This document shows positions 1 to 64,000 of a stretch of 64,000 bases of DNA, one piece after another. This DNA is from Pseudonocardia sp. 73-21 (GTDB lineage Bacteria; Actinomycetota; Actinomycetes; Mycobacteriales; Pseudonocardiaceae). Position numbers and translations under genes: made by a program. Each line of letters starts with the position of its first letter. The first letter of the stretch is position 1. The notes beneath the pieces are model-generated. The model saw only the letters and a program-made list of their open reading frames with translations. It had not been told where the DNA came from and searched no databases. Location of the stretch: assembly GCF_001899645.1 (NCBI RefSeq), contig NZ_MKVV01000098.1, forward strand, positions 46,944 to 110,943, read 5' to 3'.

Positions 1-33
1 TTTCCGCGCCGAACTGCTGATCATGGCCGGCCG

Positions 34-459
34 GTGACCCGCCGCGGGCGGCGGCTCGGGCTCGACGTCGGGTCCGTGCGCGTGGGCGTCGCTCTGAGTG
101 ACCCCGACGGCGTGCTGGCCACGCCGCTCGTCACCCTTCCGCGCGATCTCGACGGCGGCTCGGACGTCCGGGCCATCGCCGAACTGGTCGCCGAGCACGA
201 GATCGTGGAGATCGTCCTGGGCCTGCCGCGGACCCTCGCCAACCGCGAGGGCCCGGCCGCGGAGGCGGCACGCATGTTCGGCGATGCCCTCACCGCGGGG
301 CTCACGGTGCCTGTCGTCTACTCCGACGAGCGCCTGACCACGGTCGTCGCCACCCGGCAGCTGCGCGCCCGCGGGGTGAAGGGCCGCAAGCAGCGCTCGG
401 TGGTGGACCAGGCGGCGGCCGTCGCGATCCTCCAGGGGTGGCTGGACAGCCGGCGCTGA
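34..459 (+). CDS. ruvX: Holliday junction resolvase-like RuvX/YqgF
   Basis: RRLGLDVGSVRVGVALSDPDG N-terminus, SDERLTT and DQAAAVAILQGWL C-terminus; located upstream of mltG. Confidence 0.92.
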   Translation: MTRRGRRLGLDVGSVRVGVALSDPDGVLATPLVTLPRDLDGGSDVRAIAELVAEHEIVEIVLGLPRTLANREGPAAEAARMFGDALTAGLTVPVVYSDERLTTVVATRQLRARGVKGRKQRSVVDQAAAVAILQGWLDSRR

Positions 460-517
460 GGTCCAGGTCAGGGGTGGTGCCGACGCGCCCGACACATCAT
501 CGTTACGCTGCGACACT

Positions 518-1741
518 GTGCAGTCGGACGGACGGGACCACGCCTCGATGGTGAGCGATCCGACGGTCCGGCTGAAGGCGGTGGGGAACCGGGGCGACGC
601 GCGCCGGGCCCGGCGCCGGCAGGGCCGGCGCAAGCGGTTCGGCGTGCTCGCCCTCGCCGTGCTGCTCCTGCTCGGGACCGTGGCCGGCGGCGGCTACTAC
701 GTCTACACCTCCTTCTTCGCCACGCCCGACTTCGACGGCACCGGCGAGGGCAGCGTGCTCGTGCAGGTGGAGGACGGCGACACCACCTCCCAGATCGCCA
801 CCGAGCTGACCCAGAAGGGCGTCGTGGAGAGCGCCGCCGCCTTCAAGGAGGCGGCCGCCGACAACGCCAAGGTCCGCTCGGTGCAACCCGGCTTCTACCA
901 GCTGAAGCTGCGGATGTCGGGCGCGTCCGCCGTCGCGCTCCTGCTGGATCCCGCGGCCCGCGTCGGGCAGCTGGAGATCCGCAGCGGCGTGCAGCTCGAC
1001 GACACGAAGGCGCCGAACGGGGCCGAGTCGCCCGGCGTGCTGAGCCTGATCTCGGCCGCCACGTGCGTGGGCGAGGGCGCCGACCGGAAGTGCGTGTCGG
1101 CCGACGAGCTGCGCTCCACGATGGCGACCACCGACCCCGCCACGCTCGGCGTGCCCGCGTGGGCGCTGGACGCGGTCGCGAAGGCCGACCCCAAGCGGCG
1201 CCTGGAGGGGCTCATCGCCCCGGGGCGCTACAACGTCCAGCCCGGGGCCACCCCGCTGGAGGTGCTGCAGTCGATCATGGCGATCTCGACGGCGCGCATC
1301 GAGGCGACGGGGCTCGTGTCGGGCGCGCAGAGCATCGGCAGCTCCCCGTACCAGGTGCTGGTCATCGCGTCGATGGTCGAGAAGGAAGCGATCATCGCGG
1401 ACATGCCCAAGGTGGCCCGGGTGATCTACAACCGCCTCGGGTCGGGGCAGCGCCTCGAGCTCGACACCACGATCAACTACCCGCTCGACGTGCAGTCGCT
1501 GCTCACGAGCCCGCAGAACCGGGCCATCCCCGGCCCGTACAACACCTACCTGACGCCCGGCCTGCCGCCCACGCCGATCTCCACCCCCGGCAGCGACGCC
1601 GTCGCGGCCGCGCTCACGCCGGCCTCCGGGCCGTGGCTGTTCTTCGTGCCGTGCAAGAAGGACGGCACCAGCTGCTTCGCCGTGACCTTCGCGGAGCACT
1701 CGGCCAACGTCGCGCTCGCCCAGAAGAACGGCGTCTTCTGA
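518..1741 (+). CDS. mltG: Endolytic murein transglycosylase MltG (YceG-like)
   Basis: TM segment followed by VASMVEKEAIIADMPKVARVIYNRL and LELDTTINYPL...NTYLTPGLPPTPISTPG motifs. Confidence 0.92.
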   Translation: MQSDGRDHASMVSDPTVRLKAVGNRGDARRARRRQGRRKRFGVLALAVLLLLGTVAGGGYYVYTSFFATPDFDGTGEGSVLVQVEDGDTTSQIATELTQKGVVESAAAFKEAAADNAKVRSVQPGFYQLKLRMSGASAVALLLDPAARVGQLEIRSGVQLDDTKAPNGAESPGVLSLISAATCVGEGADRKCVSADELRSTMATTDPATLGVPAWALDAVAKADPKRRLEGLIAPGRYNVQPGATPLEVLQSIMAISTARIEATGLVSGAQSIGSSPYQVLVIASMVEKEAIIADMPKVARVIYNRLGSGQRLELDTTINYPLDVQSLLTSPQNRAIPGPYNTYLTPGLPPTPISTPGSDAVAAALTPASGPWLFFVPCKKDGTSCFAVTFAEHSANVALAQKNGVF

Positions 1742-1742
1742 C

Positions 1743-2594
1743 CTACTGCCCGAAGAAGCCGGGTGGTGGGATCGGGGACGGGGTGGCCGCGCGATCCTCG
1801 GGAGCGACGGCCCCCCGGGCGAAGCGGCGGGCGCCGCCGTCGTCGAGGACCGTCGCGCGGAACGGGTCGGCGCTCGCCCGGCGTGTCAGGCCGGCGACCG
1901 GGAGCCCGGCGTCGCTGCCGACGAGCACGAGGTTGCCGAACCGGCGCCCGGACAGGATCTCCGGCGCCGCGATCACCGCCAGCTCGGCGAACACCCCGGC
2001 GGCGGCCGCCACCTGCGTTCGGGCGAAGGCGAGCTCGCCGCCGTCGGCGACGTTGGCCGCGTACACGCCGCCGGGGGCCAGCGTGCGCGCCGCCGCCGCC
2101 ACGAACTCCCGCGACGTCAGGTGCGACGGCGTGCGTGCCCCGGCGAAGACGTCGAGCACCAGCAGGTCCACCGACGCCGCCGCCACCTGCGTCAGGGCGG
2201 CCCGGGCGTCGGCGACGAGCACGTCGATGCCCAGGCCGTCGGCCGGCAGCCGCGAGCCGACCAGGTCGGCCAGCCCCGCGTCGATCTCGACCACCGTCTG
2301 CGGCGAGCCCGGCCGCGTCACCGCGACGTAGCGGGCCAGCGTCCACCCGCCGCCGCCGAGGTGCAGCACCCGCAGCGGCCGCGTCGGCGGGGCGATCAGG
2401 TCGACGACGTGCCCGAGGCGCCGGACGTACTCGAACTCCAGGTGGGTGGGGTCGTCGAGGTCGACGTGGGACTGCGCGGTGCCGTCCACCAGCAACGTCC
2501 AGGCCTGGGGGCGGTCGGGGTCGCCCACGAGCTCGGCGTGGCCGTGGTCGACGTCGGCGGAGATCCGGGTGGGGATCCGGACGGGGCGGGTCAC
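1743..2594 (-). CDS. Spermidine synthase-like / SAM-dependent methyltransferase fold protein
   Basis: [61 protein letters not shown]; internal GTG start chosen. Confidence 0.75.
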
Positions 2595-2834
2595 CGTCTC
2601 ATCCTGCCCTCCGTAACGTGTGTGACACCTCCCGGCACCTGGGTGCGTCGGACGGATCCCCAGCCGGCTGCGCGACGCCCAGGCGGGCACCTCGCGGCGT
2701 TGTCGTCGCCACCGATCCAACCCCGGGATCGGCGACTCCTCCGCCTTGCGATGCACCCACCTGGCCGCCGCTCGCTCGGCATGGATCCGTGACACACCCC
2801 AGGTTCGTCGCATCCCTTCCGAGGAGGTCCCGCG

Positions 2835-3020
2835 GTGCCGTCGTCCCTCCACGAGCAGGAGCGGTTGCTGCTGCACGTCGCCGCCGGTCTGGCGCAGCAG
2901 CGCCGCGACCGCGGGCTGAAGCTCAACTACCCCGAGAGCGTCGCGCTGATCAGCGCGTGGGTGCTCGAGGAGGCCCCCGACGGCACGAAGCTCGTCACCG
3001 TGCACGGGCCCATCCAGTGA
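2835..3020 (+). pseudogene. ureA: Urease gamma subunit relic with internal in-frame deletion
   Basis: 61 aa: N-terminal [37 protein letters not shown] joined directly to C-terminal [14 protein letters not shown]; about 38 internal residues missing versus the UreA family. Confidence 0.85.
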
Positions 3021-3629
3021 TCCCGGGCGAGTACCTGCTGGCCGAGGGCGCGATCGAGGTCGACCGCGAGCGCACCGGCATCGAGGTCGTCAACTCCGGC
3101 GACCGGCCGGTCCAGGTCGGGTCGCACTACCACTTCGCCGCCACCAACCCGGCGCTGCTGTTCGACCGCGCCGCCGCCGAGGGCAAGCGGCTCACCGTGC
3201 CCGCCGGCACCGCGGTGCGGTTCGAGCCGGGGCCGGGGGAGGCCACGCGCCCGGACATCATCACCGTGGCCGGGCAGCCGCACGTGCTGCCGTCGTCCAC
3301 GAACCCGACGCGCCCGCACACCGTCACCACCGTCGACGCGCACCTCGACATGCTGAAGGTCGGCCACCACCTCGACCTGCGCGTGCCCGAGGACCTCGCG
3401 TTCGCCGAGAGCCGCATCCGGCCGTCGACGATCGCGGCGGAGGACCTGCTGCACGACGTGGGCGCGATCTCCATGATCGGCTCGGACTCGCAGGCGACAT
3501 GCCGAACACCACGCCCTGCCCCGCATCGAGGTGGAACCCCACACGTTCACCGTCCGGATCGACGGGGAGGTGGTGGAGGCGGCGCCGGCCACCGAGCTCC
3601 CGATGGCGCAGCGCTACTTCCTCTTCTGA
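3017..3629 (+). pseudogene. Urease beta/alpha subunit relic (UreB N-terminus joined to mid-UreC, then frameshift to UreC C-terminus)
   Basis: [50 protein letters not shown] (UreB) fused to [26 protein letters not shown]...[34 protein letters not shown] (UreC); C-terminal [30 protein letters not shown] in another frame. Confidence 0.88.
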
Positions 3630-3700
3630 CGGACCCGGGGCGGTAGGTTCGCCGGGAAGGTCCGACGGCACACCCCACCTCACCCCAGGAGCGCGCCCGA

Positions 3701-4165
3701 GTGGAACGCAGCGTGGCGATCACCGGCACCCGCAGCATCGGCGATGCCCCCGACGAGAAGCTGGCGGCGGTGTTCGAGGCCTACCTCGGGCCGTTCTCCG
3801 GTCCCGACACCCACTTCTCCGTCGGCGGGGCGTCCGGCGTCGACACCGCCGCCCTGGCGTGGCTCGCCACCCACTCCGAGGCGGCGCTGACCGTCGTCGT
3901 GCCCTGCCGGGTCCTCGACCAGCCGGCCGGGTCCGTCGAGGTCATCGACCGGCTGCGTGCCGCGGACCGGCTCGCCGGGGTGGTCGAGATGGGGGCCACC
4001 CTGCTCGGGAAGGCCGCCTACCACGCGCGCAACCGGTGGATGGTGGACCACGCCGGGCTGGTGATCGGGTTCCCGCGCGGCGACGAGTCCGCAGGTGGGG
4101 GCACCTGGTACACGCTCAACTACGCCGCCGAGCAGGGGAAGGCCCGGTTGGTGGTGCCGATCTGA
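3701..4165 (+). CDS. Stand-alone SLOG/DprA-like Rossmann nucleotide-binding protein
   Basis: VAITGTRSIGD, FSVGGASGVDTAALAWLA, YHARNRWMVDHAGLVIGFP..ESAGGGTWYTLNYAAEQGK. Confidence 0.6.
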   Translation: MERSVAITGTRSIGDAPDEKLAAVFEAYLGPFSGPDTHFSVGGASGVDTAALAWLATHSEAALTVVVPCRVLDQPAGSVEVIDRLRAADRLAGVVEMGATLLGKAAYHARNRWMVDHAGLVIGFPRGDESAGGGTWYTLNYAAEQGKARLVVPI

Positions 4166-4180
4166 CCCGGGCGCGCTGAC

Positions 4181-5467
4181 TCAGGCGCGCGCCGACTGGT
4201 CGTTCGCCGGCACGCCGCGCTCCTCGTCGGCGCCCCAGCCGTCGGCCAGGTGAGCGATCTTCTCGGTGTAGTCGCGGGCGGCCACGGCGGGGTCGTCGGC
4301 GCGACCCGCGGCCACCCCGATCAGGAACGCGGTCATCGGGGCCGCGCCGGCGTCGACCCCGTCGGTGACGCGGGAGGTGAGCTCGGAGATCGTCGTGGCG
4401 CTCGAGTCGTCCTCGGCCGCGGTCTCCAGGCCGAGCTCGAGCGCGACTGTGGTGGTCCATTCGGAGTGGTTCACGGGGTGCGGGTACCCCGGAACGTGTG
4501 GGCCAACCGCTTCTCCGTACCGCCGTTTGGCGGGTCTGCGCGTGGGTAACTCGGCTGTTGACCGGAACCCCGTGCGTTCGCCACCCGCTGCGACACGCAC
4601 GTCCCCGCCGGCCCTGCGGAGGTACGATACTCCGCAGGGCCGTGTCGTACCGGCCTCTCCCACCATCCGCAGGACGTCGCGGGAGGGATCGAACTCGACG
4701 GCCCCCGCCGCGGCCAGCTCGGTCAGCCAGCCGCCCATCGGCCACCAGCCGTGCCTGCGGTGGAACAGCGTCGCGTTGCGCACGATCTCCCCGACGCGGC
4801 GGGGATCGGTGCGGGCGGGCGGATGGTGCTGGTGGTGGGCCTCCGCGCCGCCGACCCAGACGAGCTGCGCCCCGGCCGCCTCGGCGGTGACGGCGAAGTC
4901 GGTGTCCTCCCCGCCGTAGCCGGTGTAGTCCTCGCAGAAGCCGCCGAGCCGCGTCCACGTGGCGGCGGTGACGGCGAACGACAGCGACCAGAACAGGGTG
5001 AAGTCGCCGGTGCGCTCCAGCTGCCCGTCGGGCGGTGCCGGGCGGGCGGGATGGGGGTCGGCGAGCCCGCCGAGCCCGGTGGCGGGGTAGCCGCCGGGCG
5101 GCGGGGGCGGCAGGTAGGCGACGGGCCCGCACAGCAGGGCGAGCTCGTCGCCGGCGGCGCCCGCGTAGCGCCGCACCAGGTTCGGGCCCGGGATGCAGTC
5201 GACGTCGAGCAGGACGAGCAGCTCGGCGCCGGCCGCGATCGCTGCGGCGGCCCCGGCGTTGCGCGCCGCGGCCAGCGGCAGCCCGGTGGCGGGGACGGGA
5301 ACGTGCACGCGGGTCACCGGGGGAGCGCCGGGGATCTGCGCGAGCCGGGGCTGCTCGCCCATCCCGACGACGACGTGAACATCCGACGGGCCGAGCGCCA
5401 GCCCGGCGCGCTGGCGGTGCAGGTGGTCGTCGCGGCCGTGCGTCACGACGACCACGGCGGTCCTCAC
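4181..5467 (-). CDS. Family 2 glycosyltransferase whose frame continues into a DUF6457-like tail (tail may be a separate CDS 4181..4474)
   Basis: VVVVTHGRDDHL, LLVLLDVDCIPGPNLV, LGGFCEDYTGYGGEDTDFAVTAEAAG; C-terminal EWTTTVALELGL...APMTAFLIGVAAGRA. Confidence 0.75.
   Translation of the reverse strand: MRTAVVVVTHGRDDHLHRQRAGLALGPSDVHVVVGMGEQPRLAQIPGAPPVTRVHVPVPATGLPLAAARNAGAAAAIAAGAELLVLLDVDCIPGPNLVRRYAGAAGDELALLCGPVAYLPPPPPGGYPATGLGGLADPHPARPAPPDGQLERTGDFTLFWSLSFAVTAATWTRLGGFCEDYTGYGGEDTDFAVTAEAAGAQLVWVGGAEAHHQHHPPARTDPRRVGEIVRNATLFHRRHGWWPMGGWLTELAAAGAVEFDPSRDVLRMVGEAGTTRPCGVSYLRRAGGDVRVAAGGERTGFRSTAELPTRRPAKRRYGEAVGPHVPGYPHPVNHSEWTTTVALELGLETAAEDDSSATTISELTSRVTDGVDAGAAPMTAFLIGVAAGRADDPAVAARDYTEKIAHLADGWGADEERGVPANDQSARA
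4610..4641. repeat. 12-bp perfect inverted repeat GGCCCTGCGGAG-GTACGATA-CTCCGCAGGGCC inside GT2/DUF6457 reading frame
   Basis: Exact arms, 8-nt loop; loop GTACGA is complementary to TCGTAC at 4645-4650. Confidence 0.85.
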
Positions 5468-6456
5468 CGGGCCGCCAGGTCGTCCAGGACGGCGGCGGCG
5501 CGGGCGGCGCCGTCGCCGGACGACCACTGCGTCCAGCCCTCGCCGCCGCGGGCGACGGCGTCGTCCAGCACGGACGGCCACCTCCCGGCCGCGGGCCAGC
5601 GGGAGCGGCCGACGGCGATGCCCGCCCGGTGCAGGGCCAGGGCGGTGGCGTGCTGCTCGCCGTGGGGCCGGACCTGGCTCACCACGACGGCGGCCCGGCG
5701 GGCGGCGGCCACCTCGGCCACCGCGTTCTGGCCCCCGTGGGTGACGACGACGTCGGCGTCGCACAGGGCCGCCCAGACGTCGTCGCACCAGCCGCGCCAC
5801 CGCAGGTTCGCCGGCCCGGCGCTCTCCTGCGCGGGGCCGACGACCTCCCACGCCCAGTCCGGGGTGGCGGCGGCCGCGGCGCGCAGGTCGTCGGGGGTGA
5901 CGTCGATGCCGCCGGCGCCCCACAGGACGAGCACGCGACGCCGGCCGGGCGGCGGCGGCGGCTCGCGGCCGTCGAAGCGGGAGATCGCCCCGACGTGCAC
6001 GCCCCGGGCCGGCAGCGGCGGGCCTGCGGACGACCAGGGGGCGAGCAGCGTCTCGGCGAGGTCGTAGGCGGTGCGGTGGGGCCGGTCGGTGCGGTCGCCG
6101 GGCTGGGCCATCACCGCGACCGGCAGCCCGGACAGCCGGGCCAGCAGCGTGACCTCCACGGACACGTCGACGACGACCAGCCGCAGCTCCGGCCGGGCGA
6201 GCACGCGGGAGATCAGCGCTGTGCGGTCGCGCAGGCCCGGATGCCCCAGCGGAGCCCAGTGCAGGACGCCGCGGGCGGTCGGGTCCCGGGGAACGGACCC
6301 GTCGACGTCCGGCGGGAGCGGCACCCACTCGCCCGGCCAGCCGTCCGGGGCGGGCAGCGTCGAGAGCCCGACGACCGGTGTCCGCAGCCGCGCCGCGATC
6401 GTCGCGGCCCGGTGGACGTGGCCGCGGCCGTGGTGGTGGACGTACCAGCCGATCAC
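5464..6456 (-). CDS. MurG/GT28-like glycosyltransferase
   Basis: MIGWYVHHHGRGHVHRAATIAARL; CDADVVVTHGGQNAVAEVAAARRAAVVV. Confidence 0.75.
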   Translation of the reverse strand: MIGWYVHHHGRGHVHRAATIAARLRTPVVGLSTLPAPDGWPGEWVPLPPDVDGSVPRDPTARGVLHWAPLGHPGLRDRTALISRVLARPELRLVVVDVSVEVTLLARLSGLPVAVMAQPGDRTDRPHRTAYDLAETLLAPWSSAGPPLPARGVHVGAISRFDGREPPPPPGRRRVLVLWGAGGIDVTPDDLRAAAAATPDWAWEVVGPAQESAGPANLRWRGWCDDVWAALCDADVVVTHGGQNAVAEVAAARRAAVVVSQVRPHGEQHATALALHRAGIAVGRSRWPAAGRWPSVLDDAVARGGEGWTQWSSGDGAARAAAVLDDLAAR

Positions 6457-7505
6457 GCGAGCTCCCGGTAGCGGCGCTCGTAGCCGTCGACCATGGTCTC
6501 GACGGAGCAGGTCCCCACGGCGCGGCGCCGGGCCGCGGCGCGGTCGAGGCGGGCGGCGGCGGTGATGGCCGCGGCGAGGCCGTCGACGTCACCGGGCCGG
6601 GCGAGCACGCCGCACGTGTCGTCGAGCAGCTCCGGCAGCGCGCCGCGGTCGAACCCGGCCACCGGCGTGCCGCAGGCCAGTGCCTCCGCCACGACCAGCC
6701 CGTACGGCTCGTCCCAGCAGGGGGAGATCACGGCCACCGACGCCGAGCCGACCAGGCGCACGAGGTCGGTGTGGTCGAGGTGCCCGACGTGCTCGATCCC
6801 GTCCCCGAGCAGGGGTGCGACCTGCTCGCGGAAGAACCGCGCGTCCGGGGTGGGCCCGGCCAGGCGCAGCCCCGTGCCGGCCCGGCGCGCGGCCAGGATC
6901 GCCTCGACGGGCCCCTTCTCCGGCACGATCCGCCCCGACCACACCGGCACGCCGCCGCCCGGGCCGGGCGTCCAGAACGCGGTGTCGACGCCGTTGGGCA
7001 CCACCGGGGCCTCCACGGTGCCCCGCCACTGGCGGGCGGTGGCGCGGCTGACCGCGGCGAAGGAGGAGGTCCCGGGGGCCAGCGCCACGGCCGACTCCAG
7101 CCACGGCGTCGGGGGCGTGTGCAGGGTGGTCAGCAGGCGGACGGGCAGGGTGTCGGCCATGGCGACGGGCAGGTAGTGCAGCGAGTTGTTGTGCACCACG
7201 TCGTAGTCGCGGCCGGTGCGCGCGAGGTCGAGCATCAGCGACAGGTAGGCGTGGTGCTCGGCGAGGAACCACTCGGCCGGCATGCTGACGTCGGCGCGGG
7301 CGTGCGCGGAGAGCGTCGGCAGGCCGGGCAGCTCCCGCACACCCAGCGCCGGGTCCGAGCCGCGTCCGCCGAACACCGTCACGTGGTGCCCGCGCTCGCG
7401 CAGTTGCGTGGCGAGCTGCCAGGTGTGGGCCTCCAGGCCGCCGGGGAACGGCTGGCGCAGGGGGAAGCGGGCCGACGCGACGAGCGCGACGCGCAACGGG
7501 CTCAC
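6453..7505 (-). CDS. GT4-family glycosyltransferase
   Basis: FPGGLEAHTWQLATQLRERGHHVTVFGG; WSGRIVPEKGPVEAILAARRAG; PYGLVVAEALACGTPVAGFDRGALPELL. Confidence 0.85.
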   Translation of the reverse strand: MSPLRVALVASARFPLRQPFPGGLEAHTWQLATQLRERGHHVTVFGGRGSDPALGVRELPGLPTLSAHARADVSMPAEWFLAEHHAYLSLMLDLARTGRDYDVVHNNSLHYLPVAMADTLPVRLLTTLHTPPTPWLESAVALAPGTSSFAAVSRATARQWRGTVEAPVVPNGVDTAFWTPGPGGGVPVWSGRIVPEKGPVEAILAARRAGTGLRLAGPTPDARFFREQVAPLLGDGIEHVGHLDHTDLVRLVGSASVAVISPCWDEPYGLVVAEALACGTPVAGFDRGALPELLDDTCGVLARPGDVDGLAAAITAAARLDRAAARRRAVGTCSVETMVDGYERRYRELA

Positions 7506-7707
7506 GGTCGTTCCCGGGCAGCAGGCGGCCGGGTGGGGATGATCATCGGGAAGCGCGCTCCGCTCGGGCGTTGCCGGTCGAGCCGGTCGGGGACCGGGCG
7601 TGGACCGGCGATGGACGACGCCGCTCGAGCTGGGTGTTCAACCCGGACGCGCGACCAGCATCGGTCACGACCGGTGTGGCCCGCCACTCGGGCGACTGTC
7701 CGCATCG

Positions 7708-8622
7708 TCACGGTTTACCCCCCAGCCCCAGCAGTGCGAGGCGGTCGGCGTGGCGGTGGCATCCCGCGTCGACCCACTGCGGGTGCGTCGCGTACCAGTC
7801 CAGCTGGGTGGCGCGGACCGTGGCGTCGGGCACCGCCGTGCCGTCCACGGTCCAGTCGGCCCGGGCGGCTCCGGCGTCGAGCCCGAGGGCGTCGAGCACC
7901 GCGGGCTCCAGCGGTGCCCGCACCCCGCCCAGCAGCTCCCGGCCGGGATCGGCGGCGTCGGCGTCGCGGCCGAGGGCCTCCTGCACCCGGTGCGCCAGCA
8001 TGACCAGGACCGCGTTGCCGGGGTGGTTGAGGGTGTGGGCCGCCCGCAGCCCAACCCCGTCGAGGACGTCGGAGACCCCGACGTCGCAGTCGCGGGACTC
8101 GCGGCGGGCGAGCTCGGCCACGGAGAGCCGCGCGACCTCGCGCAGCGCACCGGGACCGTGGTCGGGCATCCCCGTCCCCCCGGCGGCGACCGCGAGGGTG
8201 CGCAGGTCGTGGTAGGCCACCACCGGCGGCACCGCCGCCCGGTCCGACGGGTGGCGCACGATCGCCGAGTAGGGGTGCAGCCCGGTGTGGCGCACCACGG
8301 GCCAGCGCAGCACCCGGGCGCCGCGGGGCAGCGCCGCGGCCAGCTGCCGCGTGCCGACCGGCAGGTCGCGGTAGTCGTCGCGGACGGGCTGGCTCAGCAG
8401 GACGGCGGTGCGGGCGAGCAGCCGGTGCAGGGGCGGGAGGTCGCCGGCGGTCAGCTCGTGGACCGGCGGGATGCGGACGGCGGGCGCGCTGCGGTCGGCC
8501 GAGCCGGACAGCAGCACGCGCAGCGACTCGGCCTGGCAGTTGCCGAGCACGACCGTGACAGGGCCGGTGCCCGGTGCTCCGTCGTAGAAGTCGCGGTAGT
8601 GGCGACGTCGGGCGGGGTCCAT
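7708..8622 (-). CDS. WcbI-like polysaccharide biosynthesis putative acetyltransferase
   Basis: VTVVLGNCQAESLRVLLSG N-terminal signature; TLNHPGNAVLVMLAHRVQEALG. Confidence 0.6.
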   Translation of the reverse strand: MDPARRRHYRDFYDGAPGTGPVTVVLGNCQAESLRVLLSGSADRSAPAVRIPPVHELTAGDLPPLHRLLARTAVLLSQPVRDDYRDLPVGTRQLAAALPRGARVLRWPVVRHTGLHPYSAIVRHPSDRAAVPPVVAYHDLRTLAVAAGGTGMPDHGPGALREVARLSVAELARRESRDCDVGVSDVLDGVGLRAAHTLNHPGNAVLVMLAHRVQEALGRDADAADPGRELLGGVRAPLEPAVLDALGLDAGAARADWTVDGTAVPDATVRATQLDWYATHPQWVDAGCHRHADRLALLGLGGKP

Positions 8623-8676
8623 ACCGGCAGGGTGCCCGTTCCGCCGGGGTTGAAGCGGCCCGGACCGGGGCACCCG

Positions 8677-9735
8677 GTGACGGTGCCGGTCACGCCTCTC
8701 CGTTCTGCCGCCTGTGTCGATCCCGTCAGGGTCGCCTCCGTCCCCGAGGGCCACGTCTACGTCCGGCACCTGTCGGTCCCCGGGGACGGTGTCGTGCGGC
8801 TGCCCGACCCGCCGGTGCCGGGTGCTCCCGACGGGCAGTGGTGGCCGCCGGTGATGCTCGACCCGGAGTGGGTGCGGGGCAACGCCGACGCGTTCGACGT
8901 GTTCCACCTGCACTTCGGGTTCGACGACCGCAGCCCGCAGCAGCTCGGCGCGCTGGTCGCCGCGCTGCGGGCGGCGGGCCGGCCCCTGGTGCTCACCGTG
9001 CACGACCTGCGCAACCCGCACCACGCCGACCCCGCGGCGCACGCGGCCGCGCTCGACGTGCTGGTGCCCTCGGCCGACGCGCTGCTGACGCTGACGCCCG
9101 GCGCGGCGGCCGAGATCGCGGCGCGGTGGGGGAGAGGCGCGGTGGTGGTGCCGCACCCGCACGTCGTGGAGGCCGACCGGGCGGCCCGGCCCCGCCCGGG
9201 GCACGACGGGTTCGTCGTCGGGGTGCACGCCAAGGCGGACCGGGCCAACAGCGACGCGCCGGCGGTGGTGCGGGCGCTGGCCCCGGTGGTCGCGGCGATC
9301 CCGGGTGGCCGCGTCGAGGTCGTGGTGCGTGACGACGGGCCGGGCCGGGAGCTCGCCTCCGGGCTCCGCGACCTGCCCGCCGTCGACGTGCGGCCGGGAC
9401 CCCGGCTCACCGACGACCAGCTCTGGGACCACCTCTCGGGCCTCGACCTGTCGGTGCTGCCCTACCGCTTCGGCACCCATTCCGGCTGGCTGGAGGCCTG
9501 CCACGACCTCGGCACCGCGGTGCTGGCCCCCGACTGCGGCTTCTACGACCAGCAGGCCCCGTGCCTGATCTACCACCGCGGACCCTCCGGACCCGACGCC
9601 GCGTCGCTGGCCGCCGGGGTGCACGAGGCCCACCGTCGCGGCGCGGGCCCGCGGACCACCGTGGAGGAGCGGGCCGCCCAGCGGTGCGCGGTCGCGGCGG
9701 CCCACGCGGCGATCTACCGGGAGGTGCTCGGATGA
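8677..9735 (+). CDS. GT-B-like glycosyltransferase
   Basis: FDVFHLHFGFDDRSPQQL, LVLTVHDLRNPHHAD, VVVPHPHVVE, LDLSVLPYRFGTHSGWLEACHDLGTAVLAPDCG; overlaps next CDS. Confidence 0.7.
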   Translation: MTVPVTPLRSAACVDPVRVASVPEGHVYVRHLSVPGDGVVRLPDPPVPGAPDGQWWPPVMLDPEWVRGNADAFDVFHLHFGFDDRSPQQLGALVAALRAAGRPLVLTVHDLRNPHHADPAAHAAALDVLVPSADALLTLTPGAAAEIAARWGRGAVVVPHPHVVEADRAARPRPGHDGFVVGVHAKADRANSDAPAVVRALAPVVAAIPGGRVEVVVRDDGPGRELASGLRDLPAVDVRPGPRLTDDQLWDHLSGLDLSVLPYRFGTHSGWLEACHDLGTAVLAPDCGFYDQQAPCLIYHRGPSGPDAASLAAGVHEAHRRGAGPRTTVEERAAQRCAVAAAHAAIYREVLG

Positions 9736-10691
9736 GGGTGCTGGTGCACGCCCCCGGACCGCCCCGGCACGGAGTCGTGCGGCACGCGTGGCTGGTGGCG
9801 CGGCTGGCGGAGGCGCACGGCGCGCGTTCCGCCGTGGGCGCGGCCGACCTCACCCACGTGCAGTTCACCGACGCGCTGTTCGGCCCGGACGTCGCCGCGG
9901 CCGCCACGGCGTTCGAGGTGTGGGCCGCGATGGTCCCGCGACCGCTGGTCGTGACGCTGCACGACGTGCCCGGGGCCGATCCCGACCCGGCCCGGGACGC
10001 CCGCCGCGGCCGCGGGTACGCGCGCGTCGCGGCCGTCGCCGATGCCGTGGTGGTGTCGTCGGAGCACGAGGCCGCGAACCTGGAACGCTCGACGGGGCGC
10101 TCCGCGGCGGTGATCCCGCTGCCGGTGGAGACGCTGCCGACCGGGAGTGCGCCACCGGCGTGGGCGGGGCGGCCCACGCTCGCGGTGCTCGGCTTCGTCT
10201 ACCCCGGCAAGGGCCACGCCGACGCGATCGACGCGGCCGCCCGCAGCGGGATCCCGCTGGTCGCCGCGCTCGGGGCCGTCGCGGACGGGCACGCCGAGCT
10301 GCACCGGGAACTGCGGGAACGCGCCGCGGACCGTGGGGTGGACCTGCTCGTCACCGGATCGCTGACCGACGCCGACCTCGCCGCCGCGGCCGCCGCGGCC
10401 ACCGTGCCCCTCGCCCCCGCCCGCCGGGTCAGCGCGAGCGGGTCGCTGGCGACGTGGATCGGCTGCGGTCGTCGTCCGGTCGCGGCGCGGGGCCCGTACA
10501 CGGCCGAGCTCGCCGCCCGTCATCCTGACGGCCTGTGGCTCTACGACACCGACGCCGAGCTGGACGCCGCCGTGGCAGCATGCCAGGCCGACCCGTCGTG
10601 GACGCGGGCAGAACCCGGTGCCGGCCCGGACGTGGGCCCGGACGTGGGCGCAGCCCACGCCGCCCTCTACCGACGGGTGCTCGCGTGCTGA
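9732..10691 (+). CDS. GT-B-like glycosyltransferase
   Basis: VVTLHDVPG, ADAVVVSSEHEAANL, LAVLGFVYPGKGHADAIDAA; ATGA overlap with upstream gene. Confidence 0.7.
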   Translation: MRVLVHAPGPPRHGVVRHAWLVARLAEAHGARSAVGAADLTHVQFTDALFGPDVAAAATAFEVWAAMVPRPLVVTLHDVPGADPDPARDARRGRGYARVAAVADAVVVSSEHEAANLERSTGRSAAVIPLPVETLPTGSAPPAWAGRPTLAVLGFVYPGKGHADAIDAAARSGIPLVAALGAVADGHAELHRELRERAADRGVDLLVTGSLTDADLAAAAAAATVPLAPARRVSASGSLATWIGCGRRPVAARGPYTAELAARHPDGLWLYDTDAELDAAVAACQADPSWTRAEPGAGPDVGPDVGAAHAALYRRVLAC

Positions 10692-11980
10692 CCGAGGTGT
10701 TCGTGCCGGGCAACCGCTGGGACCTGCTCGCCCCGTACCCCGTGCCCCGGCCGCAGGTGAGCGTGGTGGTCACCCACTACGAGCAGCCCGACCAGCTCGC
10801 CCGGACCTGGGCCGCGCTGTGCGCCCAGACGCTGCCCCCGGCCGAGGTCGTGATCACCGACGACGGTTCGGCCGAGCCGCCGCGGGCGCCCGCCGGCGGA
10901 CCGCCGGTCCGGGTCGTCACCCAGCCCGACCTCGGGTTCCGCGCGGCCGCGGCCCGCAACGCCGGAGCCCGGACCGCCCGCGGCGAGGTCCTGGTCTTCC
11001 TCGACGCCGACACCGTCCCGGGGCCGGGGTTCGTCGAGGCGATGACCCGCCGGGTGGCGGTGTGCCCGGACGTGCTGGCCGTCGGCCGCCGCCGGCACGC
11101 GGACCTCGCCGCCACGCCCGTCGGGAGCGACCCCGCCGCCGCCCCGCCGCTGCCGGACCCGGCGTGGCTCCGGGACGCCTACACCGCGAGCCGTGACCTC
11201 CTCGACGCCGACGGGCGCAGCTTCCGGTTCGTCATCAGCGCCGTGCTGGCGTGCCGGCGCAGCCTGTTCGACGACCTCGGGGGGTTCGACGAGCGGTTCG
11301 TCGGCTACGGCGGCGAGGACTGGGACCTGGCCTACCGCGCCTGGAACGCCGGCGCGGTGCTCGTGCACGAGCCCGACGCCGTGGCCTGGCACGACGGCCC
11401 CGACTGGGCCGGCCGCGACGGCGGGGCCAAGGATCTGGAGTCGGTGCGGCTCGCGGCGCTGGTCCCTGAGCCGGTCACCCGGGGCGTGGCGCTGCCGGGC
11501 GGGTTGCCCGACGTGCTGGTGGACCTCGCGTGCGACGGGGTGCCCGCGACCGTGCGCACCGTGCACGCGCTGCTCGCGCAGGACCACCGCGACCTGCGGG
11601 TCCGGCTGCCCGGCCCGGTCGATCCGCTGCTGGTGCAGCTCTACGGGAGCGCCGTCCAGCAGGACGCGTGGAGCGCGGACCAGCGCCGGCGGGCACGGGC
11701 GGTGCTGACGGCCCGGGCCCCGCTCCCCGCGGGGGCGCTGACCACGGCGATGGGCGCGCTCGTGGACGACGACCTGGCCCGGGTCGTCATCGCGTGCGGG
11801 GGCGACCCGGTCGCCGAGATCGAGTCCACCCGTGCGCGGGGGCGGATCCGCCGGTGGGCCCATCGGCTGCCCGCGGACGTCGTGCGCGGGTCCTTCGGGT
11901 GCGCCGTGGTCGACGCCGGTCCGGCGCCCCGGACGTCCGGGGGCCTCGACGGCTACTTCGCCCGGCTCGCCCGGCCGTGA
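10685..11980 (+). CDS. Family 2 glycosyltransferase
   Basis: QVSVVVTHYEQPDQLARTWAAL, LVFLDADTVPGPGFVEAM, FDERFVGYGGEDWDLAYRAW. Confidence 0.85.
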   Translation: MLTEVFVPGNRWDLLAPYPVPRPQVSVVVTHYEQPDQLARTWAALCAQTLPPAEVVITDDGSAEPPRAPAGGPPVRVVTQPDLGFRAAAARNAGARTARGEVLVFLDADTVPGPGFVEAMTRRVAVCPDVLAVGRRRHADLAATPVGSDPAAAPPLPDPAWLRDAYTASRDLLDADGRSFRFVISAVLACRRSLFDDLGGFDERFVGYGGEDWDLAYRAWNAGAVLVHEPDAVAWHDGPDWAGRDGGAKDLESVRLAALVPEPVTRGVALPGGLPDVLVDLACDGVPATVRTVHALLAQDHRDLRVRLPGPVDPLLVQLYGSAVQQDAWSADQRRRARAVLTARAPLPAGALTTAMGALVDDDLARVVIACGGDPVAEIESTRARGRIRRWAHRLPADVVRGSFGCAVVDAGPAPRTSGGLDGYFARLARP

Positions 11981-12030
11981 TCGGGACAGGACCGTGACAG
12001 GGCCGTGGTCGGGACAGGGCCGTGATGAGG

Positions 12031-12327
12031 TCAGGGCAGGCGTGCGTCGTGCACGATCGGCTCCCGGGCGTCGAGCTCCTCGGCGTAGGCCACGGGATGG
12101 TCGCGGCCGAGCGCGAGGAAGTACTCGTTGAGGGCGTGGGCCACCATGTCGTGCTCGAGACCGGAGAGCGCCCGGCGGGACGCGAGGGCGTCACCGAGCT
12201 GCTCGGCGGTCAGGCTGCCGCCGAGCCCGACGTAGGCGGTCCACAGCTGGCCGAGGTCGAGATCGGTCAGCGCGAGGCCCGCCCGCAACGCCGGACCCGA
12301 GCTGGGCGGTGTCTGCGCGTCGGTCAT
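12031..12327 (-). CDS. Hypothetical protein (98 aa)
   Basis: ATG-initiated ORF with plausible composition; no family recognised. Confidence 0.45.
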   Translation of the reverse strand: MTDAQTPPSSGPALRAGLALTDLDLGQLWTAYVGLGGSLTAEQLGDALASRRALSGLEHDMVAHALNEYFLALGRDHPVAYAEELDAREPIVHDARLP

Positions 12328-12372
12328 GCGACGAGGGTCGCGCAGCCGGGCGATCCGCGCAGTGCGTGGCGC

Positions 12373-13101
12373 CTACAGATCCGCGCGGCGGGAGGCGAGG
12401 GTCTCCGCGACCAGGGCCAGCTTGACGTTGAGCGACTGCGACGCCACGCGCAGCACGTCGAAGGCCTCGTCCTCGGTGATGCCGCGACGCTCCATGAGGA
12501 TGCCCTTGGCCTGCCCGATCACGTCCCGGCTGCGCAGGGCCTCCTGCAGCTGGGCCGCCTTGATGGCGTGCGCGCTGTGGGCCTCGGTGGCCGCCAGCGC
12601 CGTGGAGGCGTGGGCCGCCAGCAGCATCGCGGTGTCACGGTCGATGCCGTCGAGGCCGGCCACGGAGAAGGAGTAGAAGTTCAGCGCACCCAGGCGCGGC
12701 TCGGCGCCGTCGGGGAACATGCCCACGGCGAACACGCTGCGCACCCCGGCCTCGGCGGCCTTCGGGCCCCACTCGGGGAACTCGGCGCCCCGCGCCAGGT
12801 CGGAGGAGCCGACGAGGCCGGGGCCCGGGGTGCGGGTGGCCTCCACGCACGGGCCCTCGTCGAGGTCGTACTGCAGGCCGTCGAGCCGCGTGGCGAGCTC
12901 GTCGGTCTCCACCGGGGTGTGGAACCGGCCGTCCGGGGCGCGGACGGTGACGCTGACCATGTCGGCGCCGCGCACCACGGCGCGAGCGGCCTGGACGATG
13001 CGGTCCAGGACCTCGGACACGGTGGTGGCGTCGAGGAGCGCGCGGGCGAGCTCGACGAACTCCGTGGCGACCGCGCCCGGTACGAGGGTTTCAGGGGGCA
13101 C
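12373..13101 (-). CDS. GAF and ANTAR domain regulator (RNA-binding antiterminator type)
   Basis: GAF-like N-terminus; C-terminal ALRSRDVIGQAKGILMERRGITEDEAFDVLRVASQSLNVKLALVAETL. Confidence 0.85.
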   Translation of the reverse strand: MPPETLVPGAVATEFVELARALLDATTVSEVLDRIVQAARAVVRGADMVSVTVRAPDGRFHTPVETDELATRLDGLQYDLDEGPCVEATRTPGPGLVGSSDLARGAEFPEWGPKAAEAGVRSVFAVGMFPDGAEPRLGALNFYSFSVAGLDGIDRDTAMLLAAHASTALAATEAHSAHAIKAAQLQEALRSRDVIGQAKGILMERRGITEDEAFDVLRVASQSLNVKLALVAETLASRRADL

Positions 13102-13130
13102 GGGTGGGAGTGTAGAGAGCCCGGGCCGGC

Positions 13131-13922
13131 TCAGCTGACGTCGATGCGCGCCCGCAGCGTCGCGAGCGTGCTCGCCAGCAGCCGGGAGACGTGCATCTGC
13201 GACAGGCCGACCTTGGCGGCGATCTCGGTCTGGGTGAGGTCGCCGAAGAACCGGAGGATGACGATCGTCCGTTCGCGGTCGGGGAGGTCGGCCAGCGCCC
13301 GGCGCAGCTCGTCGCGGTACTCCGCCTTGACCAGCTCCGCGTCCGCCCGGCCCAGCAGGTCGAGCAGCGAGGTGTCGCCGGAGTGGGTGAGGGCGTCGAG
13401 GGAGTCCGCGGAGTAGGCGCGCTGGGCGCCCAGCGCGTCCACGACCTCGCCGACGGGCACGTCGAGGTGGTCGGCGATCTCGCTGGGACGCGGCGCCCGG
13501 TTGAGCGTGGCCGACAGCGTGGTGACGGCCTCGCCGATCGGCCCCTGCAGATCCTTGAGCCGGCGGGGGACCCGCATCGACCACGTCCGGTCGCGGAAGT
13601 GCTTGCGCACCTCGCCCGTGATCGTCGGGATCGCGAAGCTGAGGAACTCGGCGCCCCGTTCCGGGTCGAACCGCTCGAGCGCCCCGAGCAGGGCGACCGC
13701 CCCGACCTGCTCCAGGTCGTTGGTCGGCTCCCCACGGCCGCTGTAGCGCCGGGCGATGTGGTGCACGACGGGCAGGTAGGCCGTGGCCAGCTCGTCGCGC
13801 AGCACCCGCCGCCGCGGGTCGGAGCGGTCGAGAGCGGCGTACTCGGCGAGCACCGGAGCCAGGTGGTCGTAGCTGTCGCGGCCCGACGTACGCGGGGCAA
13901 CGATGGTCGAAGCGCTGGTCAC
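13131..13922 (-). CDS. SigB/SigF-type RNA polymerase sigma factor
   Basis: NDLEQVGAVALLGALERFDPERGAEFLSFAIPTITGEVRKHFRDRTWSMRVPRRLKDL; LPDRERTIVILRFFGDLTQTEIAAKVGLSQMHVSRLLASTLATLR. Confidence 0.92.
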   Translation of the reverse strand: MTSASTIVAPRTSGRDSYDHLAPVLAEYAALDRSDPRRRVLRDELATAYLPVVHHIARRYSGRGEPTNDLEQVGAVALLGALERFDPERGAEFLSFAIPTITGEVRKHFRDRTWSMRVPRRLKDLQGPIGEAVTTLSATLNRAPRPSEIADHLDVPVGEVVDALGAQRAYSADSLDALTHSGDTSLLDLLGRADAELVKAEYRDELRRALADLPDRERTIVILRFFGDLTQTEIAAKVGLSQMHVSRLLASTLATLRARIDVS

Positions 13923-14069
13923 AGGGTCACACCCGTCGCGGACAGTCGGACGCGACGATCACGCGGCCGGACGGCCTACGGGTACCGCATCCGAGATGGG
14001 AGATCTGCGCGGCTGTGGGTTCAACCGACTCCGACTGTAACCCCGTGCGCGCGGGCCTGCGCACCGTCG

Positions 14070-14459
14070 CTATCCGGCGGCCTGCACGTTGGTCCGGATC
14101 TGGTTCAGGGTGTCCTCCAGACCGCGGTCGATGCCCGGACCGTCGGCGTGCTCGGTGTGCAGCGTCACCGTCACGCGCGAGCCGTCGTCGGCGCCCTCGA
14201 CCCGCAGCTCTCCGCTGTAGTGGTTCGGCCCCTCGGACCCCCACCGGATGCTGCGCGCGTCCGCGTCGGTGGTGAACCAGGCCTCGCCCTCGACCTCGCG
14301 GCCGCCGACGTCGGCGACGGTGTGCACCGCGTCGCCGTCGGCGGGTTCGGCGGACTTCATCGCCGAGAAGTAGTGCGGCAGGTTCCCCACGTCCGACAGG
14401 TACGCGAAGAGCGCGTCCGGTCCGGTCGTGACGGTCGTGCTGTGCTCGTACTCACCCAT
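14070..14459 (-). CDS. SRPBCC-family protein
   Basis: STTVTTGPDALFAYLSDVGNLPHYF...SIRWGSEGPNHYSGELRV. Confidence 0.75.
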   Translation of the reverse strand: MGEYEHSTTVTTGPDALFAYLSDVGNLPHYFSAMKSAEPADGDAVHTVADVGGREVEGEAWFTTDADARSIRWGSEGPNHYSGELRVEGADDGSRVTVTLHTEHADGPGIDRGLEDTLNQIRTNVQAAG

Positions 14460-14482
14460 GACGGTCGGGTACCCGGCGCGGC

Positions 14483-14510
14483 CCGGCTCAACCACCGGTG
14501 GTTGAGCCGG
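14483..14510. promoter_or_regulatory. 28-bp perfect palindrome CCGGCTCAACCACC|GGTGGTTGAGCCGG in divergent intergenic region
   Basis: Arms are exact reverse complements with no spacer; lies between the ATG starts at 14459(-) and 14540(+). Confidence 0.8.
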
Positions 14511-14539
14511 CCACCACGGGGCATCCCGGCGGTGTGCCG

Positions 14540-15517
14540 ATGACCCCGCCCGACCACCTGTCCACCGACGTCCCCGTCGACTCCCGGCTCCGGACGCTGC
14601 TGGCGGCGGGGCGTCTGGACCTGCCGCTGCCGGGGGCCGGGCAGACGACGCGCCGCTGGCAGGAGCTCGCCGCGCTCGGTCGCGCCGACCTCGCCCTCGC
14701 CCGGCTCGCGGAGGGGCACACGGACGCGGTGGCGATCCTGGCCGAGGCGGGGCGGCCCGCCGAGCCCGGCACGCTCTACGGGGTGTGGGCGGCGCGGCCC
14801 GGAGGGACGGGCGCCGACCTGCACGGCCCGCGCGGGGGGGAGACGGTGCTGCACGGCACCGTCCGCTTCTGCTCCGGGGCGCACCTCGTCGACCGCGCCC
14901 TGGTGGTCGCCGGTGGCCCCGACGGCCGCGTGCTGGTGGACGTGCCGGTCGAGCCACCGGGCGCCCGGCCCGACCCCGACTCCTGGAACACCCCGGCGAT
15001 GGCGGCCGCGGACACCCTCGACGTGTGGTTCGACCGGGTACCGGTCGGCCGCGACGACGTCGTCGGGGGACCGGGCTGGTACACCGCGCGGCCCGGGTTC
15101 GCCGTCGGCGGGGGCGGGGTCGCCGCCGTGTGGCAGGGCGGGGCGGCCGGTCTGCTGCACCGGGCCGTCACCCACCTGCCCGCCGCGCCGGACGCCCACC
15201 AGCTCGCCCATCTCGGCGAGCTCGACGCGCTGCTCTCCGCGACGGACGCCCAGCTGGACTGGCTGGCGGCCGACGTCGACGCCGACCCCTTCGGCGACCA
15301 CGCGCTGGGGGTGGCCCGGGCGCGGTGCGCCGTCGAGCGGGTGGTGCGCGAGACGCTCGACCGGGTGCCGCGGATGCTCGGGGCCGGCCCGCTGAGCGGG
15401 GACGCCGAGCTGGCCCGGACCCTCGCCGACCTGGGCATCTACGTGCGCCAGCACCACGGCGAGCGCGACCACGCGGCCCTCGGCGCGGCCGTGCTCGCGG
15501 CGGGGGGCGCGTCGTGA
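14540..15517 (+). CDS. Acyl-CoA dehydrogenase-like protein
   Basis: TLDVWFDRVPVGRDDVVGGPGWYTARPGFAVGGGGVAAVWQGGAAGLL; overlaps the PIG-L gene. Confidence 0.65.
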   Translation: MTPPDHLSTDVPVDSRLRTLLAAGRLDLPLPGAGQTTRRWQELAALGRADLALARLAEGHTDAVAILAEAGRPAEPGTLYGVWAARPGGTGADLHGPRGGETVLHGTVRFCSGAHLVDRALVVAGGPDGRVLVDVPVEPPGARPDPDSWNTPAMAAADTLDVWFDRVPVGRDDVVGGPGWYTARPGFAVGGGGVAAVWQGGAAGLLHRAVTHLPAAPDAHQLAHLGELDALLSATDAQLDWLAADVDADPFGDHALGVARARCAVERVVRETLDRVPRMLGAGPLSGDAELARTLADLGIYVRQHHGERDHAALGAAVLAAGGAS

Positions 15518-16782
15518 CGAAACCGGGTGACTGGGCCGACGCCCTCGACCGGCACCGGCCGCCGGCCTTCGACCCGACGGCCCACCGGCGGGTGGTGGTC
15601 GTGGCCGCCCACCCCGACGACGAGACGCTCGGGGCGGGCGGCGCCGTCCGGGCGCTGCACGCGGCCGGGGCGGACCTCTCGCTCGTGGTGGCCACCGACG
15701 GCGAGGCCGCCTACCCCGGTCTGGACACGGCGGCGCGGGCCGGGCTCGGCCGGGCCCGCCGCGTCGAGATGGGCGAAGCGCTGGCCGCCCAGGGCCTGGC
15801 CGGCGTGCCCGTGACCTGGCTGGGCCTGCCCGACTCGGGCCTCGACGCGTGCGGTGACGACCTGCGCGACGCGCTGGTCCCGGTGCTGGCCGGGGCCGAC
15901 GCCTGGCTGGCCCCCTGGTCCGGCGACCCGCACCCCGACCACCGGGCGGCCGGGCTCGCCGCGGCGGCGGCCGCCCCGGTGACCGCGCACGGCTGGTCCT
16001 ACCCGATCTGGATGTGGGCCTGGCTCGCCGCCGACGACCCGGTTGTCCCGTGGGACCGCGCCCGCGCCGTGCTCCTCGACGACGCCGCCCGCGCGGCCCG
16101 GCGCGCCGGGGTGGAGTGCTTCACCTCGCAGGTGCGCCCCGGCCCGGACGGCTCGCCCGCCGTCCTCGCCGCGGGGCTGCTCGACCACGTCGACCGCCCC
16201 GTCGACCTGCTGTTCCGGGAGCCGCGGGCCACGTCGGCGCCCGTCGAACGGTTCGCGTCCCTGTACGCGGAGGGCGACCCCTGGGACACCGGATCCTGGT
16301 ACGAGCAGCGCAAGCGGGCCGTCGTGCTCGCCTCGCTGCCCCGGGCGGGCTACCGGCACGGGTTCGAGCCCGGCTGCGGCGCCGGCGAGCTCAGCGCGGG
16401 TCTCGCCGGGCGCTGCGCCGTGCTCGACTCGTCCGACCCGGTGCCCGAGGCGGTGGAGCGGGCCCGCGCCGCGCGCCCGGGGGCGCGCGTGCAGGTGGCC
16501 GGGCTGCCCGACGGCGTGCCGGACGGGCCGCTCGACCTCGTCGTGTTCAGCGAGGTCCTCTACTACCTCGACGACGCGACCGTCGCGACCACGCTCGACC
16601 GCGTCCTGGCTGCGACGGCCCCCGGCGCCGACGTCGTCGCGGTGCACTGGCGCGGCTGGCCCGCCGAGGCCCCGCGCGACGCCGCGGCCACCCACCGGCT
16701 GCTGACCGCCCGTCCGGAGCTCGACATCCTCGTCGAGCACACGGACGAGGACTTCCTGCTGCACGTGCTGCGTCGCCGGTGA
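15514..16782 (+). CDS. PIG-L/LmbE-type deacetylase fused to NodS-like SAM methyltransferase
   Basis: VVVVAAHPDDETLGAGG and PWSGDPHPDHRAAG (PIG-L); FASLYAEGDPWDTGSWYEQRKRAVVLASLP..GFEPGCGAGELSAGLAGRC (NodS-like MTase). Confidence 0.85.
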   Translation: MTKPGDWADALDRHRPPAFDPTAHRRVVVVAAHPDDETLGAGGAVRALHAAGADLSLVVATDGEAAYPGLDTAARAGLGRARRVEMGEALAAQGLAGVPVTWLGLPDSGLDACGDDLRDALVPVLAGADAWLAPWSGDPHPDHRAAGLAAAAAAPVTAHGWSYPIWMWAWLAADDPVVPWDRARAVLLDDAARAARRAGVECFTSQVRPGPDGSPAVLAAGLLDHVDRPVDLLFREPRATSAPVERFASLYAEGDPWDTGSWYEQRKRAVVLASLPRAGYRHGFEPGCGAGELSAGLAGRCAVLDSSDPVPEAVERARAARPGARVQVAGLPDGVPDGPLDLVVFSEVLYYLDDATVATTLDRVLAATAPGADVVAVHWRGWPAEAPRDAAATHRLLTARPELDILVEHTDEDFLLHVLRRR

Positions 16783-16874
16783 CCGCTCCGCGGGAAGGGC
16801 CGCCGGTGACCGCTCCGCGGGAAGGGCCGCCGGTGACCGCTCCGCGGGCAGGGCCGCCGGTGACCGCTCCGCAC
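16779..16874 (+). repeat. 27-bp tandem repeat (3 full units plus a partial unit) at GT2 start, each unit containing a GTG start
   Basis: GTGACCGCTCCGCGGGAAGGGCCGCCG at 16779, 16806, 16833 (one change) and partial at 16860; encodes VTAPREGPP repeats. Confidence 0.95.
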
Positions 16875-17651
16875 GCGGTGGCCGTCGTGATCCCGGCCCG
16901 GGACGAGGAGGATGCGATCGAGGCCTGCCTGCTCAGCGTCCGGGAGTCGCTGCGGCACCTGCCGCCGACGGTCGAGACGGTCCTGACCGTGGTGCTCGAC
17001 CGCTGCGTGGACGACACCCCGGCCCTGGTGGACGCCCTCACCGCGGACTGGCCGGGGGCGGCGTCGCTGCGGGTGCTCGGTGCGGGGGAGCGCCGGGTCG
17101 CCGGGCTCGGGGACGGGAGCGGACCGGCCCACATCGTGGGCGGATCGGGCGTGGGCGCGCTGCGCGACCTCGGCGTCCGCGACGCGCTCGACCGCCTGCG
17201 GCACCTGCCGCCCGGGGCGGTGTGGCTGCTGCACACCGACGCGGACACGACCGTCCCGCCGAACTGGGCGACGGCCCACGTCGAGCTGGCCGCCGCCGGG
17301 GCCGCCGGCGTCGCGGGCACGGTCGAGCTGACCGACGGCCTGTCGTCCTGGGCCGCACGGCGCCACGAGCAGCTGGTGGTGGCCGGTACCGATGGCGACG
17401 CGCATCACCACGTCTACGGCGCCAACCTCGGGGTCCGGGCCGACGCCCACCTCGCCGTGGGCGGCTTCCCCGTCGACGGGGCCGGGGAGGACCACGGCCT
17501 GTGGCAGGCCCTGGGCGCCGCGGGATACCCGTTGCGCCGGCCGTCGGGGCTGCGGGTGCGGACCAGCTCACGCACCTGCGGGCGGGCGAGCGGCGGGCTC
17601 GCGGACCTCCTGCGCGACCTGCACGCGGCGGGGCGGGCCGGCGGGCTGTAG
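16779..17651 (+). CDS. Family 2 glycosyltransferase
   Basis: VAVVIPARDEEDAIEACLLSV, VWLLHTDADTTVPPNW, VYGANLGVRADAHLAVGGFP..GEDHGLWQAL. Confidence 0.85.
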   Translation: MTAPREGPPVTAPREGPPVTAPRAGPPVTAPHAVAVVIPARDEEDAIEACLLSVRESLRHLPPTVETVLTVVLDRCVDDTPALVDALTADWPGAASLRVLGAGERRVAGLGDGSGPAHIVGGSGVGALRDLGVRDALDRLRHLPPGAVWLLHTDADTTVPPNWATAHVELAAAGAAGVAGTVELTDGLSSWAARRHEQLVVAGTDGDAHHHVYGANLGVRADAHLAVGGFPVDGAGEDHGLWQALGAAGYPLRRPSGLRVRTSSRTCGRASGGLADLLRDLHAAGRAGGL

Positions 17652-17813
17652 GAGGTGCCGGACCGGAAGGCGCCGGCGTGATCGCCTCCCGGCCCGGGCG
17701 GGAGCGACCGCGGCGACATCGCCACGATCGTGGGGTGGGACCGGGACCCGGTCGCCGCCGAGCGTGGTCGGGTCCCGGCAGGGCCGAAGGTCCCGTGCCG
17801 CGCCGGATCGCCC

Positions 17814-18242
17814 TCAGGAGCGGATCGTGCGCGAGTCCTGCTCGGGCCGGGGGCCGGGGGTGTCGAGCCGGACCCGGTGCCCGGAGAGCTGCCGCAGCGC
17901 CACGACCACGGCGTGGGTCTCGGATACGGTGCCCGCGACCCAGCGCCGGTCCACGGCGGTGATCTCGCAGGCCGGGCCCACCCCGAGGACGGTCCAGCCC
18001 GCGTGGGTGACCGGGTCGATGTCGTCGGCCTGGAAGCCGACCACCGCGTGCCGGGTGACCGTCGACAGCAGGCCCCCGTCGGTGATGTGGAAGACGACGT
18101 CGTCGCCGTCGAGGACGTAGCGGACCGGCTGCACGGCGGGCATCGCCGAGGCGGTGAACACGACCCGTCCGAGCGCGCCCGCGCCGAGCAGGTGCAGGCA
18201 GTCGGCCCGGGTGAGGCTGTCGGGCCCGGTGCAGAGGGTCAC
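17814..18242 (-). CDS. Pyridoxamine 5'-phosphate oxidase (PPOX/FMN-binding) family protein
   Basis: LGRVVFTASAMPAVQPVRYVLDGDDVVFHITDGGLLSTVTRHAVVGFQADDID. Confidence 0.75.
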   Translation of the reverse strand: MTLCTGPDSLTRADCLHLLGAGALGRVVFTASAMPAVQPVRYVLDGDDVVFHITDGGLLSTVTRHAVVGFQADDIDPVTHAGWTVLGVGPACEITAVDRRWVAGTVSETHAVVVALRQLSGHRVRLDTPGPRPEQDSRTIRS

Positions 18243-18352
18243 GCCGGGCGCGTTCCGGTCGGGCGTGCGCCGGGGACGGGTGTCGTGGTGGTCATGTGCT
18301 CTCCGATCGTCGCCGTCCCGTCGACACTGCCGCGGCGCCGCGCCGGGCGGCA

Positions 18353-18366
18353 GGGTCGGAGGGCCC
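18353..18366. promoter_or_regulatory. GGGNC-N4-GNCCC dyad (GGGTCGGAGGGCCC) upstream of PPOX gene
   Basis: Pattern seen in sequence; same pattern upstream of the USP, SRPBCC and P-type ATPase genes. Confidence 0.5.
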
Positions 18367-18398
18367 TCGATCGGTGCCGTCCGGCCCGGGCGGGTGAG

Positions 18399-18569
18399 CC
18401 CGTCGTGCACGCTGATGTCGACGGCCGCGTGCCGGGCGTTCGCGTGCCGGGCGATGTTGCTCAGGGCCCCGCGCAGCACTAACCGGGCCGCGATCAGCAC
18501 GTCGTCGACCTGCCGGGTGCCCACCGTCGGCACGACCATCACCGGGTCGAGCGCCAGGCGGGCCGACAC
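18399..18569 (-). pseudogene. Sensor histidine kinase fragment
   Basis: LDPVMVVPTVGTRQVDDVLIAARLVLRGALSNIARHANARHAAVDISVHDG resembles the N-box region of a DevS/NarL-type kinase; no N-terminal or C-terminal remainder. Confidence 0.6.
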
Positions 18570-18596
18570 GGCGGAGCCGAGGCCGCGACCGTGCCG

Positions 18597-20036
18597 TCAG
18601 GGGGTCCGCCGGCGGCGGACGGAGAGCCCCACCAGCAGGGCCCCGACGACCAGGCCGATGCCGGCGCCGATGTACTGGCCGATCCAGACCCAGCGCAGCC
18701 CGGGGGCCTGGGCGCCCGCGGACAGCTCGGCGACGACCGGCCGGCTGCCGTCGGCGTTCATCACCACGGCGGCCCAGCGGCCCTCGGCGACCCTCCAGGT
18801 GAGCTGCTGCGGGCCGGGTCCGGTGGCGGAGGCGACCCAGAACGGCTGCTGCGCAGGCGGTGTCGCGGGCGCGCCGCTGCCGACCTGCTGCTGCTGGATG
18901 GCACCGGTGTCCGGGCGGAATCCGAGAACCCGGTCGCGCTGGACGGCGGCGAGGTAACCGTCCACGGCGTCGGCGGGGCCGATCCCGACGAACACGCTGC
19001 CGCCCCGGGCGGCGGCGTTCACCCGGATGTCGCCCACCAGCGCGTCGACGTTGTTGCTGGTGGTGGTGTTGCTCAGCTCGAGCGGGTCGAAGACCAGGGC
19101 GTAGCCGTTGCCGGTGAAGGTCCGGGTGGGGGTGTTCAGGAACCCGGACGTGTCGCGGCCCGCGCGGTCGGCCGTCAGGACGGCGGTGCCGCCGATGGCC
19201 GCCCCGATGCCGCCGAGCAACAGCAGGGACCCGGCGACGACGGCGACGACCCGACCCGTCGACCACGTCGGGTGCCCGGCCGGCGGGGTGGACAGGGCGA
19301 CCGCACCGGACGGAGCGGGCTCGGCGGGCTCGGCGGGCTCGGAGCCCCCCTGGTCGAGCCGGAACGCCGGGTACGCGTCGGTCATCAGCGCGGTGTAGGC
19401 CGTCACGCGCAGCACCCAGCGGTGCATGCCGATCAGCAGGTCGAACAGCCCGCGCGGGTAGCGGCCGGTGAACAGCAGCGCGACCCCGACGACGAGGACG
19501 AGCAGGCCGATCAGCCCGCCGGAGGCCCAGCTGCCGTTCGTGTCCGCGGAGTAGACGGCGTAGCTGCCGCTCCCGACGAAGAACGCGATGACCACGTAGT
19601 GCGGCAGGGCCAGCAGCCACTTGACCAGCACCATGCCGCGCGTGAGGTGGGCGGGATAGGTGATGTCGAGGCCGGCCGGGTAGTCCGGCGCCGGGCCGAG
19701 GGTGAACGGGGGATACCGGTCGGTGCCGAGCGCGCCGTAGCTGTAGTAGGCCACGCGCCAGCTCCAGCGCAGGACGCCCAGGTTGAACTCGAAGATCGAA
19801 CGCGGGTAGTGGCCGGTGATCAGGATCGCGACGAACGCGACGACCGTCAGCACGGCGAAGGCGGCCCACAACAGCGCCAGCACGATCAGGTGGGGGACGA
19901 CGAGCAGCCACTTGACCAGCCACAGACCGCGGCTGAGCGGCTCGTCGAGTCGTGCGGTGACGCGGACGGGACCGGTGCGGTCCGGACCGGGGTGAAGAGG
20001 ACCGGCGCTGGCCGGACTGTCGACGGTGGACGTCAT
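18597..20036 (-). CDS. DUF4389-containing membrane protein
   Basis: Two copies of a (L)VKWLL(VV/AL)PH..(F)TGRYPR(G/S)-type module with TM segments. Confidence 0.75.
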   Translation of the reverse strand: MTSTVDSPASAGPLHPGPDRTGPVRVTARLDEPLSRGLWLVKWLLVVPHLIVLALLWAAFAVLTVVAFVAILITGHYPRSIFEFNLGVLRWSWRVAYYSYGALGTDRYPPFTLGPAPDYPAGLDITYPAHLTRGMVLVKWLLALPHYVVIAFFVGSGSYAVYSADTNGSWASGGLIGLLVLVVGVALLFTGRYPRGLFDLLIGMHRWVLRVTAYTALMTDAYPAFRLDQGGSEPAEPAEPAPSGAVALSTPPAGHPTWSTGRVVAVVAGSLLLLGGIGAAIGGTAVLTADRAGRDTSGFLNTPTRTFTGNGYALVFDPLELSNTTTSNNVDALVGDIRVNAAARGGSVFVGIGPADAVDGYLAAVQRDRVLGFRPDTGAIQQQQVGSGAPATPPAQQPFWVASATGPGPQQLTWRVAEGRWAAVVMNADGSRPVVAELSAGAQAPGLRWVWIGQYIGAGIGLVVGALLVGLSVRRRRTP

Positions 20037-20155
20037 GGCTCCCCCTGGGGTGTCGGCCACCCACCGTCGTCGCCGTCCCCGGTGCACCGGCAGTGGCCGA
20101 CGACCCGGCAAACCGGGCTGAGTGGCCCGTCGTGGCCCGGGCCGACCGGCGGTCC

Positions 20156-20169
20156 GGGTCTTGTGGCCC
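20156..20169. promoter_or_regulatory. GGGNC-N4-GNCCC dyad (GGGTCTTGTGGCCC) between divergent DUF4389 and USP genes
   Basis: Pattern seen in sequence, about 82 bp before the USP ATG. Confidence 0.5.
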
Positions 20170-20250
20170 CCGGGAGAGGGACCTGAGCCGCTGCCGCGGG
20201 CCGTCGTGAGCGCGCAGCGTGGGGGTCCGGCACCGACGAAGGGGAACGCG

Positions 20251-21150
20251 ATGGACGCGCACGACATCAGGCGCACGGTGGTCGTCGGGGTCGACGGCTC
20301 GGAGGACTCCCTGCGGGCGGTCCGCTGGGGCGCGGCCGAGGCCGGGCGGCGCCACATCCCGCTCCGCCTGGTGCACGCCTTCGGATGGGGCCAGAGCGAC
20401 GTGGTCGGACACCCCGAACTGGGACATCGCTACCGCGACACCCTGCTGGCCCACGCCCGCGACCAGCTCCACCGCGCGGCCCAGGTGGCCGAGGAGCGGA
20501 CGCCGGGCGTCGACGTCGAGGAGCAGCTGGTGGTGGGCGCGCCCATGGCCGTGCTCGGCGACGAGAGCCGCCGTGCGCAGGTGCTCGTGCTCGGCGACCG
20601 GGGCCTCGGCCGGCTCCAGGGGCTGCTGCTGGGCTCGGTCGCCGCGGCGCTGGGGGCGCACGCGGCGTGCCCGGTCGTGGTGGTGCGCGGGTCCGAGCGG
20701 GACCCGGCCGACATCGCGGCCCTGCCGGTGGTCGTCGGCGTGGACGCCTCGGCCACGAGCGACGCCGCCGTCGCGTTCGCGTTCGAGACGGCCGCGGCGC
20801 TGCGGGTGTCCCTCGTCGCGGTGCACAGCTGGTGGGAGCCGGTGTTCGACCCGGCCCTCTCGTCCATGATCTTCGACTGGGACGCCATCCAGGCCTCCGA
20901 GGCCGAGCTGCTCGAGCAGCGGCTGGCCGAGTGGACCGCGAAGTACCCCGAGGTCTTCGTCGAACGCCACGCCGTCCGCGACCACCCGGCCCACGGGCTG
21001 CTCGAGCAGGCGGCGCAGGCCCAGCTCGTGGTGGTCGGCTCGCGCGGACGGGGCGGGTTCTCGTCGCTCGTGCTCGGCTCGGTCGGCCACGCGCTGCTGC
21101 ACCGCTCGCCGTGCCCGGTCGCGATCGTCCGGCCGGACGCCGAACGGTGA
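20251..21150 (+). CDS. Tandem universal stress protein (two UspA domains)
   Basis: VVVGVDGSEDSLRAVRWGAAEA...; second VVVGVDASATSDAAVAFAFE...LVVVGSRGRGGFSSLVLGSVGHALLHRSPCPVAIVR. Confidence 0.93.
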   Translation: MDAHDIRRTVVVGVDGSEDSLRAVRWGAAEAGRRHIPLRLVHAFGWGQSDVVGHPELGHRYRDTLLAHARDQLHRAAQVAEERTPGVDVEEQLVVGAPMAVLGDESRRAQVLVLGDRGLGRLQGLLLGSVAAALGAHAACPVVVVRGSERDPADIAALPVVVGVDASATSDAAVAFAFETAAALRVSLVAVHSWWEPVFDPALSSMIFDWDAIQASEAELLEQRLAEWTAKYPEVFVERHAVRDHPAHGLLEQAAQAQLVVVGSRGRGGFSSLVLGSVGHALLHRSPCPVAIVRPDAER

Positions 21151-21839
21151 AGCACGTGCATCGCATGACGGTCGGCGACGTGATGACGACGGCCGTGCTG
21201 TCGGTCGGGCCGGACACGTCCTTCCGCGAGGTCGCCACCACCCTGTTCGCGGGGGCGGTGCGCGCGGTCCCGGTCCTCGACACCGAGCAGCGGCTGCTGG
21301 GTGTGATCTCCGAGGCGGATCTGCTGGCCGGCGCCGAGCAGCCCGAGCCCACGGGCTGGCGCCACCGCCCGCGCCACACCGGCCGTCCGGGCCCGCACCA
21401 CCGGCACGGCACCACCGCGGCCGAGCTCATGAGCGCGCCCGCCGTCACGATCGCCCCCACCGCGACGGTCGCCGTGGCGGCACGGACGATGCGCGAGCGG
21501 TCGCTGAGCTGGCTGCCGGTGACGGACGAGGACGGGCGGATGGTCGGCGTGCTCGGCCGCTCGGACCTGCTCGCGGTGTTCCTGCGCGACGACGCCACCA
21601 TCCGGGCCGAGGTCGTCGACGGCGTGCTGGCCGGGATGCTCCTGGTCGATCCCGCGCGCGTCGCGGTCGAGGTCACCGACGGCGTGGTCACCCTCACCGG
21701 GCAGCTCGACACCCGGACCGACGCGGTGCTCGCCGCGCAGTTCGTCGAGCGTCTCGACGGTGTGGTGGAGGTGGTCGACCGGCTCACCTGGGAGACCGAC
21801 GCCCGACCGTCCGATCTCGACGTGGCGCACCTGTACTGA
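21147..21839 (+). CDS. CBS-pair plus BON domain protein
   Basis: TVGDVMTTAVLSVGPDTSFREVATTL..GVISEADLL; AAELMSAPAVTIAPTATV..LGRSDLLAVF; BON VAVEVTDGVVTLTGQLDTRTDAVLAAQFVERLDGVVEVVDRL. Confidence 0.93.
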   Translation: MKHVHRMTVGDVMTTAVLSVGPDTSFREVATTLFAGAVRAVPVLDTEQRLLGVISEADLLAGAEQPEPTGWRHRPRHTGRPGPHHRHGTTAAELMSAPAVTIAPTATVAVAARTMRERSLSWLPVTDEDGRMVGVLGRSDLLAVFLRDDATIRAEVVDGVLAGMLLVDPARVAVEVTDGVVTLTGQLDTRTDAVLAAQFVERLDGVVEVVDRLTWETDARPSDLDVAHLY

Positions 21840-21854
21840 CCGGCGCGGGCGGGC

Positions 21855-22502
21855 TCACACCGCTGCGGAGACCACGGCGCGGGCCGCGATCTCCGCACGC
21901 TCGGCGATGCCGTGCAGCATCCGCCGGCTCATCACGAAGCTGACCGCCGACGTCGGCACCACCACCAGCGGCGCCCACCACCGCAGGTGCTCGTAGCGTT
22001 CCCGGGTGATCAGCCGGGTGGTGCCGTCCGGCTCCTCGCGCAGCACGAACGCCCAGGTCATGTCGAACGGCGCGGAGCGGCCCAGCGGGATCCCGCCGCG
22101 CAGCACCAGCGAGCGGCCCGGCTCCACCGACACGACGGTCATGGCCACCTCGGGTGCGAGCTTGACCTCGCCCCCCACCACCACGTCCTGCCAGGCGGGC
22201 ACGATCTCCTGCGCGCTGTGGATGTCGCAGCCGACCAGGTTCTCCAGCGCGTCGTAGCTGTAGAAGCCGCCGCGGCCCTGTCCGAGCTGGGCGATCCACG
22301 GCCATACCTCCGCGGCGCGCGCGTACACCGTGACCGCGCGGGTCGTGGTGAGATCGGAGGCCTCGACCAGCTCGTCGCCGGGCAGTTCGGCGGCGATCTC
22401 GTCGGTCGTGGCGCCCCAGTGGGCCATCCACCGCCACCCGATCGCCTTGACGGTGACGAGCACGGCGAGCGGGACGGCGACGGTGCGCAGCGGGAGGGCC
22501 AT
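21855..22502 (-). CDS. SRPBCC/polyketide cyclase-like protein
   Basis: YARAAEVWPWIAQLGQGRGGFYSYDALENLVGCDIHSAQEI..PGRSLVLRGG. Confidence 0.8.
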   Translation of the reverse strand: MALPLRTVAVPLAVLVTVKAIGWRWMAHWGATTDEIAAELPGDELVEASDLTTTRAVTVYARAAEVWPWIAQLGQGRGGFYSYDALENLVGCDIHSAQEIVPAWQDVVVGGEVKLAPEVAMTVVSVEPGRSLVLRGGIPLGRSAPFDMTWAFVLREEPDGTTRLITRERYEHLRWWAPLVVVPTSAVSFVMSRRMLHGIAERAEIAARAVVSAAV

Positions 22503-22538
22503 ACCTGCGACCGTGCACCGGCCGGGACGGGGCCGGAA

Positions 22539-22552
22539 GGGCCGTCCGGCCC
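22539..22552. promoter_or_regulatory. GGGNC-N4-GNCCC dyad (GGGCCGTCCGGCCC) between divergent genes
   Basis: Pattern seen in sequence, 37 bp upstream of the SRPBCC start. Confidence 0.5.
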
Positions 22553-22644
22553 GCCGGGCGTGGCGTCGGCCCCGACGTGGCGTCCCGACCCATCCCGGTC
22601 GTTCGCCTCTGCCGTCCCGGACGGGCCCCGCGTAGACCGGGACC

Positions 22645-23511
22645 ATGAGGTCCCACCACCTGCTCGGTGCCGGGTTGTTCGCGCTGGCCACGTTGATCGT
22701 CGGCTACGCGGTGCTCGGGCCGCTGGTGCTGGACGTGATCCACTTCCGGACCTCGGCGTCGGGGCTCGACCAGATCCGGGGCGGGGACCTGGCCGCGCTG
22801 GCCGTGGTCGCGCCCGTGTGCGCGGCGGTCGGCGCGCTGGCCTGGCGCGGGCACCCCGCGGCGCCGGTACTGGCACCGGCCCCGGCGATCTTCGCGATGT
22901 ACACCTACTCGCAGCTCGTGCTGGCCAACGAGTACCTGCGCATCCCGGGCAACGTCGAGCTGTTCTTCCCCCTGCTGCTGGTGATGTTCTGGCTGGCCGC
23001 GGCGTTGACGGTGCGCAGCGTCGGGTTGGTGCGGGCCACCCCGGCCCCGCCGTGGTCGCGCCGCCTCGAGCGGGGCTGCGGTGTGCTGCTCGTGGTCATC
23101 GCGGCGGTCGTGGCGCTGGGCCTGCACCTGCCGACGCTCGTCGCCGCCATGAGCGGGAACGGCGCCGCCTACCGGGACGCGCCGACCGCGTTCTGGGTGG
23201 TGAAGTTCTACGACCTCGGCCTCGTGGTGCCCGGGGCGCTGGTCGTCGGCATCGGTCTGCTGCGACGCCGGATCGGTGCGCGGACGCCCGCGTCGGCGAT
23301 CCTCGGCGGCTACGTGCTGCTGGGGTGGTCGGTGGCCGGCATGGCGTGGACGATGCTGGTCAGCGGCGATCCGGACGGGTCGGTGGTGCAGGCGGTGGTC
23401 ATGACCGCGATCTCGGCTGCCGGGTCGGTGTTCGCCTGGTTCCTCTACCGGCCCCTCTTCCGGACGGACGCGCCCGCGTCCCTCACCCCGGCTCCGGCAG
23501 GTGCCAGGTGA
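22645..23511 (+). CDS. Multi-pass membrane protein, unknown function
   Basis: Repeated hydrophobic segments; no family recognised. Confidence 0.7.
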   Translation: MRSHHLLGAGLFALATLIVGYAVLGPLVLDVIHFRTSASGLDQIRGGDLAALAVVAPVCAAVGALAWRGHPAAPVLAPAPAIFAMYTYSQLVLANEYLRIPGNVELFFPLLLVMFWLAAALTVRSVGLVRATPAPPWSRRLERGCGVLLVVIAAVVALGLHLPTLVAAMSGNGAAYRDAPTAFWVVKFYDLGLVVPGALVVGIGLLRRRIGARTPASAILGGYVLLGWSVAGMAWTMLVSGDPDGSVVQAVVMTAISAAGSVFAWFLYRPLFRTDAPASLTPAPAGAR

Positions 23512-23628
23512 TGGTGGGGCCGGCCTTCCACCACGACCTGGGTGATCACGGTGAGCACCGGGCGCGTGAGGCCGGCGTCGGGCAGCGGCTGCGCCAGCCG
23601 GTAATCGATCATGCCCTGGGGTCCGGCA

Positions 23629-26394
23629 TCAGTGCACAAGGCCCCGAACGGACGGGCCGGAACGCCGCCGGGCCCACCGGACGATCTCGTCCGCACCCCA
23701 TACGACGAACGGGAACGGCACGACGACGGCGAGCTGCGACGGGTCGAGCGCGGCGGTGCCGAACACGTCCTGCAGCCACGGCACGTAGACCACCGCCGCG
23801 CTGAACACCAGCTCGAACGCGATGCCCCACAACAGCAGCGGATTGGACCCCAGCCCGATCGAGAACAGCGACGCGCGGTCGGTGCGCGCCGCGAACGCCG
23901 TGCCGATCTGGCAGGCGACGATGCCGACGAACGTGATCGTGGTGGCCTGCAGGTAGGCCCCGTGCAGCGGGTTGCCCGCTCCGGTCGCGTCGCCGGGCTG
24001 CCAGCCGGCGCGCACCAGGGTGAGCAGGAAGCCGCCCATGACGAGTGCCGCCGACACGGTGCCCAGCAGCAACCAGGCCCGCACCAGCAGGGCCCGGTCG
24101 ACCACGCCCGCCGAGCGGGGCCGGGGCGGTCGTTCCATCGCGCCCGGTTCGGCGGGTTCGCGGCCCAGCGCCAGAGCGGGCAGCGTCTCGGTGCCGAGGT
24201 CGATCGCCAGGATCTGCAGCACCGTCAGCGGCAGCGGAACCGCGCCGCCGGTCAGCGCGAAGACCAGGAACGGCACGACCTCGGGCACGGCGTGGGCGAA
24301 GATGTAGAGCACGAACTTGCGGACGTTGTCGAACACCTGCCGGCCGGAGCTGACCGCGGCCACGATGGTGGCGAAGTCGTCGTCGGTGAGCACCATCGTC
24401 GCGGCCTCCCGGGCCACGTCGGTGCCGGAGCGGCCCATGGCCACCCCGATGTCGGCGTGCCGCAGCGCGGGCGCGTCGTTGACGCCGTCACCGGTCATCG
24501 CGACGATCGCGCCGCCGGCCTGCAGCGCCTCGCAGATCCGCAGCTTCGACTCCGGGGAGGTGCGGGCGAAGACGATCTCCTCGTCCCGAGCCAGGAGGGC
24601 GTCGAGCTCGGCGTCACCGAGGCGGTCCAGCTCCTCGCCGGTGACGACCCGGCCGCTCCCGATCCCGACCCGGCGGCCGATCTCCACCGCCGTCGGGCCG
24701 TAGTCGCCGGTGACGACGTGGACGCGGATGCCCGCACGGTGGGCCCGGGCCACGGCGTCGGGCACGGCGGCACGGGGCGGGTCGACCATCGCCACCAGGC
24801 CGAGCAGCTCCAGGTCGCGTTCGGCGTCGGTCCGGTCGGGCGGGACGGCGTCGACCGCGCGGCGGGCCACGGCGAGCACCCGGAGCCCGCTCGCGGCGTA
24901 GCGGTCCAGCGTCCGCGCGACCTCGCCGCACGTCGCGTCGTCGAGCGGGACCGGGCCGTCCGTCCGGTGGATGCTCGTGCAGCAGGGGAGCACGGCCTCG
25001 GGTGCGCCCTTCGTGTGCAGCACACCGTGATCCAACGTGGACATGCGCTTGAGGTGGGCGTCGAAGTGGAACACGGTTCGACGCGCGGCCGCCCGCTCCG
25101 CCGGGGTCACGCCGACGCCGAGGTCGGTGGCCAGGCGCAGCAGCGCCAGCTCGGTGGGGTCGCCGATCGCCGGGGCCTCGGCCGTCGTGCACGCGGCCGC
25201 GGCGGTGGTCAGCAGGCGGGCTCCCTCGTCGTCGGGCGCCGCCGTCGCGTCCATCTCACCACCGGCGAGCCACAGCGTGGTGACGCGCATCCGGTTCTCG
25301 GTCAGCGTCCCGGTCTTGTCCGTGCAGATCACGGTGACCGAGCCGAGCGTCTCCACGGCCGAGAGCCGCTTGACGACGGCGCCCCTGCGGGCGAGCTGCC
25401 GCACCCCGGAGGCCAGGGCGAGGGTGATGGTCGGTAGCAGGCCCTCGGGCACGTTGGCGACGATCAACCCGATCGAGAACGTGATCGCCGCGGCCCAGCC
25501 GAGCCCGGCCGCGATCCCGACGGGCACGAACGCCACCCCGACCAGCACCGCGACGGCGGCGATGATCCAGGTGACCCGCCGGACCTGGCGCTCCAGTGGG
25601 CTGGGCCGCGCGCGTCCCCGCTGCGACAGTGTCGCGATCCGGCCCAGCTCCGTGTGCATGCCGGTCCGGGTGACCACGGTGGTCGCCTCGCCGCCCGTGC
25701 AGGTGGTGCCGCTGAACACGAGGTCCCGGGCCTCCAGCAGCGACCCCGTCACGGGCGCCGGATCGGCCGACCGGGTCGTCGGGACGGACTCCCCGGTGAG
25801 CGCGGACAGGTCCACCGTGAGCGCGCCGTCGATGATCCGGGCGTCGGCGCAGACGCGGTCGCCCTCGGTGAGCACCAGCACGTCGCCGGGGACGAGAGCG
25901 GCGGCCTCGATCTCGACGCGCACCCCGTCGCGCACCACCCGGGCGGTCGGCGGCAGGAACGCCGCCAGCGCGTCGACGGCCCGTTCGGCCTGCCGCTCCT
26001 GGACGAACGCGAACGCGGCGTTGAGGACGATCACCGCGACGACCGCGAGCGACAGAGAAGGGGTGCCGCCCACCCAGGCCAGCACGGCGGCCACCGCCAG
26101 CAGCAGCACGAGCGGCTGGGTGAACTGCGCCAGCAGTTCCCGCGGCCAGCTCGGCCCGCCGCGTCGGGTCAGCGTGTTGGGCCCGTGAACGGCCAGCCGA
26201 CGCACGGCCTCGCGCCCGGCCAGTCCGTCCGGTGACGTGCGGAGGTCACGGTAGAGCTCGGCGAGCGGACCGCGCTGGTCGGCGGACCCGGCGTCGTCGG
26301 GCGCCGGCGCCTCGACGGTGCGGGTCACGGCGCGCTCGCGACATCGGTGCTCAACGGGGCTCCTCGGGTCGGGTACCCCGACGATGACGCGCAC
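23629..26394 (-). CDS. Cation-transporting P-type ATPase (P2-type, CtpF/PacL-like); alternative start 26328
   Basis: [43 protein letters not shown] motifs. Confidence 0.93.
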
Positions 26395-26430
26395 GGCGCC
26401 GCCGGCCCACGGCCGCAGGTCCTGATCCCG

Positions 26431-26444
26431 GGGGCGATGGTCCC
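26431..26444. promoter_or_regulatory. GGGNC-N4-GNCCC dyad (GGGGCGATGGTCCC on + strand) upstream of P-type ATPase
   Basis: Pattern seen in sequence, 37-103 bp upstream of the possible ATPase starts. Confidence 0.5.
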
Positions 26445-26445
26445 T

Positions 26446-27261
26446 TCAGCGCACCCGACGGGGCTTCGGCGGGGCCTGCGCGGGGGAGCGGGCCAGGACC
26501 ACCACACCCGCCACGGCCACCACGAGTCCGACCGTCAACGGCACCCGCCAGCCGGCGCGGACCGCGTCGCCGAGCAGTGCGATCCCGACCAGTCCCGGGA
26601 CCAGCACCTCGGTCACGAGGAACACCGCCGTCACGTTCGACACCGAGCCCACGACCAGGGCGCGGGAGTAGGAGGCCAGCCCGACGGCGCCGAACAGCAC
26701 GACGAGATAGGGCGCGGGCTGGGTGAGCAGGCCCAGTGGGCCGTCCGGGTCCTGCACCGCCCGCACCGCCAGCGACGTGCCGCCGAAACCGAGCCCGGCC
26801 ACGACGGCGAGCGGCCACGAGCGCTCGCCCCGCCACACCAGGACGGCGGCCACGGCCAGGCCCACCAGCGCCACCGACAGCACCACGTACGCCACCGCCG
26901 ACACCGCCGACGGCCGGTCGTCGCCCGCGCTGGCCGCGATCAGCGCGAGCCCGGTGACGCAGGCCCCGATCGCCACCCGGTCGACCGGCCGCAGCACCGA
27001 GTCGAACAACCGCCGCGCCGCGAGGGCCGTCAGCACGATCGACCCGCCCAGCACCGCTTGCACCGCGAACACCGGCAGGTGGCGCAGCGCCACGACGGTG
27101 CACACCCAGCCCAGCGCGTCGACGACCAGCCCGGCGAGGTAGCGCGGCTGCAGCACCAGCGGACGGCGCCGGCGCACCCGCCGGGTCGCCTCGGACTGGA
27201 GCAGACCGGCCCCGCTGTTCAGCACCATCGCGAGCAGCGCGGAGAGCAGCCCGATCAGCAC
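26446..27261 (-). CDS. DMT/EamA-like membrane transporter family protein
   Basis: About 9-10 hydrophobic segments: LLSALLAMVLNSGAGLLQSEATRR, VVALRHLPVFAVQAVLGGSIVLTALAARRLF. Confidence 0.6.
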   Translation of the reverse strand: MLIGLLSALLAMVLNSGAGLLQSEATRRVRRRRPLVLQPRYLAGLVVDALGWVCTVVALRHLPVFAVQAVLGGSIVLTALAARRLFDSVLRPVDRVAIGACVTGLALIAASAGDDRPSAVSAVAYVVLSVALVGLAVAAVLVWRGERSWPLAVVAGLGFGGTSLAVRAVQDPDGPLGLLTQPAPYLVVLFGAVGLASYSRALVVGSVSNVTAVFLVTEVLVPGLVGIALLGDAVRAGWRVPLTVGLVVAVAGVVVLARSPAQAPPKPRRVR

Positions 27262-27308
27262 GGGCCCAGCATGCCCCGGGATTTCGTCACGCGCCGGAAA
27301 CGTGGCTC

Positions 27309-27839
27309 CGGGTACGTTCTCGCGGTGCTCTAGCGCGGGCGCGACGATGGTGCAGCCCGGTCCGCTCTGACACCACCGTCGCGGTCGGGGAGGGAGGACA
27401 CCTCGACTGGGCGCCCGAGCCGATCGTCGTCACCGACGGGGCCTCGTTCGTGACGAGCCTGCGGGTCACCCTGGAAGCGGGTGCGACGGCAGTGGTCCGC
27501 GAGCTCGTGGTGCTCGGCCGCCACGCCCGCACGGGCGGGCGCCACCGCGGCCACCTGGCCGTCACGCTCGACGGGCGGCCCGTGCTCGCCCACACCACTG
27601 TGCTCGACGGCGCCGACCCGGCGCTGATCGGCCCGGCCGGCACGGCGGGGGCGCGGGCGCTCGGGACGCTGCTGGTCGCCGGGACGGACGAGACACCGGC
27701 CGGGGCGGGGGAGCGGTCCGGCGTCCGCTGGGCGTGGTCGGCCCTCGACGGCCCCGGCGCGGTCTTGCTGGCTGTCGGCGACCCCGGCGCGGTGACGGCG
27801 CTGCTGGACGGGGCCGGGCGCACGATCACCGCGCCGTGA
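27309..27839 (+). pseudogene. ureD: Urease accessory protein UreD, N-terminally truncated relic
   Basis: TTVAVGEGGHLDWAPEPIVVTDGASFVTSLRVTLEAGATAVVRELVVLGRHARTGGRHRGHLAVTLDGRPVL...GPAGTAGARALGTLLVAG matches UreD middle and C-terminus; N-terminal part absent. Confidence 0.75.
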
Positions 27840-27930
27840 TCATGCCCCACGAGGCCTCTCATGATCGCCACGTGTCGCACGATCCGACCCCGTCAGGGGG
27901 ATGAGGTGCGATCCACCGCGATCATCGTCC

Positions 27931-30529
<2,599 letters not shown>

Positions 30530-30551
30530 AACAGCTCCTGCGCCCGGCCGC

Positions 30552-30619
30552 CCATGATCAGCAGCTCGGCGCGGACACGGCCATGTCCGGCCGGGAACGC
30601 GCCCATCCGCTGATCATGG
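30552..30619. repeat. Palindromic intergenic element with CCATGATCAGC / GCTGATCATGG ends
   Basis: 11-bp perfect terminal inverted repeat; right half similar to elements near 38.6 and 48.2 kb. Confidence 0.65.
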
Positions 30620-31004
30620 CTGGGGCTCCGGCGCCCGCGTCGTAGCTCGGTGCCCCGGCCCGTGTCCGGCTGCGGCTAGGCCTCGGCCGGCCCGCGACCG
30701 GTGCCGCGCCGGAACGCCGCGGCGCTGGACCCGGCCTCCCCGGCCTCGTCGGCGGCTTCAGGGTCCGGGTCGCTGAAGGCGGCGAACGGGGTGCCGTGGC
30801 CACTCCCGCCGGGCTCCCGCAGCTGCGGCTCGAGGTGGTGCTGCCGGGAGCGGCGGGGAAGGGGTGTTCCGGCCGTCCCGTCGCGGCCGCCGGCGTCGTC
30901 CACCCGTCCTCCGATCGTGCGTCAGTGGCTGCGCGTCGCTCGTCCGAGCGTAGCCCGACCACCGGATCGGGGTGCCCCGGCCCGCTACTACCCTGGGGCG
31001 GGTG

Positions 31005-31634
31005 ATGTCCGAGGCTCGTCCTGTCCTGGTTCTGGTCGGCCCACCGGGGGCCGGCAAGTCCACCGTGGGCCGGGTGCTCGCCCGTCGTCTGAAGGTCACC
31101 TTCACCGACGTCGACGCGCTGATCGTCGAGCGCGCGGGCAAGCCGATCGCCGATATGTTCCTGCAGGACGGTGAGGACGCCTTCCGCGCGCTGGAGCGCG
31201 AGGTGGTGGCCGAGGCGCTGCGCACCACCACCGGGGTGCTGGCGCTGGGCGGTGGGTCGGTCCTGGCCGACGAGACCCGCGTGCGGCTGCGGGGCCACCG
31301 CGTCGTCCACCTCACGGTCGGCCTGGCCGACGGCCTGCGCCGCACCGGCATGTCCACGGCCCGCCCGCTGCTGGCCGGGGTCAACCCGCGGGCCACGTTC
31401 AAGGCGCTGCTCGACGCCCGCGCGCCGCTGTACCGCGAGGTCGCCACGCACGAGGTCGACACGGTGCGTCGCAGCGCGAACCAGGTCGTGCGCGCGGTGC
31501 TGGAGGCCATCGGCGAGGTCCCGGCCGACGCGCCGGCCGATCCGGTCGACCCCACCGACCCGCTGGACGTCCCCACGCCCTACGGCGCACAGGTGGGCGG
31601 CGCCGCGCTCCCGGATCCCACCGTCCGTCCGTGA
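31005..31634 (+). CDS. aroK: Shikimate kinase
   Basis: LVGPPGAGKSTVGRVLARRL, FTDVDALIVERAGKPIADMF, LALGGGSVL. Confidence 0.97.
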   Translation: MSEARPVLVLVGPPGAGKSTVGRVLARRLKVTFTDVDALIVERAGKPIADMFLQDGEDAFRALEREVVAEALRTTTGVLALGGGSVLADETRVRLRGHRVVHLTVGLADGLRRTGMSTARPLLAGVNPRATFKALLDARAPLYREVATHEVDTVRRSANQVVRAVLEAIGEVPADAPADPVDPTDPLDVPTPYGAQVGGAALPDPTVRP

Positions 31635-31645
31635 CCCCTCGGTAA

Positions 31646-33195
<1,550 letters not shown>

Positions 33196-33241
33196 TCACG
33201 GCATCTGTCGCAGCCGCCCCACCGGTCGAGGAGCACTCGGC

Positions 33242-34321
33242 ATGACTGCCGAACGCCGAGCCGCACTGCGGGCCCTGCTGGACGGCGTCGACGCCCTGCT
33301 CGTCACCGATCTGGTCAACGTCCGCTACCTCACCGGTTTCACGGGATCCAACGCCGCCCTGCTCGTGCACGCCGACGGCGACGCGGCCAGCCGCTTCTGC
33401 ACCGACGGCCGCTACACCACGCAGGCTGCCCGCGAGGTGCCCGACCTCGATACCGTCGTCGACCGCGGTTCGGCCCTGGCCCTCGCGCGGCAGGCCCACG
33501 GGTGGGGCGTGCGCACACTGGGCTTCGAGTCCGGGCACGTCACGGTCGACGGGCACACGGCGCTCGACGAGGCGGCCGAGGGCGTCGCGCTGGCCCGGGC
33601 CCCGGGGCTGGTGGAGCAGCTGCGTCAGGTCAAGGACGCCACCGAACTCGCGACGCTGCGCACCGCCTGCGCCGTCGCCGACGCCGCGCTCGCCGACCTG
33701 GTCGCCGCCGGTGGCCTGGCCCCGGGCCGCACCGAGCGGGAGGTGGCCCTGGACCTGGAGAACCGGATGCGCGGCCACGGCGCCGAGGGCGTGTCGTTCG
33801 AGACGATCCTCGCGGCCGGCCGGCACTCGGCGATCCCGCACCACAGCCCCACCGACGCCGAGCTGCGCCGGGGTGATCTCGTGAAGCTCGACTTCGGGGC
33901 GCTGGTCGGCGGCTACCACTCCGACATGACCCGCACCGTCGTCCTCGGTCCCGCCGCCGGCTGGCAGCGTGAGCTGTACGCGCTGGTCGCGTCGGCGCAG
34001 CAGGCGGGGTGTGAGGCGCTCTCCCCCGGGGCCGACGTCGTCGCGGTCGACGCCGCGTCGCGCGGCGTCGTCGAGGACGCCGGCCACGGCGACGAGTTCC
34101 CGCACGGCCTCGGGCACGGCGTCGGCCTGCAGATCCACGAGGCGCCCTGGCTGGGCAGGAACAGCTCCGGCACGCTGGCCGCCGGGACGGCCGTCACCGT
34201 CGAACCGGGCGTGTACCTGGAGGGCCGGGGCGGCGTCCGGATCGAGGACACGCTCGTCGTCCGGGACGGCGCACCCGAGCTCCTGACGCTGACCACCAAG
34301 GAGCTGCTCGAGATCGGGTAG
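33242..34321 (+). CDS. pepQ: M24 Xaa-Pro aminopeptidase
   Basis: [55 protein letters not shown]. Confidence 0.93.
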
Positions 34322-34425
34322 CCCGGAGGCGGTACCCTGGGCCATGGACGACGGCGCCGATCGGCGCTGCACACCCGGCGCGTGACCACCTCCGCGCCCA
34401 GCACAGACGCAGGAGATGTACGCAC

Positions 34426-34989
34426 GTGGCCACCACGAACGACCTGAAGAACGGCTTGGTGCTCAACCTCGACGGCCAGCTGTGGACGGTCACCGCCTTC
34501 CAGCACGTCAAGCCCGGCAAGGGCGGCGCCTTCGTGCGCACCACGCTGAAGAACGTGATGACGGGCAAGGTCGTCGACAAGACGTTCAACGCCGGCACCA
34601 AGGTCGAGACCGCCACCGTCGACCGTCGCGACATGACCTTCCTCTACCGCGACGGCGCCGACTTCGTGTTCATGGACGGCGACACGTTCGACCAGATCCC
34701 GATCCCGGAGGTCACGGTCGGCACGAACGCCGGCTACCTGCTGGAGAACCAGTCGGCGATGGTCGCGCTGCACGAGAGCGTGCCGCTCTACATCGAGCTG
34801 CCCACCTCGGTGGAGCTGCTGATCAGCCACACCGACCCGGGCCTGCAGGGCGACCGCTCCACCGGCGGCACCAAGCCCGCCACCCTGGAGACGGGTGCGG
34901 AGATCCAGGTGCCGCTGTTCGTCACCACCGGCGAGAAGGTCAAGGTGGACACCCGCGACGGGCGCTACCTCGGCCGCGTCTCCGCCTGA
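34426..34989 (+). CDS. efp: Elongation factor P
   Basis: [57 protein letters not shown] end. Confidence 0.98.
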
Positions 34990-35002
34990 TGGGGTTCTGG
35001 GC

Positions 35003-35425
35003 ATGATCAGGGCCCGCACCAGGGCGCGGAAACGTGCCCTGGACATCCTCTTCGAGTCCGAGGCGCGGGGTGACGACCCGCTGGAGGTCCTCACCCAGCG
35101 CGTCGAGACCGACGACGCCCCGCCGGTGTCGGACTACGCCGCCATGCTGGTGAAGGGCGTCGTCGAGCACCGCGGGCGCATCGACCAGCTGCTCGCCGAG
35201 CACGCCGAGGGCTGGTCGGTGGCCCGCATGCCGGCCGTCGACCGCACGCTGCTGCGCATCGGCGTGTTCGAGCTGCTGTGGGTCGACGAGATCGACGACC
35301 CCGTGGCCATCACCGAGGCCGTCGAGCTCGCGCGCACGCTGTCCACCGACGACAGCCCCCGCTTCCTCAACGGCGTGCTCGGCCGCATCTCCGACATCGC
35401 CGAGCACCTGCGCGCTACGCGCTGA
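35003..35425 (+). CDS. nusB: Transcription antitermination factor NusB
   Basis: RTRARKRALDILFESEARG, RMPAVDRTLLRIGVFELLW, VAITEAVELARTLSTDDSPRFLNGVLGRI. Confidence 0.96.
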   Translation: MIRARTRARKRALDILFESEARGDDPLEVLTQRVETDDAPPVSDYAAMLVKGVVEHRGRIDQLLAEHAEGWSVARMPAVDRTLLRIGVFELLWVDEIDDPVAITEAVELARTLSTDDSPRFLNGVLGRISDIAEHLRATR

Positions 35426-36029
35426 GCAGCGTCACGGCGAGCTGCGTGAGCAGCTCGACCGTGCGCTCCGGGGACACGCCGCCGTGGCGGCGCAGCTCCA
35501 CGAACGACTGCACGCTGGTGATCATGTGCAGGGTCGCCACCGCCTCGTCGGCGTCGAGCCCGTCGCGCAGCGCGCCCGCTCCGACGAGGCGGGCCACCAG
35601 CCCCTCGACCGACCGCCGCTGGTCCGCCCGCTGCTCGTCGATGATCCGGATCGCGCCGGGTTCCAGCTCCACCACGGCCTTCGCCGTGAGCAGGATGTGA
35701 CCCTGCCGCTCCCACAGGGCCGCCGCCGCGGCCACCACGGCGGGTAGGGCGGCGCGCGGGTCGTCGACCAGGAACGCCTCCCGGACGGCCCGGATCTCCG
35801 GCCCGCCCGAGCAGCGGACGCTCAGCGCCTCCAGCACGCCCAGCTTGGATCCGAACCGGCCGAACACGGTGGCGCGGGCCACCCCGGCGTGCTCGGCGAG
35901 CTCGGCCACCGTCGCCTGGTGGAACGTGCCGGCGTCGATCAGCTTCTCGGCCGCGGCCAGCACGCGGCTCTCGGTGGCCGAGGGAGAGGTGTCGTCGGGG
36001 CGGGGGCGCAGGTACGGGCGGACGGCCAC
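35415..36029 (-). CDS. TetR-family transcriptional regulator
   Basis: ESRVLAAAEKLIDAGTFHQATVAELAEHAGVARATVFGRFGSKLGVLEAL; 3' end overlaps nusB convergently. Confidence 0.88.
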   Translation of the reverse strand: MAVRPYLRPRPDDTSPSATESRVLAAAEKLIDAGTFHQATVAELAEHAGVARATVFGRFGSKLGVLEALSVRCSGGPEIRAVREAFLVDDPRAALPAVVAAAAALWERQGHILLTAKAVVELEPGAIRIIDEQRADQRRSVEGLVARLVGAGALRDGLDADEAVATLHMITSVQSFVELRRHGGVSPERTVELLTQLAVTLLSA

Positions 36030-36061
36030 GGACCCAGCGTAGACGACTGTTCCGATCACGG

Positions 36062-36082
36062 GTCCAGATTGCTAGTCTGGAC
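36062..36082. promoter_or_regulatory. Candidate TetR operator GTCCAGA-N7-TCTGGAC
   Basis: 7-bp perfect inverted repeat in 55-bp divergent intergenic region, 2 bp before the ATG at 36085. Confidence 0.75.
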
Positions 36083-36084
36083 TC

Positions 36085-37236
36085 ATGGTCCAAGCTCTCA
36101 GTCTCACGCGTCCCGCTCGCCCGCACGCGGCCCGCGACCTGCCCGGGATCGTCCGCGGCGCCGTCGAGGCGGGCCGCGACGAGGCCGACGTGCTGCGCCG
36201 GCTCCCGGCGAGCCTGCTGGAGGCCCTGCGCGCCGCCGGCGCGTTCCGCCTCTCGACGCCGCGCGAACTCGGCGGGTTCGAGGCGAGCCTGAGCGAGTCG
36301 CTGGAGGTCCTCGAGTGCCTGGCCCGGCTGGACGGGCCGGTCGCGTGGAACGTCTGGAACGGCAACCTCGGCTTCTCCGCGGCCCTGCTGCCCGCGGCGG
36401 GGGTGGACCGGATCTGGGGTGACGGGGCCGATCCCGTGATCGCGAACTCGGCCCGGCCGACGGGGGTCGGGGTGGAGGTCGACGGCGGGTTCGCGCTGTC
36501 GGGTCGGTGGGACATGGTCAGTGCCGCGGACTCGGCCGACTGGATCGCCCTGTTCGGCACCGTCTCCCCGGGCGACCGGCCCGACGTGCGGGTCTTCTAC
36601 ACCCGGCGCGCGGACATCACCGTGCTCGACACCTGGGACGTCACCGGGATGCGTGGCACGGGCAGTGGCAGCGTGGTCGCCGACGGGGTCCTCGTGCCGG
36701 GCGATCTCGTGGTCAGCCCGTTCGGACCGGCGCGGATCGACCGCCCGCTCTACCGGATACCGGCGTTCACCCTCGCCTCCACGGGCTGCGCGGCCGTCGT
36801 CCTCGGGATCGCCGCCGCGGCCGTCGAGGAGATCGTCGCGCTCGCACCGGGCAAGGGCACCGACAACGGGATGCTGGCCGGGCGCGGTTACGCGCAGTCG
36901 GCGGTCAGTGGCACCGACGCCGCGCTGCGGGCGGCCCGGCTCCTGCTGCTGGCGGCGGCGGCCGACGTCGACGAAGCGGCGGTCGCGGGTGCGGTTCCGC
37001 TCGCGCTCCGGGGTGCCCTGCGCGGCGCGATGTGCCACGCGGCGTCCACCGCCCGGGACGCCCTCACCGCGATGTACGCCCTGGGCAGCTCGGTGTCGCT
37101 CTACCGTGGCGGTCGACTGGAGCGGCTGTTCCGCGACGGGTTCGCGGCCGCCCAGCACGGCCTGCTGGCCGCCGGCCACCAGGAGACGGCGGGCCGGATC
37201 CGGCTGGGCCTCGATGCCGGCACCCCGATCTTCTGA
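36085..37236 (+). CDS. Acyl-CoA dehydrogenase/flavin monooxygenase-like protein
   Basis: LPASLLEALRAAGAFRLSTPRELGG, TWDVTGMRGTGSGSVVADGVLVP. Confidence 0.88.
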   Translation: MVQALSLTRPARPHAARDLPGIVRGAVEAGRDEADVLRRLPASLLEALRAAGAFRLSTPRELGGFEASLSESLEVLECLARLDGPVAWNVWNGNLGFSAALLPAAGVDRIWGDGADPVIANSARPTGVGVEVDGGFALSGRWDMVSAADSADWIALFGTVSPGDRPDVRVFYTRRADITVLDTWDVTGMRGTGSGSVVADGVLVPGDLVVSPFGPARIDRPLYRIPAFTLASTGCAAVVLGIAAAAVEEIVALAPGKGTDNGMLAGRGYAQSAVSGTDAALRAARLLLLAAAADVDEAAVAGAVPLALRGALRGAMCHAASTARDALTAMYALGSSVSLYRGGRLERLFRDGFAAAQHGLLAAGHQETAGRIRLGLDAGTPIF

Positions 37237-37363
37237 GGTGAGGGCAGAACCACATCGAATCGATTCGACGCGTGGTCGGCCACCGGCGTAGCGTTCGGGA
37301 CCGGCCTGCTGCGACGACGAGTGCGGCCACCCCTGTCCACATTCGCCACGCAGGAGCACCGCC

Positions 37364-38539
37364 ATGCCCGTCGCGATCATCGCGATGGCGCTGGGCACGT
37401 TCGCCATCGGCCTCACCGAGTTCGCCGTCATGGGTCTGCTGCCCCGCATCGCCACCGACCTGTCCGTCTCCGTCGCCGGGGCCGGCAACCTCGTCACGGC
37501 CTACGCGATCGGCGTGGTGGTCGGCGCGCCGCTGCTCACCGCGGCCGCGTTCCGGTTGCGCAGGCGCACCGCGCTGCTGCTGTTCATGGGCCTTTTCGTC
37601 GCCGGCAACGCCCTCGCGGCGGTCGCTCCGAGCTTCGGCGTCCTGCTCGTCGCCCGGTTCCTCTCCGGTCTCCCGCACGGCGCGTTCTTCGGCGTGGGAG
37701 CGCTCGTCGCCGCGTCCCTGGTCGCGGAGCGTCGTCGGGCGTCGGCCGTCGCGACGATGCTGCTCGGGCTGACCCTGGCCAACCTCGTCGGCGTGCCGCT
37801 CACCACCGCGCTCGGGTCCACGGCGGGCTGGCGGCTGGCGTTCGTGATCATCACCGGTATCGCGCTGCTGTGCATCGGCGGGATGCTCGCAACCGTCCCC
37901 CGCGAGGCCATCCCCGCGGTCCGCCCGCGGCTGGCGGGGGAGTTCGCCGCGTTCCGCAAGCCCGCGGTCCTGCTGGCGCTCGCCGCGGTGGTCGTGGGCT
38001 GCGGCGGGCTGTTCTCCTTCTACACGTTCATCGCGCCGATGCTCACCGAGCGGACGGGTCTCGGCCCGGGGGCCGTGCCGGTGCTGCTGGCCGTGTTCGG
38101 CCTCGGCATGACCGTCGGGTCGGTGCTCGGAGGCCGGTTGTCGGACCGCTTCGACCCCCGCCACGTCGTCGTCGCCCTCCTCGCGGGCCAGGCAGTGCTC
38201 CTGCTGCTGGCCGTGCCCGCGATGGCCTCGCCCGTGCTCGCGCCCGCGGTGGTCTTCGGCGTCGGGGTGCTGGGCCTGGGCCTCGTCCCCGCCGTGCAGA
38301 CCATGGTGATGGACGCGGCCGGCGACGCACCCTCGCTGGCCTCGGCGGCCATCCAGTCGGCCTTCAACCTCTCCAACGCGGTCGGCGCCTCCCTGGGCGG
38401 CCTGGTGCTCGCGGCCGGCCTGGGCCTCGCCGCGCCGCCGGCGGCCGGCGCCCTGCTGGCGGCGCTGGGCATCGTCCCGGCATGGGCGGCGGTGGCCCTG
38501 GCGCGCCGGCGGAGCCGCCGAGTGCCGGTCCCGGCCTGA
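37364..38539 (+). CDS. MFS transporter (AraJ/DHA1-like)
   Basis: LGTFAIGLTEFAVMGLLPRIATDLSVSVAGAGNLVTAYAIGVVVGAPLLT; 12 hydrophobic segments. Confidence 0.93.
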   Translation: MPVAIIAMALGTFAIGLTEFAVMGLLPRIATDLSVSVAGAGNLVTAYAIGVVVGAPLLTAAAFRLRRRTALLLFMGLFVAGNALAAVAPSFGVLLVARFLSGLPHGAFFGVGALVAASLVAERRRASAVATMLLGLTLANLVGVPLTTALGSTAGWRLAFVIITGIALLCIGGMLATVPREAIPAVRPRLAGEFAAFRKPAVLLALAAVVVGCGGLFSFYTFIAPMLTERTGLGPGAVPVLLAVFGLGMTVGSVLGGRLSDRFDPRHVVVALLAGQAVLLLLAVPAMASPVLAPAVVFGVGVLGLGLVPAVQTMVMDAAGDAPSLASAAIQSAFNLSNAVGASLGGLVLAAGLGLAAPPAAGALLAALGIVPAWAAVALARRRSRRVPVPA

Positions 38540-38575
38540 CGCGCGAGTCGGCGGTTCCGGGAGGTGCGGTCGGCA

Positions 38576-38639
38576 GGATCGGCCGTGGGTGGCACAACCG
38601 GCCAGATGTGGCCGGCAACGCGCCGACCGCTGATCATGG
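38576..38639. repeat. Palindromic intergenic element related to 30552-30619
   Basis: GGCCGGCAACGCGCCGACCGCTGATCATGG right half; imperfectly complementary left half GGATCGGCCGTGGGTGG... Confidence 0.5.
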
Positions 38640-38728
38640 GAAGGGCCCCCGCCGGGACGCCCGCGCTCCCTGCGAGGTGCCGGTCGCGCCGTCACCCGCC
38701 CGCGCGTTGTCCACACGAGACGTCCACA

Positions 38729-38771
38729 GACGACAGAGCCGCACCGGGGCAGCCGGTGCGGCTCTGTCGTC
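38729..38771. terminator. Bidirectional terminator-type hairpin, 19-bp perfect stem, 5-nt loop
   Basis: GACGACAGAGCCGCACCGG..-type arms (GACGACAGAG... / ...CTCTGTCGTC) between convergent MFS and bldD genes. Confidence 0.85.
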
Positions 38772-38815
38772 GCTCGCGGGCCTGGCACCCTTCCCCAGGT
38801 GCCCGCCCGGTGGTC

Positions 38816-39298
38816 CTACGAGACGGGGCGCGCCTCGGGAGGCAGGACGCCCCAGTCGATGAGCTGGTCGGTGAGCTCGCCGGGCGTCATGTCGTAGATG
38901 ATCGACAGCGACCGGAGGTCCTCGGCACGGATCGAGAGGACCTTGCCGTTGTAGTCACCGCGCTGGCTCTGGATCGCGGCGGCGTAACGGGCGAGCGGGC
39001 CGACCTTGTCGGCCGGGAGCTGCTGCAGCCGCTCCAGGTTGATGACGATCTTCGTGGCCGGCTCGGAGCCGGACGGCACGCGCCCCTCGGGGAGTAGTTC
39101 GGCCACGGGAACGCCGTAGAAGTCGGCCAGCTCGGCCAGCTTCTGCACCGTGACGGCCCGGTCGCCGCGCTCGTACGAGCCGACGACGACGGCCTTCCAG
39201 CGACCGCCCGACTTCTGTTCCACTCCGTGCAGCGACAAGCCCTGCTGTTGCCGGATGGCGCGCAGCTTGCCGCCGAGCGCCTTGGCGTAGTCGCCCAT
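38816..39298 (-). CDS. bldD: Developmental regulator BldD
   Basis: MGDYAKALGGKLRAIRQQQGLSLHGVEQKSGGRWKAVVVGSYERGDRAVTVQKLAELADFYGVPVAELLP and conserved C-terminal domain. Confidence 0.95.
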   Translation of the reverse strand: MGDYAKALGGKLRAIRQQQGLSLHGVEQKSGGRWKAVVVGSYERGDRAVTVQKLAELADFYGVPVAELLPEGRVPSGSEPATKIVINLERLQQLPADKVGPLARYAAAIQSQRGDYNGKVLSIRAEDLRSLSIIYDMTPGELTDQLIDWGVLPPEARPVS

Positions 39299-39788
39299 CT
39301 GGCGACCTCCTCACTTGCTGGTCCGTCGGTCCTGCCGCGGGGGTGGGGCCGACCTGGTGATGACGTGTAAAGCGCCGTGCCGTCTGATGCGCAGGGAGCC
39401 GAAGCGCAGCGGTGCGGCCCTCGCCCGCGGTGGTGCTGCCCCCCGCTTCCGCGGCCACCCTGCGAGCAAGAGTTCAATACGGAGAGTAATCATGCGCTTG
39501 CGCCGTCGATCGGTCAAGCCGGTCACCCCCTGACGGGGTTTCCGGACCCAGAGATCACTCGAACGGCTGATCGACACGCCCCGGCCTGGCCTTACGACCG
39601 TAGTATTCGTGGCAACTCTCCGTCAGATGGTGACAGCTGCGTGGCTGGTGGGGTTCGAGTGGGTGTCCTGGTGGCTCACGCGGGGTTGTGACGCTGGCGA
39701 TGTCGGGGCGTCCGGGGACGGGTCATCGTCGGGTGCACTGGTACGGTCGGCCACGGCTGGGGTCCGAGTGAGGACCGTTCCTTTAAGG

Positions 39789-39806
39789 CCCGTCCGGTGA
39801 GGCGGG
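39789..39806 (+). promoter_or_regulatory. Candidate PyrR-binding hairpin CCCGUCCGGUGAGGCGGG overlapping pyrR RBS region
   Basis: CCCG-U-CC-GGUGA-GG-CGGG fits the known PyrR binding-loop pattern UCCNGNGAGG; about 14 nt before the pyrR GTG. Confidence 0.75.
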
Positions 39807-39819
39807 GAAGGAGAGACTC

Positions 39820-40392
39820 GTGGCGGACGACCGCCGCGGGGACCAGGCAGGCGCCGATGCTCCCGGCCGGGAGCTGCTCAGCGCCGCCGACGTCACCCGC
39901 ACCATCGCGCGCATCGCGCACCAGATCATCGAGAAGACCGCGGGCACCGACAACGTCGTGCTCATCGGCATCCCCACGCGCGGTGCCGTGCTGGCCCGAC
40001 GGCTGGCCGCGGCGATCGAGGAGTTCGAGGGCAGCGCACCCGCCGTCGGGTTCGTCGACCCCACGCTCTACCGCGACGACCTGCGCCGCCGTCCCGCCCG
40101 CGCGCTGGAGGACACCCAGGTGCCCGAGGGCGGCCTCGACGACACGCTCGTCGTCCTGGTCGACGACGTGCTGATGTCCGGGCGCACCGTGCGGGCGGCG
40201 CTGGATGCCCTGAGCGACCACGGCCGCCCGCGCGCCGTGCAGCTCGCCGTGCTGGTCGACCGCGGCCACCGCGAGCTGCCGATCCGGGCCGACTACGTCG
40301 GCAAGAACGTGCCCACCGCCCGCGACGAGCAGATCCTCGTCCTGCTCGACGAGACCGACGGCGCCGACGCCGTCCGATTGGGACGCACGTGA
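39820..40392 (+). CDS. pyrR: Bifunctional pyr operon regulator / uracil phosphoribosyltransferase
   Basis: [52 protein letters not shown]. Confidence 0.97.
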
Positions 40393-41333
40393 AGCACCTG
40401 CTCTCGGTGACCGACCTCGACGCCGCCGCGGCCACCGCCCTGCTCGACACCTCCGACCGGCTCAAGCAGGCCCTGCTCGGCCGTGAGGTCCGCAAGCTCC
40501 CCACCCTGCGTGGTCGCACCGTCATCACGATGTTCTACGAGAACTCCACCCGCACCCGCGTCTCGTTCGAGATCGCCGGCAAGTGGATGAGCGCCGACAC
40601 CGTCAACGTCAGCGCGTCCGGCTCGTCGGTGGCGAAGGGCGAGTCCCTGCGTGACACCTCGCTGACGCTCTCCGCGATGGGCGCCGACTGCGTGATCGTC
40701 CGGCACCCCGCGTCGGGCTCGGCGCACCGGCTGGCCGCCTGGGCCGACCGCGACGCCGACACCACCGGCACGCACACCTCGATCGTCAACGCCGGCGACG
40801 GCACCCACGAGCACCCCACCCAGGCCCTGCTCGACGCGGCCACCCTGCGCGACCGTCTCGGCGGCATCGCCGGGCGCCGCATCGGGATCGTGGGCGACAT
40901 CCTGCACAGCCGCGTCGCCCGCTCCAACGTCTTCCTGCTCGCGACGCTCGGTGCGGAGGTGGTGGTGATCGCCCCGCCCACCCTGCTGCCCGTCGGCATC
41001 GCGGAGTGGCCCTGCCGGGTCAGCCCCGAGCTGGACGCCGAGCTGCCCGCCCTGGACGCGGTGATGATGCTGCGCGTGCAGGCCGAGCGGATGCACGGCT
41101 CGTTCTTCCCGTCCTCGCGCGAGTACGCGGTGCGCTACGGCCTCTCGTCCGACCGCGCCGCGCTGCTGCCCGACCGCGCCGTCGTGCTGCACCCGGGGCC
41201 GATGGTGCGCGGCATGGAGATCGCGCCCGCGGTGGCCGACGGCCCGCGCTCGGCGGTGCTGGCCCAGGTCCGCAACGGCGTCCACGTGCGCATGGCGGTC
41301 CTATACCACCTCCTCGCCGGAGCCCCGGAGTGA
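40389..41333 (+). CDS. pyrB: Aspartate carbamoyltransferase catalytic subunit
   Basis: [46 protein letters not shown]. Confidence 0.98.
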
Positions 41334-41359
41334 GCGCTGCAACCACGAACGGAGCTCCC

Positions 41360-42685
41360 GTGCACGACCTGCTGATCACCTCCGCCCGGCCCTACGGCGT
41401 CGGGGACGCCGTGGACCTGCTGATCCGGGACGGCGTCGTCGTCGAGATGGGCCCCGGTCTCGTCGCGCCGGACGGCATCCCGACCCTCGACGCCGACGGC
41501 CTCGTGCTCCTGCCCGGCCTCGTCGACCTGCACACCCACCTGCGCGAGCCCGGCGGGGAGGAGTCGGAGACCATCGCCACCGGCTGCGCCGCCGCCGCGC
41601 TGGGCGGCTACACCGCGGTGTTCGCGATGCCCAACACCGACCCGGTCGCCGACTCCGACGTCGTGGTCGAGCACGTGCGCCGCCGCGGCGAGGAGGTCGG
41701 GCTGGTCGACGTCCACCCCGTCGGCGCGGTCACCGTCGGCCTCGAGGGCGTCAAGATGGCCGAGCTCGGCACGATGGCGATGAGCCGCGCGCAGGTGCGG
41801 ATGTTCTCCGACGACGGCAGGTGCGTGCACGACCCCCTGATCATGCGCCGTGCCCTGGAGTACGCCTCCGCGCTCGACGTCGTGATCGCCCAGCACGCCG
41901 AGGACCACCGCCTCACCGCGGGCGCCCAGGCCCACGAGGGCGTCGTCGCGTCGCGGCTGGGGCTGGCCGGCTGGCCCGCCACCGCCGAGGAGACGATCGT
42001 CGCCCGCGACTGCGCGCTGGCCCGCGAGGCCGGGGCCGCGCTGCACGTCTGTCACGTCTCCAGCGCGCGGACCATCGACGTCCTGCGTGCCGCCAAGGCC
42101 GCGGGCGTGCGGGTCAGCGCCGAGGTCACGCCGCACCATCTGCTGCTCACCGACGCGCGGCTGACCAGCTACGACCCGGTCAACAAGGTCAACCCGCCGC
42201 TGCGCACCGGCCCCGACACGCAGGCCATGCGGCAGGCGCTCGCCGAGGGCGTCATCGACGTCGTCGCCACCGACCACGCGCCGCACGCCAGCCAGTACAA
42301 GGACACCGAGTGGGCCGCGGCCAAGCCGGGCATGCTCGGGCTGCAGACGGCGCTGTCGGTGGTGGTGCTCGCGTGCGTCGAGTCCGGGCTGCTGGACTGG
42401 CGGGGCGTCGCGCGGGTGATGTCGGAGCGGCCCGCGGAGATCGCCGGGCTGCCCGACCACGGTCGTCCCATCGCGGAGGGCGAGCCGGCGAACCTGGTGC
42501 TCGTCGACCCCGACGGGGTCTGGACCGTACGGGGCGAGAACCTCGCCAGCCTGGCGTCCAACACGCCCTACGAGGGCATGCGGCTGCCGGCCACGGTGGT
42601 CGCCACGGTCCTGAGGGGCCGCATCACGGCTCAGGGCGGAGTGGCTGCGCCCTCGGGTGCTGCACAGAACGGAGAGAGAGTGTGA
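41360..42685 (+). CDS. pyrC: Dihydroorotase (alternative GTG start at 41330)
   Basis: [33 protein letters not shown]. Confidence 0.97.
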
Positions 42686-43818
42686 CCGCGCTACTCGTCC
42701 TCGAGGACGGCAGGATCTTCCGCGGGGAGGCCTACGGCGCCACCGGGACCGGGCTCGGCGAGGCGGTGTTCACCACCGGCATGACCGGCTACCAGGAGAC
42801 GCTGACCGACCCCTCCTACCACCGCCAGATCGTGGTGCAGACCGCCCCGCAGATCGGCAACACCGGCTGGAACGACGAGGACGACGAGTCCGCGGGGATC
42901 CAGGTCGCCGGGTACGTGGTGCGCGACCCGAGCCGCTCGCCGTCCAACTGGCGCGCCACGGGCTCACTGGGCGACGCCCTCGTGGCGCAGGGGATCGTGG
43001 GGGTGTCCGGTGTGGACACCCGAGCACTGGTGCGGCACCTGCGCGAGCGCGGCGCCATGCGGGCCGGTGTGTTCTCCGGCGACGATCTGGCCGCCGACGC
43101 CGATCTCGTGGAGCGCGTGCGGCAGAGCCCGCCGATGGAGGGCGCCGACCTCTACGGCGCCGTCACCACCCGCGAGCCCTATGTTGTTGCGGCGCAGGGC
43201 ACTGCGCGGTTCCGGGTGGCCGCGCTCGACGTCGGGATCAAGGCCAACACGCCGCGGATGCTGGCGGCACGGGGCATCGAGACCCACGTGCTGCCCGCGT
43301 CCACGACGATCGAGGAGATCGAGGCGCTGAACCCCGACGGGTTCTTCCTCTCCAACGGTCCCGGCGACCCGGCCACCGCGGACGGCCCCGTGGAGCTCAC
43401 CCAGCAGGTCCTGGAGCGGCGGATCCCGCTGTTCGGCATCTGCTTCGGCAACCAGATCCTCGGCCGCGCACTGGGCCGCGACACGTTCAAGCTGCGCTAC
43501 GGCCACCGCGGCATCAACATCCCGGTGATCGAGCACGCCACCGGCCGCGTCGCGATCACGTCGCAGAACCACGGGTTCGCCGTGGCGGGCGAGGCGGGGG
43601 AGCGGTTCGACACCCCGTTCGGCCCGGGCCGGATCACCCACACCTGTCCCAACGACGGCTGCGTCGAGGGACTGGAACTGGTGGACGCGCCCGCGTTCAG
43701 CGTCCAGTACCACCCCGAGGCGGCGGCCGGCCCGCACGACGCGGCGGATCTGTTCGACCGCTTCGCGGAGCTCATGTCGGGCGGCGGCCGCCACCGCCTG
43801 GCCGGAGGCGGCTCGTGA
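42682..43818 (+). CDS. carA: Carbamoyl-phosphate synthase small subunit
   Basis: [47 protein letters not shown]. Confidence 0.98.
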
Positions 43819-43869
43819 ACTCCCGGACCCACCCGACGACCAGCAGCACCGAGACGGAGGAGCGCCAGC

Positions 43870-47157
<3,288 letters not shown>

Positions 47158-47177
47158 CCGAGTGCGGCTCCGCCGCC

Positions 47178-47219
47178 CGTGCGCGGATAACGGTGTTCCC
47201 GCACCGATATCCGCGCACG
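47178..47219. repeat. Stem-loop repeat CGTGCGCGGATA...CGGTG/CACCG...TATCCGCGCACG in carB-pyrF gap
   Basis: 12-bp perfect outer arms plus 5-bp inner stem; right part recurs at 48751-48779. Confidence 0.7.
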
Positions 47220-47239
47220 ACCCCCGGGAGGTTGCGGTG

Positions 47240-48061
47240 ATGGACACCTTCGGCACACGACTCGCGGCTGCCGTCACCACCCACGGCAACCTCTGCGCCG
47301 GGATCGACCCGCACCCGGGGTTGCTCGCGGCCTGGGACCTGACCGACGACGCCGAGGGCCTCGAGTCCTTCGCGACCACCTGCGCGGAGGCGTTCGCCGG
47401 GCACATCGGCGTGGTCAAGCCGCAGTCGGCGTTCTTCGAGCGGCACGGCTCGGCGGGGATCGCCGTGCTGGAGCGGCTGCTGGAGGCGTTCGACGGGACG
47501 GACACGCTGGTGATCCTCGACGCCAAGCGCGGTGACATCGGGTCCACGATGGACGGCTATGCCGACGCCTACCTCGGGGTCAAGGCCCCGCTGGGCGCCG
47601 ACGCCGTCACGCTCTCGCCGTACCTCGGGTTCGGGTCGCTGCTGCCGGGCCTCGACGCCGCGGCCGATGCCGGGCGCGGTGTGTTCGTGCTGGCCCGCAC
47701 GTCCAACCCGGAGGGGGAGCAGGTGCAGCTCGCCACGGTAGGGGGGCGGAGCGTCGCACAGTCGATCGTGGACGCCGCCGCGGCGCGCAACGCCGGTGCC
47801 GAGCCGCTGGGGGACGTCGGGGTGGTGGTCGGGGCCACGAACGACCACGGCCTCGACCTCACCGCGCTCAACGGCGCCGTGCTGGCGCCGGGGCTGGGTG
47901 CCCAGGGCGCCGGCCCGGCGGACATCCGGGTGCGGTTCGCCGGGCTGCGGGGGATCGTGCTGCCCGCGGCGTCCCGGTCGGTGCTCGAGGCGGGCCCGGA
48001 CGTGGCGGCGCTGCGGGGGGCCGCGCAGTCCCTGCGCGACGAACTGTCCGCGGCCGTCTGA
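47240..48061 (+). CDS. pyrF: Orotidine-5'-phosphate decarboxylase (type 2)
   Basis: NLCAGIDPHPGLL, VKPQSAFFERHGSAGIAVLE, LVILDAKRGDIGSTMDGYADAYLG. Confidence 0.96.
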   Translation: MDTFGTRLAAAVTTHGNLCAGIDPHPGLLAAWDLTDDAEGLESFATTCAEAFAGHIGVVKPQSAFFERHGSAGIAVLERLLEAFDGTDTLVILDAKRGDIGSTMDGYADAYLGVKAPLGADAVTLSPYLGFGSLLPGLDAAADAGRGVFVLARTSNPEGEQVQLATVGGRSVAQSIVDAAAARNAGAEPLGDVGVVVGATNDHGLDLTALNGAVLAPGLGAQGAGPADIRVRFAGLRGIVLPAASRSVLEAGPDVAALRGAAQSLRDELSAAV

Positions 48062-48198
48062 CGCCCGAGGCGCGACCGCCGTGCGCCGCCGACGTTCGCG
48101 CGGTGGTGCGTCAGCCATGATCACCGGATCGGTGCGCTCGCGGCATCATGCTGCCGTCTGTGCACCGGGCTGGTGATCAGCACCAGGAGCGCGGGGTT

Positions 48199-48266
48199 GT
48201 GATCAGCGGTTCGGCGCGTTTCCGGCCGGATCCGGCCGTTCCTGCACCCGAACGCCGATCATGACC
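48199..48266. repeat. Palindromic intergenic element related to 30552-30619 (opposite orientation)
   Basis: GTGATCAGCGGTTCGGCGCGTTTCCGGCC... with partly complementary right end CCGAACGCCGATCATGAC. Confidence 0.55.
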
Positions 48267-48367
48267 GGGCGGATCGACCGGCGCCGGCCGCTGCCGGGAT
48301 TGGGCCGGCCGCTGGCCCCGACCCGCGCGCACGCTCCGCCGGTGGACCACGGAGGACGATCGGACCC

Positions 48368-48742
48368 GTGCCGGGGAGGTCAGTGGTGGTGGACGTGCTC
48401 ATCGTGGACGACGAGCCGCCCTTCCGGTCGGTGGCGCGGATCGTCGTCGGCCTGGTCGGGGGACGGACGGCGACGGCCGAGGCCGAGACGGGTGAGGACG
48501 CGCTCAGCCTCGTGGCCAGCACCCACCCGGAGGTGGTCCTCCTGGACATGAACCTGCCCGGCGTCAACGGCATCGAGGCGACCCGGCAGCTGCTGGCCGC
48601 CGCCCCGGGCACCACCGCGGTGCTGATGTGCACCTACTCCGCCGACGACCTGCCCCCCGACGCCTCCGACTGCGGCGCCGTGGCCCACCTGGGCGAGGAG
48701 GACCTCACGCCGTCCGCTCTCCGTGCGCTGGTGGCCTCGTGA
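48368..48742 (+). CDS. Stand-alone response-regulator receiver domain
   Basis: VLIVDDEPPFRSVARIVV, VVLLDMNLPGVNGIEATRQLL; no output domain. Confidence 0.88.
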   Translation: MPGRSVVVDVLIVDDEPPFRSVARIVVGLVGGRTATAEAETGEDALSLVASTHPEVVLLDMNLPGVNGIEATRQLLAAAPGTTAVLMCTYSADDLPPDASDCGAVAHLGEEDLTPSALRALVAS

Positions 48743-48746
48743 GCGG

Positions 48747-50192
48747 TCATCGGTGCCCCGGCACCGGTTTCCGCGCACGGGCCCGGAGAGCGATCCCGGC
48801 CGCCTGCCAGCCGCCCATGCCGTGCACGCCGCCACCCGGCGGGGTCGAGGACGAGCACAGGTAGAGGCCCGGCACCGGGGTCTGCCACGGGTGGGCACTG
48901 AGCACGGGCCTGCTCACGAACTGGCGCCAGTCGCCTGCGCCGCCGTTGATGTCGCCGCCCACCTCGTTGGCGTTGTGGGCCTCCAGCGCCGCGGGACCCA
49001 TGACGCTGCGGGCCAGCACCCGCTCGCGGAAGCCGGGGGCGAACCGCTCGATCTGGTTCTCGATGGCGGTGGTCATGTCCACAGTAGAGCCGTTGGGGAC
49101 GTGGCAGTAGGCCCAGAACGTGTGCCTGCCCTCCGGGGCCCGTGACGGGTCGGCGACGCAGGCCTGCACGCCGAGCACGAACGGCCGGTCGGGGTGCCCG
49201 CCCCGCGCGATCGCCCGCTCGCTCGCGGCCACCTCCTCGAACGTCCCTCCGATGTGGACGGTACCGGCGCCGCCGACGGCCGGGTCGGCCCACGGTACCG
49301 GGGCGTCCAGCGCATAGTCGATCTTGAAGACGCCGGAGCCGTAACGGAAGCGCTCCAGACGGCGCCGGTAGCCGGCGGGCAACCGGTCGCGACCGATCTC
49401 CAGCAGCTGGCGGGGCGTGAGGTCCAGCAGCGTGACGGGTGCGGGCGGCAGGTCGGCGAGGTCCCTGACGCGCAGCCCGGTGATGATCTCCGCGCCCAGG
49501 CCCCGCAGCCGCGACGCCAGGCCGTCGGCGAGGGCCTGCGTGCCGCCCTTCACCAGCGGCCAGCCCACGGAGTGCGCGAGCGCGCCGATGAGCATCCCGT
49601 AGCCGGCCGTGACGGGGGCGTGCAGGTCGAGGATCGCGTGCGCGGCCATGCCCCCGAACGCCGCACGGGCGGCCGGGTCGCGGAACAGCTGCGCGACGGC
49701 GGTGGCGGGCAGCGCGCCGAACACGCCGTAGCGGGCCAGCGCGACGGGGGCGCGGGGGAGGTCCAGCGGCGCGAGCAGGGTGTCGACGAGGGGGAGCCCC
49801 GCGCGGGCGGTCTCGCCGAGCGTCGCGTGCCAGGCGGTGGCGTCGCGCCCGAACGCCGCGGCCGTCACGTCGACGTCGCGGTGCACGAGCGCGGAGCGGC
49901 CACCGTCGAGGGGATGGGCGACCGGCAGCGGCGGGTGCAGGAACTCCACGCCGTCCCGGGTCGGGTCGATGGCCCGGAAGGCCGGTGAGGCCATCGCCAG
50001 CGGCAACGCCGTGGCGCAGACGTCGTGGTGGAAGCCGGGCAGCGTCAGCTCCTCGGTGCGCAGGCCACCGCCGAGGCGGTCGGCGGCCTCGACCAGCAGC
50101 ACCCGCATACCCGCCTCGGCCAGCCGGACGGCGCCGACCAACCCGTTGGGCCCCGACCCGACGACGACGGCGTCGAACCCGTCGCCGGTCAT
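48747..50192 (-). CDS. CrtI/phytoene-dehydrogenase-like FAD oxidoreductase
   Basis: DAVVVGSGPNGLVGAVRLAEAGMRVLLVEAADRLGGGLRTEELTLPGFHHDVCA; LYLCSSSTPPGGGVHGMGGWQAA. Confidence 0.93.
   Translation of the reverse strand: MTGDGFDAVVVGSGPNGLVGAVRLAEAGMRVLLVEAADRLGGGLRTEELTLPGFHHDVCATALPLAMASPAFRAIDPTRDGVEFLHPPLPVAHPLDGGRSALVHRDVDVTAAAFGRDATAWHATLGETARAGLPLVDTLLAPLDLPRAPVALARYGVFGALPATAVAQLFRDPAARAAFGGMAAHAILDLHAPVTAGYGMLIGALAHSVGWPLVKGGTQALADGLASRLRGLGAEIITGLRVRDLADLPPAPVTLLDLTPRQLLEIGRDRLPAGYRRRLERFRYGSGVFKIDYALDAPVPWADPAVGGAGTVHIGGTFEEVAASERAIARGGHPDRPFVLGVQACVADPSRAPEGRHTFWAYCHVPNGSTVDMTTAIENQIERFAPGFRERVLARSVMGPAALEAHNANEVGGDINGGAGDWRQFVSRPVLSAHPWQTPVPGLYLCSSSTPPGGGVHGMGGWQAAGIALRARARKPVPGHR
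48751..48779. repeat. Second copy of CGGTG-N6-CACCG-N4-CCGCGCACG repeat at the crtI-like 3' end
   Basis: CGGTGCCCCGGCACCGGTTTCCGCGCACG versus CGGTGTTCCCGCACCGATATCCGCGCACG at 47191-47219. Confidence 0.7.
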
Positions 50193-50244
50193 ACCGCGTG
50201 CTCCGCGGCCGACGGGGCGGGAGTCGTGATGGCGGTCCGGCTCG

Positions 50245-50694
50245 TCATGTCGGGCCCGGGATCGTGCCGACGACCGTCGTGCCCCCGGCGCCCGAGGTGA
50301 TCTCCAGGGTGCCGCCGACGACGCCGGGACGGCCGCGCATGTTCACGAACCCGTGCCCGGCGCCGCCCACACCGGCGTCGAAGCCCGGGCCGTCGTCGGT
50401 GACGCGGAAGCGGAGCGTGCCGTCGGTGTGGTCCACGTGCACCATGATCTCCGCTCCGGCGCCGGCGTGCTCACCGGCGATCTGGATCGCCTCGAGGCAG
50501 CAGAAGTGGACGCAGGTCTCGACGTCCCGCGGGTAGCGGTCGGTGAGGTCGGCCCGCTGTCGCGCAGCAGCGGCGGGTAGTTGCCCTGGGCCAGCTCCCG
50601 GACCGCGCCGATCGCGGCCCGGGCGTCGCCGCGCAGCTGTTCCAGCAGGGTGGGCACCGAGTCGGGATCGGCCTCCAGCACGGCCCGGACCGGC
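50245..50694 (-). pseudogene. Sensor histidine kinase relic (5' truncated and frameshifted)
   Basis: DHp-like TLLEQLRGDARAAIGAVRELAQGNYPPLLRDSG in one frame; DRYPRDVETCVHFCCLEAIQIAGEHAGAGAEIMV..DDGPGFD..GHGFVNMRGRPGVVGGTLEI in another. Confidence 0.8.
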
Positions 50695-50705
50695 TGCGCG
50701 GCCGC

Positions 50706-51269
50706 TGGTCGTTCCGGGCCACCGGCCCAGGCTTTGCCCACGGGGACGCCACCGTCACCCTCGCCCGGATCGGGCACCGCGGCCGCACGCACGGCGTCCG
50801 CGTCGAGTGCGGGGGCCGGTCACCGGCCCACCTGCCCGACCACAGCCCCGCCACGGCGGGCCCGCGGTTGCTCGACAACGCCCTGGCGCTCGCCGCCGGC
50901 GTGGACCTGCTCCTGCACGACGCGCAGTTCACCGCGCCACAACGGCAGCTCGCCGACTCTTACGGCCACGCCACCGGCGACGACGCCCTCGCCGTCGCGG
51001 GCCGGTGCGGGGCGCACAGGCTGGTCCTGACCCGCCATGCGCCCGACCGCACCGACGACGAGCTCGACTACCGGGCACGGTGTGTCGTGGACCGGGCACC
51101 GGATGTGACCGTCGCCATCCAGGGGCGGTCGTCGGACTGCGCTGAACGGGCGCGTCGGGTGGCGCTCACATCCCGCGTTCGTGGTATCACCCGATCGGTG
51201 TCGGCGGGTGTGGCGCGAGAGCAAACCCACAGGTGGCACCCCCCGTTTCCCGTCTGGGGGACCGCGTGA
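50706..51269 (+). pseudogene. Metallo-beta-lactamase-fold protein relic (5' truncated)
   Basis: GRTHGVRVECGGRSPAHLPDHSPATAG...LLLHDAQFT...GHATGDDALAVAGRCGAHRLVLTRHAPDRTDDELD; HxHxDH-bearing N-terminus absent. Confidence 0.7.
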
Positions 51270-51333
51270 GTACGTTCGGAAGGACCAAGCGGGCAGTCCC
51301 GCCGAACGATGCAGACGAAAGACGGAGGAGACC

Positions 51334-51648
51334 GTGGCCCTTCCCCAGCTGACCGAGGAACAGCGTGCTGCCGCGTTGGAGAAGGCAGCCGCGGCGCGCC
51401 GGGTCCGGGCCGAGCTGAAGGACCGGCTCAAGCGCGGCGGCACCACCATGGGTGAGGTGCTCAAGCAGTCGGACACCGACGAGATCCTCGGCAAGATGAA
51501 GGTCTCGGCGCTGCTCGAGGCGATGCCGGGCGTCGGCAAGGTCCGCGCCGCCCAGCTGATGGAGCAGCTCGAGATCGCCCCGTCGCGGAGGCTGAAGGGC
51601 CTCGGCGACCGGCAGCGCAAGGCGCTGCTGACCCACTTCGAGGGGTGA
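51334..51648 (+). CDS. mihF: Integration host factor, actinobacterial type (mIHF)
   Basis: ALPQLTEEQRAAALEKAAAARRVRAELKDRLKRG...MPGVGKVRAAQLMEQLEIAPSRRLKGLGDRQRKALLTHF. Confidence 0.95.
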   Translation: MALPQLTEEQRAAALEKAAAARRVRAELKDRLKRGGTTMGEVLKQSDTDEILGKMKVSALLEAMPGVGKVRAAQLMEQLEIAPSRRLKGLGDRQRKALLTHFEG

Positions 51649-52238
51649 CCACCCCGCATGACGCCCGGAGGGGCCGGCTGATCGTTCTGGCCGGCCCCTC
51701 CGGCGTCGGCAAGAGCACCATCGTCGCCGAGCTGCGTCGCCAGCTGCCCGAGCTCTACTTCTCGGTGTCGGCCACCACCCGCGACCCGCGGCCCGGTGAG
51801 GTCGACGGCGTCCACTACCACTTCGTGGGGCCGGACGGCTTCGACAAGATGCTCGCGGGCGACGAGCTGCTGGAGTGGGCCGAGATCCACGGCGGGCTGC
51901 AGCGCTCGGGCACGCCCCGCGAACCGGTGGAGAAGGCGCTGGCCGACGGCCTGCCGGTGCTCGTGGAGGTCGACCTGCACGGGGCGCGGTCGATGAAGAA
52001 GGCGATGCCGGAGTCCATCTCGGTGTTCGTCGAGCCCCCGTCGTTCGAGGAGCTGGAGCGGCGGCTGCGGGCGCGCAACACCGAGTCGCCCGCCCAGTTC
52101 GCCCGCCGGCTGGAGACCGCCCGCGAGGAGCTGGCGGCCCGCAGCGAGTTCGACGTGGAGCTCGTGAACCACGACGTCACGGACGTCGCGGCGCGGTTGG
52201 TAGACTTGCTGATCGGCCGTAGTTCCGACGGCCCATAA
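51645..52238 (+). CDS. gmk: Guanylate kinase
   Basis: LIVLAGPSGVGKSTIVAELR, SVSATTRDPRPGEVDGVHYHFV. Confidence 0.97.
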   Translation: MTTPHDARRGRLIVLAGPSGVGKSTIVAELRRQLPELYFSVSATTRDPRPGEVDGVHYHFVGPDGFDKMLAGDELLEWAEIHGGLQRSGTPREPVEKALADGLPVLVEVDLHGARSMKKAMPESISVFVEPPSFEELERRLRARNTESPAQFARRLETAREELAARSEFDVELVNHDVTDVAARLVDLLIGRSSDGP

Positions 52239-52260
52239 TCTGTAGTTCAGGAGTTCTTGA

Positions 52261-52542
52261 GTGAGCATGCCGCTGACCGGCGCCACCGCCGGCGCACTTC
52301 CCGAGGGCATCACCAACCCGCCCATCGACGACCTCCTCGGTCAGGTGAGCTCCAAGTACGCGCTGGTCATCTACGCGGCCAAGCGCGCCCGCCAGATCAA
52401 CGACTACTACTCCCAGCTCGGTGAGGGCCTGCTCGAGTACGTCGGCCCGCTCGTCGAGCCGGGCCCGCGCGAGAAGCCCCTGTCCATCGCCATGCGCGAG
52501 ATCCAGGCCGGCCTGCTGGAGCACACCGAGGGCGCGGAGTAG
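52261..52542 (+). CDS. rpoZ: RNA polymerase omega subunit
   Basis: [47 protein letters not shown]. Confidence 0.97.
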
Positions 52543-52547
52543 TTCTT

Positions 52548-53786
52548 GTGACTGCGCTGCCCCCGCGCGTCCTGCTCGGCGTGGCGGGTGGCATCGCCGC
52601 GTACAAGAGTGCCGAGCTGCTGCGGCGGCTCACCGAGTCCGGCCACGCCGTGCGCGTGCTGCCCACGGCGTCGGCGCTGGAGTTCGTGGGCGCCGCCACG
52701 TTCGAGGCCCTGTCCGGGCAGCCGGTGCACACGGGCGTCTTCACCGACGTCCCGGCCGTGCCGCACGTCAAGCTCGGGCAGGAGGCCGACCTCGTCGTGG
52801 TCGCACCGGCCACGGCCGACCTGATGGCGCGCGCCGCCCAGGGCCGCGCCGACGACCTGCTCACCGCGTCCCTGCTCACCGCCCGGTGCCCGGTGCTTTT
52901 CGCCCCCGCCATGCACACCGAGATGTGGGAGCACCCCGCCACGCGGGCCAACGTGGAGACCCTGCGCTCGCGGGGCGTCGTCGTGCTGGAGCCGGCGTCC
53001 GGGCGGCTCACGGGCAAGGACACCGGCCCCGGCCGGCTGCCCGACCCCGCCGAGATCGCCGATCTCGCACGCCTGCTGCTGGAACGCCCCGACGCGCTGC
53101 CCCGCGACCTCACCGGGCGGCGCGTCGTCGTCTCCGCGGGCGGCACCCGTGAAGCCCTGGACCCCGTGCGCTACCTGGGCAACCGCTCGTCGGGCCGGCA
53201 GGGCTACGCGCTCGCCCGGGTGGCGGCACAGCGGGGCGCGTCGGTCACGCTGGTCTCGGCGCACACCGCCGACCTGCCCGCACCCGCGGCCGTCGAGGTC
53301 GTGCACGCCGGGTCGGCCGCCGAGCTGCGCGAGGCGATGCACGCGGCGGCGAACGGTGCCGACGCCGTGGTGATGGCCGCGGCGGTCGCCGACTTCCGGC
53401 CGGTGTCGCTCGTCGAGCACAAGATCAAGAAGACGGCGGCCGAGCCCGAGCCGCTGCACCTCGCGAAGAACGCGGACATCCTCGTCGAGCTCGTCGGGGC
53501 GCGGGAGCCGGGCCAGGTCGTGGTCGGGTTCGCGGCCGAGACCGGCGACGCCGACCACGACGCCCTGCACTACGGCCGCGAGAAGCTCGCCCGCAAGGGG
53601 TGCGACCTGCTCGTCGTCAACGCGGTGGGCGACGGAAAGGCCTTCGAGACGCCCGACAACGCGGGCTGGCTGCTCGGGGCCGACGGCGGCGAGACGGTGC
53701 TCGCGATGGGATCGAAGGGGCTGCTGGCCTCACACGTCTGGGACGCGGTCGCGGTCCGGCTCGACCCCCGCCACGCGGACACGTAA
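52548..53786 (+). CDS. coaBC: Bifunctional phosphopantothenoylcysteine decarboxylase / phosphopantothenate-cysteine ligase
   Basis: VLLGVAGGIAAYKSAELLRRL, VVVSAGGTREALDPVRYLGNRSSGRQGYALA. Confidence 0.97.
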   Translation: MTALPPRVLLGVAGGIAAYKSAELLRRLTESGHAVRVLPTASALEFVGAATFEALSGQPVHTGVFTDVPAVPHVKLGQEADLVVVAPATADLMARAAQGRADDLLTASLLTARCPVLFAPAMHTEMWEHPATRANVETLRSRGVVVLEPASGRLTGKDTGPGRLPDPAEIADLARLLLERPDALPRDLTGRRVVVSAGGTREALDPVRYLGNRSSGRQGYALARVAAQRGASVTLVSAHTADLPAPAAVEVVHAGSAAELREAMHAAANGADAVVMAAAVADFRPVSLVEHKIKKTAAEPEPLHLAKNADILVELVGAREPGQVVVGFAAETGDADHDALHYGREKLARKGCDLLVVNAVGDGKAFETPDNAGWLLGADGGETVLAMGSKGLLASHVWDAVAVRLDPRHADT

Positions 53787-53798
53787 GGCCGTCGACGA

Positions 53799-53842
53799 CG
53801 ACCGCGGGCAGCCGCAGGTGTCCCTGTGGCTGCCCGCGGTCG
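53799..53842. terminator. Bidirectional terminator-type hairpin, about 20-bp stem, tetraloop
   Basis: CGACCGCGGGCAGCC(G)CAGG-TGTC-CCTG(T)GGCTGCCCGCGGTCG between convergent coaBC and 53914(-). Confidence 0.85.
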
Positions 53843-53913
53843 GTGGTGCGGCCCGTGGGGCGGACGCTGCGCACGTGTCGGGGCACCCGGCGCGCCCGCC
53901 CCACGACGGTGCG

Positions 53914-54510
53914 TCAGCCGAAGAGGCCGCCGAGGCCGGACGGGGACCCGCCCTGGTCGGTCGAGCCCTGGTCGCCGGAGCCCTGGTCCCGGCTGCCGTC
54001 GCCCTGGTCGTCGACGCGCTGGGCCGACGGGCCGGAGGCGTCGGGGGCCGGGGTGACGTCGCCGGCGCTGCCCGACCGGGTCGGGCCGACCTGGTTGCCG
54101 CTCGTGCCCGGCGTGGTCCGCGCGCGCTGCGCCGGGGTGGCGGCGGAGTCCGGCTTCGTGGTGGTCGCCGGGGTGGCACGGGAGGCCGGCGTGGGCGGGG
54201 TCTTGCCGTTGACCGACACGTACTCCTGCGCGGCCCAGCCCTTGAGGTCGACGAGGTGGACGAAGCCGTCGCGCGTCTCGTCGACCTGGACGGCCTTGCC
54301 GGCCTCGCAGACCGCGACGATCTTCGAGGTGGTGCTCGGCTGGGCGCGGACGTTGACGTTGTCGACGCACTTGCCGGGCTGCGTCGCGGACGGTGCGGCG
54401 GCGGCGGTGCCGGCGACCAGGGCCATCGTGGTGGTGGCGCTGACCGCGACCAGCGCGCCGACCACCGCGATCGCTCGGCCATGGCGGCGCATCGTCAGTC
54501 GTGGGTTCAT
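53914..54510 (-). CDS. Secreted SH3-like domain protein with low-complexity C-terminus
   Basis: Signal-peptide-like N-terminus; NVNVRAQPSTTSKIVAVCEAGKAVQVDETRDGFVHLVDLKGWAAQEYVS; Pro/Thr/Gly/Asp-rich tail. Confidence 0.75.
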   Translation of the reverse strand: MNPRLTMRRHGRAIAVVGALVAVSATTTMALVAGTAAAAPSATQPGKCVDNVNVRAQPSTTSKIVAVCEAGKAVQVDETRDGFVHLVDLKGWAAQEYVSVNGKTPPTPASRATPATTTKPDSAATPAQRARTTPGTSGNQVGPTRSGSAGDVTPAPDASGPSAQRVDDQGDGSRDQGSGDQGSTDQGGSPSGLGGLFG

Positions 54511-54764
54511 GTTCAGCGGTCCTCCGTCGTGAAATGGTGTGTTCCCCTCGCCCAACGAGCCATTCCGTTACCGATTCGCTACCACGCGTCACATCACCGG
54601 AACGGTGGACGACGGGGCGGCGTGTCGCCCACAATGTGACGCGCTGTGATCGACGTGACATGCACGGCACGGCCGGGGTGCCCCGCGCGGGTCGACTACG
54701 CTCGACGGTCGCGGGCACCCGATCCGTAGCGCCTCCGATCAGCCGATCATGAGAGAGAGACACC

Positions 54765-55951
<1,187 letters not shown>

Positions 55952-55961
<10 letters not shown>

Positions 55962-56047
55962 GCCTCCCGCGCATCGGCGCCGCGGGGGCGTGAGCCTCCC
56001 GCGCATCGGCGCCGCGGGGGCGTGAGCCTCCCGCGCATCGATGCCGC
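55952..56047 (+). repeat. Three 32-bp tandem repeats beginning within the metK stop region (fourth partial)
   Basis: GGGGGCGTGAGCCTCCCGCGCATCGGCGCCGC at 55952, 55984, 56016 and partial at 56048; each can fold GCGGGGGC-GTGA-GCC(T)CCCGC. Confidence 0.95.
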
Positions 56048-56093
56048 GGGGGCGTGAGCCGCCGAGCCGGTCGGACGGCTCTGGACAACGACG

Positions 56094-56354
56094 GTGGCCA
56101 CCTCGGAGACTGCAACCTGCTGCGGTGTCCGACGAGTGCGGGGAGGCAGGACGATCGACGTTCACGTGTGCGCCCCCGGTCCCGCGGAGGCTGCGGGGGA
56201 CAGCTTCCGCTGCGCCTGCGGCGTGCGGTGGGTCGCGGTCCGGCAGCGGTGGTGGAGCCGCGGGCTGCGGTGGGAACGGGTGCTGTTCGCGGCCCCGGCC
56301 GACGGCGGCGGTGTCACGGCGCGCCGCGACCGGCACCCCTGGGAGCCCGCCTGA
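56094..56354 (+). CDS. Small hypothetical protein
   Basis: ORF of 86 aa with FRCACGVRWVAVRQRWW; weak support. Confidence 0.35.
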   Translation: MATSETATCCGVRRVRGGRTIDVHVCAPGPAEAAGDSFRCACGVRWVAVRQRWWSRGLRWERVLFAAPADGGGVTARRDRHPWEPA

Positions 56355-56358
56355 CGTG

Positions 56359-57060
56359 ATGGCCCCGTCACCGAGCCGGGCGCGGCTCGCCCTGGTCGCC
56401 GCGGCAGCCGCTCTGGCCCTGGCCGCGGCGGCCGTCTGGATCGGGCTGGGCACGAGGGAGCCGGGCACGGGCAGCTCGACGGTGCGGCTGGAGGCGGTCG
56501 ACGAGCCGGGCCCGGCGCCCTACACGGCCTCCGTCGGCACCGACCGGGACGGCGTCGTGCCACCCGCGGACCCCGGCGGCGAACGGCGCGGTGACAGCCC
56601 GGGCCTCTACGGCCGTGCCGACGGCGCCTGCGACCCGGACGCGCTCGCGGTGGCGTTGCGTGCCGCCGGCCGGGACACGGTGTGGGCACGGGCGCAGGGC
56701 CGGGCCGACGGCGACGCGGCCGCCGTGCTCGCCGCGCTGACCCCGCTCGTGCTGCGCGTCGACGTCCTCGTCGACGAGCACGGCTGGGTGGGTTCGGCCG
56801 ACCGGACCCACCGGGCGGTGTTGCAGGCGGGCAGCGCCGTCCTCGTCGACGACCGCGGGGTGCCCCGGGTCCGCTGCACCGGCGGCAACCCGCTCGCGCC
56901 CCCCGCGGCCGCGCTGGGTGACGACGTCACCGGGACGCCCTGGCGCTGGTTCGCCGCCTCGACCGTCGCGACGGTGACGCCGGCCGACCGGCCGCTCGCC
57001 GGCTTCGCGGTGGTCGACCTGGAGACCGGTGGCGCGGCCGAGGTGCCGGCCCGGCACTGA
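56359..57060 (+). CDS. DUF6777-like exported protein
   Basis: N-terminal TM; GLYGRADGACDPDALAVAL, LTPLVLRVDVLVDEHGWVG, VLQAGSAVLVDDRGVPRVRCTGGNPL. Confidence 0.7.
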   Translation: MAPSPSRARLALVAAAAALALAAAAVWIGLGTREPGTGSSTVRLEAVDEPGPAPYTASVGTDRDGVVPPADPGGERRGDSPGLYGRADGACDPDALAVALRAAGRDTVWARAQGRADGDAAAVLAALTPLVLRVDVLVDEHGWVGSADRTHRAVLQAGSAVLVDDRGVPRVRCTGGNPLAPPAAALGDDVTGTPWRWFAASTVATVTPADRPLAGFAVVDLETGGAAEVPARH

Positions 57061-57182
57061 CCGGAAGGGAAGGGTTTCCTACCGCTCTTCCCGCGTGGTT
57101 CTCCCCGCGACACGGATCCCCACCGGCGCCCCCGGACGGCAGTCTTTCCTCACTGCTCGACCAGTCCGAGGGAGGACCTCCG

Positions 57183-59093
57183 ATGTGGCACCCGCGTCTC
57201 GCGCCCGTGACGACGGTCTCCGTCGTCGTACCGACCTTCAACGAGTCCGAGAACGTCGCGCTGCTGCTGCGGCGGCTCGGCACCGCGCTCCCCGTCGGCG
57301 CCGAGGTGATCGTCGTCGACGACAGCACCGACGAGACCCCGGACATCGTCCGCGCCGTCGCGCCCACGATGCCCTTCCGGGTCGTGCTGGTGCACCGCGA
57401 CGAGCCGGCCGGAGGTCTGGGCGGCGCGGTGGTCGAGGGCCTGCGGGCCGCCACGGCCGAGTGGGCCGTCGTCATGGACGCCGACCTGCAGCACCCGCCG
57501 CACGTCGTGCCCGAGCTGCTCGCCGCGACCGACGGCAACGACCTGGTCGTCGCGACCCGCTACGCGCCCGGCGGCGACGGTGACGGTCTCGGTACCTCCT
57601 ACCGGCACGCGGTGTCCCGGGCCGCGAAGCGGTTCGCGACCGGCCTGTTCGGCGACCCCGTCGCCCGCATGACCGACCCGCTCAGCGGCTTCTTCGCGGT
57701 GCGCCTGGCCGCGCTCGACCTGGACCGGGTCGACCCGATCGGCTACAAGATCCTGCTGGAGCTGGCCGTGCGCTGCCGGCTCACCCGCTTCGCCGAGGTG
57801 CCGTTCGCGTTCGCCGCCCGCCATGCGGGCGAGTCGAAGTCCACCGTGCGTGAGGGCCTGCGTTTCCTGCGGCACCTGGCGACGCTGCGGGCGGCCACGC
57901 CGCGCCGCGCGATCCGGCCCGCCACGGCGCCCGTCATCGGCCGCACGGACGCCTCGCTGAACATCCTCCTCGTCACCAGCGAGGCCCCCCCGATCGTCTC
58001 GGGCATCTCCCGCTGCGTCGACCGCCTCACCGAGGGGCTGCGCGCGCGCGGCCACCGCGTCGACGTGCTGTCGTCGGTGCAGATCCCGCGGCTCGTGCTG
58101 GGCGAGTACCGGTTCAGCACGCTCGCCGCCCACAGGCGGCGGGTCTCGCGCCTGGTCGCCGAGTACGACGTGGTCAACCTGCACGGGCCGGTTCCGACGA
58201 TGAGCGACGTCATGCTGCTGGTGGCGGGTGCCCGCAGGAGCGTCCCGATCGTCTACACCCACCACTCCGCGCTCGCCGTCCGCGGCGCCGAGACCCTCTC
58301 GCGCATCTACAACCGCCTGCACCGGCACCTCAGCGGCCGCGCCGACGCGATCATCACCAGTTCCACGGCCTACGCCGAGGGCCAGAGCCGCGCGGGTGGC
58401 CCGCCCGTCGAGACGATCCCCTGGGGCGTCGACCTGCGCCCGGTGCCGAAGCGGCCGGCGCGGCCGTCCGGGTCCCCGCTGCGCGTGCTGTTCGTCGGGC
58501 AGATGCGTCCCTACAAGGGACTCGACTGGCTGATCCCCGCCGTCGCGGGTCAGGCCGGCCTGGAGCTCACCCTGATCGGTGACGGGCCCGGCCGGGCCGG
58601 GTACGAGCGGCTGGCGGGCGGGGCCGGGAACGTCACGTTCGCCGGGCGCGTCGACGACGACGAGCTCGCCGCCGCCTTCGACCGCCACGACGTCGTCGTG
58701 CTGTGCTCGGTCACCCCGGCCGAGGCGTTCGGGCTGGTGGTGCTGGAGGGCATGGCGGCCGGCTGCGTGCCCGTCGTCACGGACCTGCCGGGTGTCCGGG
58801 ACCTCCCGGGTGAGGCCGGCATCGTCGTCCCGCTGCGGGACAGCGCCGCGCTGCGCGCCGCCTTCGAGAGCCTCGCCGCAGATCCCGCCCGACTGCGCGC
58901 CCTGTCGCGCCGGGCCCGCCGCCGGGCCGAGGGCCTCGACTGGGAGTCCTGCGTCGAGCGGTACGAGGTCGTGCTCACCAAGACCGCCGCCCGCCGTGCC
59001 GCCCGGCCGCTCGCCGGGCGCGTCACGCCCCTCGTCGTCGCCGCGCCCGCCCAGCCCGCTGCCGCGCAGCCCGCCGTCACCTCGTACCGGTGA
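57183..59093 (+). CDS. Bifunctional glycosyltransferase: N-terminal GT2 (DPM-like) plus C-terminal GT4
   Basis: VSVVVPTFNESENVALLLRRL..VVMDADLQHPPHVVPELL (GT2); FVGQMRPYKGLDWLIPAVAG..AEAFGLVVLEGMAAGCVPVV (GT4), one uninterrupted frame. Confidence 0.9.
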   Translation: MWHPRLAPVTTVSVVVPTFNESENVALLLRRLGTALPVGAEVIVVDDSTDETPDIVRAVAPTMPFRVVLVHRDEPAGGLGGAVVEGLRAATAEWAVVMDADLQHPPHVVPELLAATDGNDLVVATRYAPGGDGDGLGTSYRHAVSRAAKRFATGLFGDPVARMTDPLSGFFAVRLAALDLDRVDPIGYKILLELAVRCRLTRFAEVPFAFAARHAGESKSTVREGLRFLRHLATLRAATPRRAIRPATAPVIGRTDASLNILLVTSEAPPIVSGISRCVDRLTEGLRARGHRVDVLSSVQIPRLVLGEYRFSTLAAHRRRVSRLVAEYDVVNLHGPVPTMSDVMLLVAGARRSVPIVYTHHSALAVRGAETLSRIYNRLHRHLSGRADAIITSSTAYAEGQSRAGGPPVETIPWGVDLRPVPKRPARPSGSPLRVLFVGQMRPYKGLDWLIPAVAGQAGLELTLIGDGPGRAGYERLAGGAGNVTFAGRVDDDELAAAFDRHDVVVLCSVTPAEAFGLVVLEGMAAGCVPVVTDLPGVRDLPGEAGIVVPLRDSAALRAAFESLAADPARLRALSRRARRRAEGLDWESCVERYEVVLTKTAARRAARPLAGRVTPLVVAAPAQPAAAQPAVTSYR

Positions 59094-60571
59094 GCGGGAT
59101 GGCCACGACGGGCATGCAGCGGGAGCGGGGGATCGCGGGCGGCAGCGCCGTACTGGTCGGTGCCGTCGCCGCGACCTCCGTCCTCAACTACGGCCTGGGC
59201 GTCGCGCTCGCCTGGCTCCTGCCGCCCGACCGCTTCGGCGTCGTCGGCACCCTGCTCTCCCTGCTCCTGCTGGCCACGTCGGTGCTCGCGGCGGGCTTCC
59301 CGTGGGCGCTGGCCCGGGCCGTCGCCGCGAACCACGCGGACGAGGCCGCCACCTTCCGCGCCGCACTGCTCGGCAACGTCGGGCTCGGCCTCGTCCTGGC
59401 CGTCGCGTTCGCCGCCGTCCAGCTGCCGACCGGCGCGCTGCTGCCGGGCGTCGGGCCGGTGCCGACCGTGCTCGCCGCGGTCACCGTCGTGCTGCTGGCC
59501 CTGGGCTCGGTCCAGGTCGGCGCGCTGCAGGGCGCCCGCCGGTTCGACGCCGTGGCCACCACCCGCGTGCTGGAGTGCGTCGCCAAGGTCATCTTGGTCG
59601 TTGCGGCGGTCACCGTGTTCGCGCTGGGTGTCGCCGGGGTCGCGCTGGCGCTGCTGATCAGCGCGGCCGTCGCCGCGGCGTGGTCGCTGCGGTCGCTGCG
59701 CGACCGACTGCCCGGGCGCGGCCCGGTCGCCGCCGCGCGCGTCTTCGCCGACGCGGTGCCCCTGTCGGTCGCCACGACCGGGTTCGGGATCCTCGGCACG
59801 CTCGACGTCCTGCTGCTCGGCGCGCTGGGGGGCGGCACCGGCGGCGCGGCGCTCGCCGTCGGCGTCTACCAGGCCGCGGCGATCATCGGGCGCGCCCCGT
59901 TCTTCCTCGGCTCGGCCGTCTCGGAGGCGGCGTTCCCGCACATCGCCGCCGCCCGCACCCCGGCCGACGCCCACCGCATCACGGCGAACGCCCTGCGGCT
60001 CATCCCACTCGCACTGGTCCCCCTGCAGCTGGTGCTGCTCGTCGCGCCCGACCTGGTGCTGTCGGTCGTGCTGCCCGCCGCCTACGCGGACGCCACCGGG
60101 CCGGTGCGCGTGATCACCCTGGGCACGGTCGGACTGCTCGTCGCGGACACGCTGCTCAAGGCGCTGCTCGCCCGCGGGTTCGGCCGCGCCGTCGCGGCGC
60201 GCGTCCCGTTCGCGGTCGCCGTGCAGCTCGCCGGGCTGTTCCTCGCCGTGCCGCAGTTCGGCCCGGTCGGCGCCGCCTGGTCGTTCGCGGCCGGGTCGTG
60301 GACCATGGCGGTGCTGCTCGCCGGCGCCTACCTCACCCGGTTCCGGCCGCCGCGGCCGCGGCCGGCCCCGGTGGTGCGCTGGGCGGCGGCACTCGGCGTG
60401 GCGGCCGGAGCCTTCCTGGCGGCCGACCACGCCGGTACGGTACCCGGTGCGGCGCTCGTGCTGCTCGGGCTCGCCGCGTACCTCGGGATCGCCGCCCGGT
60501 TCGGTCTGGTGCCCGCGGACGTCGCCGAGCACGTGCGTCGCCGCGTACGGCGACCGGCCACGGAGTCCTGA
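59090..60571 (+). CDS. Polysaccharide flippase (Wzx/MOP superfamily-like); ATG alternative near 59099
   Basis: 12-14 TM; YGLGVALAWLLPPDRFGVVGTLLSLLLLATSVLAAGFPWALARAVA. Confidence 0.85.
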   Translation: MSGMATTGMQRERGIAGGSAVLVGAVAATSVLNYGLGVALAWLLPPDRFGVVGTLLSLLLLATSVLAAGFPWALARAVAANHADEAATFRAALLGNVGLGLVLAVAFAAVQLPTGALLPGVGPVPTVLAAVTVVLLALGSVQVGALQGARRFDAVATTRVLECVAKVILVVAAVTVFALGVAGVALALLISAAVAAAWSLRSLRDRLPGRGPVAAARVFADAVPLSVATTGFGILGTLDVLLLGALGGGTGGAALAVGVYQAAAIIGRAPFFLGSAVSEAAFPHIAAARTPADAHRITANALRLIPLALVPLQLVLLVAPDLVLSVVLPAAYADATGPVRVITLGTVGLLVADTLLKALLARGFGRAVAARVPFAVAVQLAGLFLAVPQFGPVGAAWSFAAGSWTMAVLLAGAYLTRFRPPRPRPAPVVRWAAALGVAAGAFLAADHAGTVPGAALVLLGLAAYLGIAARFGLVPADVAEHVRRRVRRPATES

Positions 60572-60573
60572 CC

Positions 60574-62838
60574 ATGACCACGACGTCCCCGAGAGCGGCT
60601 CCGGCCTCCGCGGCGGCCACCCGCCCGGCCCCCTCCCGCGGCCGGGGCGAGATGGCCGTCGTGCTGGGCGGCGCGGTGGTCGCGGGCATCGCGCTGCTGA
60701 CCGGCATCGCGACGAGCCCCGACACCCAGTACGACGAGGTCGTCTACACCCGTGCCGCCCAGCAGGTCGCCCAGAGCTGGCACCTGACCTGGTCGAACAC
60801 GGCGTTCTTCGTCCACCCGCCGCTGTCGTTCCTCGCCCAGGCCGGGTGGCTGCGGCTGCTCGGCATGCAGGACGCCCCGCTGGACCAGGCGATCGTCGCC
60901 GCCCGCGTGCTCACCGCGGCCGCCGCCGTCTTCGCGGTCCTCCTGCTCGGGCTGCTCACCGCGTACCTGGCCCCGGCCGCGAGCCGCACGCGCGGTCTCG
61001 TGCTCGTCGGGCTCGTCGTCGGGATCGCGGCGCTCGACCCCGTCATGCTGCGCTACGGTCGGCTCGCGCTCATCGAGCCGCTGGCGCTGATCGCCGCGAT
61101 GCTGACCCTCTGCCTGGCCATCCGGCTGCGCGACGCCGGGGCGGTCGTCTACGTCCCGGTCGTCGGCCTGGCCACGGGGCTGACGCTGCTGACCAAGGAG
61201 GTCACCGCGTTCTGCCTGTTCACCCCGGTCGTGCACGCGCTGCTCAGCCGCGACCGCAGGCGGATCGGCGTCACGGCGGGCGGCTTCGCCTGGGGTCTGG
61301 GGCTGTGGCTGCTGTTCCCGCTGTGGGCCTACGCCCTGGGGCTGAGCACGGACTTCATCGACGTCAAGTTCGCGACCTTCGAACGGCTGCTCGGCCTCGT
61401 GCAGATCACCGGGTGGAACCGGCCGGGCGTGTCGTTCGCCTCGGCGGTGGTGGCCCAGCTCGGCGCGTACGCGACGTCGTACGTGTTCCTCGCGCTCGGC
61501 GGGATCGCCCTGCTGTGGCTGATGACGCGGGCCGTCGTCGGTGCCGCGCGGTGGCTGCTGGCCTGGCTCGTCACCAGCTACGCGTTCGCCGCGTACATGG
61601 TGCTGTTCGGCACGCTCAACGAGCAGTTCTTCGTCTACATCCTCCCCGCCGCCATCGTCGGTACCGTCCTGGCGGCCGACGCGGCACTGACCCGCGTGCG
61701 CGCGCCCCGGGCGCGGGGCGTGGTCGCCGTGGTCGCCGCCGTCGTGGTGCTCGGCACGTCGGCCACCGGCTGGGTCCGCCTCTACACCACCGACAACGCC
61801 GCGATCTTCGCGATCACCGCGCTGATCCGCGACACCGTGCCGGCGTGCGCCACGATCTCGGTCACCGGTGACCCCGACCGCTTCTCCTACCTGCTCCCCG
61901 GCACCCGCGTGGCCACCTTCGCCACCGGCGAGGGCGCGCAGGCCCACGGCGTGCACCTGTTCGTCCTCAGCGACAAGGACGTCGCCTCCGGCTACGGCGA
62001 CGCCACCGCCGGGCTGGTCCGCTTCGTGCGCGCGCACGGCACGCGCGTCACGCGCCACGACACGTTCACCTACGACGGGCTGGAGCTCTGGCGCACCCCG
62101 GTCGACCCCTACGCGCCGCTGGCCGACAGCGAGCCGGTCCCCGGCGGGACGTTCGTGGTCACCGACGCCGACCGCTGCGGCGGGTTCGCCGTCGTCGACC
62201 CGTTCGCGGCCGGGGTGGCCGCGCTGGGCGGCAAGGGGGTCGTCGGCGCGCCGGTGTCGGGGAGCTTCCCCACCGCGTCCGGTACGACGGCGCAGATCTT
62301 CACCGGCGCCGTGCTCACCGCGGAACCCGGCGCGCCCGCCACGGCCGCCCCCGTCGTGCCCCGGCTCGCCACCACGGCCGCGTACCGCGCGGCGCAGCTG
62401 CCCCCCGTCACCCTGGGCGACCCCGCCGGCCTGCTCACCGATCCCGCGATCACCGCCGCCTACCTGCGCGGCGGTGACGCCGCCGCGGCGAGGGCCCGGC
62501 TCGGCGATCCCGTCGGCCCGCCGACCCCGATGCCGGACGGGCAGGTCAGGCAGGCGTTCGCGGGCGGTGTGCTGGAGCACCCGGCGGGCGCGGACGGGGT
62601 CCGCCTCGCCGCGATCGGGACGCTCGCGCGCGACGCGGGCCTGATCACCCCGCCCGCCGCGGCCGCGGGCCCGCAGGCGGCCCCGCCCCTGGACGCCGAC
62701 ATCCAGCCCGGGCAGCCGACCTCGGTGCGGCCGTTCGTCGTCGCGTTGCTGGCCGGCCTGGCGCTCTACCTCGCGCTGCCGGTGCTGGTCGTCGAGATCG
62801 CCCGGCTCGTGCGCCGGCGCCCGGCGAGGGCGCGATGA
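60574..62838 (+). CDS. GT39/ArnT-like membrane glycosyltransferase with C-terminal extracytoplasmic LGxP-type repeats
   Basis: SPDTQYDEVVYTRAAQQVAQSWHLTWSNTAFFVHPPLSFLAQAGWLRLLG; TM array; C-terminal ALGGKGVVGAPVSGSFP..AQIFTGAVL and ARLGDPVGPPTPMPDGQVRQAFAGGVLEHP. Confidence 0.85.
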   Translation: MTTTSPRAAPASAAATRPAPSRGRGEMAVVLGGAVVAGIALLTGIATSPDTQYDEVVYTRAAQQVAQSWHLTWSNTAFFVHPPLSFLAQAGWLRLLGMQDAPLDQAIVAARVLTAAAAVFAVLLLGLLTAYLAPAASRTRGLVLVGLVVGIAALDPVMLRYGRLALIEPLALIAAMLTLCLAIRLRDAGAVVYVPVVGLATGLTLLTKEVTAFCLFTPVVHALLSRDRRRIGVTAGGFAWGLGLWLLFPLWAYALGLSTDFIDVKFATFERLLGLVQITGWNRPGVSFASAVVAQLGAYATSYVFLALGGIALLWLMTRAVVGAARWLLAWLVTSYAFAAYMVLFGTLNEQFFVYILPAAIVGTVLAADAALTRVRAPRARGVVAVVAAVVVLGTSATGWVRLYTTDNAAIFAITALIRDTVPACATISVTGDPDRFSYLLPGTRVATFATGEGAQAHGVHLFVLSDKDVASGYGDATAGLVRFVRAHGTRVTRHDTFTYDGLELWRTPVDPYAPLADSEPVPGGTFVVTDADRCGGFAVVDPFAAGVAALGGKGVVGAPVSGSFPTASGTTAQIFTGAVLTAEPGAPATAAPVVPRLATTAAYRAAQLPPVTLGDPAGLLTDPAITAAYLRGGDAAAARARLGDPVGPPTPMPDGQVRQAFAGGVLEHPAGADGVRLAAIGTLARDAGLITPPAAAAGPQAAPPLDADIQPGQPTSVRPFVVALLAGLALYLALPVLVVEIARLVRRRPARAR

Positions 62839-63482
62839 GCGAGCGTGCAAGCGCATCGTCGACGCGGCGCACGCCGGCGCTCGGCCCTGTGCCCGCCCTG
62901 CCGAGGCGCACCGTCCTCGTGCGCCTCGGCGCCGTCGTGGCGCTGCTGGCCGTCGCACTCGGCGTGCGGGGCTCCGGGGTGCTGCACCCCGACACATCCG
63001 CGGGGCTGCCGCCGCTGCCCGCGGTCGCCGTCGTCCTGCCCGGGATCGTCCGCTCCGCCACCCCGACCGAGACCGACCTCGTGCAGCTGCACGACACCTA
63101 TGCGGTGCGCACGATCGTCTCCGTCGGCCCGCCGAGCGTGGCGGAGCAGGCCGCGGTGCCGGCGCTCGGCATGGCGCTCGTGCGCCTCGACGTGGCGCCG
63201 GGCGCCGCGCCCACGGTCGGGCAGGTCCGCGACCTGCGTGCGGTCGCCGACGCCGGCGGCGGGCGGACCGTGCTGCACGACGACACCGGCACCGGCCCGG
63301 TCGTGGTCGCGGCCGCCGCGCTGCAGCTCGCGGTCGGCCTGCCGCTGGACGGCGTGCTCGAGCGCCTCGGACCGGCCGCGGCGGAGTTCACGCCCACCCA
63401 GCACCAGGCCCTGAAGGACATCGCCGCCGCCGTCCGCGGACCGGCGGACCCCGCCAACCCCTACGCCGCCCTCGCGAGGTGA
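62835..63482 (+). CDS. Membrane-anchored dual-specificity-phosphatase-like protein lacking the CX5R signature
   Basis: N-terminal TM; LHDTYAVRTIVSVGPPSVAEQAAVPALGMALVRLDV; GGRTVLHDDTGTGPVV where HCxxGxxR is expected. Confidence 0.55.
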   Translation: MSERASASSTRRTPALGPVPALPRRTVLVRLGAVVALLAVALGVRGSGVLHPDTSAGLPPLPAVAVVLPGIVRSATPTETDLVQLHDTYAVRTIVSVGPPSVAEQAAVPALGMALVRLDVAPGAAPTVGQVRDLRAVADAGGGRTVLHDDTGTGPVVVAAAALQLAVGLPLDGVLERLGPAAAEFTPTQHQALKDIAAAVRGPADPANPYAALAR

Positions 63483-63489
63483 CCCCGTC

Positions 63490-64000
63490 ATGACGCCCTC
63501 GACCCGCCCCGCTCCGACACCCGTCGTCAGCCCGGTGCCCCGCGCGGTCTGGCGGGAGGTGATGGACGCCGACCCCGACGCCACCGCGACGCAGGCGCCG
63601 GAGTGGATGGACTGCCTCGCCGCCCGGGGCTGTACCGACCGCAGCCGGCTCTACGTGCTGCCCGACGGCAGGCGCCTCGTGCTGCCGGTCGCGGCGCGCG
63701 CCGTCGGGGGGCTCGCCGTCACCGAGCAGTCGTGGCCCTACGGATGGGGTTACGGGGGCGCCCTCGTCGAGGGCGGCGAGCTGGACGAGGAGAGCTGCCG
63801 GCTGGTGCTCGACGACCTGGCGCGCAGCCGCGCCGTGCTGGCCGGGGTGACGCCCATGCCGCTGCGCGGAGCGGTGTGGGACGCCGCCGCGGGTCCGCGG
63901 GTGCGGCGCGTGCACTACACCTCGCACGTCATCGACCTCGCCGACGGCTGGGACGCGCTGTGGACGACGGGGTTCCGCCGGCAGGCCCGGAACTCGGTGC
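63490..64000 (+). CDS. FemAB/GNAT-like acyltransferase, truncated by window end
   Basis: ATQAPEWMDCLAARG...YVLPDGRRLVLPVAAR...WPYGWGYGGALVEGG...WTTGFRRQARNSV. Confidence 0.65.
   Translation, partial: MTPSTRPAPTPVVSPVPRAVWREVMDADPDATATQAPEWMDCLAARGCTDRSRLYVLPDGRRLVLPVAARAVGGLAVTEQSWPYGWGYGGALVEGGELDEESCRLVLDDLARSRAVLAGVTPMPLRGAVWDAAAGPRVRRVHYTSHVIDLADGWDALWTTGFRRQARNSV

Follow-up and report, generated by a model that had tools for sequence, protein, structure and literature searches.

Pseudonocardia sp. 73-21 carries three closely packed genes whose products combine a flavoprotein, a deacetylase joined to a methyltransferase, and a glycosyltransferase. Which pathway do these enzymes serve, and what might it make? 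The locus lies in a window of 64,000 nucleotides (the whole stretch of DNA that was analysed) within contig C98 of a 7.09-Mb genome. On the plus strand, an acyl-CoA dehydrogenase (ACAD)-fold flavoprotein, a fusion of a PIG-L deacetylase with a NodS-like methyltransferase and a soluble family 2 glycosyltransferase (GT2) follow each other head to tail (Table 1). The tight overlap that a first-pass annotation had described at 15514 and 16779 is real, both junctions being GTGA stop/start overlaps. The three genes of that annotation are likewise real, while its interval of 14483-16782 ends with the fusion gene, so that the GT2 gene, which runs to 17651, lies almost wholly beyond it.

We propose, with about even confidence, that these genes form one stress-associated biosynthetic cassette, in which a HexNAc is placed onto a soluble acceptor and then deacetylated, N-methylated and probably oxidised at the amine.

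Table 1. Features of the window discussed in the text
Feature	Position	Strand	Remarks
Second GT2, homologue of the seven-gene cluster	4187..5467	-	233 bits; C-terminal DUF6457, PF20058 50.8 bits
GT28-like glycosyltransferase, homologue of the seven-gene cluster	5467..6456	-	440 bits, profile includes it; Glyco_tran_28_C 23.7 bits
GT4, homologue of that in the seven-gene cluster	6456..7505	-	494 bits to linked-GT4 profile that includes it
Three further glycosyltransferases: GT4-like, GT4-like, GT2 resembling MftF	8701..11980	+	Candidate members only
GAF-ANTAR regulator	12373..13110	-	PF03861, PF13185
SigF-type stress sigma factor	13134..13922	-	NCBIfam SigBFG 255 bits
SRPBCC/Polyketide_cyc2 protein	14073..14459	-	Divergent neighbour of ACAD gene
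24-bp perfect palindrome GGCTCAACCACCGGTGGTTGAGCC	14485..14508		Between divergent SRPBCC and ACAD genes
ACAD-fold flavoprotein, group-D flavin-monooxygenase-like, 325 aa	14540..15517	+	ORF opens with GTG 14498
PIG-L deacetylase half of fusion	15514..16258	+	PF02585 84 bits; zinc motif AHPDDE, HPDH intact
NodS-like SAM methyltransferase half of fusion	16259..16782	+	Boundary between domains approximate
27-bp tandem repeat, 3.7 copies, near-perfect units	16774..16872	+	5' end of GT2 gene
GT2 glycosyltransferase, soluble	16779..17651	+	PF00535; TDADT (DxD) and GED motifs conserved
Universal-stress-type protein	20122-21150		Judged from sequence

Enzymes of the cassette

By itself, the window flavoprotein matches no Pfam family at E 0.1. 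Its assignment rests on a family profile of 36 members, which gives 76 bits to DszC, and on an AlphaFold model (pLDDT 83) that matches ACAD-fold structures. The fold was confirmed on this predicted model (Foldseek E 1e-11 to 1e-13, TMq about 0.7-0.8), where the nearest structures were TdsC/DszC, ColB1, MsuC and KijD3, with TdsC first by fold. Among PDB sequences, the profile ranked DszC first, followed by type-2 ACADs (69 bits), TdsC and MsuC (62-63), KijD3 (58) and nitrososynthases (51), and most classical dehydrogenases did not exceed 54 bits. We take H92, S163 and W205 to be active-site residues of DszC. In the alignment of the 36 members, the Ser of the DszC CSG motif (S163, counted along the alignment) is conserved in 35 and a Trp stands at the aligned W205 position in 30, while the H92 position is occupied by Arg or Lys. 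Since H92 is not conserved, the reaction may differ from that of DszC. The position of MCAD Glu376 is His or Ser in the family (placed by eye; the HMM alignments end just before 376), and at position 254, the base of isovaleryl-CoA dehydrogenase (IVD), likewise placed by eye, the alignment has no conserved Glu. Of the flavoprotein-like ACAD described previously the fold stands, and the protein resembles flavin monooxygenases more than true acyl-CoA dehydrogenases. Tentatively, we read the protein as an oxygenase of the KijD3/DszC kind that would use reduced flavin, which is the weakest step of our proposal. A possible reductase, a Pyr_redox FAD oxidoreductase, adjoins the methyltransferase in 14 of 16 Rubrobacter-type loci. 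In Deinococcus, the ACAD protein (L175 9684-12023, L131 9557-11920) is extended at its N terminus by about 430 aa, for which no credible Pfam match was found.

The fusion of PIG-L to a NodS-like methyltransferase, already seen in the first-pass annotation, is borne out by Pfam matches to PIG-L (84 bits), Methyltransf_11 (30 bits) and NodS (PF05401, 25.8 bits, just above the cut-off of 24). The zinc motif of the deacetylase, with HPDDE and D-x-H-x-D-H, is invariant in 14 of 14 sequences. Against solved structures, the PIG-L profile scored highest with diacetylchitobiose deacetylase (82 bits), then with BshB1 (GlcNAc-malate, 66) and MshB (GlcNAc-inositol, 52); glycopeptide-antibiotic glucosaminyl deacetylases came below MshB, with a few unnamed proteins in between. 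The named deacetylases act on N-acylated glucosamine compounds. The window protein reaches 25-34 bits with the NCBIfam equivalogs of MshB and BshB, far from their cut-offs of 182-224.

In 16 loci, all of Rubrobacteraceae, PIG-L is absent and a CE4 polysaccharide deacetylase of the NodB family (PF01522, 91-92 bits) stands upstream of the ACAD gene instead. The annotated plasmid of Rubrobacter indicoceani has this arrangement, with polysaccharide deacetylase, ACAD, SAM methyltransferase, FAD oxidoreductase and glycosyltransferase. A search of the Rubrobacter CE4 protein for a signal-peptide-like hydrophobic stretch found none, so the enzyme is probably cytosolic, like NodB. Because two unrelated deacetylases fill the same slot, which is the best evidence on this point, deacetylation seems to be a required step of the pathway. 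The exchange also gives independent support to the earlier logic of deacetylation followed by N-methylation; an uncharacterised pathway that unites a deacetylase, a NodS-like N-methyltransferase and a glycosyltransferase is supported as well. For PIG-L and CE4 alike the activity is well supported; the substrate, an N-acetylated amino sugar, we infer. Some loci (L099, L117 and L121) have no recognisable deacetylase nearby.

The methyltransferase half carries a glycine-rich SAM motif. Its family profile matched 4isc, an unnamed structure, with 206 bits and NodS (3ofj) with 78 bits, and phosphoethanolamine N-methyltransferases were also among the matches. With the NCBIfam NodS equivalog it scores 43.4 bits against a cut-off of 300, and we call it NodS-like rather than NodS; by its relatives, it would N-methylate an amine. 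The fusion with PIG-L was found in ten of the loci examined, mostly actinobacterial. In D. radiodurans, a helicase gene lies between PIG-L and methyltransferase. Of all parts of the cassette, the pair of ACAD and methyltransferase varies least. In L117 and L121 the two adjoin, with no recognisable PIG-L or GT2 nearby.

The GT2 (Glycos_transf_2, 29 bits) has a GT-A model, with PcManGT and WrtF as the nearest structures. A sequence-based check found no convincing membrane segment in any of the cassette enzymes. In extended loci, a GT4, a GT28-like glycosyltransferase and another GT2 are added, and in Novosphingobium resinovorum all seven genes form one overlapping series that follows a catalase gene. 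For the seven-gene loci, the product could be a larger glycan that is exported. The minus strand of the window encodes homologues of the three additional genes (7505-4187), at a distance of about 7 kb from the ACAD gene; the linked-GT4 comparison covered L116, L122, L126 and the Novosphingobium locus L177. The second GT2 of the window shows an unusual pairing with a C-terminal DUF6457.

Conservation and genomic neighbourhood

When the fusion protein was used for a scan, the set was recovered in Pseudonocardia; Comamonas, Delftia and Giesbergeria have it too, there with the genes separate but overlapping. The ACAD profile (E < 1e-20) had matches in 49 of 397 actinobacterial and 33 of 399 pseudomonadotal genomes. 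The gene neighbourhood was then compared between 71 loci from Actinomycetota and Pseudomonadota, retrieved solely through homology to the ACAD, and 40 control stretches of 17 kb at arbitrary positions, many from the same genomes. This comparison, which the first-pass annotation had put forward as a check, supports the grouping: the methyltransferase was present in 66 of the 71 loci, the GT2 in 58 and PIG-L in 46, and each in 0 of 40 controls. All four genes lie within 6 kb in 41 loci. The grouping is far beyond chance. Moreover, seven gene orders occur among the 39 loci with all four genes close by, and such variety speaks for a functional link, not for an inherited order. The seven other PIG-L genes of the host genome, viewed in loci of 3.4 kb, have no relatives of ACAD, methyltransferase or GT2 adjoining them.

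According to named records, the cassette is carried by plasmids or megaplasmids in Acinetobacter, Pandoraea, Roseomonas, Deinococcus (including D. radiodurans), Bradyrhizobium, Legionella, Kitasatospora, Novosphingobium, Paracoccus and Roseivivax. An Acinetobacter baumannii record of 4 Mb, deposited as a plasmid, has it as well, beside a BLUF-type ORF that we take to be blsA.

Stress genes were found near the cassette in 26 of 71 loci and in 1 of 40 controls. The classes counted were OtsA/B, large catalase, SigF, topoisomerase IB, GAF-ANTAR, TreYZ/GlgX/MalQ and Ku. The pooled enrichment (p 1.5e-5) is overstated, as the classes were picked after inspecting the loci and related loci are not independent; single classes are mostly not significant against the 40 controls, and only the pooled set is clearly so. 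In the window, a SigF-type sigma factor, a GAF-ANTAR regulator and a universal-stress-type protein lie near the cassette. An ORF resembling cation-transporting P-type ATPases (23629-26394, minus strand), judged from its sequence only, is also close to the stress-type genes. The Novosphingobium operon of seven genes is accompanied by catalase, and Ku/LigD are near the Bradyrhizobium cassette.

Among the named stress islands, that of the A. haemolyticus plasmid pAhaemAN4d (L180) is the clearest, with catalase, DUF421, a haem-oxygenase-like diiron protein, DUF2171, the cassette, an MFS transporter, OtsA and OtsB. Catalase, the candidate DtpC-like diiron protein, the cassette and OtsAB thus lie within 15 kb, which recalls the Acinetobacter desiccation factors DtpC-KatE and OtsAB. 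In A. baumannii, KatE and DtpC, the latter a haem-oxygenase-like diiron protein, have been tested and are desiccation factors (PMC13232832). IS elements surround this stress island of pAhaemAN4d. The cassette neighbour A1S_2230 was considered as a cassette gene and rejected, as it is a DUF2171 protein instead. From its neighbours, a role of the cassette in stress survival may be inferred.

Proposed pathway, rival readings and known systems

Our data show, at the level of sequence, that four predicted activities, a GT-A glycosyltransferase, a zinc N-deacetylase, a SAM methyltransferase and an ACAD-fold flavoprotein, travel together across distant bacteria, often near stress genes. In the pathway that we propose, the cytosolic GT2 would transfer an N-acetylated amino sugar to a soluble acceptor, with UDP-GlcNAc as the likeliest donor. 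PIG-L, or the CE4 enzyme in Rubrobacter, would remove the acetyl group, and the NodS-like enzyme would methylate the freed amine. As a monooxygenase of the DszC/KijD3 type that uses reduced flavin, the flavoprotein may then oxidise that nitrogen or a neighbouring position. Both this order of steps and the product, presumably a small modified amino-sugar glycoside for surviving drying or oxidants that extra glycosyltransferases extend in some species, are predictions. As a more specific and speculative version, which we consider a long shot, Deinococcus, Rubrobacter, Acinetobacter, Pseudonocardia, Comamonas and many others would share, partly via plasmids, a protectant made under stress, namely an amino-sugar glycoside that is both N-methylated and N-oxidised (effectively a sugar amine-oxide or nitrone serving as osmolyte or radical trap).

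A soluble product is favoured because the cassette enzymes have no membrane segments and export genes are not constant around them. The same observations argue against the cell-wall glycan or glycolipid suggested by the first-pass annotation, for which no constant lipid-carrier transferase, flippase, ABC exporter or acyltransferase was seen. In that case, the GT2 would add HexNAc to a lipid- or wall-bound acceptor, and deacetylation and N-methylation would take place on the inner face before export of the modified surface glycan or glycolipid. The four glycosyltransferases of the seven-gene version, the UDP-galactopyranose mutase and GT1 near a Deinococcus locus and the resemblance of the GT2 model to O-antigen and teichoic-acid glycosyltransferases are consistent with such a role, but the four-gene cassette stands alone on Acinetobacter and Pandoraea plasmids, and we regard the surface glycan as possible but rather unlikely. 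The flavoprotein might also be a true dehydrogenase acting on the acyl chain of a lipo-oligosaccharide-like product, comparable to Nod factors, with the methyltransferase acting on an N-acylated amino sugar. The ACAD fold, the Nod-like set of deacetylase, NodS and GT2 and the NodB-family CE4 in Rubrobacter would fit this idea. It is improbable in our view, given the monooxygenases among the top sequence matches, the apparent replacement of Glu376 and apparent lack of the isovaleryl-CoA dehydrogenase base (both positions set by eye), and the lack of a constant NodA-type acyltransferase, acyl carrier or thioesterase.

Catalase and other oxidant-defence genes as neighbours, together with a PIG-L that resembles BshB and MshB, could hint at a relative of mycothiol or bacillithiol (a low-molecular-weight thiol or redox buffer), for which a glycosyltransferase adds GlcNAc, PIG-L deacetylates it and the amine is then modified. 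Yet the annotated loci examined contain no MshC/BshC-type cysteine ligase, a methylated amine could not accept cysteine in the normal way, and MshA and BshA belong to GT4, while the cassette enzyme is a GT2; this makes a thiol very improbable. We give even less weight to the notion that the genes are mere neighbours from separate pathways in a gene-rich stress island. Certain loci indeed have just two or three of the four genes, but overlapping start and stop codons, the PIG-L/methyltransferase fusion, the seven shuffled orders and the spread over distant phyla all speak for a common function.

The proposed cassette pathway shares features with several known systems. Nod-factor synthesis (NodC GT2, NodB CE4, NodS) has the same logical order of activities, the cassette methyltransferase belongs to the NodS superfamily, and the Rubrobacter cassette even uses a NodB-family CE4. 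Unlike NodC, a membrane chitin synthase, the cassette GT2 is small and soluble; PIG-L is used in most species, a flavoprotein is added, and stress genes rather than symbiosis genes are found nearby. In agreement with the first-pass annotation, no sulfotransferase or chitin synthase was seen among the genes examined around the cassette, nor was a NodA acyltransferase in the annotated loci. Mycothiol and bacillithiol synthesis likewise employs a PIG-L enzyme (MshB, BshB) to deacetylate a GlcNAc glycoside made by a glycosyltransferase, but with a GT4 and a cysteine ligase, whereas the cassette has an added methyltransferase and flavoprotein. With the amino-sugar N-oxygenases KijD3, DnmZ and ORF36 and the flavin monooxygenases DszC/TdsC, the flavoprotein shares the ACAD fold, and its top sequence matches are of this kind; a Ser and a Trp align with those of the flavin site in most family members. 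It differs from them in its length of 325 aa versus about 400-440 and in the loss of DszC H92, and it reaches 14.3 bits with the DszC NCBIfam equivalog, whose cut-off is 850.

The first-pass annotation had recognised no described product. Our search of the literature, with subscription journals largely outside its reach, also found neither a description of the cassette nor a product, and the cassette is not described in PMC6181384, PMC13232832, PMC12647597, PMC10325922, PMC8987720, PMC6330354 or PMC5563000. The enzyme families are known, while their combination, range and stress setting appear to be new. The cassette is retained in organisms noted for their survival of drying, radiation or oxidants (Rubrobacter, Deinococcus, Acinetobacter), frequently with catalase, trehalose and DNA-repair genes next to it, and mobilizable plasmids of clinical Acinetobacter carry it as well. 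If a protectant is made, it would be a survival metabolite common to distant bacterial phyla that has so far been overlooked, and its enzymes would join Nod-factor-type amino-sugar chemistry to flavin N-oxidation. With only four genes, the cassette is small enough for expression in E. coli K-12 and direct identification of its product.

Start regions and repeats

The palindrome GGCTCAACCACCGGTGGTTGAGCC between the divergent SRPBCC and ACAD genes is a candidate operator or hairpin. As GTG 14498 sits within it, ATG 14540 is the likelier start of the ACAD gene. A conserved operator was considered and rejected: the palindrome is present in a single copy in the whole genome and is absent upstream in L009 and L010, and therefore no regulon can be derived from it. 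On the minus strand, positions 14470-14493 match a SigF-like promoter pattern (GGTT-N-GGGTA), which is placed upstream of SRPBCC, not of ACAD.

Each 27-bp unit of the tandem repeat in the GT2 gene has a purine stretch of the GGAAGGG or GGCAGGG type about 6 bases before the next GTG. The start region of GT2 itself thus seems to be duplicated, which might allow a variable start or variable expression. A further tandem repeat of the window, with 3.6 copies of a 32-bp unit and 97% match, is located at 55947-56060.
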